From contig CAMBPS010000003.1 of assembly GCA_945869675.1 (NCBI GenBank), positions 1 to 64,000 of the forward strand: a stretch of DNA of 64,000 bases, in the 5' to 3' direction. Origin of the DNA: Prosthecobacter debontii. GTDB lineage: Bacteria; Verrucomicrobiota; Verrucomicrobiia; Verrucomicrobiales; Verrucomicrobiaceae. A program made the translations under genes and the position numbers. Positions 1 to 64,000 of the stretch are shown here, in pieces. Under the pieces are notes generated by a model. The model was given only the letters and a program-made list of their open reading frames with translations. It ran no database searches and was not told the origin of the DNA. Every line of letters begins with the position of its first letter. Position 1 is the stretch's first letter.

Positions 1-469
1 CCATGCTATCAGAGCCGAAACTAGCTACCCAACTGTGATTCTGCACGCTGCCAGCATAGCTTGGCAGGGGATTGGTATTGTATAAGTTGACGGCAAAATC
101 ATCTGCCAACCAGGCATGAAGTTCCGTGACGCCTGGTGAGACGCTTGAAGTGTTGCCACAAAAGTTGTTGGCTACCGTTGCTGCATGAGTGGAAGGGCCA
201 CTGACACCCGAGTAGGGAATGATGGTTTTGCCGGCGAGTATGCCTGTGCCTGCATAAGACACGGTGCTGGTGGTGCCCTGAGCATAGAAATTGCCGCTTT
301 GAGAGGCCTCAGACATCATGACGGGGATGCCTGCGCCTGTGGGTATGGCTGCTCCTAGTTCTGCCTGTAATTGAACAAAGCCAGCATCTGTCCGCCAGTC
401 TGCGCGCGCTGTAATAACAAGTAGCGCAGCTTTGGCAAAAAGAACACCTACAGGACAAATGCGACCCAT
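1..469 (-). CDS. Hypothetical secreted protein, N-terminal part (runs off the left edge of the window)
   Basis: Reverse-complement reading from an ATG at 469 gives MGRICPVGVLFAKAALLVITARADWRTDAGFVQLQAELGAAIPTGAGIPVMMSEASQSGNFYAQG... open to the window edge; hydrophobic N-terminus resembles a signal peptide. Confidence 0.55.
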   Translation of the reverse strand, partial: MGRICPVGVLFAKAALLVITARADWRTDAGFVQLQAELGAAIPTGAGIPVMMSEASQSGNFYAQGTTSTVSYAGTGILAGKTIIPYSGVSGPSTHAATVANNFCGNTSSVSPGVTELHAWLADDFAVNLYNTNPLPSYAGSVQNHSWVASFGSDSM

Positions 470-526
470 AGGAGTGAATCTTCCATAAAGAACTTTTGAT
501 TCCAAGGATAGAATCAAAGAGATTTA

Positions 527-1819
527 TTAAACGAGCATCAGAGCTGGATTCTCCAGAAGCTTGCGCATTTCAGCGAGGAAGGTGGCGGCAACGGCGCCAT
601 CGACAACGCGATGGTCACCACTCAGGCCGACCCACATGCGCTGACCTACGACGATTTCACCCTTGTCGTTGACGACTGGGGCTTTGCGAATGCTTCCAAT
701 GGCGACGATGGCGGCTTGGGGCGGATTGATGATGGCAGCAAACTGGTCGATGCCGAAAGCACCGAGATTAGAAACGGTGATGGTTCCACCAGCGAAGTCA
801 TCAGGGCTAAGTTTCTTGTTCTTAGCCTTGCCAGCAAGATCCTTCACGCTTTGGCTGATTTCCATCAGAGTTTTCTTTTCAGCCTGCTTGATGACGGGAG
901 TGACCAAACCGTCTTCGATGGCGATGGCGACGCTGAGCCCGACAGACTTGAATTTGACGATGGCGTCCCCATCCCAAGCCGCATTGATCGCAGGCTGGGC
1001 CTGCGCGGCGCGGATGACGGATTTGAGGATGAAATCGTTGACGGTGTATTTGTTGCCGCCGGTTTTTTCAGCGCTGGCATTTAGGTGTGCGCGGAACTCC
1101 ATGAGCGGACCTGCATCCACTTCCATTTGCAGATAGAAATGAGGAATCTGAGTCTTCGAGGCCAGAAGGCGCTCGGCAATGATATTGCGCATGGTGCTGG
1201 TTGGCACGCGCTCATCCTCTGGACCGTAGGTCGGGCGGATGGCCTGTGTCGCAGGTCCACGGGCTGCGCTGCTACTGCCGCCTGCTGGGGCGTTTTCGAC
1301 ATCTTCACGAATGATGCGCCCGCCAGGGCCGGTGCCTTCGATGCTGCTGAGGTTCACACCTTTTTCTTCAGCGATCTTGCGGGCCAAAGGACTGGCTTTG
1401 ACGCGAACGTCACTTGTTACCGCGGCTCGGCGTGCTGGCTGTGGAGCGGTTGGAAGGCGTGGGCCGGGAACAGAGATGGCTTTTTTGGCACCCGCAGCTG
1501 GTTTCTCCACTTTTGGGGAAGGGGCTGCTGCCGCCTTGGCTTTGGCGATGATTTCGTCCAGATTGGCTGGTGCTTCTTCACCGTCCTCTAAAACAACAGC
1601 TAGCGGACTATTGAGAGGGATTTTTTCGCCTGCTTTGACGAGAATACTGTGAATGGTGCCTTCAAAAAAGCAGGGCATCTCCATCGTCGCCTTGTCAGTT
1701 TCGACATCCGCCACGGATTGACCGTTGGTGACTTTGTCACCTACTTTGACGATCCACTTGGCAATCGTGCCCTCGGTCATGGTGTCACTGAGCTTGGGCA
1801 TTTCGATGATTTTTGGCAT
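527..1819 (-). CDS. Dihydrolipoamide acetyltransferase (E2) of pyruvate dehydrogenase-type complex
   Basis: MPKIIEMPKLSDTMTEGTIAKWIVKVGDKV...VETDKATME lipoyl domain, E3-binding segment ASPLARKIAEEKGVNLSSIEGTGPGGRIIREDVE, catalytic domain ending SGDHRVVDGAVAATFLAEMRKLLENPALMLV. Internal ATG at 1819 is a better start than the ORF start. Confidence 0.93.
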   Translation of the reverse strand: MPKIIEMPKLSDTMTEGTIAKWIVKVGDKVTNGQSVADVETDKATMEMPCFFEGTIHSILVKAGEKIPLNSPLAVVLEDGEEAPANLDEIIAKAKAAAAPSPKVEKPAAGAKKAISVPGPRLPTAPQPARRAAVTSDVRVKASPLARKIAEEKGVNLSSIEGTGPGGRIIREDVENAPAGGSSSAARGPATQAIRPTYGPEDERVPTSTMRNIIAERLLASKTQIPHFYLQMEVDAGPLMEFRAHLNASAEKTGGNKYTVNDFILKSVIRAAQAQPAINAAWDGDAIVKFKSVGLSVAIAIEDGLVTPVIKQAEKKTLMEISQSVKDLAGKAKNKKLSPDDFAGGTITVSNLGAFGIDQFAAIINPPQAAIVAIGSIRKAPVVNDKGEIVVGQRMWVGLSGDHRVVDGAVAATFLAEMRKLLENPALMLV

Positions 1820-1962
1820 GGCGGAAGGGTAGGCAGCGTGTTGAATTCGGGGAGAAAGAGGACGGAGACTAGACGAGTCCTGAGCAAGACTCAAATTCTG
1901 TGTATCGAGAAAAAGAATCTTTTTCAACTCGGATTCTGAGTTCTCTGCGCCAAAATGCCTCA

Positions 1963-3003
1963 ATGTCGCATCTTTTAGCCATCCTCCCAGCCACTGATCC
2001 TGCCCAGATTCTTCGTCTGCGTGATCGCCAATATGGGGCTGAACTGATCGCGGCGGCCCTGATGCATTTTGATTTTTTTTCCTGGCTTGGTCAAAACGAT
2101 GGCGTGACCGATAATGATGTTTGCAACCATTTTGACTTTGCCGCACGGCCTACGGATGTGCTGCTGACGCTTTGCCGAGCCAATGGCTTCCTTACGACGG
2201 ACTCTGCAGGCCGGCATCATCTAGCGCAGCTGGGTCGTGAGCATTTAGTCAAGGGATCGCCTTGGTATCTGGGTCCGTATTATGCGCCGATTCAGGATAC
2301 ACCGATTGTGCAGGGCTTCCTGAAAGTCTTGCGCACAGGCAAGCCTGCGAACTGGCAGGCTAAGACAGATGCGAAAGATTGGCATGAGTCCATGCTTGAT
2401 GAGGAGTTTGCCCGTAGTTTTACAGATCTCATGAACAGTCGTGGCATGATCTTTGGCCAGTATTTGGCTCAGGCGGTGACGCCACTGCTGACTGGGCGGA
2501 GGCATCTGCTGGATGTCGGCGGTGGCTCAGGAATCTACTCTGCCACGATGGTGGCAGCGCACTCGGATCTGAGTGCTACGGTGTTGGAACAGTCGCCTGT
2601 GGATGTTATTGTGCAGAAGGAGATCGCTAAGCATGGTCTCTCGGACCGTGTGCAAGTGGTCAGCGGAGACATGTTCAAGGTCGCCTGGCCAGAAACCGAT
2701 ATCGTGCTGCTTTCAAACGTTCTTCACGATTGGGATGTGCCAGAGATGCGTGCGCTTCTGGTGAAAGCTGCCGAGACGCTGCCTATGGGTGGTTTGCTCA
2801 TCATTCATGACGCTTTTATTAACGATGACAAAACGGGGCCGCATCCTGTGGCTGAATACTCGGCTCTGCTCATGAACATCACCCAGGGTAAGTGTTACTC
2901 GTCTGCTGAGTATGGTGCGGTTCTCCGTGAGCTTGGTTTTGCCGTTGGTCCGTATCAGGATACCGTCGCAGATCGTGGGTTCATGACGGCGGTGAAGTGT
3001 TGA
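1963..3003 (+). CDS. SAM-dependent O-methyltransferase (class I, acetylserotonin O-methyltransferase-like)
   Basis: MSHLLAILPATDPAQILRLRDRQYGAELIAAALMHFDFFSWLG...LLDVGGGSGIYSATMVAAHSDL...LSNVLHDWD...GGLLIIHDAFINDD; SAM motif DVGGGSG. Confidence 0.85.
   Translation: MSHLLAILPATDPAQILRLRDRQYGAELIAAALMHFDFFSWLGQNDGVTDNDVCNHFDFAARPTDVLLTLCRANGFLTTDSAGRHHLAQLGREHLVKGSPWYLGPYYAPIQDTPIVQGFLKVLRTGKPANWQAKTDAKDWHESMLDEEFARSFTDLMNSRGMIFGQYLAQAVTPLLTGRRHLLDVGGGSGIYSATMVAAHSDLSATVLEQSPVDVIVQKEIAKHGLSDRVQVVSGDMFKVAWPETDIVLLSNVLHDWDVPEMRALLVKAAETLPMGGLLIIHDAFINDDKTGPHPVAEYSALLMNITQGKCYSSAEYGAVLRELGFAVGPYQDTVADRGFMTAVKC
2878..3003 (+). repeat. Methyltransferase 3'-end repeat, copy 1 (native gene end)
   Basis: 126 bp ATCACCCAGGGTAAG...GGCGGTGAAGTGTTGA; matches copy 2 at 116/126 positions by eye; last 51 bp identical to copy 3. 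Confidence 0.95.
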
Positions 3004-3073
3004 AACTAACTGCGAGCCAAGAATAAACTCGGCGGAAGTTGACATGCGCTTGTCGGTGAAGAAAGTTTGCAGC

Positions 3074-3352
3074 ATGACTGCCGTGATGGACATCCCTGAT
3101 GAGCTTTACCAAAAAGTGACCGATCGAGTCGCTTTACTTGGGCGTCGAGTGCCTGAAGTCACCGCAGAACTCTACGAGCGTTGGCTTGGAGATAGCACCA
3201 CTGGTGGTGCGCCCATTTCTAGTCAGCCGTCTGGCGAGCAATGGCTTGAGGATTGGTTCTGTAGCGCAGATGAAGCAATCGCACATGCTGCCGCTGGACA
3301 ATCTGCGAGAGATCTTCTGCTGCAGGATCGCAATAGGCTGGAGAAGCTATGA
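3074..3352 (+). CDS. Putative VapB-type antitoxin
   Basis: Small ORF MTAVMDIPDELYQKVTDRVALLGRRVPEVTAELYERWLG... immediately upstream of and overlapping by 4 nt a PIN-domain ORF. Confidence 0.65.
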   Translation: MTAVMDIPDELYQKVTDRVALLGRRVPEVTAELYERWLGDSTTGGAPISSQPSGEQWLEDWFCSADEAIAHAAAGQSARDLLLQDRNRLEKL

Positions 3353-3768
3353 GACTGACTCTTGATGCGAGTGTGTGGATCGCTGCTGCAGACGCGACGG
3401 ATGTCTTTCATCAGCAGAGTCGCGACTTGTTGCGCAAGGTCGTTGCTGATGGCATCGCGGTAATCCAGCCCGCTTTTGGCAGAACCGAAGTCGCCTGTGC
3501 ACTGGCAAGGAGACTGCGTGATGGCCCGCTGGGAAGGGAGCTGACTGACTCACTGATGAATCGAGTCGTCACAGCGGAACTGCCCATGGATTCAGTATTT
3601 TTGAATACCGCTAAGACCCTCGGCACAAACCAGTTTCTTCGTGGAGCCGATGCCCTGTATGCCGTAGCTGCCCAGCAGAGTCAGAGTCTGCTGATCTCGT
3701 GGGACTATGAGCATCTGCAACGTGCAGGGGGTATCACGCCCACTGATTGGCTGGCAACGAACTTTTAA
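3349..3768 (+). CDS. PIN-domain toxin, VapC-like
   Basis: MRLTLDASVWIAAADATDVFHQQSRDLL...; N-terminal LDASVWIAA acidic PIN motif, C-terminal ADALYAVAAQQSQSLLISWDYEHLQRA. Confidence 0.8.
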   Translation: MRLTLDASVWIAAADATDVFHQQSRDLLRKVVADGIAVIQPAFGRTEVACALARRLRDGPLGRELTDSLMNRVVTAELPMDSVFLNTAKTLGTNQFLRGADALYAVAAQQSQSLLISWDYEHLQRAGGITPTDWLATNF

Positions 3769-3773
3769 AATGG

Positions 3774-3899
3774 ATCACTCAGGGTAAGTGTTACTCGTCT
3801 GCTGAGTATGGTGCGGTTCTCCGTGAGCTTGGTTTTGCTGTTGGCCCCTACCAGGATACGATTGCTGATCGTGGTTTCATGACGGCGGTGAAGTGTTGA
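3774..3899 (+). repeat. Methyltransferase 3'-end repeat, copy 2 (between TA pair and DGR)
   Basis: ATCACTCAGGGTAAG...GGCGGTGAAGTGTTGA; 126 bp, co-linear with 2878-3003, 10 differences, 9 at codon third positions. Confidence 0.95.
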
Positions 3900-3948
3900 A
3901 GATTTTGGCTTGATTTCTGCTTCGCTTAGATTGAGTAACTCCGCAATC

Positions 3949-4869
3949 ATGATAAATCCTCTTACCCTCCTCAGCGTATTGACATTCGCCGCCAGCGTTC
4001 ACGCTGCTGTCACCATTGATTACGTTACCGTGGGGGATGCAGGCAATGCGGCAGACACCACGGGCTACGGTGCGGTGGCTTATAATTTCCAGATCGGCAA
4101 GTTCGAGGTGACGAATGCGCAGTATGCGGAGTTTCTGAATAACAAAGCTGCTAGTGATCCGAATGGCCTCTTTAACGCGAGCATGGGCAGCAATGCACGG
4201 GGCGGCATCACTCAGAATGGCGTCAGTGGCAGCTTTACCTACACGGTGAAGGCAAACATGGGGGACAAGCCAGTGAATTATGTGAGCTTTTCAGACGCTA
4301 TGCGCTTTACGAACTGGATCAACAACGGCCAAGGCAGCAGTAGCACAGAGATTGGTGCCTATGATATGACGGTGGCTGCCACGACGGTCATCCACAGCAG
4401 CGCAGCTACAGTCTGGCTGCCCACGGAGAACGAGTGGTATAAAGCTGCCTATTACCAGCCCGTGGGTGCAGGTGGTGATAACGACAATTACTGGCTCTAC
4501 GCTACCCAGAGCAATACGATACCCACGGTGGGGACGGTTGATGCCAACGGCAACATCACCAACGATGGAGCAAACGTGGCGAACTATGGCAGCGGAGCGA
4601 TCTGGAATAGCCAGACGGGCAACGTGACGACCGTGGGCAGCGCCGGAGCCAGCAGCGATAGCTATTACGGAGCGTATGACCTGGGCGGGAATGTGTTTGA
4701 GTGGAACGAGGCCATCATCAGCAACGTTCGTGGTCTGCGCGGAGGTTCCTGGAACTCTCACCGAGAACGTCCCTGCGCGCCTCGAACCGCAACAACAGCA
4801 CGCCCACGCTCGAGAACAGCTCCATCGGGTTCCGTCTCGCAAGTTCTGTCCCGGAACCTTCACGCGTGA
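3949..4869 (+). CDS. DGR target protein: secreted FGE/SUMF1-like (C-type-lectin fold) protein; current reading frame is shifted inside the VR
   Basis: MINPLTLLSVLTFAASVHAAVTIDYVTVGDAGNAADTTGYGAVAYNFQIGKFEVTNAQYAEFLN...NYVSFSDAMRFTNWI...VWLPTENEWYKAAYY...GAYDLGGNVFEWNE...VRGLRGGSWN: canonical FGE-sulfatase core. The frame continues as SHRERPCAPRTATTARPRS...stop 4869. The alternative frame to 4934 gives LRASNRNNSTPTLENSSIGFRLASSVPEPSRVMLLLAGACSLLVRRRR. Confidence 0.9.
   Translation: MINPLTLLSVLTFAASVHAAVTIDYVTVGDAGNAADTTGYGAVAYNFQIGKFEVTNAQYAEFLNNKAASDPNGLFNASMGSNARGGITQNGVSGSFTYTVKANMGDKPVNYVSFSDAMRFTNWINNGQGSSSTEIGAYDMTVAATTVIHSSAATVWLPTENEWYKAAYYQPVGAGGDNDNYWLYATQSNTIPTVGTVDANGNITNDGANVANYGSGAIWNSQTGNVTTVGSAGASSDSYYGAYDLGGNVFEWNEAIISNVRGLRGGSWNSHRERPCAPRTATTARPRSRTAPSGSVSQVLSRNLHA
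4722..4843 (+). repeat. DGR variable repeat (VR)
   Basis: 122 nt aligned to TR 6487-6606 (120 nt). All substitutions are at TR A positions (e.g. GAT->GTT, AAC->AGC, AAC->CTC, AAC->TCC). Two AAC triplets are replaced by 4 nt (TCTC at 4756-4759; GTCC at 4769-4772). Confidence 0.97.
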
Positions 4870-4998
4870 TGCTATTGCTAGCCGGGGCGTGTAGTTTGCT
4901 CGTGAGACGCCGTCGGCTGCCCTTTGCCCTTTGAATCTTTGACCCTTTCTTCCGAATCAGAGAGGATGAGATAAGCGGGTAAGACATCAGGGAAAACC

Positions 4999-5025
4999 AG
5001 CGCCGCAGGCGCTCGGAATTTTTTT
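4999..5025 (+). terminator. Putative intrinsic terminator between DGR target and avd/RT
   Basis: Stem AGCGCC (4999-5004) / GGCGCT (5008-5013), loop GCA, followed by CGGAATTTTTTT. Confidence 0.6.
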
Positions 5026-5045
5026 CTAAATCTACCTTTGCCCTG

Positions 5046-5426
5046 ATGCCCACACCTCCCAAGGAACCGCCGATCCTGCTGGTAAAGTGGCATGACCTGA
5101 CTGGGTGGGTGCTGGACCGGGTGGAGGCCTTTCCGAAGAACCAGCGCTTCATCTTCGGTCAGCGGCTGGCCAACTACATGTTGGATGTGATGGAGCTGCT
5201 GGTGGAGGCCGCCTACACGCGGGAAAAGACCACCCTGCTGAACACGGCCAATCGGAAAATGGAAGTGCTGCGTTGGCTGCTGCGCATGAGCCATGAGAGG
5301 AAGCTGCTGACCCAGCGGCAGTATCTCCACGCCATTGGCCTACTGGTGGAGTGCGGGCGCATGTGCGGCGGCTGGCTGCGCAGTCGTGGCACGGATGAAG
5401 AGGGAGCACCCCCACCCAGCGCATGA
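5046..5426 (+). CDS. avd: Avd-like DGR accessory protein (four-helix bundle)
   Basis: MPTPPKEPPILLVKWHDLTGWVLDRVEAFPKNQRFIFGQRLANYMLDVMELLVEAAYTREKTTLLNTANRKMEVLRWLLRMSHERKLLTQRQYLHAIGLLVECGRMCGGWLRS; PKNQRF..GQR motif, size and position directly upstream of the RT; overlaps the RT start by 4 nt. Confidence 0.85.
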   Translation: MPTPPKEPPILLVKWHDLTGWVLDRVEAFPKNQRFIFGQRLANYMLDVMELLVEAAYTREKTTLLNTANRKMEVLRWLLRMSHERKLLTQRQYLHAIGLLVECGRMCGGWLRSRGTDEEGAPPPSA

Positions 5427-6463
5427 AGCGGCACAAGCATCTTTTTGAGCAGATGGCATCGCTAGAGAATCTGCTGGCCGCCAGTCACTCTGCCCTGCAC
5501 GGGAAGCGGATGAAACCAGCGGCAGCCCGCTACGTCCTTGAGATGGAGAAAGAAGTGATCGCGCTGCATGAGGAGCTGAACACTGGCCGCTACCGACACG
5601 GCCCCTACCACTATTTCATGATTCATGAACCAAAGCTGCGGCGTGTGGCCGCCGCGTGCTTCCGTGACCGCGTGGTTCATCACGCCCTGGTGCGGGTGCT
5701 GGAGCCGCTGTTTGAGCCGCGCTTCATTGAGGGCTCCTTCGCCTGCCGCCCAGGGAGGGGCACGCACGCAGGTATGAGACGTGCGGCGGAGTATGCTCAG
5801 CGCTTTCCGTATGCGCTGAAGTGTGATGTGAAGAAATACTTCCCCTCCATCCATCAGGGCATCCTCATGAAGCAGGTAAGCCGCGTGATAGGTGATGCGC
5901 GGGTGCTGGCCGTCGTGGGAGAAGTGCTCGGCTCTCACGCTGATAGCGTGCGGCGCGTGTGGCCGGAGGGCGGCGGCTTGTTTGACATGCAGGAGGAGCG
6001 CTACGGCCTGCCCATCGGCAACCTGACAAGCCAGTTCCTGGCCAATGTGTATCTGAACGAATTCGATCACTTCGTGAAGCATGAGCTGCGTGTGAAGGGC
6101 TATGTGCGGTATGTGGATGATTTTATCCTCTTCGGCCACGACCGCACCGCGCTCCGCGCCCAGGGCCGCGCCGTGCGTGAGAAGCTGCAAGAGCTGCGGC
6201 TCACCATCCACCCTGACAAATACCACCTGGGGCCGACCCGCTGCGGAGTGGACTTCACCGGCTTCATCGTCTTCGCCGATGGCCGCATCCGCCTGCGCAA
6301 AGCCAACGTGCGGCGCTTTACCCTGCGCTACCACCAGATGCTGCATGAGGCGAAGCGCCGGCGGCTGGACTGGCCGGAGGTGACGCAGCGGGTGCGCTCC
6401 TGGATCGCCCATGCCACGCACGCGCACAGTCACCGCTTGCGCGGGGACATCCTGCGGGGATGA
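5423..6463 (+). CDS. Diversity-generating retroelement reverse transcriptase
   Basis: RT motifs FRDRVVHHALVRVLEPLFEPRFIEGSFACRPGRGTHAG, LKCDVKKYFPSIHQ, GLPIGNLTSQFLANVYLNEFDHFVK (SQ in motif 4 as in DGR RTs), YVRYVDDFILFG catalytic YVDD, LHPDKYHLGPT-like segment. Confidence 0.96.
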   Translation: MKRHKHLFEQMASLENLLAASHSALHGKRMKPAAARYVLEMEKEVIALHEELNTGRYRHGPYHYFMIHEPKLRRVAAACFRDRVVHHALVRVLEPLFEPRFIEGSFACRPGRGTHAGMRRAAEYAQRFPYALKCDVKKYFPSIHQGILMKQVSRVIGDARVLAVVGEVLGSHADSVRRVWPEGGGLFDMQEERYGLPIGNLTSQFLANVYLNEFDHFVKHELRVKGYVRYVDDFILFGHDRTALRAQGRAVREKLQELRLTIHPDKYHLGPTRCGVDFTGFIVFADGRIRLRKANVRRFTLRYHQMLHEAKRRRLDWPEVTQRVRSWIAHATHAHSHRLRGDILRG

Positions 6464-6486
6464 TGGCGCATGGGGAGACGGGAAAA

Positions 6487-6606
6487 CAACGATCGTGGTC
6501 TGCGCGGAGGTTCCTGGAACAACACCGAGAACAACCTGCGCGCCTCGAACCGCAACAACAACACGCCCACGAACGAGAACAACAACATCGGGTTCCGTCT
6601 CGCAAG
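6487..6606 (+). repeat. DGR template repeat (TR)
   Basis: CAACGATCGTGGTCTGCGCGGAGGTTCCTGGAACAACACCGAGAACAACCTGCGCGCCTCGAACCGCAACAACAACACGCCCACGAACGAGAACAACAACATCGGGTTCCGTCTCGCAAG; 13 in-frame AAC codons; matches VR except at adenines and two insertions. Confidence 0.97.
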
Positions 6607-6748
6607 CCTCTGTGCAAGGACGGGGCCACCCGTCTGGAGGATCGGCCCGATCCGTAGCGGGAGTGATCCCGCCACGGCAGCGCCAGGACAGAGACTACCC
6701 GTTTCTCCAGCGTGCCGTCAGCCATGACGGCAGGCGAAGAACCAACAG

Positions 6749-6795
6749 GCCAGCCGTGGTGAGTAGCGTGGGCGAAAGGCGCGGCTGGCTTTTTT
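6749..6795 (+). terminator. Putative intrinsic terminator at the end of the DGR avd-RT-TR unit
   Basis: GCCAGCCG (6749-6756) pairs with CGGCTGGC (6782-6789), followed by TTTTTT (6790-6795); long 25-nt loop. Confidence 0.6.
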
Positions 6796-6806
6796 GGAGT
6801 GGCAGC

Positions 6807-6857
6807 TATCAGGATACCGTCGCAGATCGTGGGTTCATGACGGCGGTGAAGTGTTGA
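6807..6857 (+). repeat. Methyltransferase 3'-end repeat, copy 3 (51 bp)
   Basis: TATCAGGATACCGTCGCAGATCGTGGGTTCATGACGGCGGTGAAGTGTTGA, identical to 2953-3003. Confidence 0.97.
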
Positions 6858-6859
6858 GC

Positions 6860-7693
6860 TTAACCCCAGCTCTCCTGACGATACGCGGCTGGTGAAGTGT
6901 TCCGATACTGCCGCATCATGCGACTGAAATAATGTCGGTTCAGCAGGCCGCAATATTCAGCAATGGACTCGATGCTATCATCCGTATGTCGCAGCAAGCG
7001 GCAGGCTTCATCCAAGCGATAGTCGAGCAGCATTCGCATGGGGGGAAGCTGCAGTTCTTGCTGGAAGAGATGGTTTAAATTGCGCACGCTAAGGCCGGCG
7101 TGACGGGAGATTTGATCTGCTGACAACTTTAGACCCATGTGCTGATTCATAAATTCCATGGCCTTCAAAACTCGTGGATCTAACCTCTGCTGCTCCCAGA
7201 TGCTGTCAGGCAGTCGTTGCACCGCCTCCGCCACCAGTTGGATCGACACCCAGGGGAAGCGCACGCTACCTGGTTGCTCCCCTATCTGAATCAGATTCAG
7301 TAACAGGCTGCTCATATGTGGCGTATTGCTGAAGCTATAGATTCCGGGAGCTGCTCTGTCTGCAACGGGGCCGAGACTGAAATGCGCATACCATTTGCTA
7401 AAAGGCCCTGATGTCGTGGTGCTGAATGTCGTGTGTGGCGGGATCAGATACACAGTGCCAGGCTTTAGCAGAGTTTGTTGACGATCGATCTCGACCACGC
7501 CGCCCACTTCCATCGGCCAATATAAGCGCCAATACGGGTCATTGAGTCGACGCAGTTCCCATTGTTGCAGTTCGATTTTCCTCGTGGTCAGAATATCTAC
7601 CGTCACACCTGGCAGGGCCACGGAGCGGTGACCTTGCACCCGATGGGCGGACCCTGCGGGCACGACGCTGAGAAAAGAAGGGGGCTGCGGCAT
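6860..7693 (-). CDS. AraC-family transcriptional regulator
   Basis: C-terminal MGLKLSADQISRHAGLSVRNLNHLFQQELQLPPMRMLLDYRLDEACRLLRHTDDSIESIAEYCGLLNRHYFSRMMRQYRNTSPAAYRQ: double HTH AraC signature. Confidence 0.9.
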   Translation of the reverse strand: MPQPPSFLSVVPAGSAHRVQGHRSVALPGVTVDILTTRKIELQQWELRRLNDPYWRLYWPMEVGGVVEIDRQQTLLKPGTVYLIPPHTTFSTTTSGPFSKWYAHFSLGPVADRAAPGIYSFSNTPHMSSLLLNLIQIGEQPGSVRFPWVSIQLVAEAVQRLPDSIWEQQRLDPRVLKAMEFMNQHMGLKLSADQISRHAGLSVRNLNHLFQQELQLPPMRMLLDYRLDEACRLLRHTDDSIESIAEYCGLLNRHYFSRMMRQYRNTSPAAYRQESWG

Positions 7694-7892
7694 AACGGAT
7701 TGCTAAATCAGACACAAATCTGGCCGATGCTGGTATGGATAGCAAGAAAGGATCTGGTAAAGAGAAATGGTTAGCCAGATCCGATGCAACCAAGTATGTC
7801 ATGTCAATCGCCACACCTGACCAAAGCCGCGCTAGGCTGGGTGATGCCTCATGCGGTGGGGATGCCGTTTTGGCTGTCTCTTTAATCATCTC

Positions 7893-8972
7893 ATGAGCAT
7901 CTCCACTCTGCCTGAACTACGCAGCACTCACGACGTCGAGCGCGTGCTTGAGTTTGAATTCGTGCGCGCCACAGAGAATGCGGCTCTTAAAGCCGTGCAT
8001 TGGCTTGGTCGTGGTGAAAAGGAACGCGCGGATGCAGAGGCCTGTGCTGCTATAGCTGGCGTGTTTGATCTGCTGGATGTCTGTGGTCACGTCGTTATCG
8101 GCGAAGGCATCAAGGACAAGGCTCCCGGGATTTTTGTGGGTGAAAAATTGGGCACTTGGAAAGAGGGTTCGCCTCGGTTTGAGATTGCCCTTGATCCCGT
8201 GGATGGAACCTCGAATTTATCGAAAGGCCTGCCAAACAGTATCTCGGTCATGGCCGCCGCACAGGTGCCAGAAGGTGTGAAATCCGTGATGCGCCACTTG
8301 CCGAGCTTTTACAGCCACAAGATCGCTTACGGCCCAGCCTTGCGTGAGCATTTCAAGAAAACCGGTGCCTTGCCTTTGCTCTCCATGCCTGTGGGCGAAG
8401 TCTTAGAAATCACCGCCAAGGTACTAGGCAAACGCCTGCGTGATCTCGTGGTAGTCACCATGGATCGCCCACGGCATGCAGACATCATCGCCAGCATTCG
8501 TGCCTGCGGTGCTGCTTTGCGTATGATCAGTGATGGGGACGTCACTGCGGCCGTTGCGCCATCTTTACCTGACAGCGGTGTCGATCTCTACATCGGCATC
8601 GGTGGAACACCTGAAGGAATTTTGGCGGCTGCCGCGATCAAATGTCTCGGTGGCGATATGCAGCTTGCCATGTGGATGAATGAAGCTGACACGCGTGATC
8701 GCTCAGCCATCCTAAAATCTGAGGCTAACCTCTTTGGCCACCATCATGTCGATGACCTGATTGAAGGAGATAGCGCGCTCTTTTGTGCGACCGGAATTAG
8801 TGACAGTCCTCTCGTGCCGGGTGTCAAGCTCACAGGGTATCACCGGGCTGAAACCCACAGCATTCTCATGCGCGCCCGCAGCGGAACGGTGCGCCGCATC
8901 CACGCCACGCATGACTTGAATCGCAAACTCATCCCTCTCCGCGAAAGTTTTCTTATCAACCCAATACCCTAA
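7893..8972 (+). CDS. glpX: Class II fructose-1,6-bisphosphatase (GlpX)
   Basis: VRATENAALKAVHWLGRGEKERADAEACAAI...VVIGEGIKDKAPGIFVGEKLG...IALDPVDGTSNLSKGLPNSISVMA...GIGGTPEGILAAAAIKCLGGDMQ. Confidence 0.92.
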   Translation: MSISTLPELRSTHDVERVLEFEFVRATENAALKAVHWLGRGEKERADAEACAAIAGVFDLLDVCGHVVIGEGIKDKAPGIFVGEKLGTWKEGSPRFEIALDPVDGTSNLSKGLPNSISVMAAAQVPEGVKSVMRHLPSFYSHKIAYGPALREHFKKTGALPLLSMPVGEVLEITAKVLGKRLRDLVVVTMDRPRHADIIASIRACGAALRMISDGDVTAAVAPSLPDSGVDLYIGIGGTPEGILAAAAIKCLGGDMQLAMWMNEADTRDRSAILKSEANLFGHHHVDDLIEGDSALFCATGISDSPLVPGVKLTGYHRAETHSILMRARSGTVRRIHATHDLNRKLIPLRESFLINPIP

Positions 8973-8984
8973 AAAACAAAGACC

Positions 8985-9947
8985 ATGGCCGACATCCAAA
9001 CCAGCGCAGCAGACAAGAAGGACAAAGAATATTTCACATCGACCCCACAGGAAGCTCCAGGCTTTTTCCTCAAAGGTTGCCACCAGTACGACTGGGGTCT
9101 CAAAAACCGCATGAGTCGAATCTTTGACCCCAAAGACGGCCGCACGGTGATGCTCGCCTTTGACCACGGTTATTTCCAAGGCCCAACGACAGGCTTGGAG
9201 CGTGTGGACCAGACGATCCTCCCGCTTGCTCCGTATGCCGATTGTCTCATGCTCACGCGTGGCATTCAGCGCAGCGTCATCCCTGCCAGCACCACGAAAG
9301 CCATCGCTCTGCGTGCTTCCGGCGGCACTTCCATGGTGAGTCCGATGGAAGAATGGGAAGGTGAAATCGACGGTAAGAAAGCGAAGTTTAATCGCCCCGG
9401 TTTTGAGCCGCTTTCCAATGAAAGCACTGCTCTCAATATCGAAGAAGCCATCCGTCTCAATGCCAGCGTTCTCGCTGTTCAAGTTTTCATCGGCAGCGCC
9501 TACGAGCGTCAGTCGTTGAAGAATCTCACAGACCTTGTCGATGCGGCTAGTCGTTACGGCATTGCCGTCATGGGAGTGACCGCTGTCGGTCGTGCCATGG
9601 CTCGCACCCCGCAGTATTTCCGTCTCGCGACGCGCATCATGGCTGAGCTCGGCGCCAATGTCGTGAAGTGCTACTACACGGACACCGAGTTTGATACGGT
9701 CACCTCGTGCTGCCCAGTGCCAATCGTCATCGCCGGTGGTAAAAAGCTTCCAGAAATCGATGCCCTGACCATGTGCTACAACGCCATCCAACAGGGTGCT
9801 AACGGGGTGGACATGGGGCGTAATATTTTCCAAAGCGACGCTCCGATCAGCATGATGCAAGCCGTGCGCGGTGTGGTGCATGAAGGTCTGACTCCTGAGC
9901 AAGGCTACGCTATGTACAACGATCTCAAGGCCAAAGGAACCAAGTAA
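8985..9947 (+). CDS. DeoC/LacD-family class I aldolase (LsrF/FbaB-like)
   Basis: [38 protein letters not shown]...[34 protein letters not shown]...[17 protein letters not shown]. Confidence 0.85.
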
Positions 9948-9959
9948 TCTCTCACAACC

Positions 9960-10586
9960 ATGGAACTTAAACCCAATCAAGTCCGCCTCATGATGATTCA
10001 GGTGGCAGACGCCATCATCGCTGCGGAAGCCATGCTTTCTCAAGCCGACCGTGACCTAGGCGATGGCGATCACGGGCTCGGCATGAAGCGCGGTATGGAA
10101 GCTGTGAAAGTGCAGCTGGAGCCCTTAGAACCAAGCAGTGTTGAGCAAGTCTTTGTCACGACGGGGACCGCGATGATGTCGAGCATGGGCGGTGCCTCAG
10201 GTGCGCTCTTTGGCACCGTTTATCGTGCCGGTGGTAAAGCTCTGGCTGGTCGTGATGTTCTCGATGCAGAAGCCCTTGCGCTTTTGCTCGAAGCGGCGCT
10301 CGACGGTGTTATGAAACGGGGTGGTGCTAAACCTGGTGATAAAACCATGATCGATGCCCTTGCCCCAGCTGCTTCGAAAGCTCGTGAGGTCATTGCGTTG
10401 GATCTGCCCGATGCTTTCACAGCCGTCGCCGCAGCCGCTGAGTCTGGTAAAGATGCAAGCAAAGCTATGATCGCTCAGTTTGGTCGCGCGAAAACTCTTG
10501 GAGAAGCCTGCATTGGTTTCCCAGATGCGGGTGCCTGCTCTGTAACGATTATGCTAAGCAGCATGCGTGATTACGTTTTGGGATGA
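9960..10586 (+). CDS. Dihydroxyacetone kinase subunit L (DhaL)
   Basis: ADAIIAAEAMLSQADRDLGDGDHGLGMKRGMEAV...GGASGALFGTVYRAGGKAL...RGGAKPGDKTMIDALAPA: DhaL nucleotide-binding signatures. Confidence 0.9.
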   Translation: MELKPNQVRLMMIQVADAIIAAEAMLSQADRDLGDGDHGLGMKRGMEAVKVQLEPLEPSSVEQVFVTTGTAMMSSMGGASGALFGTVYRAGGKALAGRDVLDAEALALLLEAALDGVMKRGGAKPGDKTMIDALAPAASKAREVIALDLPDAFTAVAAAAESGKDASKAMIAQFGRAKTLGEACIGFPDAGACSVTIMLSSMRDYVLG

Positions 10587-10650
10587 TTCATTTGGATTGA
10601 ATCTCGGTTTAGTAGAAAGGCAGACGGTTGAGTTGCGTTCACAACGCCAC

Positions 10651-12033
10651 ATGAAACTGTCTGCCTTTTTTCATCAAGCGCTGCACCTCGGATTAATTCT
10701 CTGGTTGTTGGTTCTAAGTTCAGCCGCAGCCTCTGAGCAGCGCCCTAACATCCTCCTTATCCTAGCTGACGACTTCGGCTATGGAGATCTCGGTTGCATG
10801 GGCTGCACGGATATTGAGACGCCGAACATTGATAGTCTGGCTAGAGATGGTGTGAAATTCACCGACTTCTATTCCAATGCACCCGTGTGCACGCCGACAC
10901 GCACTGGTTTCATGACCGGACGCTGGCAGCAACGTTGCGGCTTGGAGTTTGCTTTTGGGTATCAAGTAGAGCAGTTCCGCCGCGTGAAAGGTGAGTGGGT
11001 GGCTGAGCCTGACATTCACGCACTTGGACTGCCTTTGAGTGAGACGACCATCGCCGATCGACTGAAGTCGGCTAGCTATGCTACGGGTGCGTTTGGTAAA
11101 TGGCATCTCGGTTTCAAAGAGGAGTATAATCCCACCAAGCGCGGTTTTGATGAGTTCTTTGGTGAGTTGTTAGGGCACGCTGACTACTACAAGCACAGCT
11201 ATTATGACGGCACCTATGCGCTGCGTGAGGGGCTGAATCCTGTGAAGGCGGAAGGCTACTTCACGGATCTCGTGAATGAGCGCGCCACGAAGTTTATCCG
11301 CGATCATGCAAAGCAACCTTTCTTCTTGTATGTGCCGCATCTCGCTGTCCATGCACCCTATCAAGCACCCGATGATCCTGAAACGCCGATGGTTACCAAA
11401 GATAGCATGCATCACGGCAGCCGTGCCATTTATAAAGCCATGGTGGAACGCATTGATCGCGGAGTCGGTATGATGCTCGCAGAGTTGGAAAAACAGGGCT
11501 TAGGCGACAACACGCTCGTTGTTTTTTCCAGCGACAATGGGGGCGAGCGCTTTAGCCGAAACACCCCGCTGTTTCACCACAAAGCTACCGTTTGGGAGGG
11601 GGGGATTCGTGTTCCTTGTCTCATGCGTTGGCCCAAGCAACTACCGAGAGGTAAAGTCACCTCGCAAATGGCCATTACCATGGATCTTCATGCCACTTTT
11701 CTTGCCGCTGCAGGCGTCACGAATCCAGCGCCTAAGCCGCTCGATGGTATCAACCTTTTACCTCTTCTCACGAGTGATGCCGCTCCTCTTGAGCGCACCT
11801 TTTATTGGCGCATCGATCGTAGCAACCGCAAGCAGAGGGCCATCCGCCAAGGCCCCTGGAAATACATCAACGATGGTAACACCATGGATCTCCTCTTTAA
11901 TCTCCAGAAAGACATCGGCGAGCACACCAACTTAGGTTATCAGCATCCTGATATCCTCGAAGATTTGAAGTCCAAGCTCAAAGCTTGGGAAGCTGAAATG
12001 GATGTCACGGAACGCGAGATTTTGGTGCGCTGA
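10651..12033 (+). CDS. Secreted type I sulfatase (arylsulfatase-like)
   Basis: RPNILLILADDFGYGDLGCMGCTDIETPNIDSLARDGVKFTDFYSNAPVCTPTRTGFMTGRW: sulfatase signature with CTPTR formylglycine motif; N-terminal signal peptide. Confidence 0.93.
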   Translation: MKLSAFFHQALHLGLILWLLVLSSAAASEQRPNILLILADDFGYGDLGCMGCTDIETPNIDSLARDGVKFTDFYSNAPVCTPTRTGFMTGRWQQRCGLEFAFGYQVEQFRRVKGEWVAEPDIHALGLPLSETTIADRLKSASYATGAFGKWHLGFKEEYNPTKRGFDEFFGELLGHADYYKHSYYDGTYALREGLNPVKAEGYFTDLVNERATKFIRDHAKQPFFLYVPHLAVHAPYQAPDDPETPMVTKDSMHHGSRAIYKAMVERIDRGVGMMLAELEKQGLGDNTLVVFSSDNGGERFSRNTPLFHHKATVWEGGIRVPCLMRWPKQLPRGKVTSQMAITMDLHATFLAAAGVTNPAPKPLDGINLLPLLTSDAAPLERTFYWRIDRSNRKQRAIRQGPWKYINDGNTMDLLFNLQKDIGEHTNLGYQHPDILEDLKSKLKAWEAEMDVTEREILVR

Positions 12034-12404
12034 AGCACTTTTAGCCAGTTTTCAATGGTGCTTCCAAAGGCATTAAGAAATCAAGGTCAACCTGACCATC
12101 ATGCTGAGCATCTAGGTCGTCTCAGTAGATCAGGCCTAGACGGAAGGACTGGCCTTGGGTAGCTTGAGTTTCTTCATAATGCGCTAAGTCTCGAAAACTA
12201 AAAAGGGCCAGGAATTCTCACCGCTTGTTATGTGTTCACGATTGGTTGCCGCATCTTGTCATCGCATAGCATCAGGATTGCATCATTGCCAGTTCGTATG
12301 GCTGGCAGTTCTGCTGGTTCGGATGGAAATGGTTAGATTTTCTTGATGGTGATTTATCACGCGGTGTCGAGTTTTTTTAAGATGAATCGTAATCTGTCTA
12401 TCAC

Positions 12405-12920
12405 ATGCTCATTCCAGAAAACATTGCTGCTGTTTTGCTCTCAGAGCGACTTCCGCTCACAGCTTTCTTCGCCAGTGTAACGAGGGATTTTCACCTGGCA
12501 GAGGATGTGTTTCAAGACGTCTGTGTGAAGGCTCTTGGCAGGGCAGGGGAGTTCGATACTGCAGCCCATGTGATGAATTGGGCACGCCTCGTGGGAAAAA
12601 ATCGTGCCATCGACATTCTACGCGCGCGTGATGGTCGTTATCTGGGGCTGAGCGCCGAAATGCTTGATGTTCTCGCGGCGGAGTGGCCTGAGCATCATCA
12701 ATCGGATGACTTGCAGGAGGCTCTCGGCAAATGCATTGATCAGGTCACGCCAAACAACCGTGAACTCCTGCGCCTTCGCTATTTTGAACGACGAAATTGC
12801 GCCGATGTGGCTACGATGATGGGTCGCAAGATCGAGACGGTCTATCAAGCGCTTGCCCGACTCCATAAAACGCTCGGTGAATGCATGCGCCTACAAATTC
12901 AAAACGAGACTTCCCTATGA
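12405..12920 (+). CDS. ECF-type RNA polymerase sigma-70 factor
   Basis: FFASVTRDFHLAEDVFQDVCVKALGRAGEFDTAAHVMNWARLVGKNRAIDILRARDGR...LRLRYFERRNCADVATMMGRKIETVYQALARLHKTLGECM. Confidence 0.85.
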   Translation: MLIPENIAAVLLSERLPLTAFFASVTRDFHLAEDVFQDVCVKALGRAGEFDTAAHVMNWARLVGKNRAIDILRARDGRYLGLSAEMLDVLAAEWPEHHQSDDLQEALGKCIDQVTPNNRELLRLRYFERRNCADVATMMGRKIETVYQALARLHKTLGECMRLQIQNETSL

Positions 12921-13828
12921 ATGAGTTTGATTTTCTCCACCTCTTCATGCGTCATCAGGACGGGGTGCTAACGGCCGATGAGATCACCGCGCTCGAAGCC
13001 GTGCTGCGTGATGATCCGACGAAACGCCAACTTTTTGCTGGCACGCAAATTCGCTCGATGGCGCTTTATGATCGTTTTCGCCAGGACGCTTTTCGCGTCG
13101 AGCCTGCGTCACGAGGGAAAATCAGCTGGATCACCCGCCCCATGGCAGCGATGGCTGCCGGGCTCGTCATGGGTCTTTTTAGCGCATCGATTGTCTGGGC
13201 TATGTCATCGCCGAGGGCCACTGCCGAGCGGCTCTTTTCACTCATCAACGGCTCTTTCGATGAAAACCGTCTAAAGCATGGATTTCCCCATCAAACGGGT
13301 TGTTGGAGCGGCGATGAGGCCGCTATTTGCGATGGCCAACTGCGTTTTATCGCTCCCAGCAGCGATTTGGGCGATCCCACGGGCCGCGCGATCTCTTGCG
13401 ATGTCTTTCAACTCGTCGATCTCCGTCCGCTGCGCCACACGATTAGTCTGGAAGGCGACTCTGTGCTCGAACTCAGCGCCGACTTCGTCGATGCCCGCCC
13501 TCAAAACACGAAACCCTCTGTCACTTTCTTTGGTCAACTCTATCTCTTCAAAGGTGATCCTGCTGCTTTGCATCAATCATGGCCTCAAAGCATAGCCGAT
13601 TCCGTCGCCAGCGGCAGCGCCCAGGTCACCACGCTTGGCTCAGATGCCAAAAGAAAGCAGACCATCACTGCAAAGTGCCTCGTTCCTGCTCAAGCCGATT
13701 TCGCCGTCCTACAAATCGCTGCTCGGCCAAATCTCCGACCAGCTAAGCTCGACTCACTGTTCGCCGATGACGTGAAGCTCACGCTTAAAAGACAGCCCAG
13801 TCTGCCTGTGCGCATTGTTCGGCGTTAA
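12917..13828 (+). CDS. Putative membrane anti-sigma factor with extracellular sensor domain
   Basis: MNEFDFLHLFMRHQDGVLTADEITALEAVLRDDPTKRQLFAGTQIRSMALYDRF... cytosolic segment, single TM AAMAAGLVMGLFSASIVWAM, extracytoplasmic domain; start overlaps sigma-factor stop. Confidence 0.65.
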   Translation: MNEFDFLHLFMRHQDGVLTADEITALEAVLRDDPTKRQLFAGTQIRSMALYDRFRQDAFRVEPASRGKISWITRPMAAMAAGLVMGLFSASIVWAMSSPRATAERLFSLINGSFDENRLKHGFPHQTGCWSGDEAAICDGQLRFIAPSSDLGDPTGRAISCDVFQLVDLRPLRHTISLEGDSVLELSADFVDARPQNTKPSVTFFGQLYLFKGDPAALHQSWPQSIADSVASGSAQVTTLGSDAKRKQTITAKCLVPAQADFAVLQIAARPNLRPAKLDSLFADDVKLTLKRQPSLPVRIVRR

Positions 13829-13873
13829 TGTCACGCATTCGCGTGAGTTGTGACTCTGCAGACGTTGTAGAGA

Positions 13874-14494
13874 ATGATGCCGTTGAAATGGACAGTGTTT
13901 AGTTTTGCGATCTTCGCCACCGCCGCGCAGGCTGGTGGAGCTTGGTCGTGGCTGAATGGTGAGCTTGGGCGCAATGAGAGAAGTCAGCAGGCGATTGAGT
14001 GTGAATTAATGATTTTACCCCAGCTTCCAGTGCCTCAAGGGCAGGAACATGCAGGGTTTCACAGTGGTTTGGCTTCGAGTCGTGATGCCATACGCTGGGT
14101 GCAAGTGGACTTGGGCTCGGAGCACGTTCTGGATGCGGTGTTCGTTGTGCCTGCCATGCTTGGCACGGCACAGGCTTATGGGTTTCCAAGCCACTTTCGC
14201 TTAGATGTCTCCAATGATCCGCTGTTTGCCGATTCGATTCCACTGCTGGATCACAACAACGAGTCTTCAATGCTAGGGCTCGCGCCATGGCAAATCTCAG
14301 CCCGTCAAGTTAAAGCCCGCTATGTGCGATTCACGGCGACGAAGCTTGCACCGCAGCCTGGATCGAGTTCGCGGTTCATCTTTTGTCTCGGGGAGTTGTT
14401 AGTGTTTAGTGAAGGACGAAATGTCGCTCTGCAAGGAGATGTGCTTGCTCCGAATTCAGCAGAAACCCTACCCCTAAAGGAGATAGCCGGCTGA
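13874..14494 (+). CDS. Secreted orphan discoidin (F5/8 type C)-like domain protein
   Basis: DAIRWVQVDLGSEHVLDAVFVVPAMLGTAQAYGFPSHFRLDVSNDPLF...ARYVRFTATKLAPQ..RFIFCLGELLVFSEGRNVAL; resembles the internal domain of the PSD1 protein at 23113-26079. Confidence 0.6.
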   Translation: MMPLKWTVFSFAIFATAAQAGGAWSWLNGELGRNERSQQAIECELMILPQLPVPQGQEHAGFHSGLASSRDAIRWVQVDLGSEHVLDAVFVVPAMLGTAQAYGFPSHFRLDVSNDPLFADSIPLLDHNNESSMLGLAPWQISARQVKARYVRFTATKLAPQPGSSSRFIFCLGELLVFSEGRNVALQGDVLAPNSAETLPLKEIAG

Positions 14495-14648
14495 CTAACC
14501 CTCAGTGTTCACATCGTCGCTACCTATTTCCGCCGTATTGATGACCATTTGGAGGTGAACACAAGAACCGCTGGGGTTGCGAAGGCGTGTTTTTGCGGCT
14601 TAGCGGGTGCAAAATTGTGCTCGGTCTGACGTAATAGCTTCAGTTATC

Positions 14649-17093
14649 ATGCCTTCTTGTTTTCATTTCTGGTCATCTTTTGCCACTCTCGGTCTGATCC
14701 TGGCTTCCATGGCTCATTCAGCAGAACCATTTGAAGCTTTTCTGGAGACACACTGTATCAAGTGCCACGGGCTGGAAAAAGAGAAGGGAGACTTGCGGAT
14801 TGATCAGCTTTCTCGCGATTTCAAAGTGGGAGCGGACACGCATCACTGGGCAGAGATGATGGAGCAGGTGAATTCAGGCGAGATGCCGCCAAAGAAGGAA
14901 AAACAGCCTTCACAGGCCGAGATTGCGGCATTTGTGACGAGTCTGGATACTCGTATCAAGGAGGGCAAGGCTGCACGCATGGCAGGGCGTCCAGCCGTGG
15001 CGCATTATCGGCTGAGCCGGAAAGAGTATCAAAATACGGTTCATGATCTTCTCGGTGTGCGTTACGATCCTGCAAAGCCGGGTGAACTGAATGAAGACAC
15101 TCTGTGGCATGGTTTTGAGCGTATCGGTTCAGAGCTGTCTCTTTCGCCGTCGCATGTGGATCGGTATTACCGCGCTGCGGAGTTGGTGCTGGACCGTGCG
15201 TTTCCAACTGCGGCATCAAGTGAGGCTCGAAAGGTGCGCAAGACGGCCGCTGAGATCCGCTATGGTGGCGGTAAGGACCAGCAATTGGCCCTGGACCGCT
15301 TTGGTATCAAACGGCCGCTGCGTTACCTGCTTTACCCAGGCAATGTCCAAAACGCGCTCTCGTCGAACTGGCTCGGCAAGACGGGGCCGGAGCACAGTGG
15401 ACTCTATCAACTCCGCATCCAAGCCAGCGGCATCCGCCCTCTGGGCGGTCAAACGGCGCATCTAAGCATCGGCAAGCGTACAGGCGAGGAAACGGTGGAT
15501 GGGCTCATCGAGTTCGACATCACGGCACCGGAGGACAAACCCCAGGTGTATGAGTTTGAGGTGTTTCTTGAGATGCCACAGACACTGGATTTCTGCGTGG
15601 TTGCGACAGATGTCGTGGATCGAAGACAAGGCGCTGCTTTCCGTAATGCGCTTGGCAGTCGAGGTGGCTATATTTTCACTCATAGCAGCGAGACGTTGCT
15701 CTTAAATCCGAACGCTCCGCAGATGTTTGATGACAAGGGAAACGGCCTCTTTTCCACGGTGCTGCTCGATTGGATCGAATGGGAAGGGCCGTTGGTGTCG
15801 GAGGCGGAAAAAGCTCGACGTAAGGGTGTAGTGCCGCCCGATGACGCGACGCCGGAGGTGGTGGCGGAGCATTTGCAACGCTTTGCCGAGCGGGCTTGGC
15901 GTCGGCCGGTGAAGCGGGAGGAACTTGGGGATTATTTGAAGTCGTATCGCGCCGAGCGCGAGGCGGGCGAAAAGCTCGCGGATGCTTACCGCGTGGCGTT
16001 GCAGGGCGTGCTGACCTCCAGACACTTCATCTACCTCGTCGAGGGCGATACCGTGGCTCGGGAGCGTCTCACGGATTCTGAATTAGCCTCGCGACTCTCG
16101 TATTTCCTGTGGAGTTCGATGCCGGATGATGCGCTCTTTGCTTCCGCAAAAAGCAGCATGCTAAATGGCGAGGGCCTCAAGAAAGCAGTGGATCGCATGC
16201 TCTCGGATAGGAAGGTCAGCCGCTTCATCGACGACTTCTCGCGACAGTGGCTGCAACTGCATCGTGTGGGCATGTTTCCGCCTGACAAGAAGCTCTACCC
16301 CGCCTATGACGCCTGGCTGGAGGAAAGCATGCGCAATGAACCTGTGGAGTTCTTCCGAGAGATGTTTGCCAAAAACATCCCCATCGATGGCTTTGTTGAT
16401 TCTGATTGGACCATCGCCAATGCGAGGCTTTGCGACTTCTACGGACTGACGGAACCGAAATCAGGCGGCTTTCAAAGGGTATCGCTGAAGCCTGAAAATC
16501 GTCGCGGTGGCCTGCTCACGATGGGCGCCGTGCTCGGTCTCACTTCTGACGGCACGCGGCATCGTCCGGTGCATCGAGGCGTGTGGCTCAGCGAGGTCGT
16601 GCTCGGCAAAACTCCACCACCACCGCCGGCGAATGTGCCTGCGATCGAACCGCCGACTCAGCAAAGCCCCAAGGCAACTCTGCGTCAAAAGATCGAAGCC
16701 CATCGCAACGATGCCAACTGCGCCGCCTGTCACGCGAAGATCGACCCACTCGGCCTTGCCTGGGACAACTACGACGCCGTCGGCCAATGGCGCACGCACG
16801 AAAAAGTGCCAGCAGGAGTTGGCAGCGACCCTATCATCGATCCCTCTGGCCTGATGCCTGATGGCCGTGCCTTCAAAGACGCCAACGAGTTCAAACAACG
16901 CCTCCTCGAAGATCGTGACAAGCTTGACCGCGCCTTCATCGAACACCTTTGCACGTACGCCCTTCGCCGTGCTCTTGCCTTCGATGATCAAGACGACCTC
17001 AACGCCATCCAAGCCGAAGCGAAGAAAACCGGCTACCGCATCAAGGACATTGTCCGTGCCGTGGCTTTGTCTGAACTGATGCGGAAACGCTGA
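14649..17093 (+). CDS. PSD-cytochrome / DUF1587-DUF1592-DUF1588-DUF1585 protein
   Basis: Heme motif [123 protein letters not shown]. Confidence 0.88.
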
Positions 17094-17186
17094 AGTTCTT
17101 GGTTCTTTGTTGCCCAGCAGAAAGCCAAAACCCCTAACCAAGCGCCTAAACCAAGAACTAGGAACGAAGAACCAGGATCGAAGAAT

Positions 17187-17537
17187 ATGAAAATAACCCG
17201 CTTTGAAGACATTGAAGGCTGGCAGTTAGCGAGGGAGCTGACGCGGCAGGTCTATGCCGTGGCCATACGCGGAATGTTTGCGAAGGACTTCGGGCTTCGG
17301 GACCAGATCATCCGCGCATCAGGTTCAGCTATGCACAACATCGCTGAAGGATTCGATGGGGGGAGCAATGCTGAGTTCGTCAAGTTTCTGCGCTACTCCC
17401 AGCGTTCATGTTCGGAGGTTCAGAGCCAGCTCTACATCGCTTTGGATCAGTCCTGCATCACGCCGAAGGAGTTTGATGCCATTACAATCAAGCCGCTCTC
17501 ACCCACGCCAAAGTCGGCGGATTCATTCACTATTTGA
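17187..17537 (+). CDS. Four-helix-bundle protein (S23 / 23S rRNA intervening-sequence protein family)
   Basis: FEDIEGWQLARELTRQVYAVAIRGMFAKDFGLRDQIIRASGSAMHNIAEGFDGGSNAEFVKFLRYSQRSCSEVQSQLYIALDQ: typical S23-type signature. Confidence 0.85.
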   Translation: MKITRFEDIEGWQLARELTRQVYAVAIRGMFAKDFGLRDQIIRASGSAMHNIAEGFDGGSNAEFVKFLRYSQRSCSEVQSQLYIALDQSCITPKEFDAITIKPLSPTPKSADSFTI

Positions 17538-17588
17538 TAAGCACAACGAACCCACGCTGCCCCCCCCTTCAACCAAGAACAAAGAACC

Positions 17589-18962
17589 ATGAACATTCTC
17601 TCTCAATCCTGGCTTCTCAATCGTCGTCATGCTCTTAAGGCACTCGGCAGTTTCATCTCTCTGCCTATGCTTGAGTGCATGGTTCCTTTGCGTGCCGCAG
17701 AGAGCGCCACTGCCGCGCCCAAACGAAGCGCGTTCATCTATCTCGCGAATGGCGTGCACTCGCTGAACTACCAGATCACCAAGGAAGGGAAGGACTATGA
17801 GTTCTCTCGGTCTTTGAAGCCATTAGAGAAGCATCGCAATGTCATCACGCCGATCAGCGGGCTGCATCACCCAGGAGCTCTGAGCCATCATCACAATTGC
17901 ATTTCCGTGTGGCTCACAGGTGGTAAGCTTGGGCCTTCGGATCGCAACACGATCTCCGTGGACCAAAAGATGGCCGAGATCACGGCACTGCACACGCGTT
18001 ACCCTTCAATGGAAGTGGCCATCACGCAGGATTCGCTCGCCTGGACCGCCGATGGTGTGCGACTACCTGCCATGCGTCGTTGCAGTGAGATTTTCGCCTC
18101 GCTTTTTGAGGAACCGAAAGGCGGAAAGACAGCCCAGCGCCGCGCCTTGCGTCGCAAGGGAAGCGTGCTCGATGCAAACCTAGCGGAAGTGCGTCAGCTT
18201 GAGAAAAAGATGGGCTCTGAGGACAAAGGCCGCATGGAACAATACCTCACCTCTGTCCGCGAGGCAGAGATCCGCACGCGGCGGGCCGATGCGTGGCTTG
18301 ACACGCCCTTGCCGTCAATTTCCGACGCTGACCGCAACCGCACGAACCGCGACATCGCCGCGACCAAGGCGGGCGATTATTTCCGCGCCGTCTATGACCT
18401 CATGGTGCTCGCCTTTCAGACGGATGTAACCCGTGTCGCCACTTTCAGCCTCGGCGGCGAGGGGGATGCCATCTCCATCCCCGAGATCGGCATCACCGAA
18501 TCGCGCCATCAGCTCAGCCATCACGGTGGCGATGCTGGTTACATGGAAAAACTCACGAATTACGACACCTTCGCCATTGAGCAATACAGCTACTTTCTCA
18601 CCCGCCTCGCGGAGACGAAAGACCTCAGCGGCAAGCCGCTTCTTAGCTCCACGATGGCCCTTTTTGGCAGCGGCATGTCCTACGGTCACAGCCATGGCAA
18701 CGCCAACCTTCCGCTAGTGCTCGCTGGCGGGTCCGACCTTGGTCTAAAGCACGGAACGCACCTCGACTTCAACAAATCCGCCAAAGACTTCCAAGGCTAC
18801 ACCTTCGGCCCTGACGGCGGACTCACCAGCGCGCATTACCAAGTCTGTAGTCGCCCCGTGAACTCGGATGCCCACATGAGCAATCTGCTTCTACTCATGG
18901 CACAACGTATGGGTGTAGAGATGGATCATTTTGGCGACAGCAACAATGTGGTCACGCTGTGA
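17589..18962 (+). CDS. DUF1552 secreted protein
   Basis: [20 protein letters not shown]...[15 protein letters not shown]...FTRISGLHH-like; [25 protein letters not shown]; paired with DUF1592 gene upstream. Confidence 0.85.
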
Positions 18963-19051
18963 CACGCAGCGCGGCGGGATCAGTGGAGTGATGGAGTGAT
19001 GCGACCGCGCATCGCTGCACCTCACGACTCCAGCACTCCATTCCCCGGACA

Positions 19052-20338
19052 ATGTTCGACCCACCACTCCATCACTCCACCACTCCATCGCGCCGCTGGC
19101 TCGTGGTGCTGTGTATGGGACTGTCGATGCTCTTGGCCATCTCGCATGCCGCCGATCCCTTCCGTCCCGAAGCAGGCAAGTTCCCGCCCTTTGGAAAAGC
19201 GCACTCCTACCGCGGCGAACTCGTCTTCGTGGATCACGTGAACCGCCGTGGTAGCCTTCGTATTCAGTCCACGGGCATCTTCCGTTTCACCGCACCGAGT
19301 CCTTTTGCCATGCTGCCTTACGGCATTGTTAGGTATCACGGTGCACCCGCGGATCTGCGCGACATTCCATTCGGCACCCTATTGCATGTTCGCGCTTTCC
19401 TTCCGCCTGAGCCGCAGACCTCCTCCGTGCCGGTCTTGCCGATCAACAACCGCACAAAGTCTAGCCACGGAAATATCGGTACCGCACCTGCTGAGAATCA
19501 TGCCATTCTTCTTGAAGACGAGCCCAGCCACTGCCTGCGCGAGGGACTCGTGTGGAAGCTCAAAGAACTGGAGATCAAAGACCACGTGGGAACCATCATC
19601 GCAACGCGCGAACCGAAGCTGGGTAGCGGCGTCAAGGCGAAGGATGAAACGCTGACCTTCGATGCTGCCACCCGTGTCTGGCGTGGTCGCGAATGCCTCC
19701 GTATCGAGCATCTCATCGCCGATGGCATCTGGCCCGCTGGAGGTAAAAAATCCCTCAGTGGCCAATCCGTTATGTTCGGTATCACCTGGAAGCCCACGCT
19801 CGGTGGTGTGTTCGCCCGCTTCCACATTTCCGACATCTGGCTCGACGCTGCCGCGATGCAAAACACCACGCAACATCAGACCGAGATGCACAAGGCATTC
19901 ATGCGCGGACGTTGGTTGCCTGCGTGGATTGATGCCGTCGAGTATGGCAAGTTCGGCCGCGCCACCATCACGGCAACCTTGTTTGGCGGCATGGATGCCT
20001 CACTCTACGCCGATTTCAAAAAGGACGACTCCGCGTTGATGAACGGTGTCGAGAACACCTTGAAGCATACCGAAGGAGGCACCGCAGGTCCCACGCAAAT
20101 GGCTGCACGCGGCGCCATCCAAGAAGTCATCAAGATACCCGGAAACGTGCCTCTTGGCAGCAGCGGCATCCAGATTCGTTTCGAGACCGACCTCATCACC
20201 GAAGGCATCCGCCCCGCCCGCATTGTCAAAATCCGCCCCGCAACCTGGCCCGATCTCCACCTGCCTCGCGAGGAATACATCGGCCAAGGTAGCATCGACG
20301 AACGCTTCCCAACTCCCGCCATCTTCCCGAAATACTAA
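19052..20338 (+). CDS. Secreted protein of unknown function, tandem paralog 1
   Basis: Signal WLVVLCMGLSMLLAISHA then ADPFRPEAGKFPPFGKAHSYRGELVFVDHVNRRGSLRIQ...; strongly similar to 20346-21662. N-terminus FDPPLHHSTTPSRR is repeat-derived, so the exact start is uncertain. Confidence 0.75.
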   Translation: MFDPPLHHSTTPSRRWLVVLCMGLSMLLAISHAADPFRPEAGKFPPFGKAHSYRGELVFVDHVNRRGSLRIQSTGIFRFTAPSPFAMLPYGIVRYHGAPADLRDIPFGTLLHVRAFLPPEPQTSSVPVLPINNRTKSSHGNIGTAPAENHAILLEDEPSHCLREGLVWKLKELEIKDHVGTIIATREPKLGSGVKAKDETLTFDAATRVWRGRECLRIEHLIADGIWPAGGKKSLSGQSVMFGITWKPTLGGVFARFHISDIWLDAAAMQNTTQHQTEMHKAFMRGRWLPAWIDAVEYGKFGRATITATLFGGMDASLYADFKKDDSALMNGVENTLKHTEGGTAGPTQMAARGAIQEVIKIPGNVPLGSSGIQIRFETDLITEGIRPARIVKIRPATWPDLHLPREEYIGQGSIDERFPTPAIFPKY

Positions 20339-20345
20339 TGCTTTT

Positions 20346-21662
20346 ATGAAACCGTTCTTTGTTGTCCGTTCCTTATTCTTCGTTGCTAAATCCTTGTTGG
20401 CCCTCGTGTGTTCACTCGTCATCCAGGCAAACGCAGCAAACGAACAACCAAGCACCAAGCACCAAGCATTAGGAACCGAGCCCTTCCGCCCCGAAACAGG
20501 TAAGTTCCCACCTTTGGAAAAAGCCCACTCCTACCGAGGCGAACTCATCTTCGTGGATCACGCGAATCGCCGTGGCAGTATTCGATTGCAGGGATCGGGC
20601 ATGTTTTTCCGTAACGATCCGCATCCTTTCGCCATGCTGCCGTATGGCATCGTTCGTTATCACGGCGCACCCGCCGATTTGCGCGACATCCCGCTCGGCA
20701 CCGTGATGCACGTCCACGCTTTTCTACCGCCCGACCCGAAGACCTCGGCCGTGCCAGTCTTGCCCGTCGATAGCAAAAAAACGGACGCCAACCATAATCG
20801 TGGTGCTGGCATCTTCCCCGCCGAGAACCACGTTCTTCTGCTTGAAGACGAAGCCAGTCACTGTGAACGCGAGGGACTCGTCTGGAAGCTCAAGGACGTG
20901 GACGTCAAGAACCGCGAAGGCATGATCATCGCCACCCGTGAACCGAAACAAAGCGTCAATGCCAAGGCCACCGAAGAAAAGCTAACCTTCGACGCCGCAA
21001 CCCGCATCTGGCGCGGACGCGAAAGCCTCAGTATCGAGGAACTTATCGCCGAAGGCGCATGGCCCGTCGATGGTAAAAAATCACTCGGCAACCAATCCGT
21101 CCAACTCGGCATCACCTGGAAGCCGACACCCGATGGCATCTTCACCCGCTTTCACATCTCCGACATCTGGCTGGACGATGCCTCGATGCAACGCGCCGTT
21201 AAACACCAAACCGAAACGCATAAAACCTTCATCCGTAGCCGTTGGATGCCCGCATGGATCGATGCCGTCGAGTATGGTAAGTTTGGTCGAGCCACCGTTA
21301 CTGCGACCCTCTTCGGCGGCATGGATGATTCACTTTACGCCGATTTCAACAAGGATACAGCCGCCCTGATGAATCCGGTCGCTAATACTCTGAAACATAC
21401 CCATGGAGGCTATGGCCCTGCTCACATGGCCTCAAAAGGTCCCATCATCAACGTCACCAAAGCAACTGGCACGGCACCCCTTGGCAGCAGTGGCATCCAA
21501 ATCCGTTTTAGTACGGATCTCATCATTGAAGGCATCCGCCCCGGTCGAGTCGTCCGCGTTCGCCCTGCTAGCTGGCCCCAAGTCCAAGTTCCACGCGAGG
21601 AATACCTCAATGACAACCTTGAAGAGCGCTTCCCCACCCCGGCCATCTTCCCGAAGTATTGA
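20346..21662 (+). CDS. Secreted protein of unknown function, tandem paralog 2
   Basis: MKPFFVVRSLFFVAKSLLALVCSLVIQANAANEQPSTKHQALGTEPFRPETGKFPPLEKAHSYRGELIFVDHANRRGSIRLQ...; co-linear with 19052-20338 to the shared end FPTPAIFPKY. Confidence 0.78.
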   Translation: MKPFFVVRSLFFVAKSLLALVCSLVIQANAANEQPSTKHQALGTEPFRPETGKFPPLEKAHSYRGELIFVDHANRRGSIRLQGSGMFFRNDPHPFAMLPYGIVRYHGAPADLRDIPLGTVMHVHAFLPPDPKTSAVPVLPVDSKKTDANHNRGAGIFPAENHVLLLEDEASHCEREGLVWKLKDVDVKNREGMIIATREPKQSVNAKATEEKLTFDAATRIWRGRESLSIEELIAEGAWPVDGKKSLGNQSVQLGITWKPTPDGIFTRFHISDIWLDDASMQRAVKHQTETHKTFIRSRWMPAWIDAVEYGKFGRATVTATLFGGMDDSLYADFNKDTAALMNPVANTLKHTHGGYGPAHMASKGPIINVTKATGTAPLGSSGIQIRFSTDLIIEGIRPGRVVRVRPASWPQVQVPREEYLNDNLEERFPTPAIFPKY

Positions 21663-21780
21663 TGGAGTCGTGGAGTGCTGGAGCAGTGGAGCAATAGAGC
21701 CATCGCCCAATCCCTTCCAAACCCCAGCACTCCAACACCTGGTCACTCCATGTCTCCGCTCCAACTTCAACGTTCCCACA

Positions 21781-23054
21781 TGAAAACCACTATCAATCTG
21801 CTCACCGTACTCCTTCTCACCTTTCAGGCTCACCTTCACGCCGCTGCGCCTGATCTTTCCAAGGTCACCTTGCGGGCCGACCTTGATGCCGTCATCGCCA
21901 GCACGAGCGATGCGGGCTTGAAAAAAGCGCTCGGCGATCACGCTGCTGTCATACTCTCTGCCGCAGGGCAGCATCCGCATGTCGAGGCCGTCATCCGCAC
22001 GATCGAGAGCGCGCCGGGCACGTTCACGAAGGTCAATGTCACGCCTAAGCCATTGGTGAAGGCGGTGGGCGGTGACATCGCGCTCTTTGACACGCTGACC
22101 CAAGTCAGCACCAATATCTTGGGCGGCAAAGCGCACGATCATCGCAAGGAAAAAGAAGATCCATACAACGCCGCCTTCATCGAGCATCTGGGGCACATTC
22201 CCTCGCTGGAGTCGGTGAAACTGGAGGCATCGGGAATTCAGGACGACTGGGTGGCTCCACTGCTCAAGCTTAAAAAGTTGAAGAGTCTCAGCGTGAGTGG
22301 CTTTGGCAAACTGGGCGATGCCAGCTTGGCACAGCTCCAGCAGCTCACTGAGTGTCCTGATCTTACCAACCTTGAACTGGCCTATTTTGGCAAGGCCACC
22401 GATTCGGGTTGGGAAAAGCTTGCGGGCCTAAGAAACCTCGAGTCATTCACACCACGAGGCGCCGGCTATCCAGGTCACTTCTTCGCGAAGTTCGATGGCT
22501 GGACCAAGCTGAAGCGCATCAACTTCCATAGTAACGGCCTTGATGACGAAGGACTCGCCTGCGTCTGTAAAAATTTCCCGAACCTCGAGTTCATCAAGTT
22601 GTGGCACTCCAAGCAGCTCACCGATGCTTCTGCCGAGCACTTCAAGAAGCTCAAGCACCTCACAGGTATCGAGATCAGTTGTGCGAAGGCCACCTCCGGC
22701 CTCGTCAAACACCTGCGCGAGTTGCCATTGGAATACGTGGCCCTCGGTTATGGCGTATGCAGTCCGGCCGCAGAAGCTATTGCCACCGTGAAATCCATCC
22801 CCACACTGCGCCGTCTCTCGCTGGACGCTACCAAGTTCGCCGACACCGACCTTACAGCCCTAGCCGGCGTGACTCAGATTCGAGAACTCTCCCTTTCAGG
22901 TATCGACCTGCCGAACGTCCGCCTCCAGCAGTTGCAAGTCTTCGCCCATCTCAAGTCTCTCACGCTCGTCCGCTACGGCAAAGGCTACCCCGAGGAAACT
23001 CAGCTCAAAGTCAAGGCTCTGCTGCCCAAGGTGGATGTGAAATTTGTGAAGTAA
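21781..23054 (+). CDS. Secreted leucine-rich-repeat-like protein
   Basis: MKTTINLLTVLLLTFQAHLHAAAPDLSKVTLRADLDAV...; repeated L-x-x-L units (LKKLKSLSVSGFGKLGDASLAQLQQLTECPDLTNLELAYFGKATDSGWEKLAGLRNLESF). Confidence 0.75.
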
Positions 23055-23112
23055 TTCTCTGTCCCGCACTCGCGTGGCATGAAACAGACGGTGAAGTAAC
23101 GTATGAAATTGG

Positions 23113-26079
23113 ATGCGCCTCTTTTGTTTTATTAGCTTCTTCACAACATCCGCTTTCTCCGTCGATTTTGTCCGCGATGTGCGTCCCATTTTCGAGAGGC
23201 ACTGCTATGAATGCCACGGAGCCGCAAAGCAGAAGAACGACTATCGACTCGACATCAAGACCGTTGCGCTGACGGGTGGCCAAGATCACGCACCGAATAT
23301 CATCGCTGGAAAGAGTGCCGAGAGTCCGCTGTTCCGTTTCGTGAGCGGTGCAGATAAAAAAAACTCGATGCCGCCGAAAACCAAACTCAGCAGCACGGAG
23401 ATTGATCTGCTCAAGCGTTGGATCGACGAAGGAGCTGTGTGGCCGGAGGGGGTTGATATCGCTCAAGTGGAAGACCGCCTCGACTGGTGGAGTTTTAAGC
23501 CGCTTCAGGTGCAGGTGGCTGCAATAAATATTGATTCGTATATTCACGCGAAGCTTGCGGAAAAAGGGATGAAGCCAGCGTCACAAGCAGATACGCGCAC
23601 CTTGATCCGACGTCTTTACTTCGACCTCACCGGACTGCCTCCGACGCCGGAAGAAATCACGAAATACAGTGCGTTGCCCTATGACAAACTGGTGGACGAC
23701 CTGCTGGCGTCACCGCGTTACGGCGAGCGCTGGGCACGCCACTGGCTCGACCTCGTTCACTACGGAGAAACCCATGGCTATGACAAAGACAAGCCACGTT
23801 TAAATGCTTGGCCTTATCGCGACTACGTCATCCGCGCATTTAACAACGATAAACCCTACACTCGTTTTATTGAAGAGCAGATCGCTGGTGACGTGCTTTA
23901 TCCGGGCACCACCGATGGCATCACAGCGCTTGGATTCATCTCGGCAGGGCCGTGGGACTACATTGGACATGCGGAAGTGCCGGAAACCAAACTGGATGGC
24001 AAAATCGCTCGCCATCTGGATCGCGATGACATGGTTCAAAATACCATCGGCACTTTTTGCTCACTCACGGTTCAGTGTGCGCAGTGCCATTATCACAAGT
24101 TCGATCCCATCTCACAAGAAGACTACTACTCGCTGCAGGCAGTGTTTGCCGGTGTTGATCGCACTGACATCGACTATTATCCTGATGATACCTCGATGCA
24201 GAAGTTTGTGGTGCTGCAAAAGCAGAAGAAGCAGCTCACCGACGAGATCGTTGCGCTCGAAGACCCTTTGAAAAAAAAGGCAGGGGATGCCTATATCGCC
24301 CTCAGCAAGCGCATCGATGGCGCGGCTGAGAAGAACGCCAATCCAAATGCAAAACCTGACTTTGGTTATCACAGTTCTGTTTCACCGTCGCAGGATACAG
24401 TGAAGTGGGTGCAGGTCGATCTTGGTCAGTCTGTGCAGGTTGACCGCATTGTGCTGAAGCCCTGCTACGACGACTTCGGCAAGATCGGAGGTGGATTTGG
24501 TTTCCCCGTGCGTTTCAAAATTGAGGTGAGTGACGATCCCACGTTTACAACCAACGTCGCGCTTGTGTGGCGGAAGCATGATGCCACCTTCATAAACGAC
24601 TTCGCCAATCCTGGTCTGAAGCCCTTTGAAACCGGCACGGCAGGCGATGATGGCATCACGGGTCGCTACGTTCGAGTCACCGCCGTAAAGCTCGCGCGCC
24701 GCAGTAACGACTACATCTTCGCACTCGCCGAACTTGAGGTCTATGGACGTAAAGCCGGGCAGAATCTCGCCGCAGGTAGGTTTGTAACATCGCTCGACAG
24801 CATCGAGGCTTCTCCCCGCTGGCGAAGAGCTAATCTCACTGACGGCATCGCTCCTGAGAGTCGCAGCGATGAAGATAAAAAAAGGCTCATTCGTGAACGT
24901 GATGCCCTCATGCTAGCCCAGGGAAATGACACTACGAAAATCAAACTCCGCGCTTTACGTCAGCAACGCGATGCCTTGCCACCATTGCCTGCACCGCAGA
25001 AGGTCTATGCCGGAGCCGTCCTACATGGAAGCGGCTCATTCAAAGGAACGCATGGCACACCTCGCATCATTCACGTCCTCAAACGTGGCGACATGAAACA
25101 GCCCGCACAAGAGGTCAGCGCCAATAGCATCACCCAATTAAGCCAACGCTTTGGCCTGCCCTTTCAGGTCGAAGGAACAGAGGAATCCTATCGTCGCGCG
25201 GCTTTGGCTAAATGGATCACAGATAAAAACAATGCGCTGACCTGGCGTAGTATCGTCAACCGTATCTGGCAACACCACTTTGGTCGCGGCCTTGTGGATA
25301 CCGCCAACGACTTTGGCCGCATGGGTAGTCAGCCGAGCCATTCCGAGCTGTTGGATTGGCTCGCGCTAACCTTCCGTGATGATCTCAATGGCAGCTTGAA
25401 GAAACTGCATAAGCTCATCGTGATGAGTGAGACCTATCGGCAGACTAGCTCGGCATTCAAGAGTCGAAAATCTGGAGCAGCAGGGAAACTCGACTCTGGA
25501 CTGTTAAACGACACTTCGCTCGACGCCAATAACGTCTATCTATCCCATCAGAACCGCCGCAAGCTCGACGCTGAGAGCATCCGGGATGCGATCCTTGCTG
25601 TGAGCGGCAAACTTGATCTCACGATGGGTGGGCCGAGTTTTCAGGACTTCATCATTGAGAAGCCTCAGCACAGTCCACACTACGAGTATCAACTGCACGA
25701 CCCAGAAGACCCCAAGAGCCATCGCCGTAGCATCTATCGCTTCATCGTCCGCAGCCAGCAGCAGCCGTTCATGACTATCATGGATTGCGCTGATCCATCC
25801 ATGCGCGTGGACAAGCGCAACGAATCTCTAAGTCCTCTACAAGCGCTCGCCATGATGAACAATGGACTTACGGTGGCAATGGCAAAGCACTTCGCCGAAC
25901 GCGTCAGCAAAGAGGCTCATGGAACCGAGGCGCAAATCAGCCGCGCCTTAGCGCTAGCATTGTGTCGAATACCTCACTCGGATGAACTCGTGCCGCTGGT
26001 AGATTTCGCTAAACGCGAAGGACTCGAAAACGCCTGCCGCCTCATTTTAAATCTGAATGAGTTTAGCTTCATCGATTAA
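23113..26079 (+). CDS. PSD1-cytochrome / DUF1549-DUF1553 protein with internal discoidin-like domain
   Basis: [96 protein letters not shown]; internal WVQVDLGQSVQVDRIVLKP. Confidence 0.9.
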   Translation: MRLFCFISFFTTSAFSVDFVRDVRPIFERHCYECHGAAKQKNDYRLDIKTVALTGGQDHAPNIIAGKSAESPLFRFVSGADKKNSMPPKTKLSSTEIDLLKRWIDEGAVWPEGVDIAQVEDRLDWWSFKPLQVQVAAINIDSYIHAKLAEKGMKPASQADTRTLIRRLYFDLTGLPPTPEEITKYSALPYDKLVDDLLASPRYGERWARHWLDLVHYGETHGYDKDKPRLNAWPYRDYVIRAFNNDKPYTRFIEEQIAGDVLYPGTTDGITALGFISAGPWDYIGHAEVPETKLDGKIARHLDRDDMVQNTIGTFCSLTVQCAQCHYHKFDPISQEDYYSLQAVFAGVDRTDIDYYPDDTSMQKFVVLQKQKKQLTDEIVALEDPLKKKAGDAYIALSKRIDGAAEKNANPNAKPDFGYHSSVSPSQDTVKWVQVDLGQSVQVDRIVLKPCYDDFGKIGGGFGFPVRFKIEVSDDPTFTTNVALVWRKHDATFINDFANPGLKPFETGTAGDDGITGRYVRVTAVKLARRSNDYIFALAELEVYGRKAGQNLAAGRFVTSLDSIEASPRWRRANLTDGIAPESRSDEDKKRLIRERDALMLAQGNDTTKIKLRALRQQRDALPPLPAPQKVYAGAVLHGSGSFKGTHGTPRIIHVLKRGDMKQPAQEVSANSITQLSQRFGLPFQVEGTEESYRRAALAKWITDKNNALTWRSIVNRIWQHHFGRGLVDTANDFGRMGSQPSHSELLDWLALTFRDDLNGSLKKLHKLIVMSETYRQTSSAFKSRKSGAAGKLDSGLLNDTSLDANNVYLSHQNRRKLDAESIRDAILAVSGKLDLTMGGPSFQDFIIEKPQHSPHYEYQLHDPEDPKSHRRSIYRFIVRSQQQPFMTIMDCADPSMRVDKRNESLSPLQALAMMNNGLTVAMAKHFAERVSKEAHGTEAQISRALALALCRIPHSDELVPLVDFAKREGLENACRLILNLNEFSFID

Positions 26080-26199
26080 AATTGCCCCTGAGTTCAAACT
26101 TCAAACAACCTCTCAAAAGGCAGCAAATATTCAAAGTCATTTTCATTGGGGATCTAGAGATCTAATTCCCCGTCATTAAATAGCAGCACAAATTTTCTC

Positions 26200-27633
26200 A
26201 TGATTACTCGCCGCCAACTCCTCCAAACCGCTGGCCAAGGCTTTGGTGCCCTTGCGTTCGCTTCGCTAGAGGCCTCAGAGCAACAGCATCGCGCGCTAAC
26301 GGTCACTCCGAAGGCCAAGCGCGTCGTTCAACTCTTCATGGGGGGCGCCGCTAGTCACATTGATCTCTTCGATTTCAAACCCGCGCTCATCAAGCATCAC
26401 GGTGAGGCTGCCGATTTCGGGGAAAAGGTGGAGACTTTCCAAAACGGGCTCGGGCCGTGGAAGAAGCCCGTGTGGGATTTCAAGCCTTACGGCCAGAGTG
26501 GCAAGATGCTTAGCGAAGTCGTTGCCCCATTGGGTGCCTGTGTGGACGACATGGCCTTCGTTCATAACATGGTGGGAAAGACAGGCGTGCATTCACAGGG
26601 CACCTTGCTTCAGGCCACCGGCTTTAATTTGCCGGGCTTTCCAGGCATGGGCTGTTGGGTCAGTTACGGTCTCGGAACGCTTGGTGACAATCTGCCTACC
26701 TTTGTTGTTCTTCCAGATCATCGCGGTTTTGCCTCCAACGGTCCAAAGAACTGGGATAGCGCCTTTCTACCCTCGCAACATGCAGGCACTATCATCTATC
26801 CCGGTGCCGAGACGCCTATTAGCGATCTCTTTCCGCACAAATCAGGGCGCTACATCAAAGCCAGCACTGATCGTATTGGATTCGCTTTGCTCGAAGAACT
26901 GAATCGCAAACACCAGCATCAGCGAGAAGAGGACAGCCGACTCGACTCACGCATCAAAAGCTACGAACTCGCTGCCAAAATGCAGCTCGCAGCGCCGGAA
27001 GCACTCGACATCAGTCAAGAGTCTTCTGCCATGAAATCCCTGTATGGCATCCAGGAGCACCGCAAAGTCTGGCCCTCGGAAATCAATGCTGCCGAAGAAG
27101 CCGACTACATGGGCCGCAAGTGTCTTACCGCTCGCCGACTCCTAGAGCGCGGTGTTCGTTTCGTGCAAATCTGGAGCGGTAATGACAATGGATTCCCTCG
27201 TCGCAATTGGGATAGCCATGAAGATGTCGAGCGCGATCACGGCCCTCTGGCATGGGGTATGGCCAAAGCTGTTAGCGCCCTGATGATTGATCTCAAGCAA
27301 CGTGGTTTACTCGATGATACCCTCATTCTCTGGACCACCGAGTTTGGCCGCATGCCCAGCACCCAAGGCGGCAAAGGCCGCGACCACAACCCCTATGTCT
27401 TCACCAATTGGCTCAGTGGCGGTGGCATCAAAGGCGGCGTCACCTCAGGTGAAAGTGACCTGTGGGGCTACAAGCCACTCGACCGCGAAAATCCAACCAC
27501 CTGCTATGATATCCACGCCACGATGATGCACCTGCTGGGCATGGATCACGAAAAGCTGACCGTTCGCCACAACGGCATTGATCGCCGACTTACCGACGTG
27601 CACGGGCACATCATCAAAGAGCTGATTGCTTAA
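26200..27633 (+). CDS. DUF1501 protein
   Basis: ITRRQLLQTAGQGFGALAF...AKRVVQLFMGGAASHIDLFDFKP...LWTTEFGRMPSTQGGKGRDHNPYVFTNWLSGGGIKGGVTSGESD. Confidence 0.9.
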   Translation: MITRRQLLQTAGQGFGALAFASLEASEQQHRALTVTPKAKRVVQLFMGGAASHIDLFDFKPALIKHHGEAADFGEKVETFQNGLGPWKKPVWDFKPYGQSGKMLSEVVAPLGACVDDMAFVHNMVGKTGVHSQGTLLQATGFNLPGFPGMGCWVSYGLGTLGDNLPTFVVLPDHRGFASNGPKNWDSAFLPSQHAGTIIYPGAETPISDLFPHKSGRYIKASTDRIGFALLEELNRKHQHQREEDSRLDSRIKSYELAAKMQLAAPEALDISQESSAMKSLYGIQEHRKVWPSEINAAEEADYMGRKCLTARRLLERGVRFVQIWSGNDNGFPRRNWDSHEDVERDHGPLAWGMAKAVSALMIDLKQRGLLDDTLILWTTEFGRMPSTQGGKGRDHNPYVFTNWLSGGGIKGGVTSGESDLWGYKPLDRENPTTCYDIHATMMHLLGMDHEKLTVRHNGIDRRLTDVHGHIIKELIA

Positions 27634-27673
27634 CTCCTATGTCGAGACATGCACCGCTGCTCCGTAACTTCTC

Positions 27674-28504
27674 ATGATGAAACACTCCATCCTACTTGCC
27701 ATCCTTCCTCTTGCCGCCTCCGCCCTCGATTACCCGCACATCAGCGCTGAGCCGCAAAAAACTGGCTGGCCTCTGATGGTCAACGAACGGGCTTATGTGG
27801 TCGATAAACCCGAATATGATCGTCGCCCCGGACGTGAGTCGAACAAGCATCTCCCACAGCTTTGGCCTCAAGTGCCGACAGCGGGCCATTTCGGCGGGGA
27901 TTCTTGGCTGAAGCTCCATGAGGCGCATGTGAAGACTGTTCAGGAAAATAAAGGACCCGTCGATGTGCTGCTCGTCGGTGATAGCATCACCATCCAGTGG
28001 GGTGAATCTTGGAAGAAACATTTCCCTGACCGCAAAGCCGTGAACATTGGCATCGGCGGCGACAAAACCCAAAACGTTCTCTGGCGTCTCGATCATGGTG
28101 GCGTCGAAGGATTGCAGCCGAAGGCCATCGTGCTCATGATCGGCAATAACAACATGTTCTTCACCCCCGAAACGGGCGTCGAAGCCGCTGCCAAAGGCAT
28201 CGAGATGTGCCTGAAGAACCTGCGCGAGAAGTTCCCCGCCGCCGTCATCATCGTGGCAAAGATTCTGCCAGCCCACACGCCCGGCAATCGCTTCTACGAG
28301 GATATCAAAAAGACCAACGCCGCTCTCGATCCGCTAAAACTCGATAACGATTCGAACGTGAAAGTTCTCGATCTCTGGTCCGACTTCACCAACGCAGATG
28401 GTACGATCAAAAAGGACCTTTTTACCCCGGATAACATCCATCTCTCACCCGCGGGCTATGCGGTGTATGCACAGCGATTAAAGCCGCTGTTAGAGGTGAA
28501 GTAG
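27674..28504 (+). CDS. Secreted SGNH/GDSL-family hydrolase (PAF-acetylhydrolase-like)
   Basis: VDVLLVGDSITIQWGESWKKHFPDRKAVNIGIGGDKTQNVLWRLDHGGVEGLQPKAIVLMIGNNNMF...PDNIHLSPAGYAVYAQRLKPLL. Confidence 0.88.
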   Translation: MMKHSILLAILPLAASALDYPHISAEPQKTGWPLMVNERAYVVDKPEYDRRPGRESNKHLPQLWPQVPTAGHFGGDSWLKLHEAHVKTVQENKGPVDVLLVGDSITIQWGESWKKHFPDRKAVNIGIGGDKTQNVLWRLDHGGVEGLQPKAIVLMIGNNNMFFTPETGVEAAAKGIEMCLKNLREKFPAAVIIVAKILPAHTPGNRFYEDIKKTNAALDPLKLDNDSNVKVLDLWSDFTNADGTIKKDLFTPDNIHLSPAGYAVYAQRLKPLLEVK

Positions 28505-28555
28505 GTGACAACGAAAAAGAAATGGCTCACCTCAGCTCAGAAGTGCGCACTCTTG

Positions 28556-28724
28556 AACCCAGATCCGGGAATGGAAGATCGTTGAGTTGCGCTAGGGCTT
28601 GGTTTCACAAGGCTTCTTCGACTCGAAGCGGCTGTGTCTTGGGTGACACTGCCCGAGAGGCGAAAAGCCTTGTGAAATCAATGACGGATGCAAATCGGCA
28701 GTCAGCCATTTCTGAATCCAGGTT
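28556..28724 (+). mobile_element. MITE-like structured repeat, copy A
   Basis: Shares AGATCCGGGAATGGAAGATCGTTG...GACGGATGCAAATCGGCAGTCAGCCATT with the inverse copy at 38541-38709; internal stem TTGGTTTCACAAGGCTT/AAGCCTTGTGAAATCAA; degenerate terminal inverted repeats. Confidence 0.8.
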
Positions 28725-28759
28725 GAAGGCGGAATGATTCAGTCCCTGATCGAAAAGAT

Positions 28760-29233
28760 ATGTCACGCGTCAAAACAATCACTTTCTTCGCATTGATCGG
28801 CCCGGCTGTCGGAGCTGTGCCGTTCCTTATCACGATCCTCACTCTAGCTGCCTTCCATGGTGACGCCCAGGGAATCCTCATTGCGCTGGGTGCGTTGGTC
28901 GTGGCCTATACTTATGGTCTCATTCCAGCGGCGGTTTGCGGATTGCTGTTTTCATGGATCGTGGGCCGCCATCCGCATGTCGTCAATCGTGCTGCCTCCG
29001 TTGCGTGGGTGGGAGCTGTTGCTGGTTTTTTCTCGTCCCTGCCTCTGGCGGCTTGGGTTTTTCTCTTCACGGAGAAAGTCCTTGCTTACGATCACGCTCT
29101 TATGGCTCTGGCTTTCCTTGTCCCCAGCATTATTTCCGGGGCAGTCTGTGCGGTCTTGTGGAGTAAGCGGGCATCCACTCTGCCAAAGCATTCAAAGACG
29201 CGGAAAACCATGAACTCCACACCCGCGAACTGA
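28760..29233 (+). CDS. Hypothetical multi-pass membrane protein
   Basis: MSRVKTITFFALIGPAVGAVPFLITILTLAAFHG... with about four hydrophobic segments. Confidence 0.6.
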   Translation: MSRVKTITFFALIGPAVGAVPFLITILTLAAFHGDAQGILIALGALVVAYTYGLIPAAVCGLLFSWIVGRHPHVVNRAASVAWVGAVAGFFSSLPLAAWVFLFTEKVLAYDHALMALAFLVPSIISGAVCAVLWSKRASTLPKHSKTRKTMNSTPAN

Positions 29234-29316
29234 CGACAGCCAATCCATTTCAGTCCCTTTCGGCCTACATTCCTTTCTCCTTGCAATGGATGGGTGAAAC
29301 TGGAAATCTCTTCACA

Positions 29317-29628
29317 ATGACCAATTTTGACAGCGTATTATGGGGTTTTAACGCAGTGCTTCTAACTGGGGGACTGGTCGGTTACTTCAAAGCCGGGAGT
29401 CGGGTTTCGCTGCTTACGAGTTGCCTTATCGCGGCCGTTCTAGCGTTCGCCGCGTTGGGATTTTTTGGCGCAACCACTTCCCGCTCGGTCGCGAGATTCA
29501 TTGTCGGATGTCTCTTTTGCCTATTTGGCTACCGCTGGTGGGTGACTGGAAAGTTCATGCGCGGTGGCCTCATGGCCTTGATCGCGCTTGCGACCAGCGG
29601 CCTGCTGGCGGGATTTGACGATCATTAA
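29317..29628 (+). CDS. Hypothetical small membrane protein
   Basis: MTNFDSVLWGFNAVLLTGGLVGYFKAGSRVSLLTSCLIAAVLAFAALGFFGATTSRSVARFIVGCLFCLFGYRWW. Confidence 0.55.
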   Translation: MTNFDSVLWGFNAVLLTGGLVGYFKAGSRVSLLTSCLIAAVLAFAALGFFGATTSRSVARFIVGCLFCLFGYRWWVTGKFMRGGLMALIALATSGLLAGFDDH

Positions 29629-29671
29629 AACGGAAACTTTTATTTACGGTTTACCGGACATCGCATGGCTT

Positions 29672-30011
29672 CTCGATCTCTTCCCTTACCTTCTGCGACT
29701 TCGCTGGACTTTCCGCGCCTGAGACGCTTGATGGCACAAGCTTTCTCTCACTCATCCAAGATCCCAAAGCCGAAGGTAAACCAGGTGCCTTCTGCCAATG
29801 GGTTAATGGTCGCACCGTCCGCACCCAACGCCGGCGTCTCACTGAACGCCGCGACGATTCTGCTGAACTCTGCGACCACAGCAATGCCCCCGCCGAGTAT
29901 CACAACCTCATTGGGTGCCCCGACTAAGCGCCATTGATCAAACGCCTGCATAGCATGTTGGACAAGGAGTTTGGGCCGATGGGAAAAGTGCCAATGGGTA
30001 AGGCGCGGTGA
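29672..30011 (+). pseudogene. Decayed C-terminal fragment of a sulfatase (iduronate-2-sulfatase-like)
   Basis: Combined frames read LDLFP(frameshift)FCDFAGLSAPETLDGTSFLSLIQDPKAEGKPGAFCQWVNGRTVRTQRRRLTERRDDSAELCDHSNAPAEYHNLIGCPD*APLIKRLHSMLDKEFGPMGKVPMGKAR*, matching the typical sulfatase end (DLYPTLCDLAGL..LDGTSF.., RTERYRYTEWR..ELYDH..DP.EYHNLA). Confidence 0.75.
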
Positions 30012-30246
30012 GTTGCTGCGCTTGTCGGCAACTAGGACAATTTAGAAAGAAAATGCGTTAAAAGCGGCGGGTTTGTCGAGATAACCTACGTTGTTACTCT
30101 CTATGTCTCCATTCGAAATTCATCTTCAACGTCGTTGCCTGTGTCTCTTGATGCCGCATGAAGAAGAGGGGCGCTCGCGGTTTGAAAGAGGCACGTCAAA
30201 ACGCTGAGACAGTCATCGCCTGAATCAATCAATAGCAATCCTTACG

Positions 30247-33024
30247 ATGAAATTAACGAGCTTACTCACTTACTTGTTCGTTGCTACGGCGGCCTTAGCC
30301 GCCCCCGTGGACTTTGTCCGCGATGTGCGCCCCATCTTCGAAAAGAACTGCTATGACTGCCACGGCGAAAAGAAGCAGAAAGGCGGCTTGCGTCTCGATA
30401 TGAAGACGGCGGCGCTGAAGGGCGGTGACAATGAGGGGCCGAACATCATTCCTGGAAAAGCCAAGGAGAGTTCGCTCATTCATCTCATCACTTCGACCGA
30501 TGAGGACGAGGTGATGCCACCCAAAGGCGAGCGACTTGCCGCAGCGCAGATCGCCACGCTCAGGGCATGGATCAATGAAGGTGCCATGTGGCCGGATGGC
30601 GTGGACGTGGTGAAGCTGAAGGACAAACGCGACCACTGGAGTTTCAAACCCATCAATGCGCCCACAGCTCGACCTACGATTGACTCCTTCATCGATACCA
30701 AACTCTTCGAACAAGGACTTCATCGTTCTCCGCCCGCTGATCCGGTTTCATGGTTGCGGCGAGTGACTTTCGATCTCACCGGTCTGCCGCCAGAGCTGGA
30801 GGATGTGGAGGCGTTTTTGAAGAAGCTTGACCACGCCGCTGTCGTGGAGCGGTTGCTCTCCTCTCCGCGTTATGGCGAACGCTGGGCGCAGCATTGGCTG
30901 GATGTCGTGCGTTTTGCGGACACGCATGGCTTTGAAGTGAATACGGAGCGCCCAAATGCGTGGCCGTATCGAGATTATGTCATTCGTGCCTTCAACAAGG
31001 ACACGCCATACGACCGATTCATCAAGGAGCAGATTGTCGGTGATACCTTGGGTGAAGACGCCGCCACAGGATTCCTCGTCACCGCTTCGGTGCTGCTGCC
31101 TGGGCAGATCGGCAAAGATGAGCCGTCGAAGAGGCTCGCCCGCCAGGATTCGCTTGATGAGATGGTGAATAACATCGGACAAACCTTCCTCGGCCTCAGC
31201 ATTGGCTGCGCACGCTGCCACGATCACAAGTTTGATCCGATCACCGCCAAGGATTACTACGCGATGCAAGCGTTCGTTGCGGGAGTCGAGTACGAGGATC
31301 GGGAACTCCGTACGCCGGAGGCAATCGCCGCTCGAGCGCGCGTGATTCAGATCAAAAATCAGGTAGCTGCACTCGACAAACAACTGTCGCGTTTTGTGCC
31401 ATTGGCAAAGTCCGGCGTGAAACGTTCGATGATCAACGCCCGCGAGAATGTTGATCGTTTTGCGCCGATGACCACCAAGCGTGTGCGCTTTAGCATTCGT
31501 GAAACGAACAATCTCGAGCCCTGTATTGATGAACTCGAGGTCTTTAGCACCGCAGGCGAAAACATCGCACTCAACGCTGCTGTGACCGTGTCTGGTGAAA
31601 ATGTGACTGCCGACCGCCACAAGATGCGCTTTGTGAACGACGGTAACTACGGCAACTCACGAAGCTGGATGTCGAACGAGACGGGCAAGGGCTGGGTGAT
31701 GATCGAGTTCGAACAGGAGAATGAGATCGACCGCATTATCTGGGGTCGCGATCGCCAAGGGAAGTTTAAGGACAGACTCGCCACGAGCTACGTCATCGAA
31801 ATCGCCGACGCCTCGGGCGCTTGGAAAATCGTTGCAGACTCCGATGACCGCGAGCGCTACGACGCGAGTAAGAGCCCTCAGCTTGGGTTTGTTACGAAAG
31901 GTCTTCTTCAAGACGAAGCCGCAGCAGCGGGGCAACTGCTCACTCAAAAGCGTGAGCTTGAAAGAGAAATAAGCAACCTTGATGCCGCGCAGAAAGTCTT
32001 CGCTGGCATCTTCCGCAAGCCCGACGAAATCCATCTGCTGAATCGCGGCGATCCCGAACAGCCGAAAGAGGAAGTCACACCTGCCGTGCTCAGCGCGCTT
32101 GGCAATGTGAAGCTGGACAAGCAAACGCCAGAGCAACAGCGGCGTGCCGTGCTTGCCGGCTGGATCGCCAGCCCACAGAACCCGCTCACGGCTCGTGTCA
32201 TGGTGAATCGCATCTGGCAGGGCCACTTTGGGACCGGGCTGGTGCAGACGCCTAGCGACTTCGGCAACAACGGCATCAAGCCCACGCATCCAGAGCTGCT
32301 CGACTGGCTTGCGACAGAGTTTATTCGCTCAGGTTGGAGCGTGAAGCACATGCACCGGCTCATCGTGCTGAGTGAGACGTATCGGCAGAGGAGTGATGGA
32401 GAGTTGGAGTCATGGAGTGTTGGAAATGGCCAGCCAGCTTTCCACTACTCCACCACTCCAGCCCCCCACGAGATCGACTCCGATGTGCGCCTTCTCTGGC
32501 GCTTTCCCTCACGCCGTCTCGAGGCAGAAGCCATTCGTGACTCCATGCTCGCCATCAGCGGCCAGCTCAATCTGAAAATGTATGGCCGCGGTTATGACCT
32601 CTTTGACAAACGCGGTGGTCTCGCCGGCTTCAATCCTGTCGAGACCTCCACACCCGAGAATCAGCGCCGCATGATTTATGCGCACAAAGTCCGTCGTGAA
32701 CCGGAGGCCGTCTTTGGAGCCTTTGATTGCCCCGATGCAGGTCAAAGCACCGCCTCTCGACGTGCCAGCACCACACCCATCCAGGCGCTGAATCTCTTCA
32801 ACAGCCGTTTCACACTCGATCAATCCACAGCTTTTGCCGTCCGCGTGAAGAAGGAATCGGGCGACGACATCGCCCAACAAATCCAACGCGCCTATCAACT
32901 GGTTCTCACTCGCGAACCTACCGCCGAAGAGCAGAATGACGCTATGCCCATCATCAAAAAGCATGGTCTCACCGTGCTCTGTCGCGCACTCTTCAACAGC
33001 AACGAGTTCCTCTTCCAGCCATGA
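30247..33024 (+). CDS. PSD1-cytochrome / DUF1549-DUF1553 protein with internal discoidin-like domain
   Basis: [115 protein letters not shown]. Confidence 0.92.
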
Positions 33025-34496
33025 AGCACCACGCCGAACATCTCTCCATCACAGGCCGAGCCTTGCTTGATCGCCGCCAATTTCTATCGAATAGCGCCAC
33101 TGCGCTCGGCTCCATCGCGCTGACAAATCTCCTTGGGCTCGATGGCTTACTCGCCGCAGAGAACCACGGCCCGCTCATCGATCCCGCTCGTCCCTATGCA
33201 CCGAGGCAATCGCATTTTCCTGGGAAGGCGAAGAACGTCATCGTCATCTTTTGCGCCGGTGCAGTCAGTCAGTTGGAGACATGGGATTACAAGCCAGAAC
33301 TGATCAAGTGGGACGGTAGACCCTTGCCAGGTGGGCCAGCTGTTACCTTCCAAGGTCCTGCAGGTAATCTCGCTCGGCCGCAGTATGAGTTCCGCCAGCG
33401 CGGTAAGACGGGCAAATGGGTGAGTGACATGATTCCGCATCTTGCGGAGTTGACTGACGACATCGCTTTCGTGCATTCGCTGACCAGCAAGTCGAACACC
33501 CATGGCCCAGCAGAGAACTTTCTCTCCACCGGCTTTGTGCTCGATGGTTTCCCTTCACTTGGCTCGTGGGTGACGTATGCGCTTGGCAGCGAGAGTCAGG
33601 AGTTGCCTTCGTATGTTGCCATTCCTGATCCGCGCGGCGTGCCGCAGAATGGCGCGAACAATTGGGGCCCTGGATTCCTCCCGGCCGCCTTCCAAGGCAC
33701 CACAATGAGTTCGAAGAACCCAGTCCGACATCTCGCAGCCACAGGCGTCCCCAGGGATGCCGACCAAGCTGCGCGGTCCCTTTTACAAAAGATGAACGCA
33801 CGCCATCTCGCCGCGCATCCGGGCGACAGCAAGCTCGCTGCCCGCATCGCCAGTTACGAGCTTGCGGCGCGCATGCAGTTGAGCGTTCCCGAAATCAACG
33901 ACCTCAGCACCGAGCCCATGCATATCTTAAAAAGCTATGGGGCTGATGATACGCAAAACCCAGACAAAGCTGCCTTTGCTAAAAATTGTATCCTCGCGCG
34001 CCGCCTGATCGAAAAAGGCGTACGCTTTGTGCAACTCTTCAACGGAGCTTACGCCAGCGGTGGCAAGCTGAACTGGGACGGCCACAGCGCACTCAAGGAA
34101 CAATACGACGTCCATAGCCGCATCCTCGACCAACCCGCCGCCGCCCTGATTCGCGACCTCAAACAACGCGGGCTACTGCAAGACACTTTAGTCGTCTGGT
34201 GCACCGAGTTTGGCCGCATGCCCTTCTTCCAAAAAGGTGCCAAAGGTCGCGACCACAATCCTGACGGCTTTACCTGCTGGATGACTGGTGCGGGTGTCAA
34301 GCCCGGGGTCAGTCATGGCGTCACCGATGATCTCGGGCAGAAGGCCATCGAACACATCCATCCGCTTTACCATTTTAACGCCACCATTCTGCACCTCCTC
34401 GGCCTGGATTTCGAAAAACTCAGCTTCGAGCACAATGGCATTCAACGACGCCTAACCAACGTCGAAGGGAAAGTGATCCGTGAGGTGTTGGCTTGA
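33021..34496 (+). CDS. DUF1501 protein
   Basis: [24 protein letters not shown]...[35 protein letters not shown]...[48 protein letters not shown]; overlaps the PSD1 stop by 4 nt. Confidence 0.92.
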
Positions 34497-34595
34497 AGAC
34501 TCAGCAATGAACGGAGTTATCTATATTTTCCTGCCTGTTTTTCGGTATGTCGAGAAAAGCGCGTTTCATGCGTAAGGATAAGGTTCGCACGTCTC

Positions 34596-37190
34596 ATGCT
34601 TCGCCACTTCATTGCCTGCTTTCTTTCTACGTCATTGCTCGCGTCGCCTCCGGTGGCTTTTTTGGAGCAGCACTGCTACGACTGCCATGATGGGGAGACA
34701 AAGAAGGGCGATCTTGATTTGACCAGCTTGACTTTTGACGCGCAGCATCTGGACTTGCTTATTAAAGTCCACGATGCTGTCGAGCGGGGTGAGATGCCGC
34801 CGAAGAAGAAAAAGCAGCCATCGGAAGAGGACAGGGCGGCTTTTGTGAGTGGGATGGACGCGAAGTTGATGGCGCTGGCGAAGGTGGGCGAACAGGGGCG
34901 CATTCGGATGCGGCGGATGACGCGGGTGGAATTTCAAAACACGATGCAGGACCTGCTGGCGCTACCTCGGCTCGATGTGACCTCATTGCTGCCGATGGAC
35001 GGTCGCGTGGCAGGCTATGACAAGATCGCCAGTGGATTGGACATTTCGCCCGCGCATCTCGCGGCGTATGAAGAGGCCGTGGAGAATGCGCTGGATGCGG
35101 CAATCGCCACGAGCAGTGCGCCGCCGCGAGTCTTCAAGAAGCGCATCTATCCAGCGGGCCTCTTTAAATTCACTGGCAATCTTGTGCAAGGGCAGTTCGT
35201 GCTGCTGAAGGATAAGCAACCTGACCCCGCCCTGCCGGTGCGAGGTGGCTATGAGGGCAAAGCAGGCCATGTAGGCGATGCGGGGCCAGATTTGGACGAA
35301 CGGAAGAAGCGGATTGAAAGTGTGAAGAAATCAGAGAGTGCTGTCGGCTTGCTCAATCCGAATCTCGCGGGCTATGAAGCTGCGATGAATGTTTCGCCGA
35401 TCTATGCTGGCATGTATCGCATGAAGTTATCGTTGTGGGGGTTTCAATGGAATCAGGGCAAACTTGAATCATGCCATGATCAAGCAGCTGTGCTGCGAGC
35501 GCATGAAGAGGGCAAGCAACAGGAAGGTGGGCGTTTGCTGCGGGCCTTCACCGCACCATCGATGAAGTCAAACGAGGCGGAGATCACCGAGTGGCTCGAT
35601 GCACATGAAAGCATCGTTTTTGATCCCGTCTCGGTGCCGTGGACGGGCCTGCGCGTCGGCCAAGTTGCTGGCCGTGCGAAAAAGCATGTGGGGCCTGGTG
35701 TCGCGATTGATTGGTTTGAGATTGAGGGTCCGATCAACACCTCGTGGCCGCCGGAGAGTCACCAGCGTTTGTTTGGTGATCTCCCAATCGAACCAGTTCC
35801 GAAGGCTAGCAATGTGATCCCTCCGCAGCGTGATGAAGTGCGCAGCTTGGGTGGCTATGTGCCGAGCATGTATTTCGATCTCACGCCGCAGGAGCGAAAG
35901 CCACTTCTTGAAATGGTGCAATCGGAGCAGCCCGAGGCGGATGCTCGGAAGTTGCTGACGACATTTTTGCCGAAGGCGTTCCGTCGTGATATCACGCTTG
36001 ACGAAATTGAGCCTTATGTGGCGCTGCTGCGATCGCGCATTGCGGCGAAAGATTGCTTTGAGGATGCAATGCGTCGTGTGTATGTCGCAGTGCTCACCTC
36101 GCCGGAGTTTCTTTTTCACTCAGTGGATGCGAAGGCGTTCACGCTCGCCTCGCGCCTATCCTATTGGCTCTGGAATGGCCCACCGGATGATGCCCTTCTA
36201 GCCAAGGCTCAAGATGGCTCACTGAACCGCTCCGAGGTGCTCCATACGGAAGTGGATCGTTTGCTCGCCGACAAGCGCAGCGAACGCTTCATTGAGGATT
36301 TCACGAATCAATGGCTTGAGCTCAGCCGACTCGACGAGACAACGCCCGATCCTCAGCTTTACCCTGAGTATCGGTTTCTGTTGCATGAAGGCATGGCTGC
36401 TGAGACGCGCGGTTTTTTGCGCGAACTCATCCGTAACGATCATCCCATCACCGCGCTGCTCAAGCCAGGATTTGCCATGCTCACGCAGCGTCTTGCCGAG
36501 CACTATGGCATCACTGGTGTGGCTGGAGTGAAGGTCCGCAAAGTGCCGCTGCCTGCCGACAGCCCACGTGGCGGGCTCCTTGGGCAAGCAGCCATTCACA
36601 AGCTTACCGCCAACGGCACTACGACATCTCCCGTGAAGCGTGGTGTTTGGGTCATGGATCGTCTATTCAATGATCCGGCCCCGCCACCGCCTCCGGGCAT
36701 ATCCGCGGTTGATCCGGATACGCGCGGTGCGACAACCGTTCGGGAGCAACTCGATAAGCACCGTAATAATGCTAACTGCGCTGCGTGCCACGCAAAGATT
36801 GACCCTGCAGGTTTTGCCCTCGAAGCCTTCGATCCCATCGGAGGCTTGCGTGATCGCTACCGCTCCAATGGCAAAGGCGATAAGCCACCCGAGCAGGGCA
36901 AGACTGCGTGGCGTGTGCAATACAAGCTTGGCCCGAAAGTGGATGCGAGTGGTGAACTTACCGATGGTCGCAAGTTCATTGGCCCGATGGAGCTTAATGC
37001 GCTTCTCGTGGCGGATCCCTCCAAGCTGGCACAGGCCTTTGTCGCCCATCTTACGCGTTATGCGACTGGGGCGGATGTTAGTTATGCAGATCGTGCTGAG
37101 ATCCGCCGCATCGTCGAGAATGCTCAAGGCAGCCGCTTTGGTCTGCGATCGCTGATTCATGCTTTGACTAGCAGCCATCTCTTTCAATGA
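34596..37190 (+). CDS. PSD-cytochrome / DUF1592-family protein
   Basis: [126 protein letters not shown]. Confidence 0.9.
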   Translation: MLRHFIACFLSTSLLASPPVAFLEQHCYDCHDGETKKGDLDLTSLTFDAQHLDLLIKVHDAVERGEMPPKKKKQPSEEDRAAFVSGMDAKLMALAKVGEQGRIRMRRMTRVEFQNTMQDLLALPRLDVTSLLPMDGRVAGYDKIASGLDISPAHLAAYEEAVENALDAAIATSSAPPRVFKKRIYPAGLFKFTGNLVQGQFVLLKDKQPDPALPVRGGYEGKAGHVGDAGPDLDERKKRIESVKKSESAVGLLNPNLAGYEAAMNVSPIYAGMYRMKLSLWGFQWNQGKLESCHDQAAVLRAHEEGKQQEGGRLLRAFTAPSMKSNEAEITEWLDAHESIVFDPVSVPWTGLRVGQVAGRAKKHVGPGVAIDWFEIEGPINTSWPPESHQRLFGDLPIEPVPKASNVIPPQRDEVRSLGGYVPSMYFDLTPQERKPLLEMVQSEQPEADARKLLTTFLPKAFRRDITLDEIEPYVALLRSRIAAKDCFEDAMRRVYVAVLTSPEFLFHSVDAKAFTLASRLSYWLWNGPPDDALLAKAQDGSLNRSEVLHTEVDRLLADKRSERFIEDFTNQWLELSRLDETTPDPQLYPEYRFLLHEGMAAETRGFLRELIRNDHPITALLKPGFAMLTQRLAEHYGITGVAGVKVRKVPLPADSPRGGLLGQAAIHKLTANGTTTSPVKRGVWVMDRLFNDPAPPPPPGISAVDPDTRGATTVREQLDKHRNNANCAACHAKIDPAGFALEAFDPIGGLRDRYRSNGKGDKPPEQGKTAWRVQYKLGPKVDASGELTDGRKFIGPMELNALLVADPSKLAQAFVAHLTRYATGADVSYADRAEIRRIVENAQGSRFGLRSLIHALTSSHLFQ

Positions 37191-38440
37191 AAAATTCCAT
37201 GATTAACCGTCGACACTTCCTCCGTGCTGCTGGTGCGTTGCTTGCACTGCCCTCCATCGGACGCGCAGCCGAGAAACTGCCTCCGAGGCGGTTGTTTGCC
37301 ATCCATGTGCCACTGGGCATGATGCCGCAGTTCTTCTTTCCGAAGGCGGGGGAAGCCTCGAGCCCCTATCTCGACCTGATCGCTGCGCATCGAGCGCATT
37401 TCACTTCGTTTTACGGCGTATCGCATCCTGGTGTGGATGGCAATCATCACGCGGGACAGTGTTTTCTCACCGGGGCACCGCATCCGGGTCAGCCGACGTT
37501 TCGGAACTCCCTTTCGCTTGATCAACTCGTGGCAGAGAAGATAGGGCTCGACACGAGATTTCAATCGCTCGCTGTTTCAGTGCGCAAAGGCGAGCACTAC
37601 TCGGACTCCATTGGCGTGTCACGTTCGGGCGTTGTTTTGCCCTCCGAAACCAGCGCCGAAAGGCTCTATCGGCGCTTATTTGTCGCGGGCACTCCTGAAG
37701 AGAAAGCTGCGACGATGCGGCGCATCGAAGCGGGAGGCAGTGTGCTCGATTTGATCCTTGATAAAACCAAACGACTCGAAAAAAGCACCGCACCGGAAGA
37801 TCGCGCACGTCTGGATCAATACTTCCAAAGCGTGCGTGAACTCGAAGGGCGACTGCAGCGCAACATTGAGTGGGAAAACCGCCCAAAGCCGAAGGTGGAT
37901 TACCCAGAGCCCAAGGACTTGGCCGATGCGAACGAGGTCATCGCTCGTTCGAAACTCATGTTTGATCTCATCAAGCTGGCCTTGCATACGGACAGCACGC
38001 GCGTCGTCACCTTGTCGCTCAGCACCTTCTCCGTAGTGCCGCATGTGCCCGGCGTGAAGAATGAAACTCACGGCCTTACGCATCACGGGAACGAGCCGGA
38101 AAAGATTGCTGAGTTACGGAAAATCGAGGAAGCGCAGTTGACCGTCTTTGGCGATCTTCTGAAGGCCTTTCGCGACGTCAACGAAACTGGCGGCTCATTG
38201 CTTGATCATACCCAAGTGCTTTATGGAAGCTGCCTTGGCAACGCCAACTCTCATAGCAATCAGAATCTCCCACTTATTCTCGCTGGTGGCCGATTTAAAC
38301 ATGGGAAAAATCTCTCTTTTGATTCGAATAATAACACCCCGATGGCCAATCTCTTTGTCACGATGCTACAAGGACTTGGCATCGAAGCTGGGAAATTTGC
38401 TAGCAGCACAGGATCAATCTCAGGCCTTGATTTGATTTAA
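37187..38440 (+). CDS. DUF1552 protein
   Basis: NRRHFLRAAGALLALPSIGRA...FAIHVPLGMMPQFFFPK...YGVSHPGVDGNHHAGQCFLTGAPHPG...LYGSCLGNANSHSNQNLPLILAGG; overlaps upstream stop. Confidence 0.88.
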   Translation: MKNSMINRRHFLRAAGALLALPSIGRAAEKLPPRRLFAIHVPLGMMPQFFFPKAGEASSPYLDLIAAHRAHFTSFYGVSHPGVDGNHHAGQCFLTGAPHPGQPTFRNSLSLDQLVAEKIGLDTRFQSLAVSVRKGEHYSDSIGVSRSGVVLPSETSAERLYRRLFVAGTPEEKAATMRRIEAGGSVLDLILDKTKRLEKSTAPEDRARLDQYFQSVRELEGRLQRNIEWENRPKPKVDYPEPKDLADANEVIARSKLMFDLIKLALHTDSTRVVTLSLSTFSVVPHVPGVKNETHGLTHHGNEPEKIAELRKIEEAQLTVFGDLLKAFRDVNETGGSLLDHTQVLYGSCLGNANSHSNQNLPLILAGGRFKHGKNLSFDSNNNTPMANLFVTMLQGLGIEAGKFASSTGSISGLDLI

Positions 38441-38540
38441 AATGGCAATGGATTTTTTTGATTCAGCATCGTCGAAAACGGCTGCTGTGATGATCTTTTC
38501 ATCACTGGTGCTACTCACATGTTTAGTTATGGTTCTACTA

Positions 38541-38709
38541 AGCCTAGATACAGGAATGGCTGACTGCCGATTTGCATCCGTCATTGATTCCACAAGGCTT
38601 TTCGCCTCTCGGGCAGTGTCACCCAAGACACAGCCGCTTCGAGTCGAAGAATCCTTGTGAAACCAAGCCCTGGCGCAACCCAACGATCTTCCATTCCCGG
38701 ATCTAGGCT
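38541..38709 (-). mobile_element. MITE-like structured repeat, copy B (inverted relative to copy A)
   Basis: Termini AGCCTAGATACAGGAATGG / CCATTCCCGGATCTAGGCT form imperfect terminal inverted repeats (outer 9 bp perfect); interior is the reverse complement of 28556-28724 with few differences. Confidence 0.82.
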
Positions 38710-38828
38710 AAGGCTTTGTGCCGCTCACTTAGCCTCAAGTGGCAAGAAAAAGGATGGGGCTAAAACATCTGAAAATCGCAAGAAAACTCGATGAGTGTCG
38801 CGTTTACTCAACCTTCATAGATCTGACC

Positions 38829-39449
38829 ATGAGAATCGCCTTCACCTCACTCTTCCTTACTCTCGCCATCCCTGCCTTGGCCGAAACCGTGCCTCTTTTT
38901 GATGGTAAAACGTTCACTGGATGGGAGGGTGATGTCGGTAGTGTCTGGCGCATTGAGGAGGGAGCCTTGGTTGCGGGATCGTTGGAAAAAAAGCAAGAGA
39001 AGAACAATTTTTTGGCAACGTTAAAACAATACGCCAACTTTGAGCTAACGCTGAAGTGGAAGCTCGAGGGCACTGAGGGTTTTGTGAATGGTGGCGTGCA
39101 GTTCCGCACGAAGCGCATCCCGAATCATCATGAGGTCTCCGGCTTTCAAGCCGATCTTGGCAAGGGTTACGATGGGGCTTTGTATGATGAAAGCCGCCGA
39201 AAAAAAATGATGGCTCAACCCACGCCTGAAGTTCTTACTAAAGCCCAGAAACCACTTGGCGAATGGAATGAGTATCGCATCCGCGCTCAAAGCACCCGAA
39301 TTCAAATTTGGCTCAATGGGGTGCAGACGGTTGATTACACCGAAACTGAAGCTGGCATCGATACCTCTGGCATCATCGCTGTGCAGATTCACGGTGGCGC
39401 GACTTCGATTGTGCGCTACAAGGATCTCATGATCGAGGAACTCAAGTAG
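38829..39449 (+). CDS. DUF1080 (3-keto-disaccharide hydrolase / LamG-like) secreted protein
   Basis: ETVPLFDGKTFTGWEGDVGSVWRIEEGALVAGS...NFELTLKWKLEGTEGFVNGGVQFRTKR...GIIAVQIHGG. Confidence 0.9.
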   Translation: MRIAFTSLFLTLAIPALAETVPLFDGKTFTGWEGDVGSVWRIEEGALVAGSLEKKQEKNNFLATLKQYANFELTLKWKLEGTEGFVNGGVQFRTKRIPNHHEVSGFQADLGKGYDGALYDESRRKKMMAQPTPEVLTKAQKPLGEWNEYRIRAQSTRIQIWLNGVQTVDYTETEAGIDTSGIIAVQIHGGATSIVRYKDLMIEELK

Positions 39450-39521
39450 TATCGGCTTTCTAGCTAGAGTTCATTCATCCAACGTATAGCCCAGAAAGGC
39501 TATGGTAATGCCAAATCGCCT

Positions 39522-42500
39522 ATGAAATTCGTCTTCACGATCCTCTTCCTTTGCTTCAATGTTTTCTCTCAGGCACAGCCTTTCGAGCTTAAGCCTCATG
39601 ATGTGATTGCCCTTACGGGTGGCTCGAACATGGAACGCACGCGGTTCAATGGCTACCTGCAAACGAACCTCATCTCATCCAAGCCGGAGCTGAAGATCAA
39701 AGTGCGCAACTTTGGCTGGGAAGGTGACACCGTCTTCGAGCAGTGGCGGGACGGCGGCAATTATCAGAATCTCGATCCCAAACGTGCCCAAGCCGAGAAG
39801 CGCATCAGTGCTGAAACTGGCACTGATAGCTGGCGTCAGCAGCGCGATTGGAAACAGCAACTCAGTGAAGTTGGCGCAACGGTGGTGATTGCTCAGTTTG
39901 GTCAGATGGAATCGCTGAATGGCATGGAGAAACTGCCGCAGTTTATTGAAGCGTATGAGAGGCTGATCGCGGAGTTTGCAGATGAGGGAAGGCGGGTGGT
40001 GTTGGTCTCTCCGGTGCCGTTTGAGGGCAAACGAATTGCCTCTGAAACAGTTACAGCGGCTTACAAGAAAGCCATTCAGGAGCTTTCAACTAGGCTGTTA
40101 TTGCCTTTCATTGATGTAGAAAAGAGCTTTCGCGTGCTGTCAGTTTTTCACAAGACTGAAGATGGCTTCCATCTGACTGACAAGGGTCATAGCGCACTGG
40201 CTAGGATTATTGCTTTAGGTCTTGGCATAAAGGACCCGCGGGACGACGAAACCATCCGCACCCAAGTCATCGAATTCGAACGTCTGTGGTTCGACTATTG
40301 GCGGCCCATGAATTGGGCCTTCCTTACTGGCGACCGCACCAACGTCCCCTACTCGAAGGATTGGAAAGACCCGTCAAAGCGCATCTTTCCTCAGGAAATG
40401 GAGGACTTTCGTCCGCTGCTGAAACAAGCCGAAGACAACATCTGGGCAGCTGTCGAAGGCAAAGCGGTGACGCCCGTCGGTGTCCGTTCATCGATCCCTG
40501 TCGAGCCGCCGACGGCGAAGCCTCAATCACCCGAAGAAGAGTTGGCGTCGTTTCAAATCATGGATGGTTTCGCGGTGAGTCTGTTTGCGAGTGAGGCTGA
40601 TGGCATCGTGAAACCGATTCAGATGCGTTGGGATGAACGCGGTCGCTTGTGGGTGGCGTGTGCGTTGAGCTATCCTCAGATCAAACCGGGTGAGAAAGCC
40701 AACGACTATGTGCTTGTGTGCGAGGACACGGATGGCGATGGCAAAGCGGACAAGTTTCACAAATTCGTTGAGGGCCTGTTCATGCCTGCGGGAATCGAGC
40801 TTGGTGACGGTGGACTGTATGTGGCGCAGGGCACTGAACTGTTGCATTTTAAGGATACCGATGGCGATGATAAAGCAGATACAAAGCGCATCGTACTCGG
40901 CGGCTTTGGCACGGCTGACTCGCATCAGATGATCAATTGCATCAACTGGGGCTTCGGCGGCGAACTTTGGTTCACGCAGGGACATCACATTTATTCGCGT
41001 GTCGAGACTCCTTACGGCGTGGAGACGCTGAATCGTGCTGGTGTATGGCGTTATCGGCCGCGCACAGGGCATCTTGACCCTTTTTTCCAATGGTCCTCAG
41101 CTGGTGCCAACTGTTGGGGTGTTACGACCACGGAATATGGTCAGGCCTTTCATAAGAGCGGTGCGAACATCGGCAGCTGGTTTACCACTCCGGGCATGGT
41201 CCGCTCCGATCTTGCGGTGAATGCGCAGGCGCTGAATCTCTGCCTTGCGCCGATCAAGCAGGTCGGTCAGGAATTTCTGCACAGCAGCATGTTTCCAAAC
41301 GAAATGCAGGGTCGGATTCTCATCGGTGGCTATTACGCCAATCTGTTGGAGTGGCATGAACTGAAGTGCGAAAACGGAATGTTCAGCAGCACGCGCCTGC
41401 CCAACATCATTGAGACCAAGAACAACGTCTTTCGTCCCGTCGAGGTGCGCATGGGTCCGGATGGCGGCATTTATGTCGCCGATTGGTATAACCCAATCAT
41501 CGGCCATTATCAGGCGAGTTACCGCCACCCAGATCGTGACAAGCAGCACGGTCGCGTGTGGCGTGTGACCTGGAAAGCGGGTGAGAAGGTCAAGCCAGTC
41601 GAGCTAGCCAAGGCGAGCGTTGAGGAACTGCTGGAGCAGCTTGATTCCAAGGAACGCTGGTCTTGGTATCAGGCGAAGCGCTTGCTCATCGAGCGAGACA
41701 CCAAGGAAGTGCTCACTGCACTCGAAACCTGGACACCGAAGCAAAACGACTATCGCAAACTTCAGGCGCTATCTCTTTATGAAGCCCATGAATCACCCAA
41801 CGCAGTGCTTCTCAAACAACTGCTGCGCAACGCAGACGCACGCATTCGCGCCTATGCTACACGCACTCTTAGCACTTGGTCGCGTGATGGCCATCTTCCG
41901 AACGCATTGAAGCTGCTGGAGGCTCAAATGGCCGATGATGATGCTCTCGTGCGTTTGGAGGCCATCGTGGCGGCAAGTTACATCCCAGAGGCACGATCCG
42001 CGGTGATTGCGGCACGTGCGTTGGACAGGGAATTTAACGCCTACCACCTCCATGCACTCATTAAGACGCTGCATGTGCTCAATCCGTTCTGGTCGTCAAA
42101 GTTAGAGTTTGAAAAAGATGAGCATCTTATTTTCGCGCTTCAAAACAGTTGGGTGGAAAACAATCCTGATGATCTGAAAAACCTCAGCGGTGCTGCGGTA
42201 GCCTACAAACCGAATGCAAGTAGCCAGGTGGCCACCATCATGCGTGAGCAGGTGACCAAGCATGAAGGAAATGCCGAGCGTCAGGCGACTTGGCTCAAGG
42301 CTCTTGCTGCGGTAGCTAGCGCAAAGGATGTGCCGTTCATCTTTGAGCGCGGCAGCAAAAACGCCGCTGTTTTGGCCGCGCTGAGAACCTCTGCACCCGC
42401 CAATGCGACGGAACTGCTGACGCCACTCTTTGATTCTAAAGTACCCGCAATTCGCAATCAAGGTCTGCGGCTCGCGGGAGCCTGGAAGGTCAACTCATTT

Positions 42501-43280
42501 GCAGATCGTATCCGCAAGCTAGCTTTGGAGGAAAACATGCCGCAGGCATTCGATGCGCTCATCAGTCTCAAGCCAGATGAAGTCGTCGCCCGCACGTTGA
42601 AAAGCCTTCAAGCCGCCGAAAACGCCAAGCCAATGCTCGCCGCACTTGTTTCACAAAGCGAAGGTCATGCGGCACTGATGCGTGCTTTGCAGAAGCCTGA
42701 GACACTTTCTATCTCAGCGGCTAAGGTAGCACTTCAAGCTCTCAATGGAATCGGTAAGAATGACGCCAAGCTCTCGCCACTTCTCATGAAACTAGCTGGC
42801 ATCAACTCAGCGCTGCCAGCCTACACCAAGGAATACATCGCTAACATCGTCAAAGGCGCGAACACCTTTGGTAATGCTGCTGAGGGCAAAAAGATCTACG
42901 AAGCTGCCGGTTGCATCGCCTGTCACATCCCTGGGGCTGCGCAGAGTAAAATCGGACCTGACTTAAGTGCTATCTCTCGTGGATTACCCATTGACATGAT
43001 TGTCACCGAGATCGTATGGCCTGCACTCAACGTCAAAGAAGGCTTCGAAGCAGCCACCATCACCATGAAGGACGGCACGGTCATCACTGGTTTCAAACAG
43101 ACCGATACTGCCGATACGCTAACTGTCCGTGATCTTACAGGAGCCATCAAGCCGATCAAAAAAACCGATACTCAAAAGATTCAGACCGGTGGCACATTGA
43201 TGCCTGACGGTCTCACAGCCACGATGAACGAGCAGCAGCTCGCTCATCTGGTGAAGTATCTCAGTGAGCTTGGGAAGTGA
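39522..43280 (+). CDS. Large secreted fusion: SGNH hydrolase-like + PVC-type beta-propeller (dehydrogenase-like) + HEAT-like repeats + c-type heme domain
   Basis: N-term HDVIALTGGSNMERTRFNGYLQT..; middle FASEADGIVKPIQMRWDERGRLWVACALSYPQ...EDTDGDGKADKFHKFVEGLFMPAGIELGDGGLYVAQGTEL; C-term AAEGKKIYEAAGCIACHIPGAAQSKIGPDLSAISRG...MKDGTVITGFKQTDTADTLTVRD. Confidence 0.88.
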   Translation: MKFVFTILFLCFNVFSQAQPFELKPHDVIALTGGSNMERTRFNGYLQTNLISSKPELKIKVRNFGWEGDTVFEQWRDGGNYQNLDPKRAQAEKRISAETGTDSWRQQRDWKQQLSEVGATVVIAQFGQMESLNGMEKLPQFIEAYERLIAEFADEGRRVVLVSPVPFEGKRIASETVTAAYKKAIQELSTRLLLPFIDVEKSFRVLSVFHKTEDGFHLTDKGHSALARIIALGLGIKDPRDDETIRTQVIEFERLWFDYWRPMNWAFLTGDRTNVPYSKDWKDPSKRIFPQEMEDFRPLLKQAEDNIWAAVEGKAVTPVGVRSSIPVEPPTAKPQSPEEELASFQIMDGFAVSLFASEADGIVKPIQMRWDERGRLWVACALSYPQIKPGEKANDYVLVCEDTDGDGKADKFHKFVEGLFMPAGIELGDGGLYVAQGTELLHFKDTDGDDKADTKRIVLGGFGTADSHQMINCINWGFGGELWFTQGHHIYSRVETPYGVETLNRAGVWRYRPRTGHLDPFFQWSSAGANCWGVTTTEYGQAFHKSGANIGSWFTTPGMVRSDLAVNAQALNLCLAPIKQVGQEFLHSSMFPNEMQGRILIGGYYANLLEWHELKCENGMFSSTRLPNIIETKNNVFRPVEVRMGPDGGIYVADWYNPIIGHYQASYRHPDRDKQHGRVWRVTWKAGEKVKPVELAKASVEELLEQLDSKERWSWYQAKRLLIERDTKEVLTALETWTPKQNDYRKLQALSLYEAHESPNAVLLKQLLRNADARIRAYATRTLSTWSRDGHLPNALKLLEAQMADDDALVRLEAIVAASYIPEARSAVIAARALDREFNAYHLHALIKTLHVLNPFWSSKLEFEKDEHLIFALQNSWVENNPDDLKNLSGAAVAYKPNASSQVATIMREQVTKHEGNAERQATWLKALAAVASAKDVPFIFERGSKNAAVLAALRTSAPANATELLTPLFDSKVPAIRNQGLRLAGAWKVNSFADRIRKLALEENMPQAFDALISLKPDEVVARTLKSLQAAENAKPMLAALVSQSEGHAALMRALQKPETLSISAAKVALQALNGIGKNDAKLSPLLMKLAGINSALPAYTKEYIANIVKGANTFGNAAEGKKIYEAAGCIACHIPGAAQSKIGPDLSAISRGLPIDMIVTEIVWPALNVKEGFEAATITMKDGTVITGFKQTDTADTLTVRDLTGAIKPIKKTDTQKIQTGGTLMPDGLTATMNEQQLAHLVKYLSELGK

Positions 43281-43295
43281 GCAGCGCTGATGAAA

Positions 43296-43421
43296 ATGAC
43301 GAATGACGAAGAACCCAATGACGAAAATGGCGCGCTTATCAGACTGGAGTGGTTATTCAAGGCAGCTTTAGACATTCGGCCTTAGACATTATTTCGTCAT
43401 TCGGATTGATGCATTCGTCAT
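43296..43421. repeat. Imperfect palindrome of GACGAAT-type words between convergent genes
   Basis: Left arm 43296-43330 ATGACGAATGACGAAGAACCCAATGACGAAAATGG; right arm 43387-43421 reverse-complements to ATGACGAATGCATCAATCCGAATGACGAAATAATG. Confidence 0.7.
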
Positions 43422-43449
43422 GGAGTAGATGCCTCTGTGGCGGCCCAGG

Positions 43450-44769
43450 TTACTTCGACTGCAAGCCCACCGTGTTTACGGCGATCACACGATACTCGTG
43501 CTTCTTCCCTGATTCGGCCTTGGTGTCGGTGAAAGTCATCTTCACTAGCGGATTGGTTGGCGTATCGCTGTATTGCAGACCCTGGAAGATTGGTCGGCCA
43601 AAGGGGTTGATTGGCTTTTCGGGAAGGGTGGCGATCTGCTGGCCGTCACGCATGATGATAAATCGGTCGATACCACTTTCTAGATCGGCATTCGCTTCCC
43701 AGGCGAGTTCAGTGCCCTTGATTTCGACGTTCGTCGGAGCAGGTGGCGGCGTGCTATCTGCCACCGCGCTGTTTTTAACATACTGCATCCAAGCCTTGGC
43801 CATGGCTTCATTGGGTAGCCAGATAGCTTTGGTTTTGTCTCCAGAAAAGGTCGCAGCAGCTGTGGCTTCTTTGCCAAGCAATGGGGCCAGCCAGACGTTA
43901 TCGGAGGATATTGATCTGAGTGGAGCTTCGACCTGTTCTGGGAGTCGGGCATTGAGGCAGGCATCTAGCCATGGGATGGCAAGGTAACGTTGATTGCCGC
44001 ATTCGTGAGCCGTCAGAGGATCGACCGCGACTCCGATAAGTCCACCTTTAGCGCGGACGGCGGTGAAGAACGCTTCATTCGCAGGCCAGACTCCAGCGAA
44101 GCGGCCGTCTTTCACCGTGACGCCTTCCTTGGTGCCTGGATTGCACATCATGGGGACGCCCAGAGCAGCTTCAGGAATGGTGTGTGTCTTGATGGTGGCG
44201 CGGTCGGGGTTTGCTTCCAGTAAAGGCACGCCAGAGCGCAACCAGACTGCTGCGACACGTTCAGGATGCAGCAGTGTCATGCCACCAGCCCAATGTCCGC
44301 CACCGCTGTGGCCCCAGAGCGCCCATGGCACCTTCGGTAGTTCTGGATGACCGCATTTGCCCCCCAAATCGACGAGGCATTTTTGAAACGCTGCATCAGA
44401 GCCATTGCGTGGATCACACCACATCTGGCATTCTGCTTTGTCTGGCTGCTCATAGGAGGGAGCCAGCAGTGCACAATCGTGCTTTTTGGCGAGTGCTTGC
44501 CAATGCAGATCGTAAGCCCCTGTGAGTCCAGATTTGCAGGATCCCTCACCGCAGCCATGTTGATGCACAATGACGCCGCGCAGCGTCTTCAGCCCCTGGG
44601 GAACCCAGATTGTGTAATTGACCGGATAAACCAATTCTCCAGGTTTTGTGGAGGCTTCGTAGCGCACGCGATAATACGGAGGTTCTGCAGGAGGGAATAC
44701 ATCGTAGGGAGCTTTTTGGGCAACCAAGGCAGGGGCCAGAATGAAAAAAAGAAGAGCAATAAAACGCAT
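43450..44769 (-). CDS. Secreted alpha/beta-hydrolase-like protein
   Basis: [31 protein letters not shown]...[42 protein letters not shown] nucleophile elbow; C-terminal FnIII-like segment. Confidence 0.78.
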
Positions 44770-44898
44770 GGTGGAACCATGAAACGTGGCAACAACAGGG
44801 TTTTAATCAGGACTTTGTGGCAATAGGGTTCCTCATGCAAACGAGCTTGCACAGCGCCCTGTCGCTTCTACCATCAGAGCCCCCTTTTATACTCAACA

Positions 44899-47628
44899 AT
44901 GGAACAACCTCTCCCTAGACAACGCTGGGTCAGCGATAGCGAGCCTGAACTCGGACTCGGTGTCGTCATGAAGGCCGAATTTGGCCGACTTGAAATTTTC
45001 TTCCCCGCTGCTGGGGAGCACCGCCAATACGCCTTAAAATCCGCGCCTTTGCGCCGGGTGCATTTCATCGCTGGTGATTCAATCAAAACCCACGATGGCA
45101 AAACCTTGGATGTGGAGAGCGTGCAAGAGCGCAATGGCATTCTCTTTTATCTCGGCGGCGAACGTGAGGTGAGTGAAGCTGAGCTTTCCGATACGATCAG
45201 TTTCAGCAAGCCTGAGGATCGGCTCATGGCTGTGCAGATTGATGAACTACGCACCTTTGATTTGCGCGTCGAGGCGTTGAAACGCCGTGCTGAAATCCGC
45301 CAATCGCCCGTTCGTGGCTTCATGGGTGGACGAGTGGATCTGCTGCCTCATCAAATGTATATTGCTAGTGAGGTCGCTAGCCGACTGGTGCCTCGCGTGC
45401 TGTTGGCGGATGAGGTGGGTCTCGGAAAAACTATTGAGGCCAGTCTCATCTTGCATCGACTGCACCTCACAGGTCGTGCTGAACGAGTTCTCGTGCTGGT
45501 TCCAGATGCATTGGTGCATCAGTGGTTCGTGGAGCTGTATCGCCGATTTCACCTAACCTTTTCCATTTATGATGAGGTGCGTTGTGATGTGTTGGAGACT
45601 GAGGAAGAGGGGGTGAACCCTTTCCTAGAAAGTCAGCTCGTCATCTGCAGCACCAGCTTCCTAGCCAGCTCCAGCTCACGTGCCAAGCAGGCTCTTGAGG
45701 CAGGCTGGGATCTACTTGTCGTCGATGAGGCGCATCATCTTGAATGGAGTACTGCCGCAGTGAGTGCCGCCTACACTCTCGTCGAGACACTCACGGCTAA
45801 AATCCCTGGACTGCTTCTGCTCACCGCTACGCCGCAGCAACTCGGCCCTGAAGGCCACTTTGCCCGCCTGCGCCTGCTAGATGCGAATCGCTACGCTGAC
45901 TTGGCGCAGTTCATGGCTGAGTCAGAGCACTATGAAGAAGTGGCCAGTGCGGTGAATCGTGTGCTGTCTGGCAAGAGTCTGACAGCTGCTGATCAGAAGC
46001 TCTTTGCTAAAAAGTCACCTCATGTGCAGGAGCACCTCGCTGCAATGAAAGCAGGCACAGAAGGAGCTCGCGAAAAGCTCGTCATGGCCCTGCTTGATGA
46101 GTTTGGTACTGGTCGTGTCATGTTTCGTAATACCCGCGCCGCACTGACTGGATTCCCTGAGCGTCAGGCTCTGCTGGCGCCACTGAAGGCTGGAGAAGAT
46201 TTTTTAGAAACCAAGGTCAAATGGTTGGCCGCCTTACTGAAAAAACTCGGGGAAGAAAAAGTCTTGCTCATTTGCCGCACCCGGAAGTTGGCTGAAGAAG
46301 TCCACGAGCGCCTGCTGCGTGAGGTGAATGTCACAGCGTCTCTTTTTCATGAAGGTCTGACTCTGATGCAGCGGGATCGCCAAGCTGCATTCTTTGCGGA
46401 TGAGGAGGGGGCGCGCATCCTGCTTTGTTCAGAGATCGGCAGTGAGGGACGGAACTTCCAGTTCGCGCACAACCTCGTGCTCTTTGATCTTCCGCCTGAC
46501 CCAGAACTCCTTGAGCAGCGCATCGGGCGACTGGACCGCATTGGCCAGACCTCTACCATTTACATCCATGTGCCCTTTGTGAAAGGCACAGAGGAGGAGG
46601 TGTTGGCCCGCTGGTATCATGACGGCCTGAACGCGATCGAAAAAAACCTGCACGGCGCCACCGAGATTGCTGAAGGCTTGAAGGAGTCATTGACTCCGTT
46701 ATTGGAGAAGTATGAGGCCAAAAAGCTCACTGCTTTTCTCAAGAAAACGCAGGAACTTCGCAAACAGGTCACAGAAAAACTTGAGCGTGGTCATGACCGC
46801 TTGCTGGAGCTGAACTCTTGCAAACCTGAACGCGCCGAAGCCGTCATCCAGGCCATCCGGACTCAGGAGTCCGATGCCAATTTTGAAGAATTCTTCATCA
46901 AGCTCGTCGATCATTTCGGCCTGCATGTCGAGGAGCATGGGAATCGCAGTTATGTGCTCATGCCGGCCCATCTGACCACCGATAAATTTCCAGCACTGCC
47001 AGACGAGGGCTTATTGGCCACCTTCGACCGAACCCGCGCGCTATCGCGTGAAAACATGGCTTTTCTCACCGCTGATCATCCCATGGTGCGTGGTGCTCTG
47101 GATCTGATGTTGGGCAGTGAGAGTGGTAATAGCAGCTTTGGGATGTGGCGTGGCGCAGGTAGTGAAGGTCTGCTTTTAGAGACGCATTTTGTCGTCGAAT
47201 GCATCGCGCCTGCAGCCCTTCATGTGGACCGATTCCTGACTGCAGCACCTTTGCGGATCGTCGTCGATCATGCGAACAAAGACCGTCGAGAAGATGCTGT
47301 ATTTGCTGCGGCCAAGATTGAAAAAGGCAATCCCGTGAAGCTGCTGGAAAAGCCTGCGGTGAAAAGGAAGCTCTTTCCGGACATGATGTCTGCCTCGCGT
47401 AAGCTAGCAGAGGCCTCGATGCAGCAGCTCATCGTCCGTGCGACTGAGGAAATGCGCCAGCAATTGCAAAATGAGATCAATCCTTTGGAAGACCTGCGCC
47501 AGCTCAACGATCACGTTCGCCCTGAAGAGATCGAAGGCATGAAGTCCCAAATGACTGCCTTAGAAGAAGCCCTTGGCAGCTCTCGCCTCCGGTTGGATGC
47601 CGTGCGGCTTGTGCTTCAGGTCGCGTGA
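44899..47628 (+). CDS. rapA: SNF2-family helicase, RapA/HepA-like (RNA polymerase-associated)
   Basis: LLPHQMYIASEVASRLVPRVLLADEVGLGKTIEASLILHRL; VVDEAHHLEW; LLLTATPQQLGPEGHFARLRLLD; EIGSEGRNFQFAHNLVLFDLPPDPELLEQRIGRLDRIGQ. Confidence 0.9.
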   Translation: MEQPLPRQRWVSDSEPELGLGVVMKAEFGRLEIFFPAAGEHRQYALKSAPLRRVHFIAGDSIKTHDGKTLDVESVQERNGILFYLGGEREVSEAELSDTISFSKPEDRLMAVQIDELRTFDLRVEALKRRAEIRQSPVRGFMGGRVDLLPHQMYIASEVASRLVPRVLLADEVGLGKTIEASLILHRLHLTGRAERVLVLVPDALVHQWFVELYRRFHLTFSIYDEVRCDVLETEEEGVNPFLESQLVICSTSFLASSSSRAKQALEAGWDLLVVDEAHHLEWSTAAVSAAYTLVETLTAKIPGLLLLTATPQQLGPEGHFARLRLLDANRYADLAQFMAESEHYEEVASAVNRVLSGKSLTAADQKLFAKKSPHVQEHLAAMKAGTEGAREKLVMALLDEFGTGRVMFRNTRAALTGFPERQALLAPLKAGEDFLETKVKWLAALLKKLGEEKVLLICRTRKLAEEVHERLLREVNVTASLFHEGLTLMQRDRQAAFFADEEGARILLCSEIGSEGRNFQFAHNLVLFDLPPDPELLEQRIGRLDRIGQTSTIYIHVPFVKGTEEEVLARWYHDGLNAIEKNLHGATEIAEGLKESLTPLLEKYEAKKLTAFLKKTQELRKQVTEKLERGHDRLLELNSCKPERAEAVIQAIRTQESDANFEEFFIKLVDHFGLHVEEHGNRSYVLMPAHLTTDKFPALPDEGLLATFDRTRALSRENMAFLTADHPMVRGALDLMLGSESGNSSFGMWRGAGSEGLLLETHFVVECIAPAALHVDRFLTAAPLRIVVDHANKDRREDAVFAAAKIEKGNPVKLLEKPAVKRKLFPDMMSASRKLAEASMQQLIVRATEEMRQQLQNEINPLEDLRQLNDHVRPEEIEGMKSQMTALEEALGSSRLRLDAVRLVLQVA

Positions 47629-47717
47629 AGATGCCCCAATATCACCAACGAACAGATTTCGGCTTTCCCTTTGTCCTGCTTTTGTGCCATCGGTGAAGTC
47701 ATATTTTTATTCTCACT

Positions 47718-48590
47718 ATGCAGATCATTTCCGGAACCGTTGTCGCTGAAAAAGTCCTTGAAGAATGCCGTCGTGATATCGCTGCTCTGGCGGCGTTGGG
47801 CAAACGGCCTGGGCTGGCGGTGGTCCTAGTCGGTGATGATCCTGCTTCTAGGGCCTATGTCCGCTCTAAGGATAAAAAATGTCGCGATCTGGGGCTGCAC
47901 TCGGTGAAGCTCGAGCTGCCTGTAACGACGACACAGGCGGAGTTGTTGGCACATGTGGAGGCGCTTAATCAAGATCCGTCGATTCACGGCATCCTAGTTC
48001 AGAGCCCGCCTCCGCCGCATATTGATGAGGCGGCCATCGTCCGTGCCATTGATCCGGCTAAGGATGTTGACGGCTTTCACCCAGTGAATGTGGCTAAGCT
48101 TGCGCTAGAAGATCCGACAGGTTTCGTTCCATGCACGCCCCTGGGTTGTCAGCGTCTTTTGATCGAAGCGGGAATCGAGACAAAAGGGGCCAATGCGGTG
48201 GTCGTGGGTCGTAGCATGATCGTAGGCAAGCCGATGGCGCTTTTACTCATGGCCAAAGGTCTAGGCGGTGACGCAACGGTGACGGTGGCCCACTCACGCA
48301 CGCGTGATCTGCCAGCGATCACACGGCAGGCGGACATCATCATCGCGGCGATTGGACGTCCGCATTTTATCACGGCGGAGCATGTCAAAGAGGGGGCGGT
48401 CGTGATTGATGTTGGGATCAACCGCATCGAGGCGCCTGAGACCGAGAAAGGCTACAAACTGGTCGGGGATGCGGCCTATGATGAGGTGGCACCGAAATGC
48501 CGTGCTATCACACCTGTGCCTGGTGGCGTGGGGCCGATGACGATTGCCATGCTTATGGCCAACACGATCAAAGCCTGCCAGCAGGCCTGA
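47718..48590 (+). CDS. folD: Bifunctional methylenetetrahydrofolate dehydrogenase/cyclohydrolase
   Basis: [31 protein letters not shown]...[12 protein letters not shown]...[16 protein letters not shown]...[18 protein letters not shown]...[19 protein letters not shown]. Confidence 0.96.
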
Positions 48591-48596
48591 TTCAGG

Positions 48597-49100
48597 ATGG
48601 ATGCCGCGGCCGCCTCCCGACTCTGCACGGCCTGCGGGCTCTGTTGCAGTGGGGTGTTGTTTGAGATTGTGAAATTGCAGCCGGAGGACTCGATCCGCGA
48701 TCTGGAGAAGCTAGGCATGCAGATCAATCGGAAGAAGACAGAGCCCTATTTTAAGCAGCCCTGCCGTTTTTTAGATGACTGTACCTGCACGATTTATCAG
48801 CATCGACCGACCCGTTGCTGCCGCTTTGAGTGTTTTCAGCTGAAGTTGCTGGCTGCTGGTGAGATCGATGAAGCAAAGGCACAATCCAAGATAGACGAGG
48901 CACGCAGACGAGTAGCCGGCATCCAGTCACGGCTAGAAAAAGCGGGTGATACGCGAACGGAGGATTCTCTCACCGAACGTGTCGAAAGAGCCCTCAGTAG
49001 TTTGCCTGATGAATCCATGAAGGCAGAGATGCGGGCACTGAAGATTTATCTCGAACGTCACTTCCGCACTTTAGCTTTATCTACCCATTGCGAATCATGA
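48597..49100 (+). CDS. YkgJ-family cysteine cluster protein
   Basis: CTACGLCCSGVLF...QPCRFLDDCTCTIYQHRPTRCCRFECFQL: zinc/iron chelating cysteine cluster. Confidence 0.85.
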   Translation: MDAAAASRLCTACGLCCSGVLFEIVKLQPEDSIRDLEKLGMQINRKKTEPYFKQPCRFLDDCTCTIYQHRPTRCCRFECFQLKLLAAGEIDEAKAQSKIDEARRRVAGIQSRLEKAGDTRTEDSLTERVERALSSLPDESMKAEMRALKIYLERHFRTLALSTHCES

Positions 49101-49121
49101 TGGAAACGCCATGCTCTGTTT

Positions 49122-49433
49122 ATGAAAACGAGGATGTTTGAATTTCGTCTACCTCAGACACAGGGATTACCTAGAGTCTTGGTCTTGGGATTGCTGCTCC
49201 TTTTGGCTGCCGTCGTGATCTCTTTGGTGATCATGGTCGGAGTGGCCGTGGCCGTGGTCGGTCTATCCATTTCTGCGATCGCAGCTCTCTGGTATGCGGT
49301 GCGTCGCGGCCTGAATCTGGCTGAAGCTAAGCCCACGCAGAAATCTGTCGAAGCGCCTACCGTTTGGTCATCGGATCAGGTTCATGATATCGAAGTCGAA
49401 ATCTTACCGATCGAAGAATTAAGCAAGCCTTAA
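49122..49433 (+). CDS. Hypothetical small membrane protein
   Basis: MKTRMFEFRLPQTQGLPRVLVLGLLLLLAAVVISLVIMVGVAVAVVGLSISAIAALWYAVRRG. Confidence 0.65.
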   Translation: MKTRMFEFRLPQTQGLPRVLVLGLLLLLAAVVISLVIMVGVAVAVVGLSISAIAALWYAVRRGLNLAEAKPTQKSVEAPTVWSSDQVHDIEVEILPIEELSKP

Positions 49434-49488
49434 TAATTGGGTGCTAGCTTAGCTCCACCTCTGCCTTGCACCCGGCGCTTGGCTCGTT

Positions 49489-52338
49489 TTGATGGGAATT
49501 GCCATGCCTATTGCTCCTGCTTTTGCTTCTCGTCACATCGGTCCTTCGGAGTCAGAAATATCGGGCATGCTGAAGTCGCTTGGTTTGTCCAGTCTGGAAG
49601 AGTTGGCGGATCAAGTGGTGCCTGAAGAGATTCGACTGCGTGGCGATCTCAGTTTGCCCGAACCTATGACTGAGGAACAGGCCCTGAAGCGGTTGCGACA
49701 GCTAATGGATCGTAACAAGGTGCTGCGTTCCTTCATCGGTCTTGGCTATCATGACACCTTTACGCCACCCGTGATTCAACGGAATATCCTAGAGAATCCA
49801 GGCTGGTACACGGCCTACACACCTTATCAGCCCGAGATTAGCCAGGGGCGGCTAGAGGCGCTGATCAATTTTCAAACCATGATCTGTGAGCTGACAGGTC
49901 TAGATGTCTCGAACGCCTCCTTACTGGATGAAGGTAGTGCTTGTTCCGAAGCTCTCACGCTGGCTGCTGCGCAGGTTAGTGGGTCTAAGCGCGTGTTTGT
50001 TTCGCATCGATGTCATCCGCAGACCATTGCTGTGGTGAAAACCCGATTGCAGGCTCTGGGACTCTCTGTTGTCGTCGGCGATACGTTTGGCTGGTTACAA
50101 CAGGCGGGAACTGATGGCTATGCGGCGGTTTTGGTGCAGTATCCCGATACACTGGGCGTGATCCACGACTACTCAGAACTGGCCAAGGAGGTGCATGCGG
50201 CTGGTGCATTACTCGTCGTTGCTGCGGATCTTTTGGCGCTGACTTTGCTGAAAGCGCCAGGCGAGTTTGGCGCTGACATTTGTGTGGGTAATAGTCAGCG
50301 GTTCGGCGTGCCATTTGGCTTTGGTGGTCCTCACGCAGCTTTCATGGCCGTCAGAGATTCACTCAAAAGGAGGATGCCTGGCCGTCTTATCGGTGTCTCC
50401 AAAGATGCTGAGGGAAACCCTGCCTACAGGCTGTCCCTGCAGACGCGTGAGCAGCATATCCGCCGTGAAAAAGCTACCAGCAACATTTGTACTGCTCAGG
50501 TGCTGCTTGCTGTCATGGCTAGCATGTATGCTGTTTATCATGGACCTGAGGGACTCAAGAAGATAGCAATTCGAGTGCATGGTGCTGCCGTTTGGTTGGC
50601 ACGGGAGCTCATTTGGGCTGGGCTAGATGTGGTAAGTGATGATTTTTTCGATACACTCACTGTGACAGTCCATAACTCTGATGATGTTCTGCGGTCGGCA
50701 CTGCTTTTTGGCATGAATCTCCGTCGTGTGGATGACACGCATGTTGGGATTGCTTTGGATGAACGTATTACCAATGAAGAATTGCTGAATTTGACCGCTG
50801 CTTTAGGTGTCAAAAAAGCGCGTTATGTTCCTGATTTAAATGATGAGGTCGAGCCCCATTTTTCTGGCTTGTATCAGCGTGAGTCTGCTTTCTTGACACA
50901 TCAGGTCTTCAATCGATACCATTCCGAGACGGAGATGATGCGATACCTGCATCGTTTGGAGGCCAAAGACATCGCATTGAATCGTAGCATGATCCCGCTG
51001 GGTTCCTGCACGATGAAGCTAAATGCTGCTGCCGAAATGATGCCTTTGAACTGGCCGGAAGTGAATGGTATCCACCCCTTTGCTCCAGCGGATCAGACCG
51101 AAGGTTACCGAGCAATGTTTGCCGAGTTGGAAACATGGCTGGCAGAATGCACAGGATTTGATGCCGTATCCCTTCAACCCAATGCAGGGTCCCAAGGTGA
51201 ATACGCTGGGTTATTAGCGATTAAGCGCTTTCACGAAGCCCGTGGCGAAGGTCACCGCAATGTTTGTCTGATTCCAACTAGCGCTCACGGCACCAATCCT
51301 GCCAGTGCCGTCATGTGTGCTTTTCAAGTCGTGGCCGTAGCTTGCGATGATCAGGGTAATATCTCTGTCGACGACTTGAAGTCCAAGCTTGAGGCCCATG
51401 TGGGTAAAGTCGCTGCCCTCATGGTCACCTATCCGTCCACGCATGGGGTCTTTGAAGAAAGCATCAGTGATATTTGCCAACTTGTTCATGAACATGGTGG
51501 TCAGGTTTACATGGATGGTGCCAATATGAACGCCCAAGTTGGCCTTACCTCGCCCGGTAAAATCGGCGCGGATGTGTGCCATTTGAACCTTCATAAAACC
51601 TTCTGTATCCCACACGGCGGTGGTGGCCCCGGTGTCGGTCCCATTGGAGTCGTGGCCCATTTGAAGCCCTATCTGCCCGGACATATTTCCTGGACAGGAA
51701 AGGCTGAGGGAGCCGTCTGTTCCGCGCCTTGGGGTAGTGCCAGCATTTGTACCATTTCCTGGATGTATGTGGCCATGATGGGCCCCCAGCTCGCTGCAGC
51801 TACGAAAGTTGCGATTCTTGGTGCCAACTACATCGCTAAAAAGCTCGAGAGCTGTTTCCCAACTCTTTACAAAGGTAAGAACGGCTATGTCGCGCACGAA
51901 TGCATCCTCGACTTCCGTCACTTCCATCAGATCACCGTCGAGGACGTGGCTAAGCGTCTCATGGACTTTGGTTTTCATGCTCCGACAATGAGCTGGCCAG
52001 TCGCTGGCACTCTCATGATCGAGCCTACAGAAAGCGAAAGTCAGGCTGAAATGGATCGCTTTTGTGAAGCCATGAAGTGCATCCACCAGGAGATTCTAGG
52101 TGTCGAAGGCGGAACTTTCCACGCCACTGACAACACCCTTAAGCGCGCCCCACACACGGCTGCCTTTGTGACCAAGTCAGAGTGGCCCCATGCCTACACT
52201 CGTGAAGTCGCCGCTTATCCACTGAACTGGGTACGAGAGTCCAAGTTTTGGCCCCCAGTGGCGCGTGTAGACAATGTCTATGGCGACCGTCATTTAATCT
52301 GCTCCTGCATCAGTGTGGAGGATGCTGCTCAAGGGTAA
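49489..52338 (+). CDS. gcvP: Glycine dehydrogenase (decarboxylating), P protein
   Basis: [21 protein letters not shown]...[45 protein letters not shown]...[31 protein letters not shown]...[25 protein letters not shown]. Confidence 0.97.
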
Positions 52339-52379
52339 CCTCTGAAACATCTGCGAAACTGGTCCGGACGTAGGACAGA

Positions 52380-52916
52380 TCAATGTTTAGCCGTTCCCTG
52401 CGCTGCAGGAGCTGCGCCACCGGTGTTCGAGGGTGCATACTTAGCAACGAGGAAGGCCCCGCCGACAGCGAGGATGCATCCGGCAATGAAGGGCAAAGGA
52501 AGGGCCTTGAGTCCGCCTTCGGGGGGATGGATGATCATGGCGGTGATCGTGTTGATCACCGGGGCACCAGCAAACACGATGGGCATAACAGCCGCAGCGG
52601 CAGCGCCTTTATAAATAGGAGCTGCAGCACCTAGGGCAAGGACAAGGGTCAATGCACCAAGGGCACCCGCAGTGCCGGCGATCAGGCTCCAAGAAATGCC
52701 TGTGTTACTGAAAGTTAAGTTGGAACCCCGAGCCTTCAACACCAAGGCTGATACGACACCAATCAAGGCGTAGGCGATGCAGACAAACAGGAAAGCTTTG
52801 AGACCTGCATGCGGAGTCTCTGGGCCCATTGGCATGAAGCCACGCCCCTTGTGAAGAAGAACGCCATAAACGCCCCAGGAGAGCACAGTAAGAAGGGCAA
52901 AAGTAAGCCAGGTCAT
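52380..52916 (-). CDS. EamA/DMT-like small membrane protein
   Basis: MTWLTFALLTVLSWGVYGVLLHKGRGFM... multiple TM segments; only about half the length of a classical DMT transporter. Confidence 0.65.
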   Translation of the reverse strand: MTWLTFALLTVLSWGVYGVLLHKGRGFMPMGPETPHAGLKAFLFVCIAYALIGVVSALVLKARGSNLTFSNTGISWSLIAGTAGALGALTLVLALGAAAPIYKGAAAAAVMPIVFAGAPVINTITAMIIHPPEGGLKALPLPFIAGCILAVGGAFLVAKYAPSNTGGAAPAAQGTAKH

Positions 52917-53003
52917 ATTGGATTTGGTAGGTGGAGGATTCACTTCAGTAGAGAACGTCAGAGATCGTTGATTTGGTCAGATAAAATCAATGCCCCGCGT
53001 TTT

Positions 53004-54392
53004 TTAGGGCTCAGTTTCTGTGGCTGCTTCTGCTTCAGCCTTGGTCATGCGGCGGAAGTTTAGCTGCTGAACGCGGCGCAGATCAGCCTTAGTGGTGGTA
53101 ATTTCATAGCCTTTAACGGTGACTTTTTCACCGACTTTCGGCAAGTGGCCCAAGAGATGTGTGACGTAACCGCCAATGGTGGTGACCTCATCACTCTCGA
53201 TCTCTAGACCTGCATGTTCGACCAGTTCATAGAGATTGAGCGTGCCTTCGACATTGAATTCGTCATCGCTCACGCGGCGAAACTCACTGGATTCATGATC
53301 GAACTCATCTTGAATGACCCCGACAATTTCTTCCAAAACGTTGTCAAGGGTGACGACGCCGACAGCACCACCGTATTCATCCACGGCTAGGGCCAGATGG
53401 GCGTGCTTATCCAGGAAAAAACGCAGTAATTTATCAATGGGCATCATTTCTGGCACCATGGGGATGTCACGGCGGATGGTTCGCAAATCAGGCTTTGGCT
53501 TACCCACGAGAGCGATGAGATCCTTGATGTGAATCATGCCTAGGCTGTGATCCAGATGGCCTTCGACGAGTGGATAACGGGTATGTTTAGCGTCGATGGC
53601 TGCCTTAAGATTAGCCTCAAAGGAATCATCTGCATCCAATGAAACGACTTGATTGCGTGGCGTCATCACGTCCCGGACACAGCGATCATTGAGGGCCAGA
53701 GCATTCAAGAGAATGTCCTTCTCGGTTTCGGTTACCTCCTTGGATTTTTGGCTTTCTGCCACAATGTGGCGGAGTTCTTCTTCGGAATGCGCTAGCTCAC
53801 TTTCAGAGACAGGCTCAATTCGAAAAAGGAAGCGCAGGCAGAAATTCGTGCTGGTATTGAGAATGAAGATGGCCGGCCTCAGAACAACATAAAAAAGATG
53901 CAGTGGACGAGCGATGAATAGTGCGGTGGCGAGAGACTTGCGAATGGCCAGGACCTTGGGTGTCTGCTCGCCAAGAACGACGTGGAGATACGTGACGACG
54001 GCATAGGCAATGCCGATGGATGTCCAGCGGATGGTGGTTTCATTCACCACACCAAGCTTAAACATCAGTGGCTGGACCACGACTGCGACAAAAGGCTCAC
54101 CAAAAATACCCAAGGCAATGCTGGTGAGCGTAATGCCCAGTTGACCAGCGGAAAGATAGGCATCGAGATTTCTCGTGACGTGTTGGGCAAATTTGGCACC
54201 GCTGACGCCATCTTCGATCGCTGCCTGAAGTTGACTGTCGCGGACTTTAACAATGGCAAATTCGGCTGCGACAAAAAAGGCGTTCAGGAGAACGATTAGG
54301 AGAACGATGACGGCCTGCCAGAAAAACTCATTCGGCGTAAAACTCCACTCGTGGACGAGTTCGGAAGTTGCGTTGGCTAAGAGAAGAGTCAT
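53004..54392 (-). CDS. CNNM/CorC-type (hemolysin C family) membrane protein with CBS and transporter-associated domains
   Basis: LLIVLLNAFFVAAEFAIVKVRDSQL...SEEELRHIVAES...VRDVMTPRNQVVSLD...VDEYGGAVGVVTLDNVLEEIVGVIQDEFD. Confidence 0.93.
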   Translation of the reverse strand: MTLLLANATSELVHEWSFTPNEFFWQAVIVLLIVLLNAFFVAAEFAIVKVRDSQLQAAIEDGVSGAKFAQHVTRNLDAYLSAGQLGITLTSIALGIFGEPFVAVVVQPLMFKLGVVNETTIRWTSIGIAYAVVTYLHVVLGEQTPKVLAIRKSLATALFIARPLHLFYVVLRPAIFILNTSTNFCLRFLFRIEPVSESELAHSEEELRHIVAESQKSKEVTETEKDILLNALALNDRCVRDVMTPRNQVVSLDADDSFEANLKAAIDAKHTRYPLVEGHLDHSLGMIHIKDLIALVGKPKPDLRTIRRDIPMVPEMMPIDKLLRFFLDKHAHLALAVDEYGGAVGVVTLDNVLEEIVGVIQDEFDHESSEFRRVSDDEFNVEGTLNLYELVEHAGLEIESDEVTTIGGYVTHLLGHLPKVGEKVTVKGYEITTTKADLRRVQQLNFRRMTKAEAEAATETEP

Positions 54393-54413
54393 GAATAAAG
54401 CGTATTGACGCGA

Positions 54414-54665
54414 TCACAGTTTCTCGTAGTTCCCATCACAACGTTTTTCCAAGATGGTGAAGCCCGCCTTTTTCGCATCAGAGATGGACAAAGGTTTGGT
54501 TAACTTGGGCATATTGAAGCTTGAAAGGAGCTTCTTAACCGGCTTTTTGCAAAGCGGACAATGCGTGAGTGGAGCTCTATCCATGGGGCGCCTCAAATCG
54601 AAACCACGCCGACAAGACGGACAACCATCTTCAGGGTTTTCAGCAAGGTAAGAGTATGTGGGCAT
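54414..54665 (-). CDS. FmdB-like zinc-ribbon protein
   Basis: MPTYSYLAENPEDGCPSCRRGFDLRRPMDRAPLTHCPLCKKPVKKLLSSFNMPK: CxxC..CxxC zinc ribbon. Confidence 0.82.
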   Translation of the reverse strand: MPTYSYLAENPEDGCPSCRRGFDLRRPMDRAPLTHCPLCKKPVKKLLSSFNMPKLTKPLSISDAKKAGFTILEKRCDGNYEKL

Positions 54666-54736
54666 AGATTTTTGGTGTCCATGCCTCCCCAAGGAACAAA
54701 TCCGGGAAGACATTTCCCGGACGAGGAGAGCAGGTA

Positions 54737-55006
54737 TTACCAGCTCGACTTGGTGACTCCGGGGATGAGGCCGGCGCTAGCCATTTCACGGAACGTGAGT
54801 CGTGACATCGCGAAGCGGCGCATGAAGGCGCGACGGCGACCGGACACGCGGCAGCGGTTCGTGAGACGCGTAGGGCTGGCGTCACGGGGCAGAAGGGAGA
54901 GGCCGACGTAGTCGCCTTTTGCCTTCAGCTCAGCACGGAGCTTTGCGTATTTTTCAACAGTTTTAGTTTTGCGTTTCTGACGCTCGAGCCAACAAGTTTT
55001 TGCCAT
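54737..55006 (-). CDS. rpsN: 30S ribosomal protein S14 (non-zinc type)
   Basis: [89 protein letters not shown]. Confidence 0.96.
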
Positions 55007-55096
55007 AGGGATGGCGAAGGTGCCTGCTTCCCTTCTTTTTGCAACGAGAAATTTCTACTAGCGGTCAGACTCTTTTTCGGTTACTCCGAACACCTT

Positions 55097-55174
55097 ATGA
55101 TCGCCGGAATGCTTATCGCTGCCTTTTTCCTTCTGCTTGGTGTGGTTGTTTTCGCCATTTTGCAGAAAGCTTGA
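55097..55174 (+). CDS. Possible 25-aa single-pass membrane microprotein
   Basis: ATG..TGA encoding MIAGMLIAAFFLLLGVVVFAILQKA; uniformly hydrophobic with a terminal Lys; not in the supplied ORF track. Confidence 0.35.
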   Translation: MIAGMLIAAFFLLLGVVVFAILQKA

Positions 55175-55212
55175 CATACTTTTGTCTCGGTCGAGATAGG
55201 GCGTAGTTTCAC

Positions 55213-55791
55213 TTAATCTTCCCCGTCCGAACGGGAGATTCCTGTGTAGAGTTCAGGGAAACGTCGTTCGAGTGACTTGGGCGTCACGTGGCCAATGAGT
55301 TGGGCAGCACTCCAGTCAGCCAATCCCCAATAGGTCGTTGGTAGTGCCATGATGACAGCTGTGCAGGTTGGCATTTTAGCGATGTGCTCGCGGGCAAGTA
55401 GGCGTTCAGCAAACTCGTGCAGCCCTGGATTATGGGCGAACAGAAAGGCATGTCTCCAGCTTTCGTCAAAACCGCGCACGACTTCTAGAATCTGGGCTGG
55501 TTCGGCTAAGTAGAGTCTGGATTCCAGCAGGAGAGACTCTGTGGGCATGCCCAGAACCTCGCGCATAATCTGAGCTGTTCCAAGCGCACGCAAGGCCGTG
55601 CTGCTGATGAGGCGATCTGGCTTTGGCAACAGGGCCTGAGATTCGCCACCTCCTAAATAGGCTTTGTGCAGAAAGCTTGCTACAGCAGGTGCTGCTCGAT
55701 GTCCACGCTCATTGAGGGCACGATCATGATCCGCAAGGCTGGGCTGGTCCCAACTTGATTTGGCGTGACGGATAATGGTAAGATACTTCAT
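55213..55791 (-). CDS. sixA: Phosphohistidine phosphatase SixA-like
   Basis: MKYLTIIRHAKSSWDQPSLADHDRALNERGHRAAPAVASFL...RLISSTALRALGTAQIM...FLFAHNPGLHEFAERL: RHG motif. Confidence 0.88.
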   Translation of the reverse strand: MKYLTIIRHAKSSWDQPSLADHDRALNERGHRAAPAVASFLHKAYLGGGESQALLPKPDRLISSTALRALGTAQIMREVLGMPTESLLLESRLYLAEPAQILEVVRGFDESWRHAFLFAHNPGLHEFAERLLAREHIAKMPTCTAVIMALPTTYWGLADWSAAQLIGHVTPKSLERRFPELYTGISRSDGED

Positions 55792-55934
55792 CTGGGATGA
55801 GCGGTCGCGTTTCTCGCACGCTGATCTGTGGGTGTCAATGCAGGAGCTTCATAGATATCTTGCCTCTTTGTGAATTAAATGATCCCTTCGACCTTGCTCG
55901 AAGTAGTATCTGATTCTAGATTCTATGACAAACA

Positions 55935-56942
55935 ATGATCCTTTGTCTCGAATCCTCTCTACTTGGTGGTTATCTTTCAAATGAAGTGCCTGGTCTGGTG
56001 ACTGGCAGGCTTCATTTGGCGGGTGTGAACCAACCGATGCGGGTAGAGTTGGTAGGCAATTTCATGCGTGATATCGCGGGCTGTCGAGTGGATTTTCATA
56101 ACCCACTGCCCAATGGTGATCTGGATGATGTGGCTTGGCTGACACAGACGCAGTCAGGGTTTACAGGTGTCATGACAGCATCTAATCGTGTGGCCAAATT
56201 GCCGCGTCGAAAGCGCCCGATGAATCAACTAATGACTGATCCTGAGGGGCTTAAGAATTTACTTTTCTTCGAGTGGTTCAATCAGCAAGGCCAACGAATT
56301 CTCATCCAATCCTGGCATCTTCATCTGCGTGTCAGTGCGCCGCGCTGGCAGCTCAGTGGTGATGAGGAGGCAATGCAACTGCGTCAAGCGCGTGCGCGCC
56401 GGAAGCACTTTTTACTGAGTGAGCGTAGTTCTCCGGAAGATGGCGCATCAGCTTTGCATGCACCCGGAATGGCAGATCCTTTCGAGCCATCGGAGGTCAC
56501 TGGTAATCCTTTTTTAAATCTGGAAGAACCGCAAAAAAAGCCGTCGAGAAAAGAAGAAGGTCTCAAAGAGGGGGCGCCAAATCCCATGAAACGCTCCGCG
56601 GCCTTGGCTCAGGAGTTGCGTCGTTTTGAGCGCCTTCTCGCCCTTACCAGCGAAGTGAGGAACCGACCTGCTGTCGTCAGATTGCTATCTACGGTGGCTG
56701 ATTTGGCATCTCATTTGATCCATGTTTTACGTCAGTTTTCTGAAGAGAACCGTTCTGGCTGGCATTATCTTGTCGTGGATTTAGAGCAGTCGCTGCCTCT
56801 GTTCAGCGCTGCGCTGAATGCAACAGACAAACTTATGCAGCACGCCACACCAGGCACTGACCAGCAGTGGCTGGGAAACGTACAGACGAGCTTGCTAAAT
56901 ATCGAGTTGCGGATGCGGGAACTGCTCACGCATTTGAGGTAG
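55935..56942 (+). CDS. Hypothetical protein
   Basis: 335-aa ORF MILCLESSLLGGYLSNEVPGLVTGRLHLAGVNQPMRVELVGNFMRDIAGCRVDFHNPLPNGDLDD...; no family recognised with confidence. Confidence 0.65.
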   Translation: MILCLESSLLGGYLSNEVPGLVTGRLHLAGVNQPMRVELVGNFMRDIAGCRVDFHNPLPNGDLDDVAWLTQTQSGFTGVMTASNRVAKLPRRKRPMNQLMTDPEGLKNLLFFEWFNQQGQRILIQSWHLHLRVSAPRWQLSGDEEAMQLRQARARRKHFLLSERSSPEDGASALHAPGMADPFEPSEVTGNPFLNLEEPQKKPSRKEEGLKEGAPNPMKRSAALAQELRRFERLLALTSEVRNRPAVVRLLSTVADLASHLIHVLRQFSEENRSGWHYLVVDLEQSLPLFSAALNATDKLMQHATPGTDQQWLGNVQTSLLNIELRMRELLTHLR

Positions 56943-57223
56943 GGGTGTTCGTGACTGATGATTTGGTATTGTCTGTCGAAGAACCTTATTGAAAGGTTTG
57001 AGGTCTCTCCAAACTGAGCCAATGAGGAGGACATGATTGTGGCATTAGGCTCTGGCATGGTATAGAGCAGCGCAGTGATTCATGCTAAGCTTCCCAGAAA
57101 ATCCCCATCGAGGCGGGTGCAATGATTTTCTTTTCGATGGATTATCGCTTCTTGATTCTGCTGTTTCGATTTTAATTGATAATATTCCGGCAAATTAGCA
57201 GACTGATGGAGCATCTATGTTGA

Positions 57224-57754
57224 ATGACCGACTCAGACCGCGAGCAACATGACCAATTTCTCCGCTTTTTTATGCGGCATGAGGAGTCTTTGCGTGTGTT
57301 TTTGCGCTCTTTGCTGTTCACGCATGATGAGCAGCGTGAGGTAATGCAGGAGGTGGCTGTGGTGCTCTGGCGGAAATTTGATGTGGGCATGGACAGCCAG
57401 TCTTTTTGTCGCTGGGCTTTTGGTGTTGCTCGCATGGAAGCATTGGCATTCAGGCGGGATCGCGCTCGGGATAGACATACATTTGGCGATGAGGTCTTTG
57501 AATTGCTTTCGCAGACTGTGGTGAATCATTCGAGCTCGCTCGAAGCAGAACGACGAGCTCTGGATCTCTGTCTAAAAAAGCTTCCAGAAGACCAGCGGCA
57601 AATCATACAGAATGCCTATGCTCCCGGCGTGAAAATCGACCAACTTGCGAACCGAATGGGCCGCACGGCAATGGCTCTTTACAAGACACTTCATCGCATT
57701 CGCTTAATGCTCATGGACTGCACACGGCGGGTGATTGCTACCGAAGAATATTGA
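57224..57754 (+). CDS. ECF-type RNA polymerase sigma-70 factor (Rhodopirellula/Verrucomicrobium-type)
   Basis: HDQFLRFFMRHEESLRVFLRSLLFTHDEQREVMQEVAVVLWRKFDVGMDSQSFCRWAFGVARMEALAFRRDRARDRH...KLPEDQRQIIQNAY. Confidence 0.88.
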   Translation: MTDSDREQHDQFLRFFMRHEESLRVFLRSLLFTHDEQREVMQEVAVVLWRKFDVGMDSQSFCRWAFGVARMEALAFRRDRARDRHTFGDEVFELLSQTVVNHSSSLEAERRALDLCLKKLPEDQRQIIQNAYAPGVKIDQLANRMGRTAMALYKTLHRIRLMLMDCTRRVIATEEY

Positions 57755-58674
57755 TGAAAACAAACGATTCACATTTTGAATTGATCCGCCGCTGTTGTGA
57801 TGGTGGTGCCTCCTCGCAGGATCTTGCTCAACTCGAAGTCAGCCTTTGCAAAGATGTTGAATTTCGCGAGGCCTATGTGCGCTATGTGAATCTCGATGTC
57901 GCACTAAGTAATTGGGCCCAATTAGATCCCATGTCTAAGGCTCTTCAAAAGGCTCCTCAGCGGCTGATCTGGCGTCCAATAACGGCTGCTGCAGCGGGTC
58001 TTGTGTTCGGGATGTTTTGCACGTCGATGGTGTTTGGGTTTGTCGCCCAGCGAGCGGGTGCGGTGAACAGCGTGCCGCTAAGTGTTTTCGATGGCGGTCT
58101 TGAGGATGAGAAGCAGATACTCAAAGACGGGCTGCCTGTCCTCGCGGGGCAGTGGGGCATGGATGCGGCAAGTATCGTGCCAGCCGAGGGGCAGGTGCGC
58201 CCTTTGCAGGGTAAAAGTATGATGCGGCTGGAACCGATTCCGCACGAGAAACCGGTGAAGAACCACACATCGCGTGTTTATCAGGTGCTCGATCTAAATT
58301 CGCAGCCCTTGGCCATGGTAAACGGTGAGGCAGAGGCCGAGATCACCGCTTCGTTTTGCGCCGCGAAAAGCGATTTCAGTTCGCGCTACCTGATCCGTGC
58401 TATCGCGCTGGATGAAGAGCCGGAAGTGGCCATCAAGAACTTTTGGTCGAAGGTGGAAAGCGATGAAGTGGTCTCTGAATCGCAGCGCTTTGACAGTGTG
58501 CCTGAAGATGTTGGCTGGCAGACATTCTCCATGAAACTGCGCCTGCCACCGGAATCGAAGACGCTAGTGCTGATCTTTGGCGCTGTGCCGCCGGTGGACG
58601 CTACGCTGCCAGCTTTGGTTCACTACCTTGATAAGGTTCAGGTGACGTTGTGCACTAACCGATCTCTCCCATGA
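57751..58674 (+). CDS. Putative membrane anti-sigma factor with extracellular sensor domain
   Basis: MMKTNDSHFELIRRCCDGGASSQDLAQLEVSLCKDVEFREAYVRYVNLDVALSNWAQ... then TM AAAGLVFGMFCTSMVFGFVA; start overlaps sigma stop; similar architecture to 12917-13828. Confidence 0.68.
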   Translation: MMKTNDSHFELIRRCCDGGASSQDLAQLEVSLCKDVEFREAYVRYVNLDVALSNWAQLDPMSKALQKAPQRLIWRPITAAAAGLVFGMFCTSMVFGFVAQRAGAVNSVPLSVFDGGLEDEKQILKDGLPVLAGQWGMDAASIVPAEGQVRPLQGKSMMRLEPIPHEKPVKNHTSRVYQVLDLNSQPLAMVNGEAEAEITASFCAAKSDFSSRYLIRAIALDEEPEVAIKNFWSKVESDEVVSESQRFDSVPEDVGWQTFSMKLRLPPESKTLVLIFGAVPPVDATLPALVHYLDKVQVTLCTNRSLP

Positions 58675-59987
58675 CCATGCAAACCTCCCCTCCCTCTACA
58701 TCCAACCGCCGCTTCTTCTTGCGTGCCACAGGCATCAGCATGGCACTACCATTGTTCGAATCACTCGGCGGACGTGTTTTCGGTCAAAACGCGGCTGTGG
58801 ATTCTCTCGCGGGTAAGGTTGTGAATGCCGAGCGCCCGTTGCGGATGGTTTGCATTGGCAACTTACTCGGCTTTTATCCACCTGCGTTCTTTCCGACGAA
58901 AGCGGGCGCGGCTTATGAGCTGCCCGAGTCCATCGAAGCGCTTAAAGCGCACCAGAGCGATTTTACGCTCTACTCGGGGCTCGATCACGGCATCAAAGGC
59001 GGCCACTTTGCCATGAGTTCGTTCCTCAGTGGGGTGAAGACATCGGATGCGAAAGGCATGCCTGAGGGCAATATCACCGTGGATCAGCGTGCGGCGGAAA
59101 CTCTGGGCGGAGCCACAAGATTTCCATCGCTTACGCTGGGGTCGGAGAGTGGCATTCATGGCGGCTGTCTGATGTCTTGGACCCGCAGTGGAACTCGCGT
59201 TCCGCCGATCACCAAGCCGCGTGAGCTGTTCCAGAAGTTGTTCATCAATGAAGATGCGTCAAGCCGCGCTGCGTCGATGGATCGACTTGATGTGAAGGGA
59301 TCAATCCTCGATGCCGTGACTGGCGATGCGAAATCGCTCCAGCGTCATCTGGGCCAGAGGGACAAAGAGAAGCTCGATGAGTATTTTACATCTGTCCGCG
59401 ATGTGGAAAAGCAGATCGAACTGCGCCGCAAGTGGGCCAGCGTGCCCAAACCTGAACCAAAGATGAAGGAACCAAAGAACACGGACTTCGTCTCTGACCT
59501 GCCAGTGATGTATGACCTCATTGCGCTTGCCTTACAGACGGATTCCACTCGCATCGCCACTCTTGAGATCGGTGGTGACTTTGAGGCTTCCGCCTTCGGT
59601 TTGAGCGGGGGCTATCACGGCTTATCACACCACGGCCAGCGGCCAGATGCCATCAAAGGACTCATCAAAATGGAGCGCTACCAAGTGGAGCAGTTTGCGC
59701 GGTTCCTGGCCAAGCTCAAGTCCATTGAAGACGGCGCAGGCACGCTGCTGGACCATTCCATGGTGCTGTTTGGCAGTGGTATGGGAAATGCGAATACACA
59801 TACGAATAACAATCTCCCCATCATCCTCGCTGGCGGATGCTTCAAGCACGGTGAGCACAAGACTTATCCTGCTAAGGGGCCGAGTCGCCAGATGCTCTGC
59901 AATCTCTATCTCTCCATGCTCCAGCGCTTCGGCGCGGAAGTGGACACCTTTGGCACCAGCAATGGCACACTCACTGGCCTCGCTTGA
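58671..59987 (+). CDS. DUF1552 protein
   Basis: NRRFFLRATGISMALPLFESLGGRVFGQ...LRMVCIGNLLGFYPPAFFPTKAG...LYSGLDHGIKGGHFAMSSFLSGV...LFGSGMGNANTHTNNNLPIILAGG. Confidence 0.88.
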   Translation: MTMQTSPPSTSNRRFFLRATGISMALPLFESLGGRVFGQNAAVDSLAGKVVNAERPLRMVCIGNLLGFYPPAFFPTKAGAAYELPESIEALKAHQSDFTLYSGLDHGIKGGHFAMSSFLSGVKTSDAKGMPEGNITVDQRAAETLGGATRFPSLTLGSESGIHGGCLMSWTRSGTRVPPITKPRELFQKLFINEDASSRAASMDRLDVKGSILDAVTGDAKSLQRHLGQRDKEKLDEYFTSVRDVEKQIELRRKWASVPKPEPKMKEPKNTDFVSDLPVMYDLIALALQTDSTRIATLEIGGDFEASAFGLSGGYHGLSHHGQRPDAIKGLIKMERYQVEQFARFLAKLKSIEDGAGTLLDHSMVLFGSGMGNANTHTNNNLPIILAGGCFKHGEHKTYPAKGPSRQMLCNLYLSMLQRFGAEVDTFGTSNGTLTGLA

Positions 59988-60006
59988 GGTTTTAGCACAA
60001 AGTCTC

Positions 60007-62472
60007 ATGCTTCGCTCCTCGTTTTTACTCACTGGACTGCTGCTCGTATTTGAAGTCCAATTGCTTCACGCTGCTGCTGAAACTCCAAAGATTCATCATT
60101 TCCTCAGCACCTACTGCAACGATTGTCACGGTGCTGAACGGCAAAAGGGAGATCGCCGTTTTGACCAACTCAAACTGCCCGTGAGTAAGGTGGACACATT
60201 GATCGAGATCAAAGACATCGTTGATCAGATCAACCTCGGTGAAATGCCGCCGAAGAAGTCAAAGCAGCCATCTTCCGAAGAACAAAAGGCCTTCATCGAA
60301 CAAATCACCGCCGTTCTCAGTCAAGGTCGCCAAGCACTTGCAAGCACTGGCGGCAGCACCGTTTTGCGCCGACTGAATCGCTATGAATACCGCCACACCA
60401 TTAGCGATCTCTTTTCTCTGAACCTGGCGGCATTGGATCTGACAACGAAGTTCCCGCGGGATCAATCCGCCGACCACATGGAGAACATCGGCGATGTGCT
60501 GCAAACCTCCGGCTACCTGCTTGACCAGTATCTCGATGCCGCGGATGCAGTGGTGGAGAAGGCCTTTGCTCAGCACAAGCCAGTGAAAGAGCAGGCCTGG
60601 CACTTCACCAAGAACTTCAGGTCCGATCTCAAGCGGAAGGAAAAGGATTACAACAACGCGCATCTGCTCGTCGAAGAGTGCATGGACTCCGACAAACACA
60701 CCGCTGGGTTTGGCGTGATCGAAGACTTCATCGATGGCGTGCCTGCGGACGGCTTTTACGAGGTCCAGGTCCTCGTTAAAGCCATGAACCGAGAGCATCC
60801 TTATGATCCCAAATGGTTCGGCACCGATCCGCGTGAGCCTTTTCGCCTCGGCATCGTGCCAGGCGATGCCAAAGTTGGTCCGCTTGATCTGCCGCAGCCT
60901 CAGCAGCCAATGCTTGCGGAGGTCGCACTCGACGACGCTGAGGCCAAGTGGATCACGATGAAGATCTGGCTCGATGCTGGCCACACGCCTCGCTTTGTCT
61001 TCCCGAACGGCCCCGAGGATGCCCGCGGCACCTGGTTCAGAATCGCGGACCAGCACAAAGACCTCTGGGATCAGTTCATAGACGAGGACGACAAGCAAAA
61101 AGGCAAGCTCGGCATCGTCGCAGCACGCCAAATCACGCTACACGTTCACAAGCACCCGCACATCCGCATCGACGAAGTGAAGATTCGCGGCCCCATCGCC
61201 GAAACATGGCCTCCAGCATCCCAAATGGCCGTTTTGGGAAAACAAGCCTTTGAGCCGGAAAAAATGAGCGAACGGCTCCAAGCCTTCGCTGACTGCGCTT
61301 ACCGCCGAAAAGCCACGGAAGACGAAATGAAGCGTCTCATGGCCGTGGCGGAGCAACGCATTCAACAGGGGCATTCGCCGCTGGAAGGCTTTAAAGCGGC
61401 TCTGAAGGCCGTGCTTTGCTCGCCTGGTTTTGTTTATCTTTCCCAGGAGACTCAAGAAGGCTCGAACAAACTCTCCAGTCGCGCACTCGCCTCAAGATTG
61501 TCCTATTTCCTCTGGTCCACGATGCCGGATGCGGAGCTCATGAGCCAGGACCTTACCAAGCCAGAGGCGCTGCTGTCGCAACTACGCCGCATGCTCCTAG
61601 ACAAACGCTCTGATGCCTTCGTGGCCGGATTCCTCGATAGCTGGCTAAACCTTCGCAACCTGGGCGGCATGCCGCCGGATCGCGGCGAGTTTGAGGAATA
61701 CTACTCCAAGGGCTTTCAAGAAGCCTTCAAGACGGAGACGCGAATGTTCATGCGCGACCTCATCGACCGCGATGCCAGCCTCGTGAACTTCCTCGACAGC
61801 GATTACAGCTTCCTCAATCAGCCGCTTGCTACGCATTACGAGCTTGGTGAACTCGGCGATCCCTCCAAGGCGCACGAGTTCCGCAAAGTCAGTTTCAAGA
61901 CCGACAAGCGCGGCGGCCTTCTGGGCATGGGTTCCGTGCTCACCATTACCGCAAACGGCATCGAGACCTCGCCGGTGACTCGTGGCGTGTTTTTGCTCGA
62001 AAACATTCTCGGAACACCGCCACCGCCGCCGCCTGATGACGTGCCCGCCATTAATCCTGATGTGCGCGGGGCCCAATCCATCCGCGAACTGCTCAGCAAA
62101 CATCGCGAGTCGCCGAACTGCTACGGCTGCCATCAAAAGATCGACCCGCTCGGCTTTGCTCTCGAAAACTTCGATGCCATCGGCAACTGGCGGCCCCGCA
62201 TCGGCAAAACAAAGATCGACCCCATTGGAGAACTGCCCAGCGGCGAGAAATTCGAGGACGTTGCCGGTCTAAAAAAGATCCTCGTCCAGCGCAAAGACCT
62301 CTTCGCTCGCATGTTAATCGACCGCCTGCTCACCTACGCCTGCGGCCGCCGCATGGAAGCCCTCGACGAAGCCACCATTGAGCGAATCGTCGCCGATTTA
62401 CCGAAGAAACAATACGGCCTCCGCTCACTCATTGAAGCCGTGGTGAACAGTGAGCCTTTTCTGAGCCGCTGA
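60007..62472 (+). CDS. PSD-cytochrome / DUF1592-family protein
   Basis: MLRSSFLLTGLLLVFEVQLLHAAAETPKIHHFLSTYCNDCHGAERQKGDRRFDQLKL...LNRYEYRHTISDLFSLN...[18 protein letters not shown]...RGGLLGMGSVLTITANGIETSPVTRGVFLLENILGTPPPPPPDDVP...NCYGCHQKIDPLGFALENFDAIG. Confidence 0.9.
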   Translation: MLRSSFLLTGLLLVFEVQLLHAAAETPKIHHFLSTYCNDCHGAERQKGDRRFDQLKLPVSKVDTLIEIKDIVDQINLGEMPPKKSKQPSSEEQKAFIEQITAVLSQGRQALASTGGSTVLRRLNRYEYRHTISDLFSLNLAALDLTTKFPRDQSADHMENIGDVLQTSGYLLDQYLDAADAVVEKAFAQHKPVKEQAWHFTKNFRSDLKRKEKDYNNAHLLVEECMDSDKHTAGFGVIEDFIDGVPADGFYEVQVLVKAMNREHPYDPKWFGTDPREPFRLGIVPGDAKVGPLDLPQPQQPMLAEVALDDAEAKWITMKIWLDAGHTPRFVFPNGPEDARGTWFRIADQHKDLWDQFIDEDDKQKGKLGIVAARQITLHVHKHPHIRIDEVKIRGPIAETWPPASQMAVLGKQAFEPEKMSERLQAFADCAYRRKATEDEMKRLMAVAEQRIQQGHSPLEGFKAALKAVLCSPGFVYLSQETQEGSNKLSSRALASRLSYFLWSTMPDAELMSQDLTKPEALLSQLRRMLLDKRSDAFVAGFLDSWLNLRNLGGMPPDRGEFEEYYSKGFQEAFKTETRMFMRDLIDRDASLVNFLDSDYSFLNQPLATHYELGELGDPSKAHEFRKVSFKTDKRGGLLGMGSVLTITANGIETSPVTRGVFLLENILGTPPPPPPDDVPAINPDVRGAQSIRELLSKHRESPNCYGCHQKIDPLGFALENFDAIGNWRPRIGKTKIDPIGELPSGEKFEDVAGLKKILVQRKDLFARMLIDRLLTYACGRRMEALDEATIERIVADLPKKQYGLRSLIEAVVNSEPFLSR

Positions 62473-62497
62473 CCGGTTGCCGATTTTTTCCAAACCG

Positions 62498-63913
62498 ATG
62501 AAAACAGCCCGCCGCCGCATCCTCAAAGCTCTGCCATTCATGGTTTGGCAACGTCAGTTCCTTCACGGAGCAGAAGCCCAAGCTCCGTGCCTCGGCCAAG
62601 GCACCATCTGTGGTGAAGTCACTCAGTCCAGCGCCCTGCTGCAAACTCGGCTGACGAGCGCCACGGAACTCGATGCCGCTGGTGACCTCCCTGGAGCAAG
62701 CGGAGTGGCTTGTTTTGAGTGGGGTACGCAGGCAGATTTTGGTGAGGCTCAGCGCACCGCGTTTCAGACCGCGAGTGATGCTAAGGACTTCATTCTCCGT
62801 GCTGAAATCACCACGCTCAAACCAAGCACGGTTTATTACTACCGCGCTATCTTTGGCAGCACCGAGGCAAGTGCCAAGCCCGGCCCTGAGTGTTCGTTCA
62901 AGACGTTGCCAAGCGGTGAGGCCAACGCGCCGGTGAATTTCATCGTGGGCAGTTGTATGAACTACAACAAATTCATGCTCGGCAAGAAAGGCAAGGCTAG
63001 CGGCCCCGAGACCGCCACGGAGGAAGACAAGCGCCTCGGCTTTCCTTCCTTTGCGTCTATGCTAAAACTGCGACCGGACTTCTTCATCGGCACGGGTGAC
63101 ATCGTCTATTACGACCACCCGCTGCGTGTGGCCAAAACCGTGCCGCAACTGCGCCAGTGCTGGCATGAGCAGTTTCGCCTTCCGCGCATGATCGAGTTCT
63201 TCCGCTGCGTTCCGACCTATTGGTCGAAGGACGATCATGACTTCCGCTACAATGAGTCGGACAATACCACGGACGTTCTTCCACTATCAAAAACCGGCAT
63301 TGACACATTCCGCGAGCAGTTGCCTGTCCCCACGCCCAGCTACCGAACCCTTCGAGCGGGCAAGAACCTGCAAATCTGGCTAACCGAAGGCCGTGACTAT
63401 CGCTCGCCCAATGAAATGGCCGATGGTCCGGAAAAATCACTCTGGGGTGCAGAGCAGCGCGAGTGGCTCAAGAAAACACTCAAGGCCAGCGATGCGAAAT
63501 GGAAGATCATCATCTCTCCTACACCGATGGTCGGCCCCGACGACAAAAAGAAGATCGACAACCACGCCGACGTCAGGGGCTTCCGTCACGAAGCCGATGC
63601 CTTCTTTGACTGGCTGAAGAAAAACAAGATCGACAACCTCATACTCATCTGCGGTGACCGTCATTGGCAATACCACAGCATCCATCCCTCCGGCATCGAA
63701 GAGTTCGCCTGCGGTGCCTTGAACGATGAAAATTCCCGCATGGGAGTCGCTCCCGGTGCCAAGAACGGTTCTGATCCCGAAGCTCTCATCAAACAGCCCT
63801 ATACCTCTGCCAGCCCTCAAGGTGGCTTCCTTCAGATCATTGCTGCCGCTGAGCAGCTCACGCTCGAGCATTTCGACTCTCGCGGTAACTCTCTGAATCG
63901 CGTCACTCGCTAA
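62498..63913 (+). CDS. PhoD-like alkaline phosphatase/phosphodiesterase
   Basis: MKTARRRILKALPFMVWQRQFLHGAEAQ; ITTLKPSTVYYYRAIFGS; FIVGSCMNYNKF; FFIGTGDIVYYDHPL; SKDDHDFRYNESDN; ICGDRHWQYHS. Confidence 0.88.
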   Translation: MKTARRRILKALPFMVWQRQFLHGAEAQAPCLGQGTICGEVTQSSALLQTRLTSATELDAAGDLPGASGVACFEWGTQADFGEAQRTAFQTASDAKDFILRAEITTLKPSTVYYYRAIFGSTEASAKPGPECSFKTLPSGEANAPVNFIVGSCMNYNKFMLGKKGKASGPETATEEDKRLGFPSFASMLKLRPDFFIGTGDIVYYDHPLRVAKTVPQLRQCWHEQFRLPRMIEFFRCVPTYWSKDDHDFRYNESDNTTDVLPLSKTGIDTFREQLPVPTPSYRTLRAGKNLQIWLTEGRDYRSPNEMADGPEKSLWGAEQREWLKKTLKASDAKWKIIISPTPMVGPDDKKKIDNHADVRGFRHEADAFFDWLKKNKIDNLILICGDRHWQYHSIHPSGIEEFACGALNDENSRMGVAPGAKNGSDPEALIKQPYTSASPQGGFLQIIAAAEQLTLEHFDSRGNSLNRVTR

Positions 63914-63926
63914 CGTCCGCCTCACG

Positions 63927-64000
63927 ATGAACTTAACTCGCCGAAAACTCCTCCAAGCCACGCCTCTTCTCTTCGTTCGCACCTCCGGCATCGCCGCAGA
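63927..64000 (+). CDS. N-terminus of a secreted (TAT/Sec-type) protein, truncated by the window edge
   Basis: MNLTRRKLLQATPLLFVRTSGIAA... open to the end of the window. Confidence 0.6.
   Translation, partial: MNLTRRKLLQATPLLFVRTSGIAA

What the first reader, a model, noticed from the sequence alone, without database searches (positions are those of the whole stretch)
3949..6795. Complete diversity-generating retroelement (target-avd-RT-TR order) in a Verrucomicrobiota-like chromosome
Seen: an FGE-fold gene ending in a VR (4722-4843), an Avd-like ORF (5046-5426), an RT with GLPIGNLTSQ and YVDD motifs (5423-6463), and a TR (6487-6606) nearly identical to the VR. All substitutions between TR and VR fall on TR adenines: GAT->GTT, AAC->AGC twice, AAC->CTC, AAC->TCC, plus two altered AAC blocks. 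Established: adenine-directed mutagenic retrohoming defines DGRs, and FGE/C-type-lectin folds are common targets. The TR lies downstream of the RT rather than between avd and RT as in the Bordetella phage DGR. The TR reads in frame as NDRGLRGGSWNNTENNLRASNRNNNTPTNENNNIGFRLAS, with 13 AAC codons.
Basis: partly seen in the sequence, partly recalled or inferred. Interest (0 to 1): 0.88.

Follow-up and report, generated by a model that had tools for sequence, protein, structure and literature searches.

The report
Mutation-generating retroelement with frameshifted target
This is a genuine diversity-generating retroelement, a known kind of bacterial machine that rewrites a surface protein with random mutations, but its last rewrite also inserted two single bases that knock the target protein out of frame, and the whole unit sits in a recent insertion at the end of a methyltransferase gene.

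Summary
The DGR is real. Target (FGE/C-type-lectin domain plus PEP-CTERM anchor), Avd, RT, TR and VR are at the stated coordinates. All 11 substitutions lie on TR adenines, and the RT falls in the DGR clade (100/100). (1) The VR is 122 nt against 120 nt for the TR. Two of its "altered AAC blocks" are one-base insertions (AAC>TCTC, AAC>GTCC), so the assembled target is out of frame and loses the conserved GFR end and the PEP-CTERM anchor. The closest relative (G032, RT 91-92% identical) has an independent 1-nt deletion entering the same frame. In a census of 83 TR/VR pairs, 5 carry frame-breaking indels inside the diversified core. (2) Target body, Avd and RT are under purifying selection, and each VR carries its own TR's lineage-specific bases, so the frameshifts look recent and rewritable. 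(3) The DGR, with a toxin-antitoxin-like pair, is a 3.85-kb insertion at the 3' end of an O-methyltransferase gene, flanked by a 51-bp identical repeat. Sister genomes have the empty site; G032 carries the same DGR next to metK. TR-after-RT order is ordinary here (51 of 78). New member of a known kind.

The parts
1966..3003 (+). O-methyltransferase gene whose 3' end is the insertion site
   Evidence: PF00891 E 1.2e-28; present in 46 of 48 genomes of the genus at E <= 1e-40
2878..3004 (+). first copy of the methyltransferase 3' end (gene's own)
   Evidence: 127-nt match to 3774-3900 (92%); last 51 nt identical to those ending at 6857
3044..3768 (+). toxin-antitoxin-like pair: 102-aa protein without a family match (3044-3352) and PIN-domain protein (3349-3768)
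   Evidence: PF01850 E 1.9e-7 for the second ORF; none for the first
3774..3900 (+). second, diverged copy of the methyltransferase 3' end
   Evidence: 86% over the last 63 nt
3949..4869 (+). DGR target as assembled: signal-peptide-like N terminus, FGE-sulfatase domain, out-of-frame tail
   Evidence: PF03781 E 1.3e-20; tail RPRSRTAPSGSVSQVLSRNLHA
4722..4843 (+). variable region (VR), 122 nt
   Evidence: 11 substitutions, all at TR adenines, plus two +1 insertions
4756..4759 (+). first frame-breaking insertion, TR AAC > VR TCTC
   Evidence: alignment, sequence
4769..4772 (+). second frame-breaking insertion, TR AAC > VR GTCC
   Evidence: alignment, sequence
4845..4934 (+). PEP-CTERM anchor, in the TR frame but not in the assembled target frame
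   Evidence: TIGR02595 26.9 bits, cut-off 16; exosortase genes elsewhere in the genome
5046..5426 (+). Avd accessory protein
   Evidence: NF033474 equivalog 99.3 bits, cut-off 80; PF22296; PHROG 'Avd protein of DGR'
5423..6463 (+). DGR reverse transcriptase, overlapping avd by 4 nt
   Evidence: PF00078, phrog_1423 E 6.8e-110, SQ motif, DGR clade 100/100
6487..6606 (+). template repeat (TR), 120 nt
6607..6802 (+). structured tail after the TR, ending in a long hairpin with T run; single copy in the genome
   Evidence: fold z -4.36, 0 of 200 shuffles as stable; single copy; 3' 79 nt also in G023
6800..6857 (+). third copy of the methyltransferase 3' end, closing the insertion
   Evidence: 51 of 51 nt identical to the first copy

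Best explanation
A chromosomal diversity-generating retroelement of the Avd/RT type. The RNA carrying the TR is copied by the RT-Avd complex, which misincorporates opposite template adenines; the mutated cDNA replaces the VR at the end of an exported FGE/C-type-lectin protein that is normally held at the cell surface by a PEP-CTERM anchor (mechanism inferred from the family; anatomy and A-specific changes shown). In the assembled genome the most recent rewrite also inserted one base at each of two AAC blocks, most simply explained by the RT losing register at adenines and failing to restore it (inferred). That VR is therefore an off-frame, probably non-functional product which the next retrohoming from the intact TR could overwrite (inferred). 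The unit lies, with a toxin-antitoxin-like pair, in an insertion at the 3' end of a methyltransferase gene (shown).
For: Avd and RT families, RT clade and motif; A-only substitutions here and in G032. Each VR carries its own TR's bases at the three non-A sites where the two TRs differ, so retrohoming occurred after the lineages split. Purifying selection on RT (omega 0.14), Avd (0.08) and FGE body (0.10). Frame-breaking indels: window +1,+1; G032 -1; three others among 83 VRs. Both window insertions can be read as an added C beside the template A's, the product expected if the published slippage model fails to restore register (PMC12875486). Empty sites in G039, G037 and G035, 51-bp identical flanking repeat, and the same DGR after metK in G032.
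Against: One consensus sequence per genome; no reads, so the share of cells with the frameshift is unknown. Indel placement within AAC runs is ambiguous, and one of the five indel-bearing VRs (G063) aligns best with the gap at a T. Activity was not measured. The toxin-antitoxin reading rests on one weak PIN hit. No integrase was recognised in the insertion, so how it moved is unknown.
Confidence: 0.85

Rival explanations
1. Assembly artefact: reads from a hypervariable VR and its TR were merged into a consensus with false indels, and the target is in frame in all cells.
For: The genome is a draft of 207 contigs; related contig G016:C244 ends inside the target before the VR, as expected where assembly struggles.
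Against: Short-read assemblies rarely create single-base indels (general knowledge); five genomes show them, four best aligned at adenines; 78 of 83 VRs show no frame-breaking indel in the core.
Confidence: 0.2
2. Decaying element: target and DGR are becoming pseudogenes and the frameshift is ordinary mutation.
For: An Avd fragment and a DGR-tail fragment at the same locus in G009 and G023 suggest that such elements do decay.
Against: RT, Avd and FGE body under strong purifying selection; no substitutions at non-A sites of the VR; both insertions sit at AAC blocks.
Confidence: 0.1
3. Reversible switch: the RT lineage of the window and G032 is slippage-prone, and frame-breaking rewrites turn the anchored receptor off until the next rewrite.
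For: Both members of this RT lineage carry independent indels, 2 of 2 against 3 of 81 elsewhere (Fisher p 0.003, post hoc); both enter the same frame and lose the anchor.
Against: Chosen after seeing the window; the independent support is one genome; off-frame products may be simple errors.
Confidence: 0.1

Closest known systems
Bordetella phage BPP-1 DGR (mtd-avd-TR-brt)
   Same: Avd and RT families; A-specific mutagenesis; C-type-lectin-type target. The best PDB sequence match of the RT is 8ub7, a 328-aa 'Reverse transcriptase', E 4e-48, which I take from memory to be BPP-1 bRT.
   Different: TR lies after the RT; target is an exported, PEP-CTERM-type cellular protein, not a phage tail protein; VR carries +1 insertions.
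Cellular DGRs of Verrucomicrobiota and other phyla (surveyed in PMC8144416, PMC10907252)
   Same: Target-avd-RT-TR order (TR after RT in 51 of 78 here); FGE/C-type-lectin targets are described.
   Different: Nearest non-sister RTs found are 58-59% identical; frame-breaking VR; insertion at a methyltransferase 3' end.
DGRs carried by mobile elements (PMC3521204)
   Same: Horizontal spread of DGR cassettes on other elements is established.
   Different: No transposase or integrase recognised between the flanking repeats; the repeat is the host gene's 3' end.

Membership tests
Diversity-generating retroelement | RT of the DGR clade with the SQ motif | tested here: met
   GLPIGNLTSQF, YVDD; 30 DGR-locus RTs form one side of a branch, 100/100
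Diversity-generating retroelement | TR/VR pair with substitutions confined to TR adenines | tested here: met
   11 of 11; sister 18 of 18
Diversity-generating retroelement | VR inside the 3' end of a protein-coding target with C-type-lectin/FGE or Ig-like fold | tested here: met
   PF03781 E 1.3e-20; fold itself not modelled; frame broken within the VR
Diversity-generating retroelement | Avd or equivalent accessory protein | tested here: met
   NF033474 above cut-off
Diversity-generating retroelement | Active mutagenic retrohoming | not testable with these tools
   indirect only: each VR follows its own TR at lineage-specific non-A sites
PEP-CTERM/exosortase substrate | C-terminal PEP-CTERM motif and exosortase in the genome | tested here: inconclusive
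   motif TIGR02595 in the TR frame and two EpsH-family genes, but out of frame in the assembled target
Autonomous integrative element | integrase or transposase between the repeats | tested here: inconclusive
   ORFs of the insert listed; those scanned gave PIN, FGE, Avd and RT, no integrase or transposase; not every small ORF was scanned

The most novel reading that the evidence does not exclude
In this lineage mutagenic retrohoming regularly makes single-base indels at adenine blocks, so the DGR both diversifies its receptor and switches it off and on reversibly: off-frame rewrites drop the PEP-CTERM anchor and the next rewrite from the intact TR restores it.
Probability: 0.1. Interest if true: 0.75.

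Novelty: new member of a known kind. Interest (0 to 1): 0.42.

Why it matters
DGRs are well catalogued, so finding one is not news. The useful part is the natural record of single-base, frame-breaking rewrites at adenine blocks. A recent study says slippage at these positions must be corrected to avoid insertions and cites earlier indels in multiples of three (PMC12875486); these VRs look like uncorrected products, and the census gives a first estimate (5 of 83). The empty sites and the second location in G032 also document movement of a compact DGR unit within one genus.

Tried and rejected
Remote VRs or a second DGR in the genome: none. An RNA family in the tail: no relevant Rfam match. Tail as a dispersed cassette end in this genome: rejected, single copy. 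Integron attC idea: dropped after inspecting the repeat ends; no formal test. RNA constraint as the cause of low silent divergence in the RT 3' half: not supported, since pair L062/L063 shows no such dip; recent exchange or conversion is likelier. G034 methyltransferase duplication: a longer partial gene copy with an unrelated gene between, not counted. Selection for one off-frame: 5 of 5 enter the same frame, too few to tell (two-sided 0.06, by hand). Close relatives of the RT on plasmids and phages: none above 42% identity in the rows listed. No structure was predicted.

Full report
Observation. Avd matches NF033474 above its cut-off and PF22296; the RT matches PF00078 and phrog_1423; the target matches PF03781. 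The TR (6487-6606) and VR (4722-4843) differ by 11 substitutions, all at TR adenines, where adenine is 36 of 120 bases (chance 1.8e-6). The RT carries the SQ motif that PMC3521204 describes for DGR RTs, and in a tree of 41 RTs the 30 from loci with A-biased repeats separate from 11 without that motif with support 100/100.

What was missed. The VR is two bases longer than the TR. The alignment places one extra base at each of two AAC blocks: AAC>TCTC (4756-4759) and AAC>GTCC (4769-4772). The upstream frame then runs to a stop at 4869 with the tail RPRSRTAPSGSVSQVLSRNLHA. The TR frame instead reads GFRLASSVPEPSRVMLLLAGACSLLVRRRRLPFAL, a PEP-CTERM motif (TIGR02595, 26.9 bits, cut-off 16), and the genome has two EpsH-family exosortase genes. 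The assembled target has thus lost both the conserved GFR end of the domain and its anchor.

Independent case. The nearest relative, G032 (L033, titled Verrucomicrobiaceae; RT 91-92% identical), has 18 of 18 substitutions at adenines and a one-base deletion in an AAC block, entering the same frame and losing its own PEP-CTERM motif. At the three non-adenine sites where the two TRs differ, each VR matches its own TR, so both VRs were rewritten after the lineages separated and the indels are separate events. Between the two, omega is 0.14 for RT, 0.08 for Avd and 0.10 for the FGE body, which argues against long-standing decay.

Census. A script looked for repeat pairs of 80-400 nt with at least 70% of substitutions on one copy's adenines in the DGR loci fetched; it found 83 pairs in 72 loci. 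Because A-bias was a selection criterion, the pooled 1361 of 1515 substitutions at A is descriptive only. The loci were chosen by similarity to this RT and are not a random sample. Sorting indels by eye to those inside the diversified core (a script flag alone also catches alignment ends), five VRs are frame-breaking: window, G032, G063 (L064), G092 (L068) and G248 (L180); three carry in-frame +3 insertions (L151, L170, L171); L179 has an 8-base insertion near the 3' end that I left out as unclear. Translation confirmed the five breaks. In four of the five the indels sit at adenines; in G063 the gap aligns best at a T. PMC12875486 proposes slippage at adenines and says register must be restored to avoid insertions, citing earlier indels in multiples of three. 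I read these one-base events as uncorrected slippage; that is inference. The clustering in the window-G032 pair (2 of 2 against 3 of 81, p 0.003) was noticed after the fact, and only G032 is an independent observation.

Surroundings. In G039 and G037 the methyltransferase gene runs straight into the AraC-type gene that follows the DGR here; G035 is also empty. The window has 3,854 extra bases, holding a toxin-antitoxin-like pair and the DGR, with three copies of the methyltransferase 3' end: 2878-3004, 3774-3900 and 6800-6857. The last 51 nt of the outer two are identical. At the same site G023 has another small insert ending in the 79-nt DGR tail plus a copy of the gene end, and G009 has an Avd fragment. 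G032 carries the DGR after metK, in an insert whose far end repeats about 37 bp of the metK downstream region, and which is absent from G035. G016 has a related target at a third place, at a contig end. Silent divergence between window and G032 falls from metK level in the FGE body (pS 0.58, metK 0.55) to 0.02-0.12 in the RT 3' part, which fits recent exchange. No recombinase was recognised, so the mode of movement is open.

Ordinary features. TR downstream of RT is the commonest order here (51 of 78). The structured tail (z -4.36) may belong to the DGR RNA; its role was not tested.

Verdict. A genuine DGR, a new member of a known kind. The frame-breaking rewrites and the clean insertion site raise its interest moderately; reads across the VR would decide whether the frameshift is real and how common it is.

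Noticed in passing
window 2878-3004, 3774-3900, 6800-6857: Three copies of a methyltransferase 3' end bracket two inserts; related inserts lie at the same site in G023 and G009.
   Followed up: partly
L108 4927-6006: G023 insert at the same site: small ORFs, the longer without a Pfam match, ending in the 79-nt tail shared with the DGR.
   Followed up: partly
L033 4440-4500 and L230 6050-6190: Short tandem repeats containing CTGCTGGCA lie directly upstream of the DGR target in G032 and G016 but not in the window.
   Followed up: no
window 5960-6802 against L033: RT 3' part, TR and tail are far less diverged than the target body, suggesting a mosaic element.
   Followed up: partly
L064, L068, L180, L061, window: All five frame-breaking VRs enter the same off-frame; too few to judge.
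   Followed up: no
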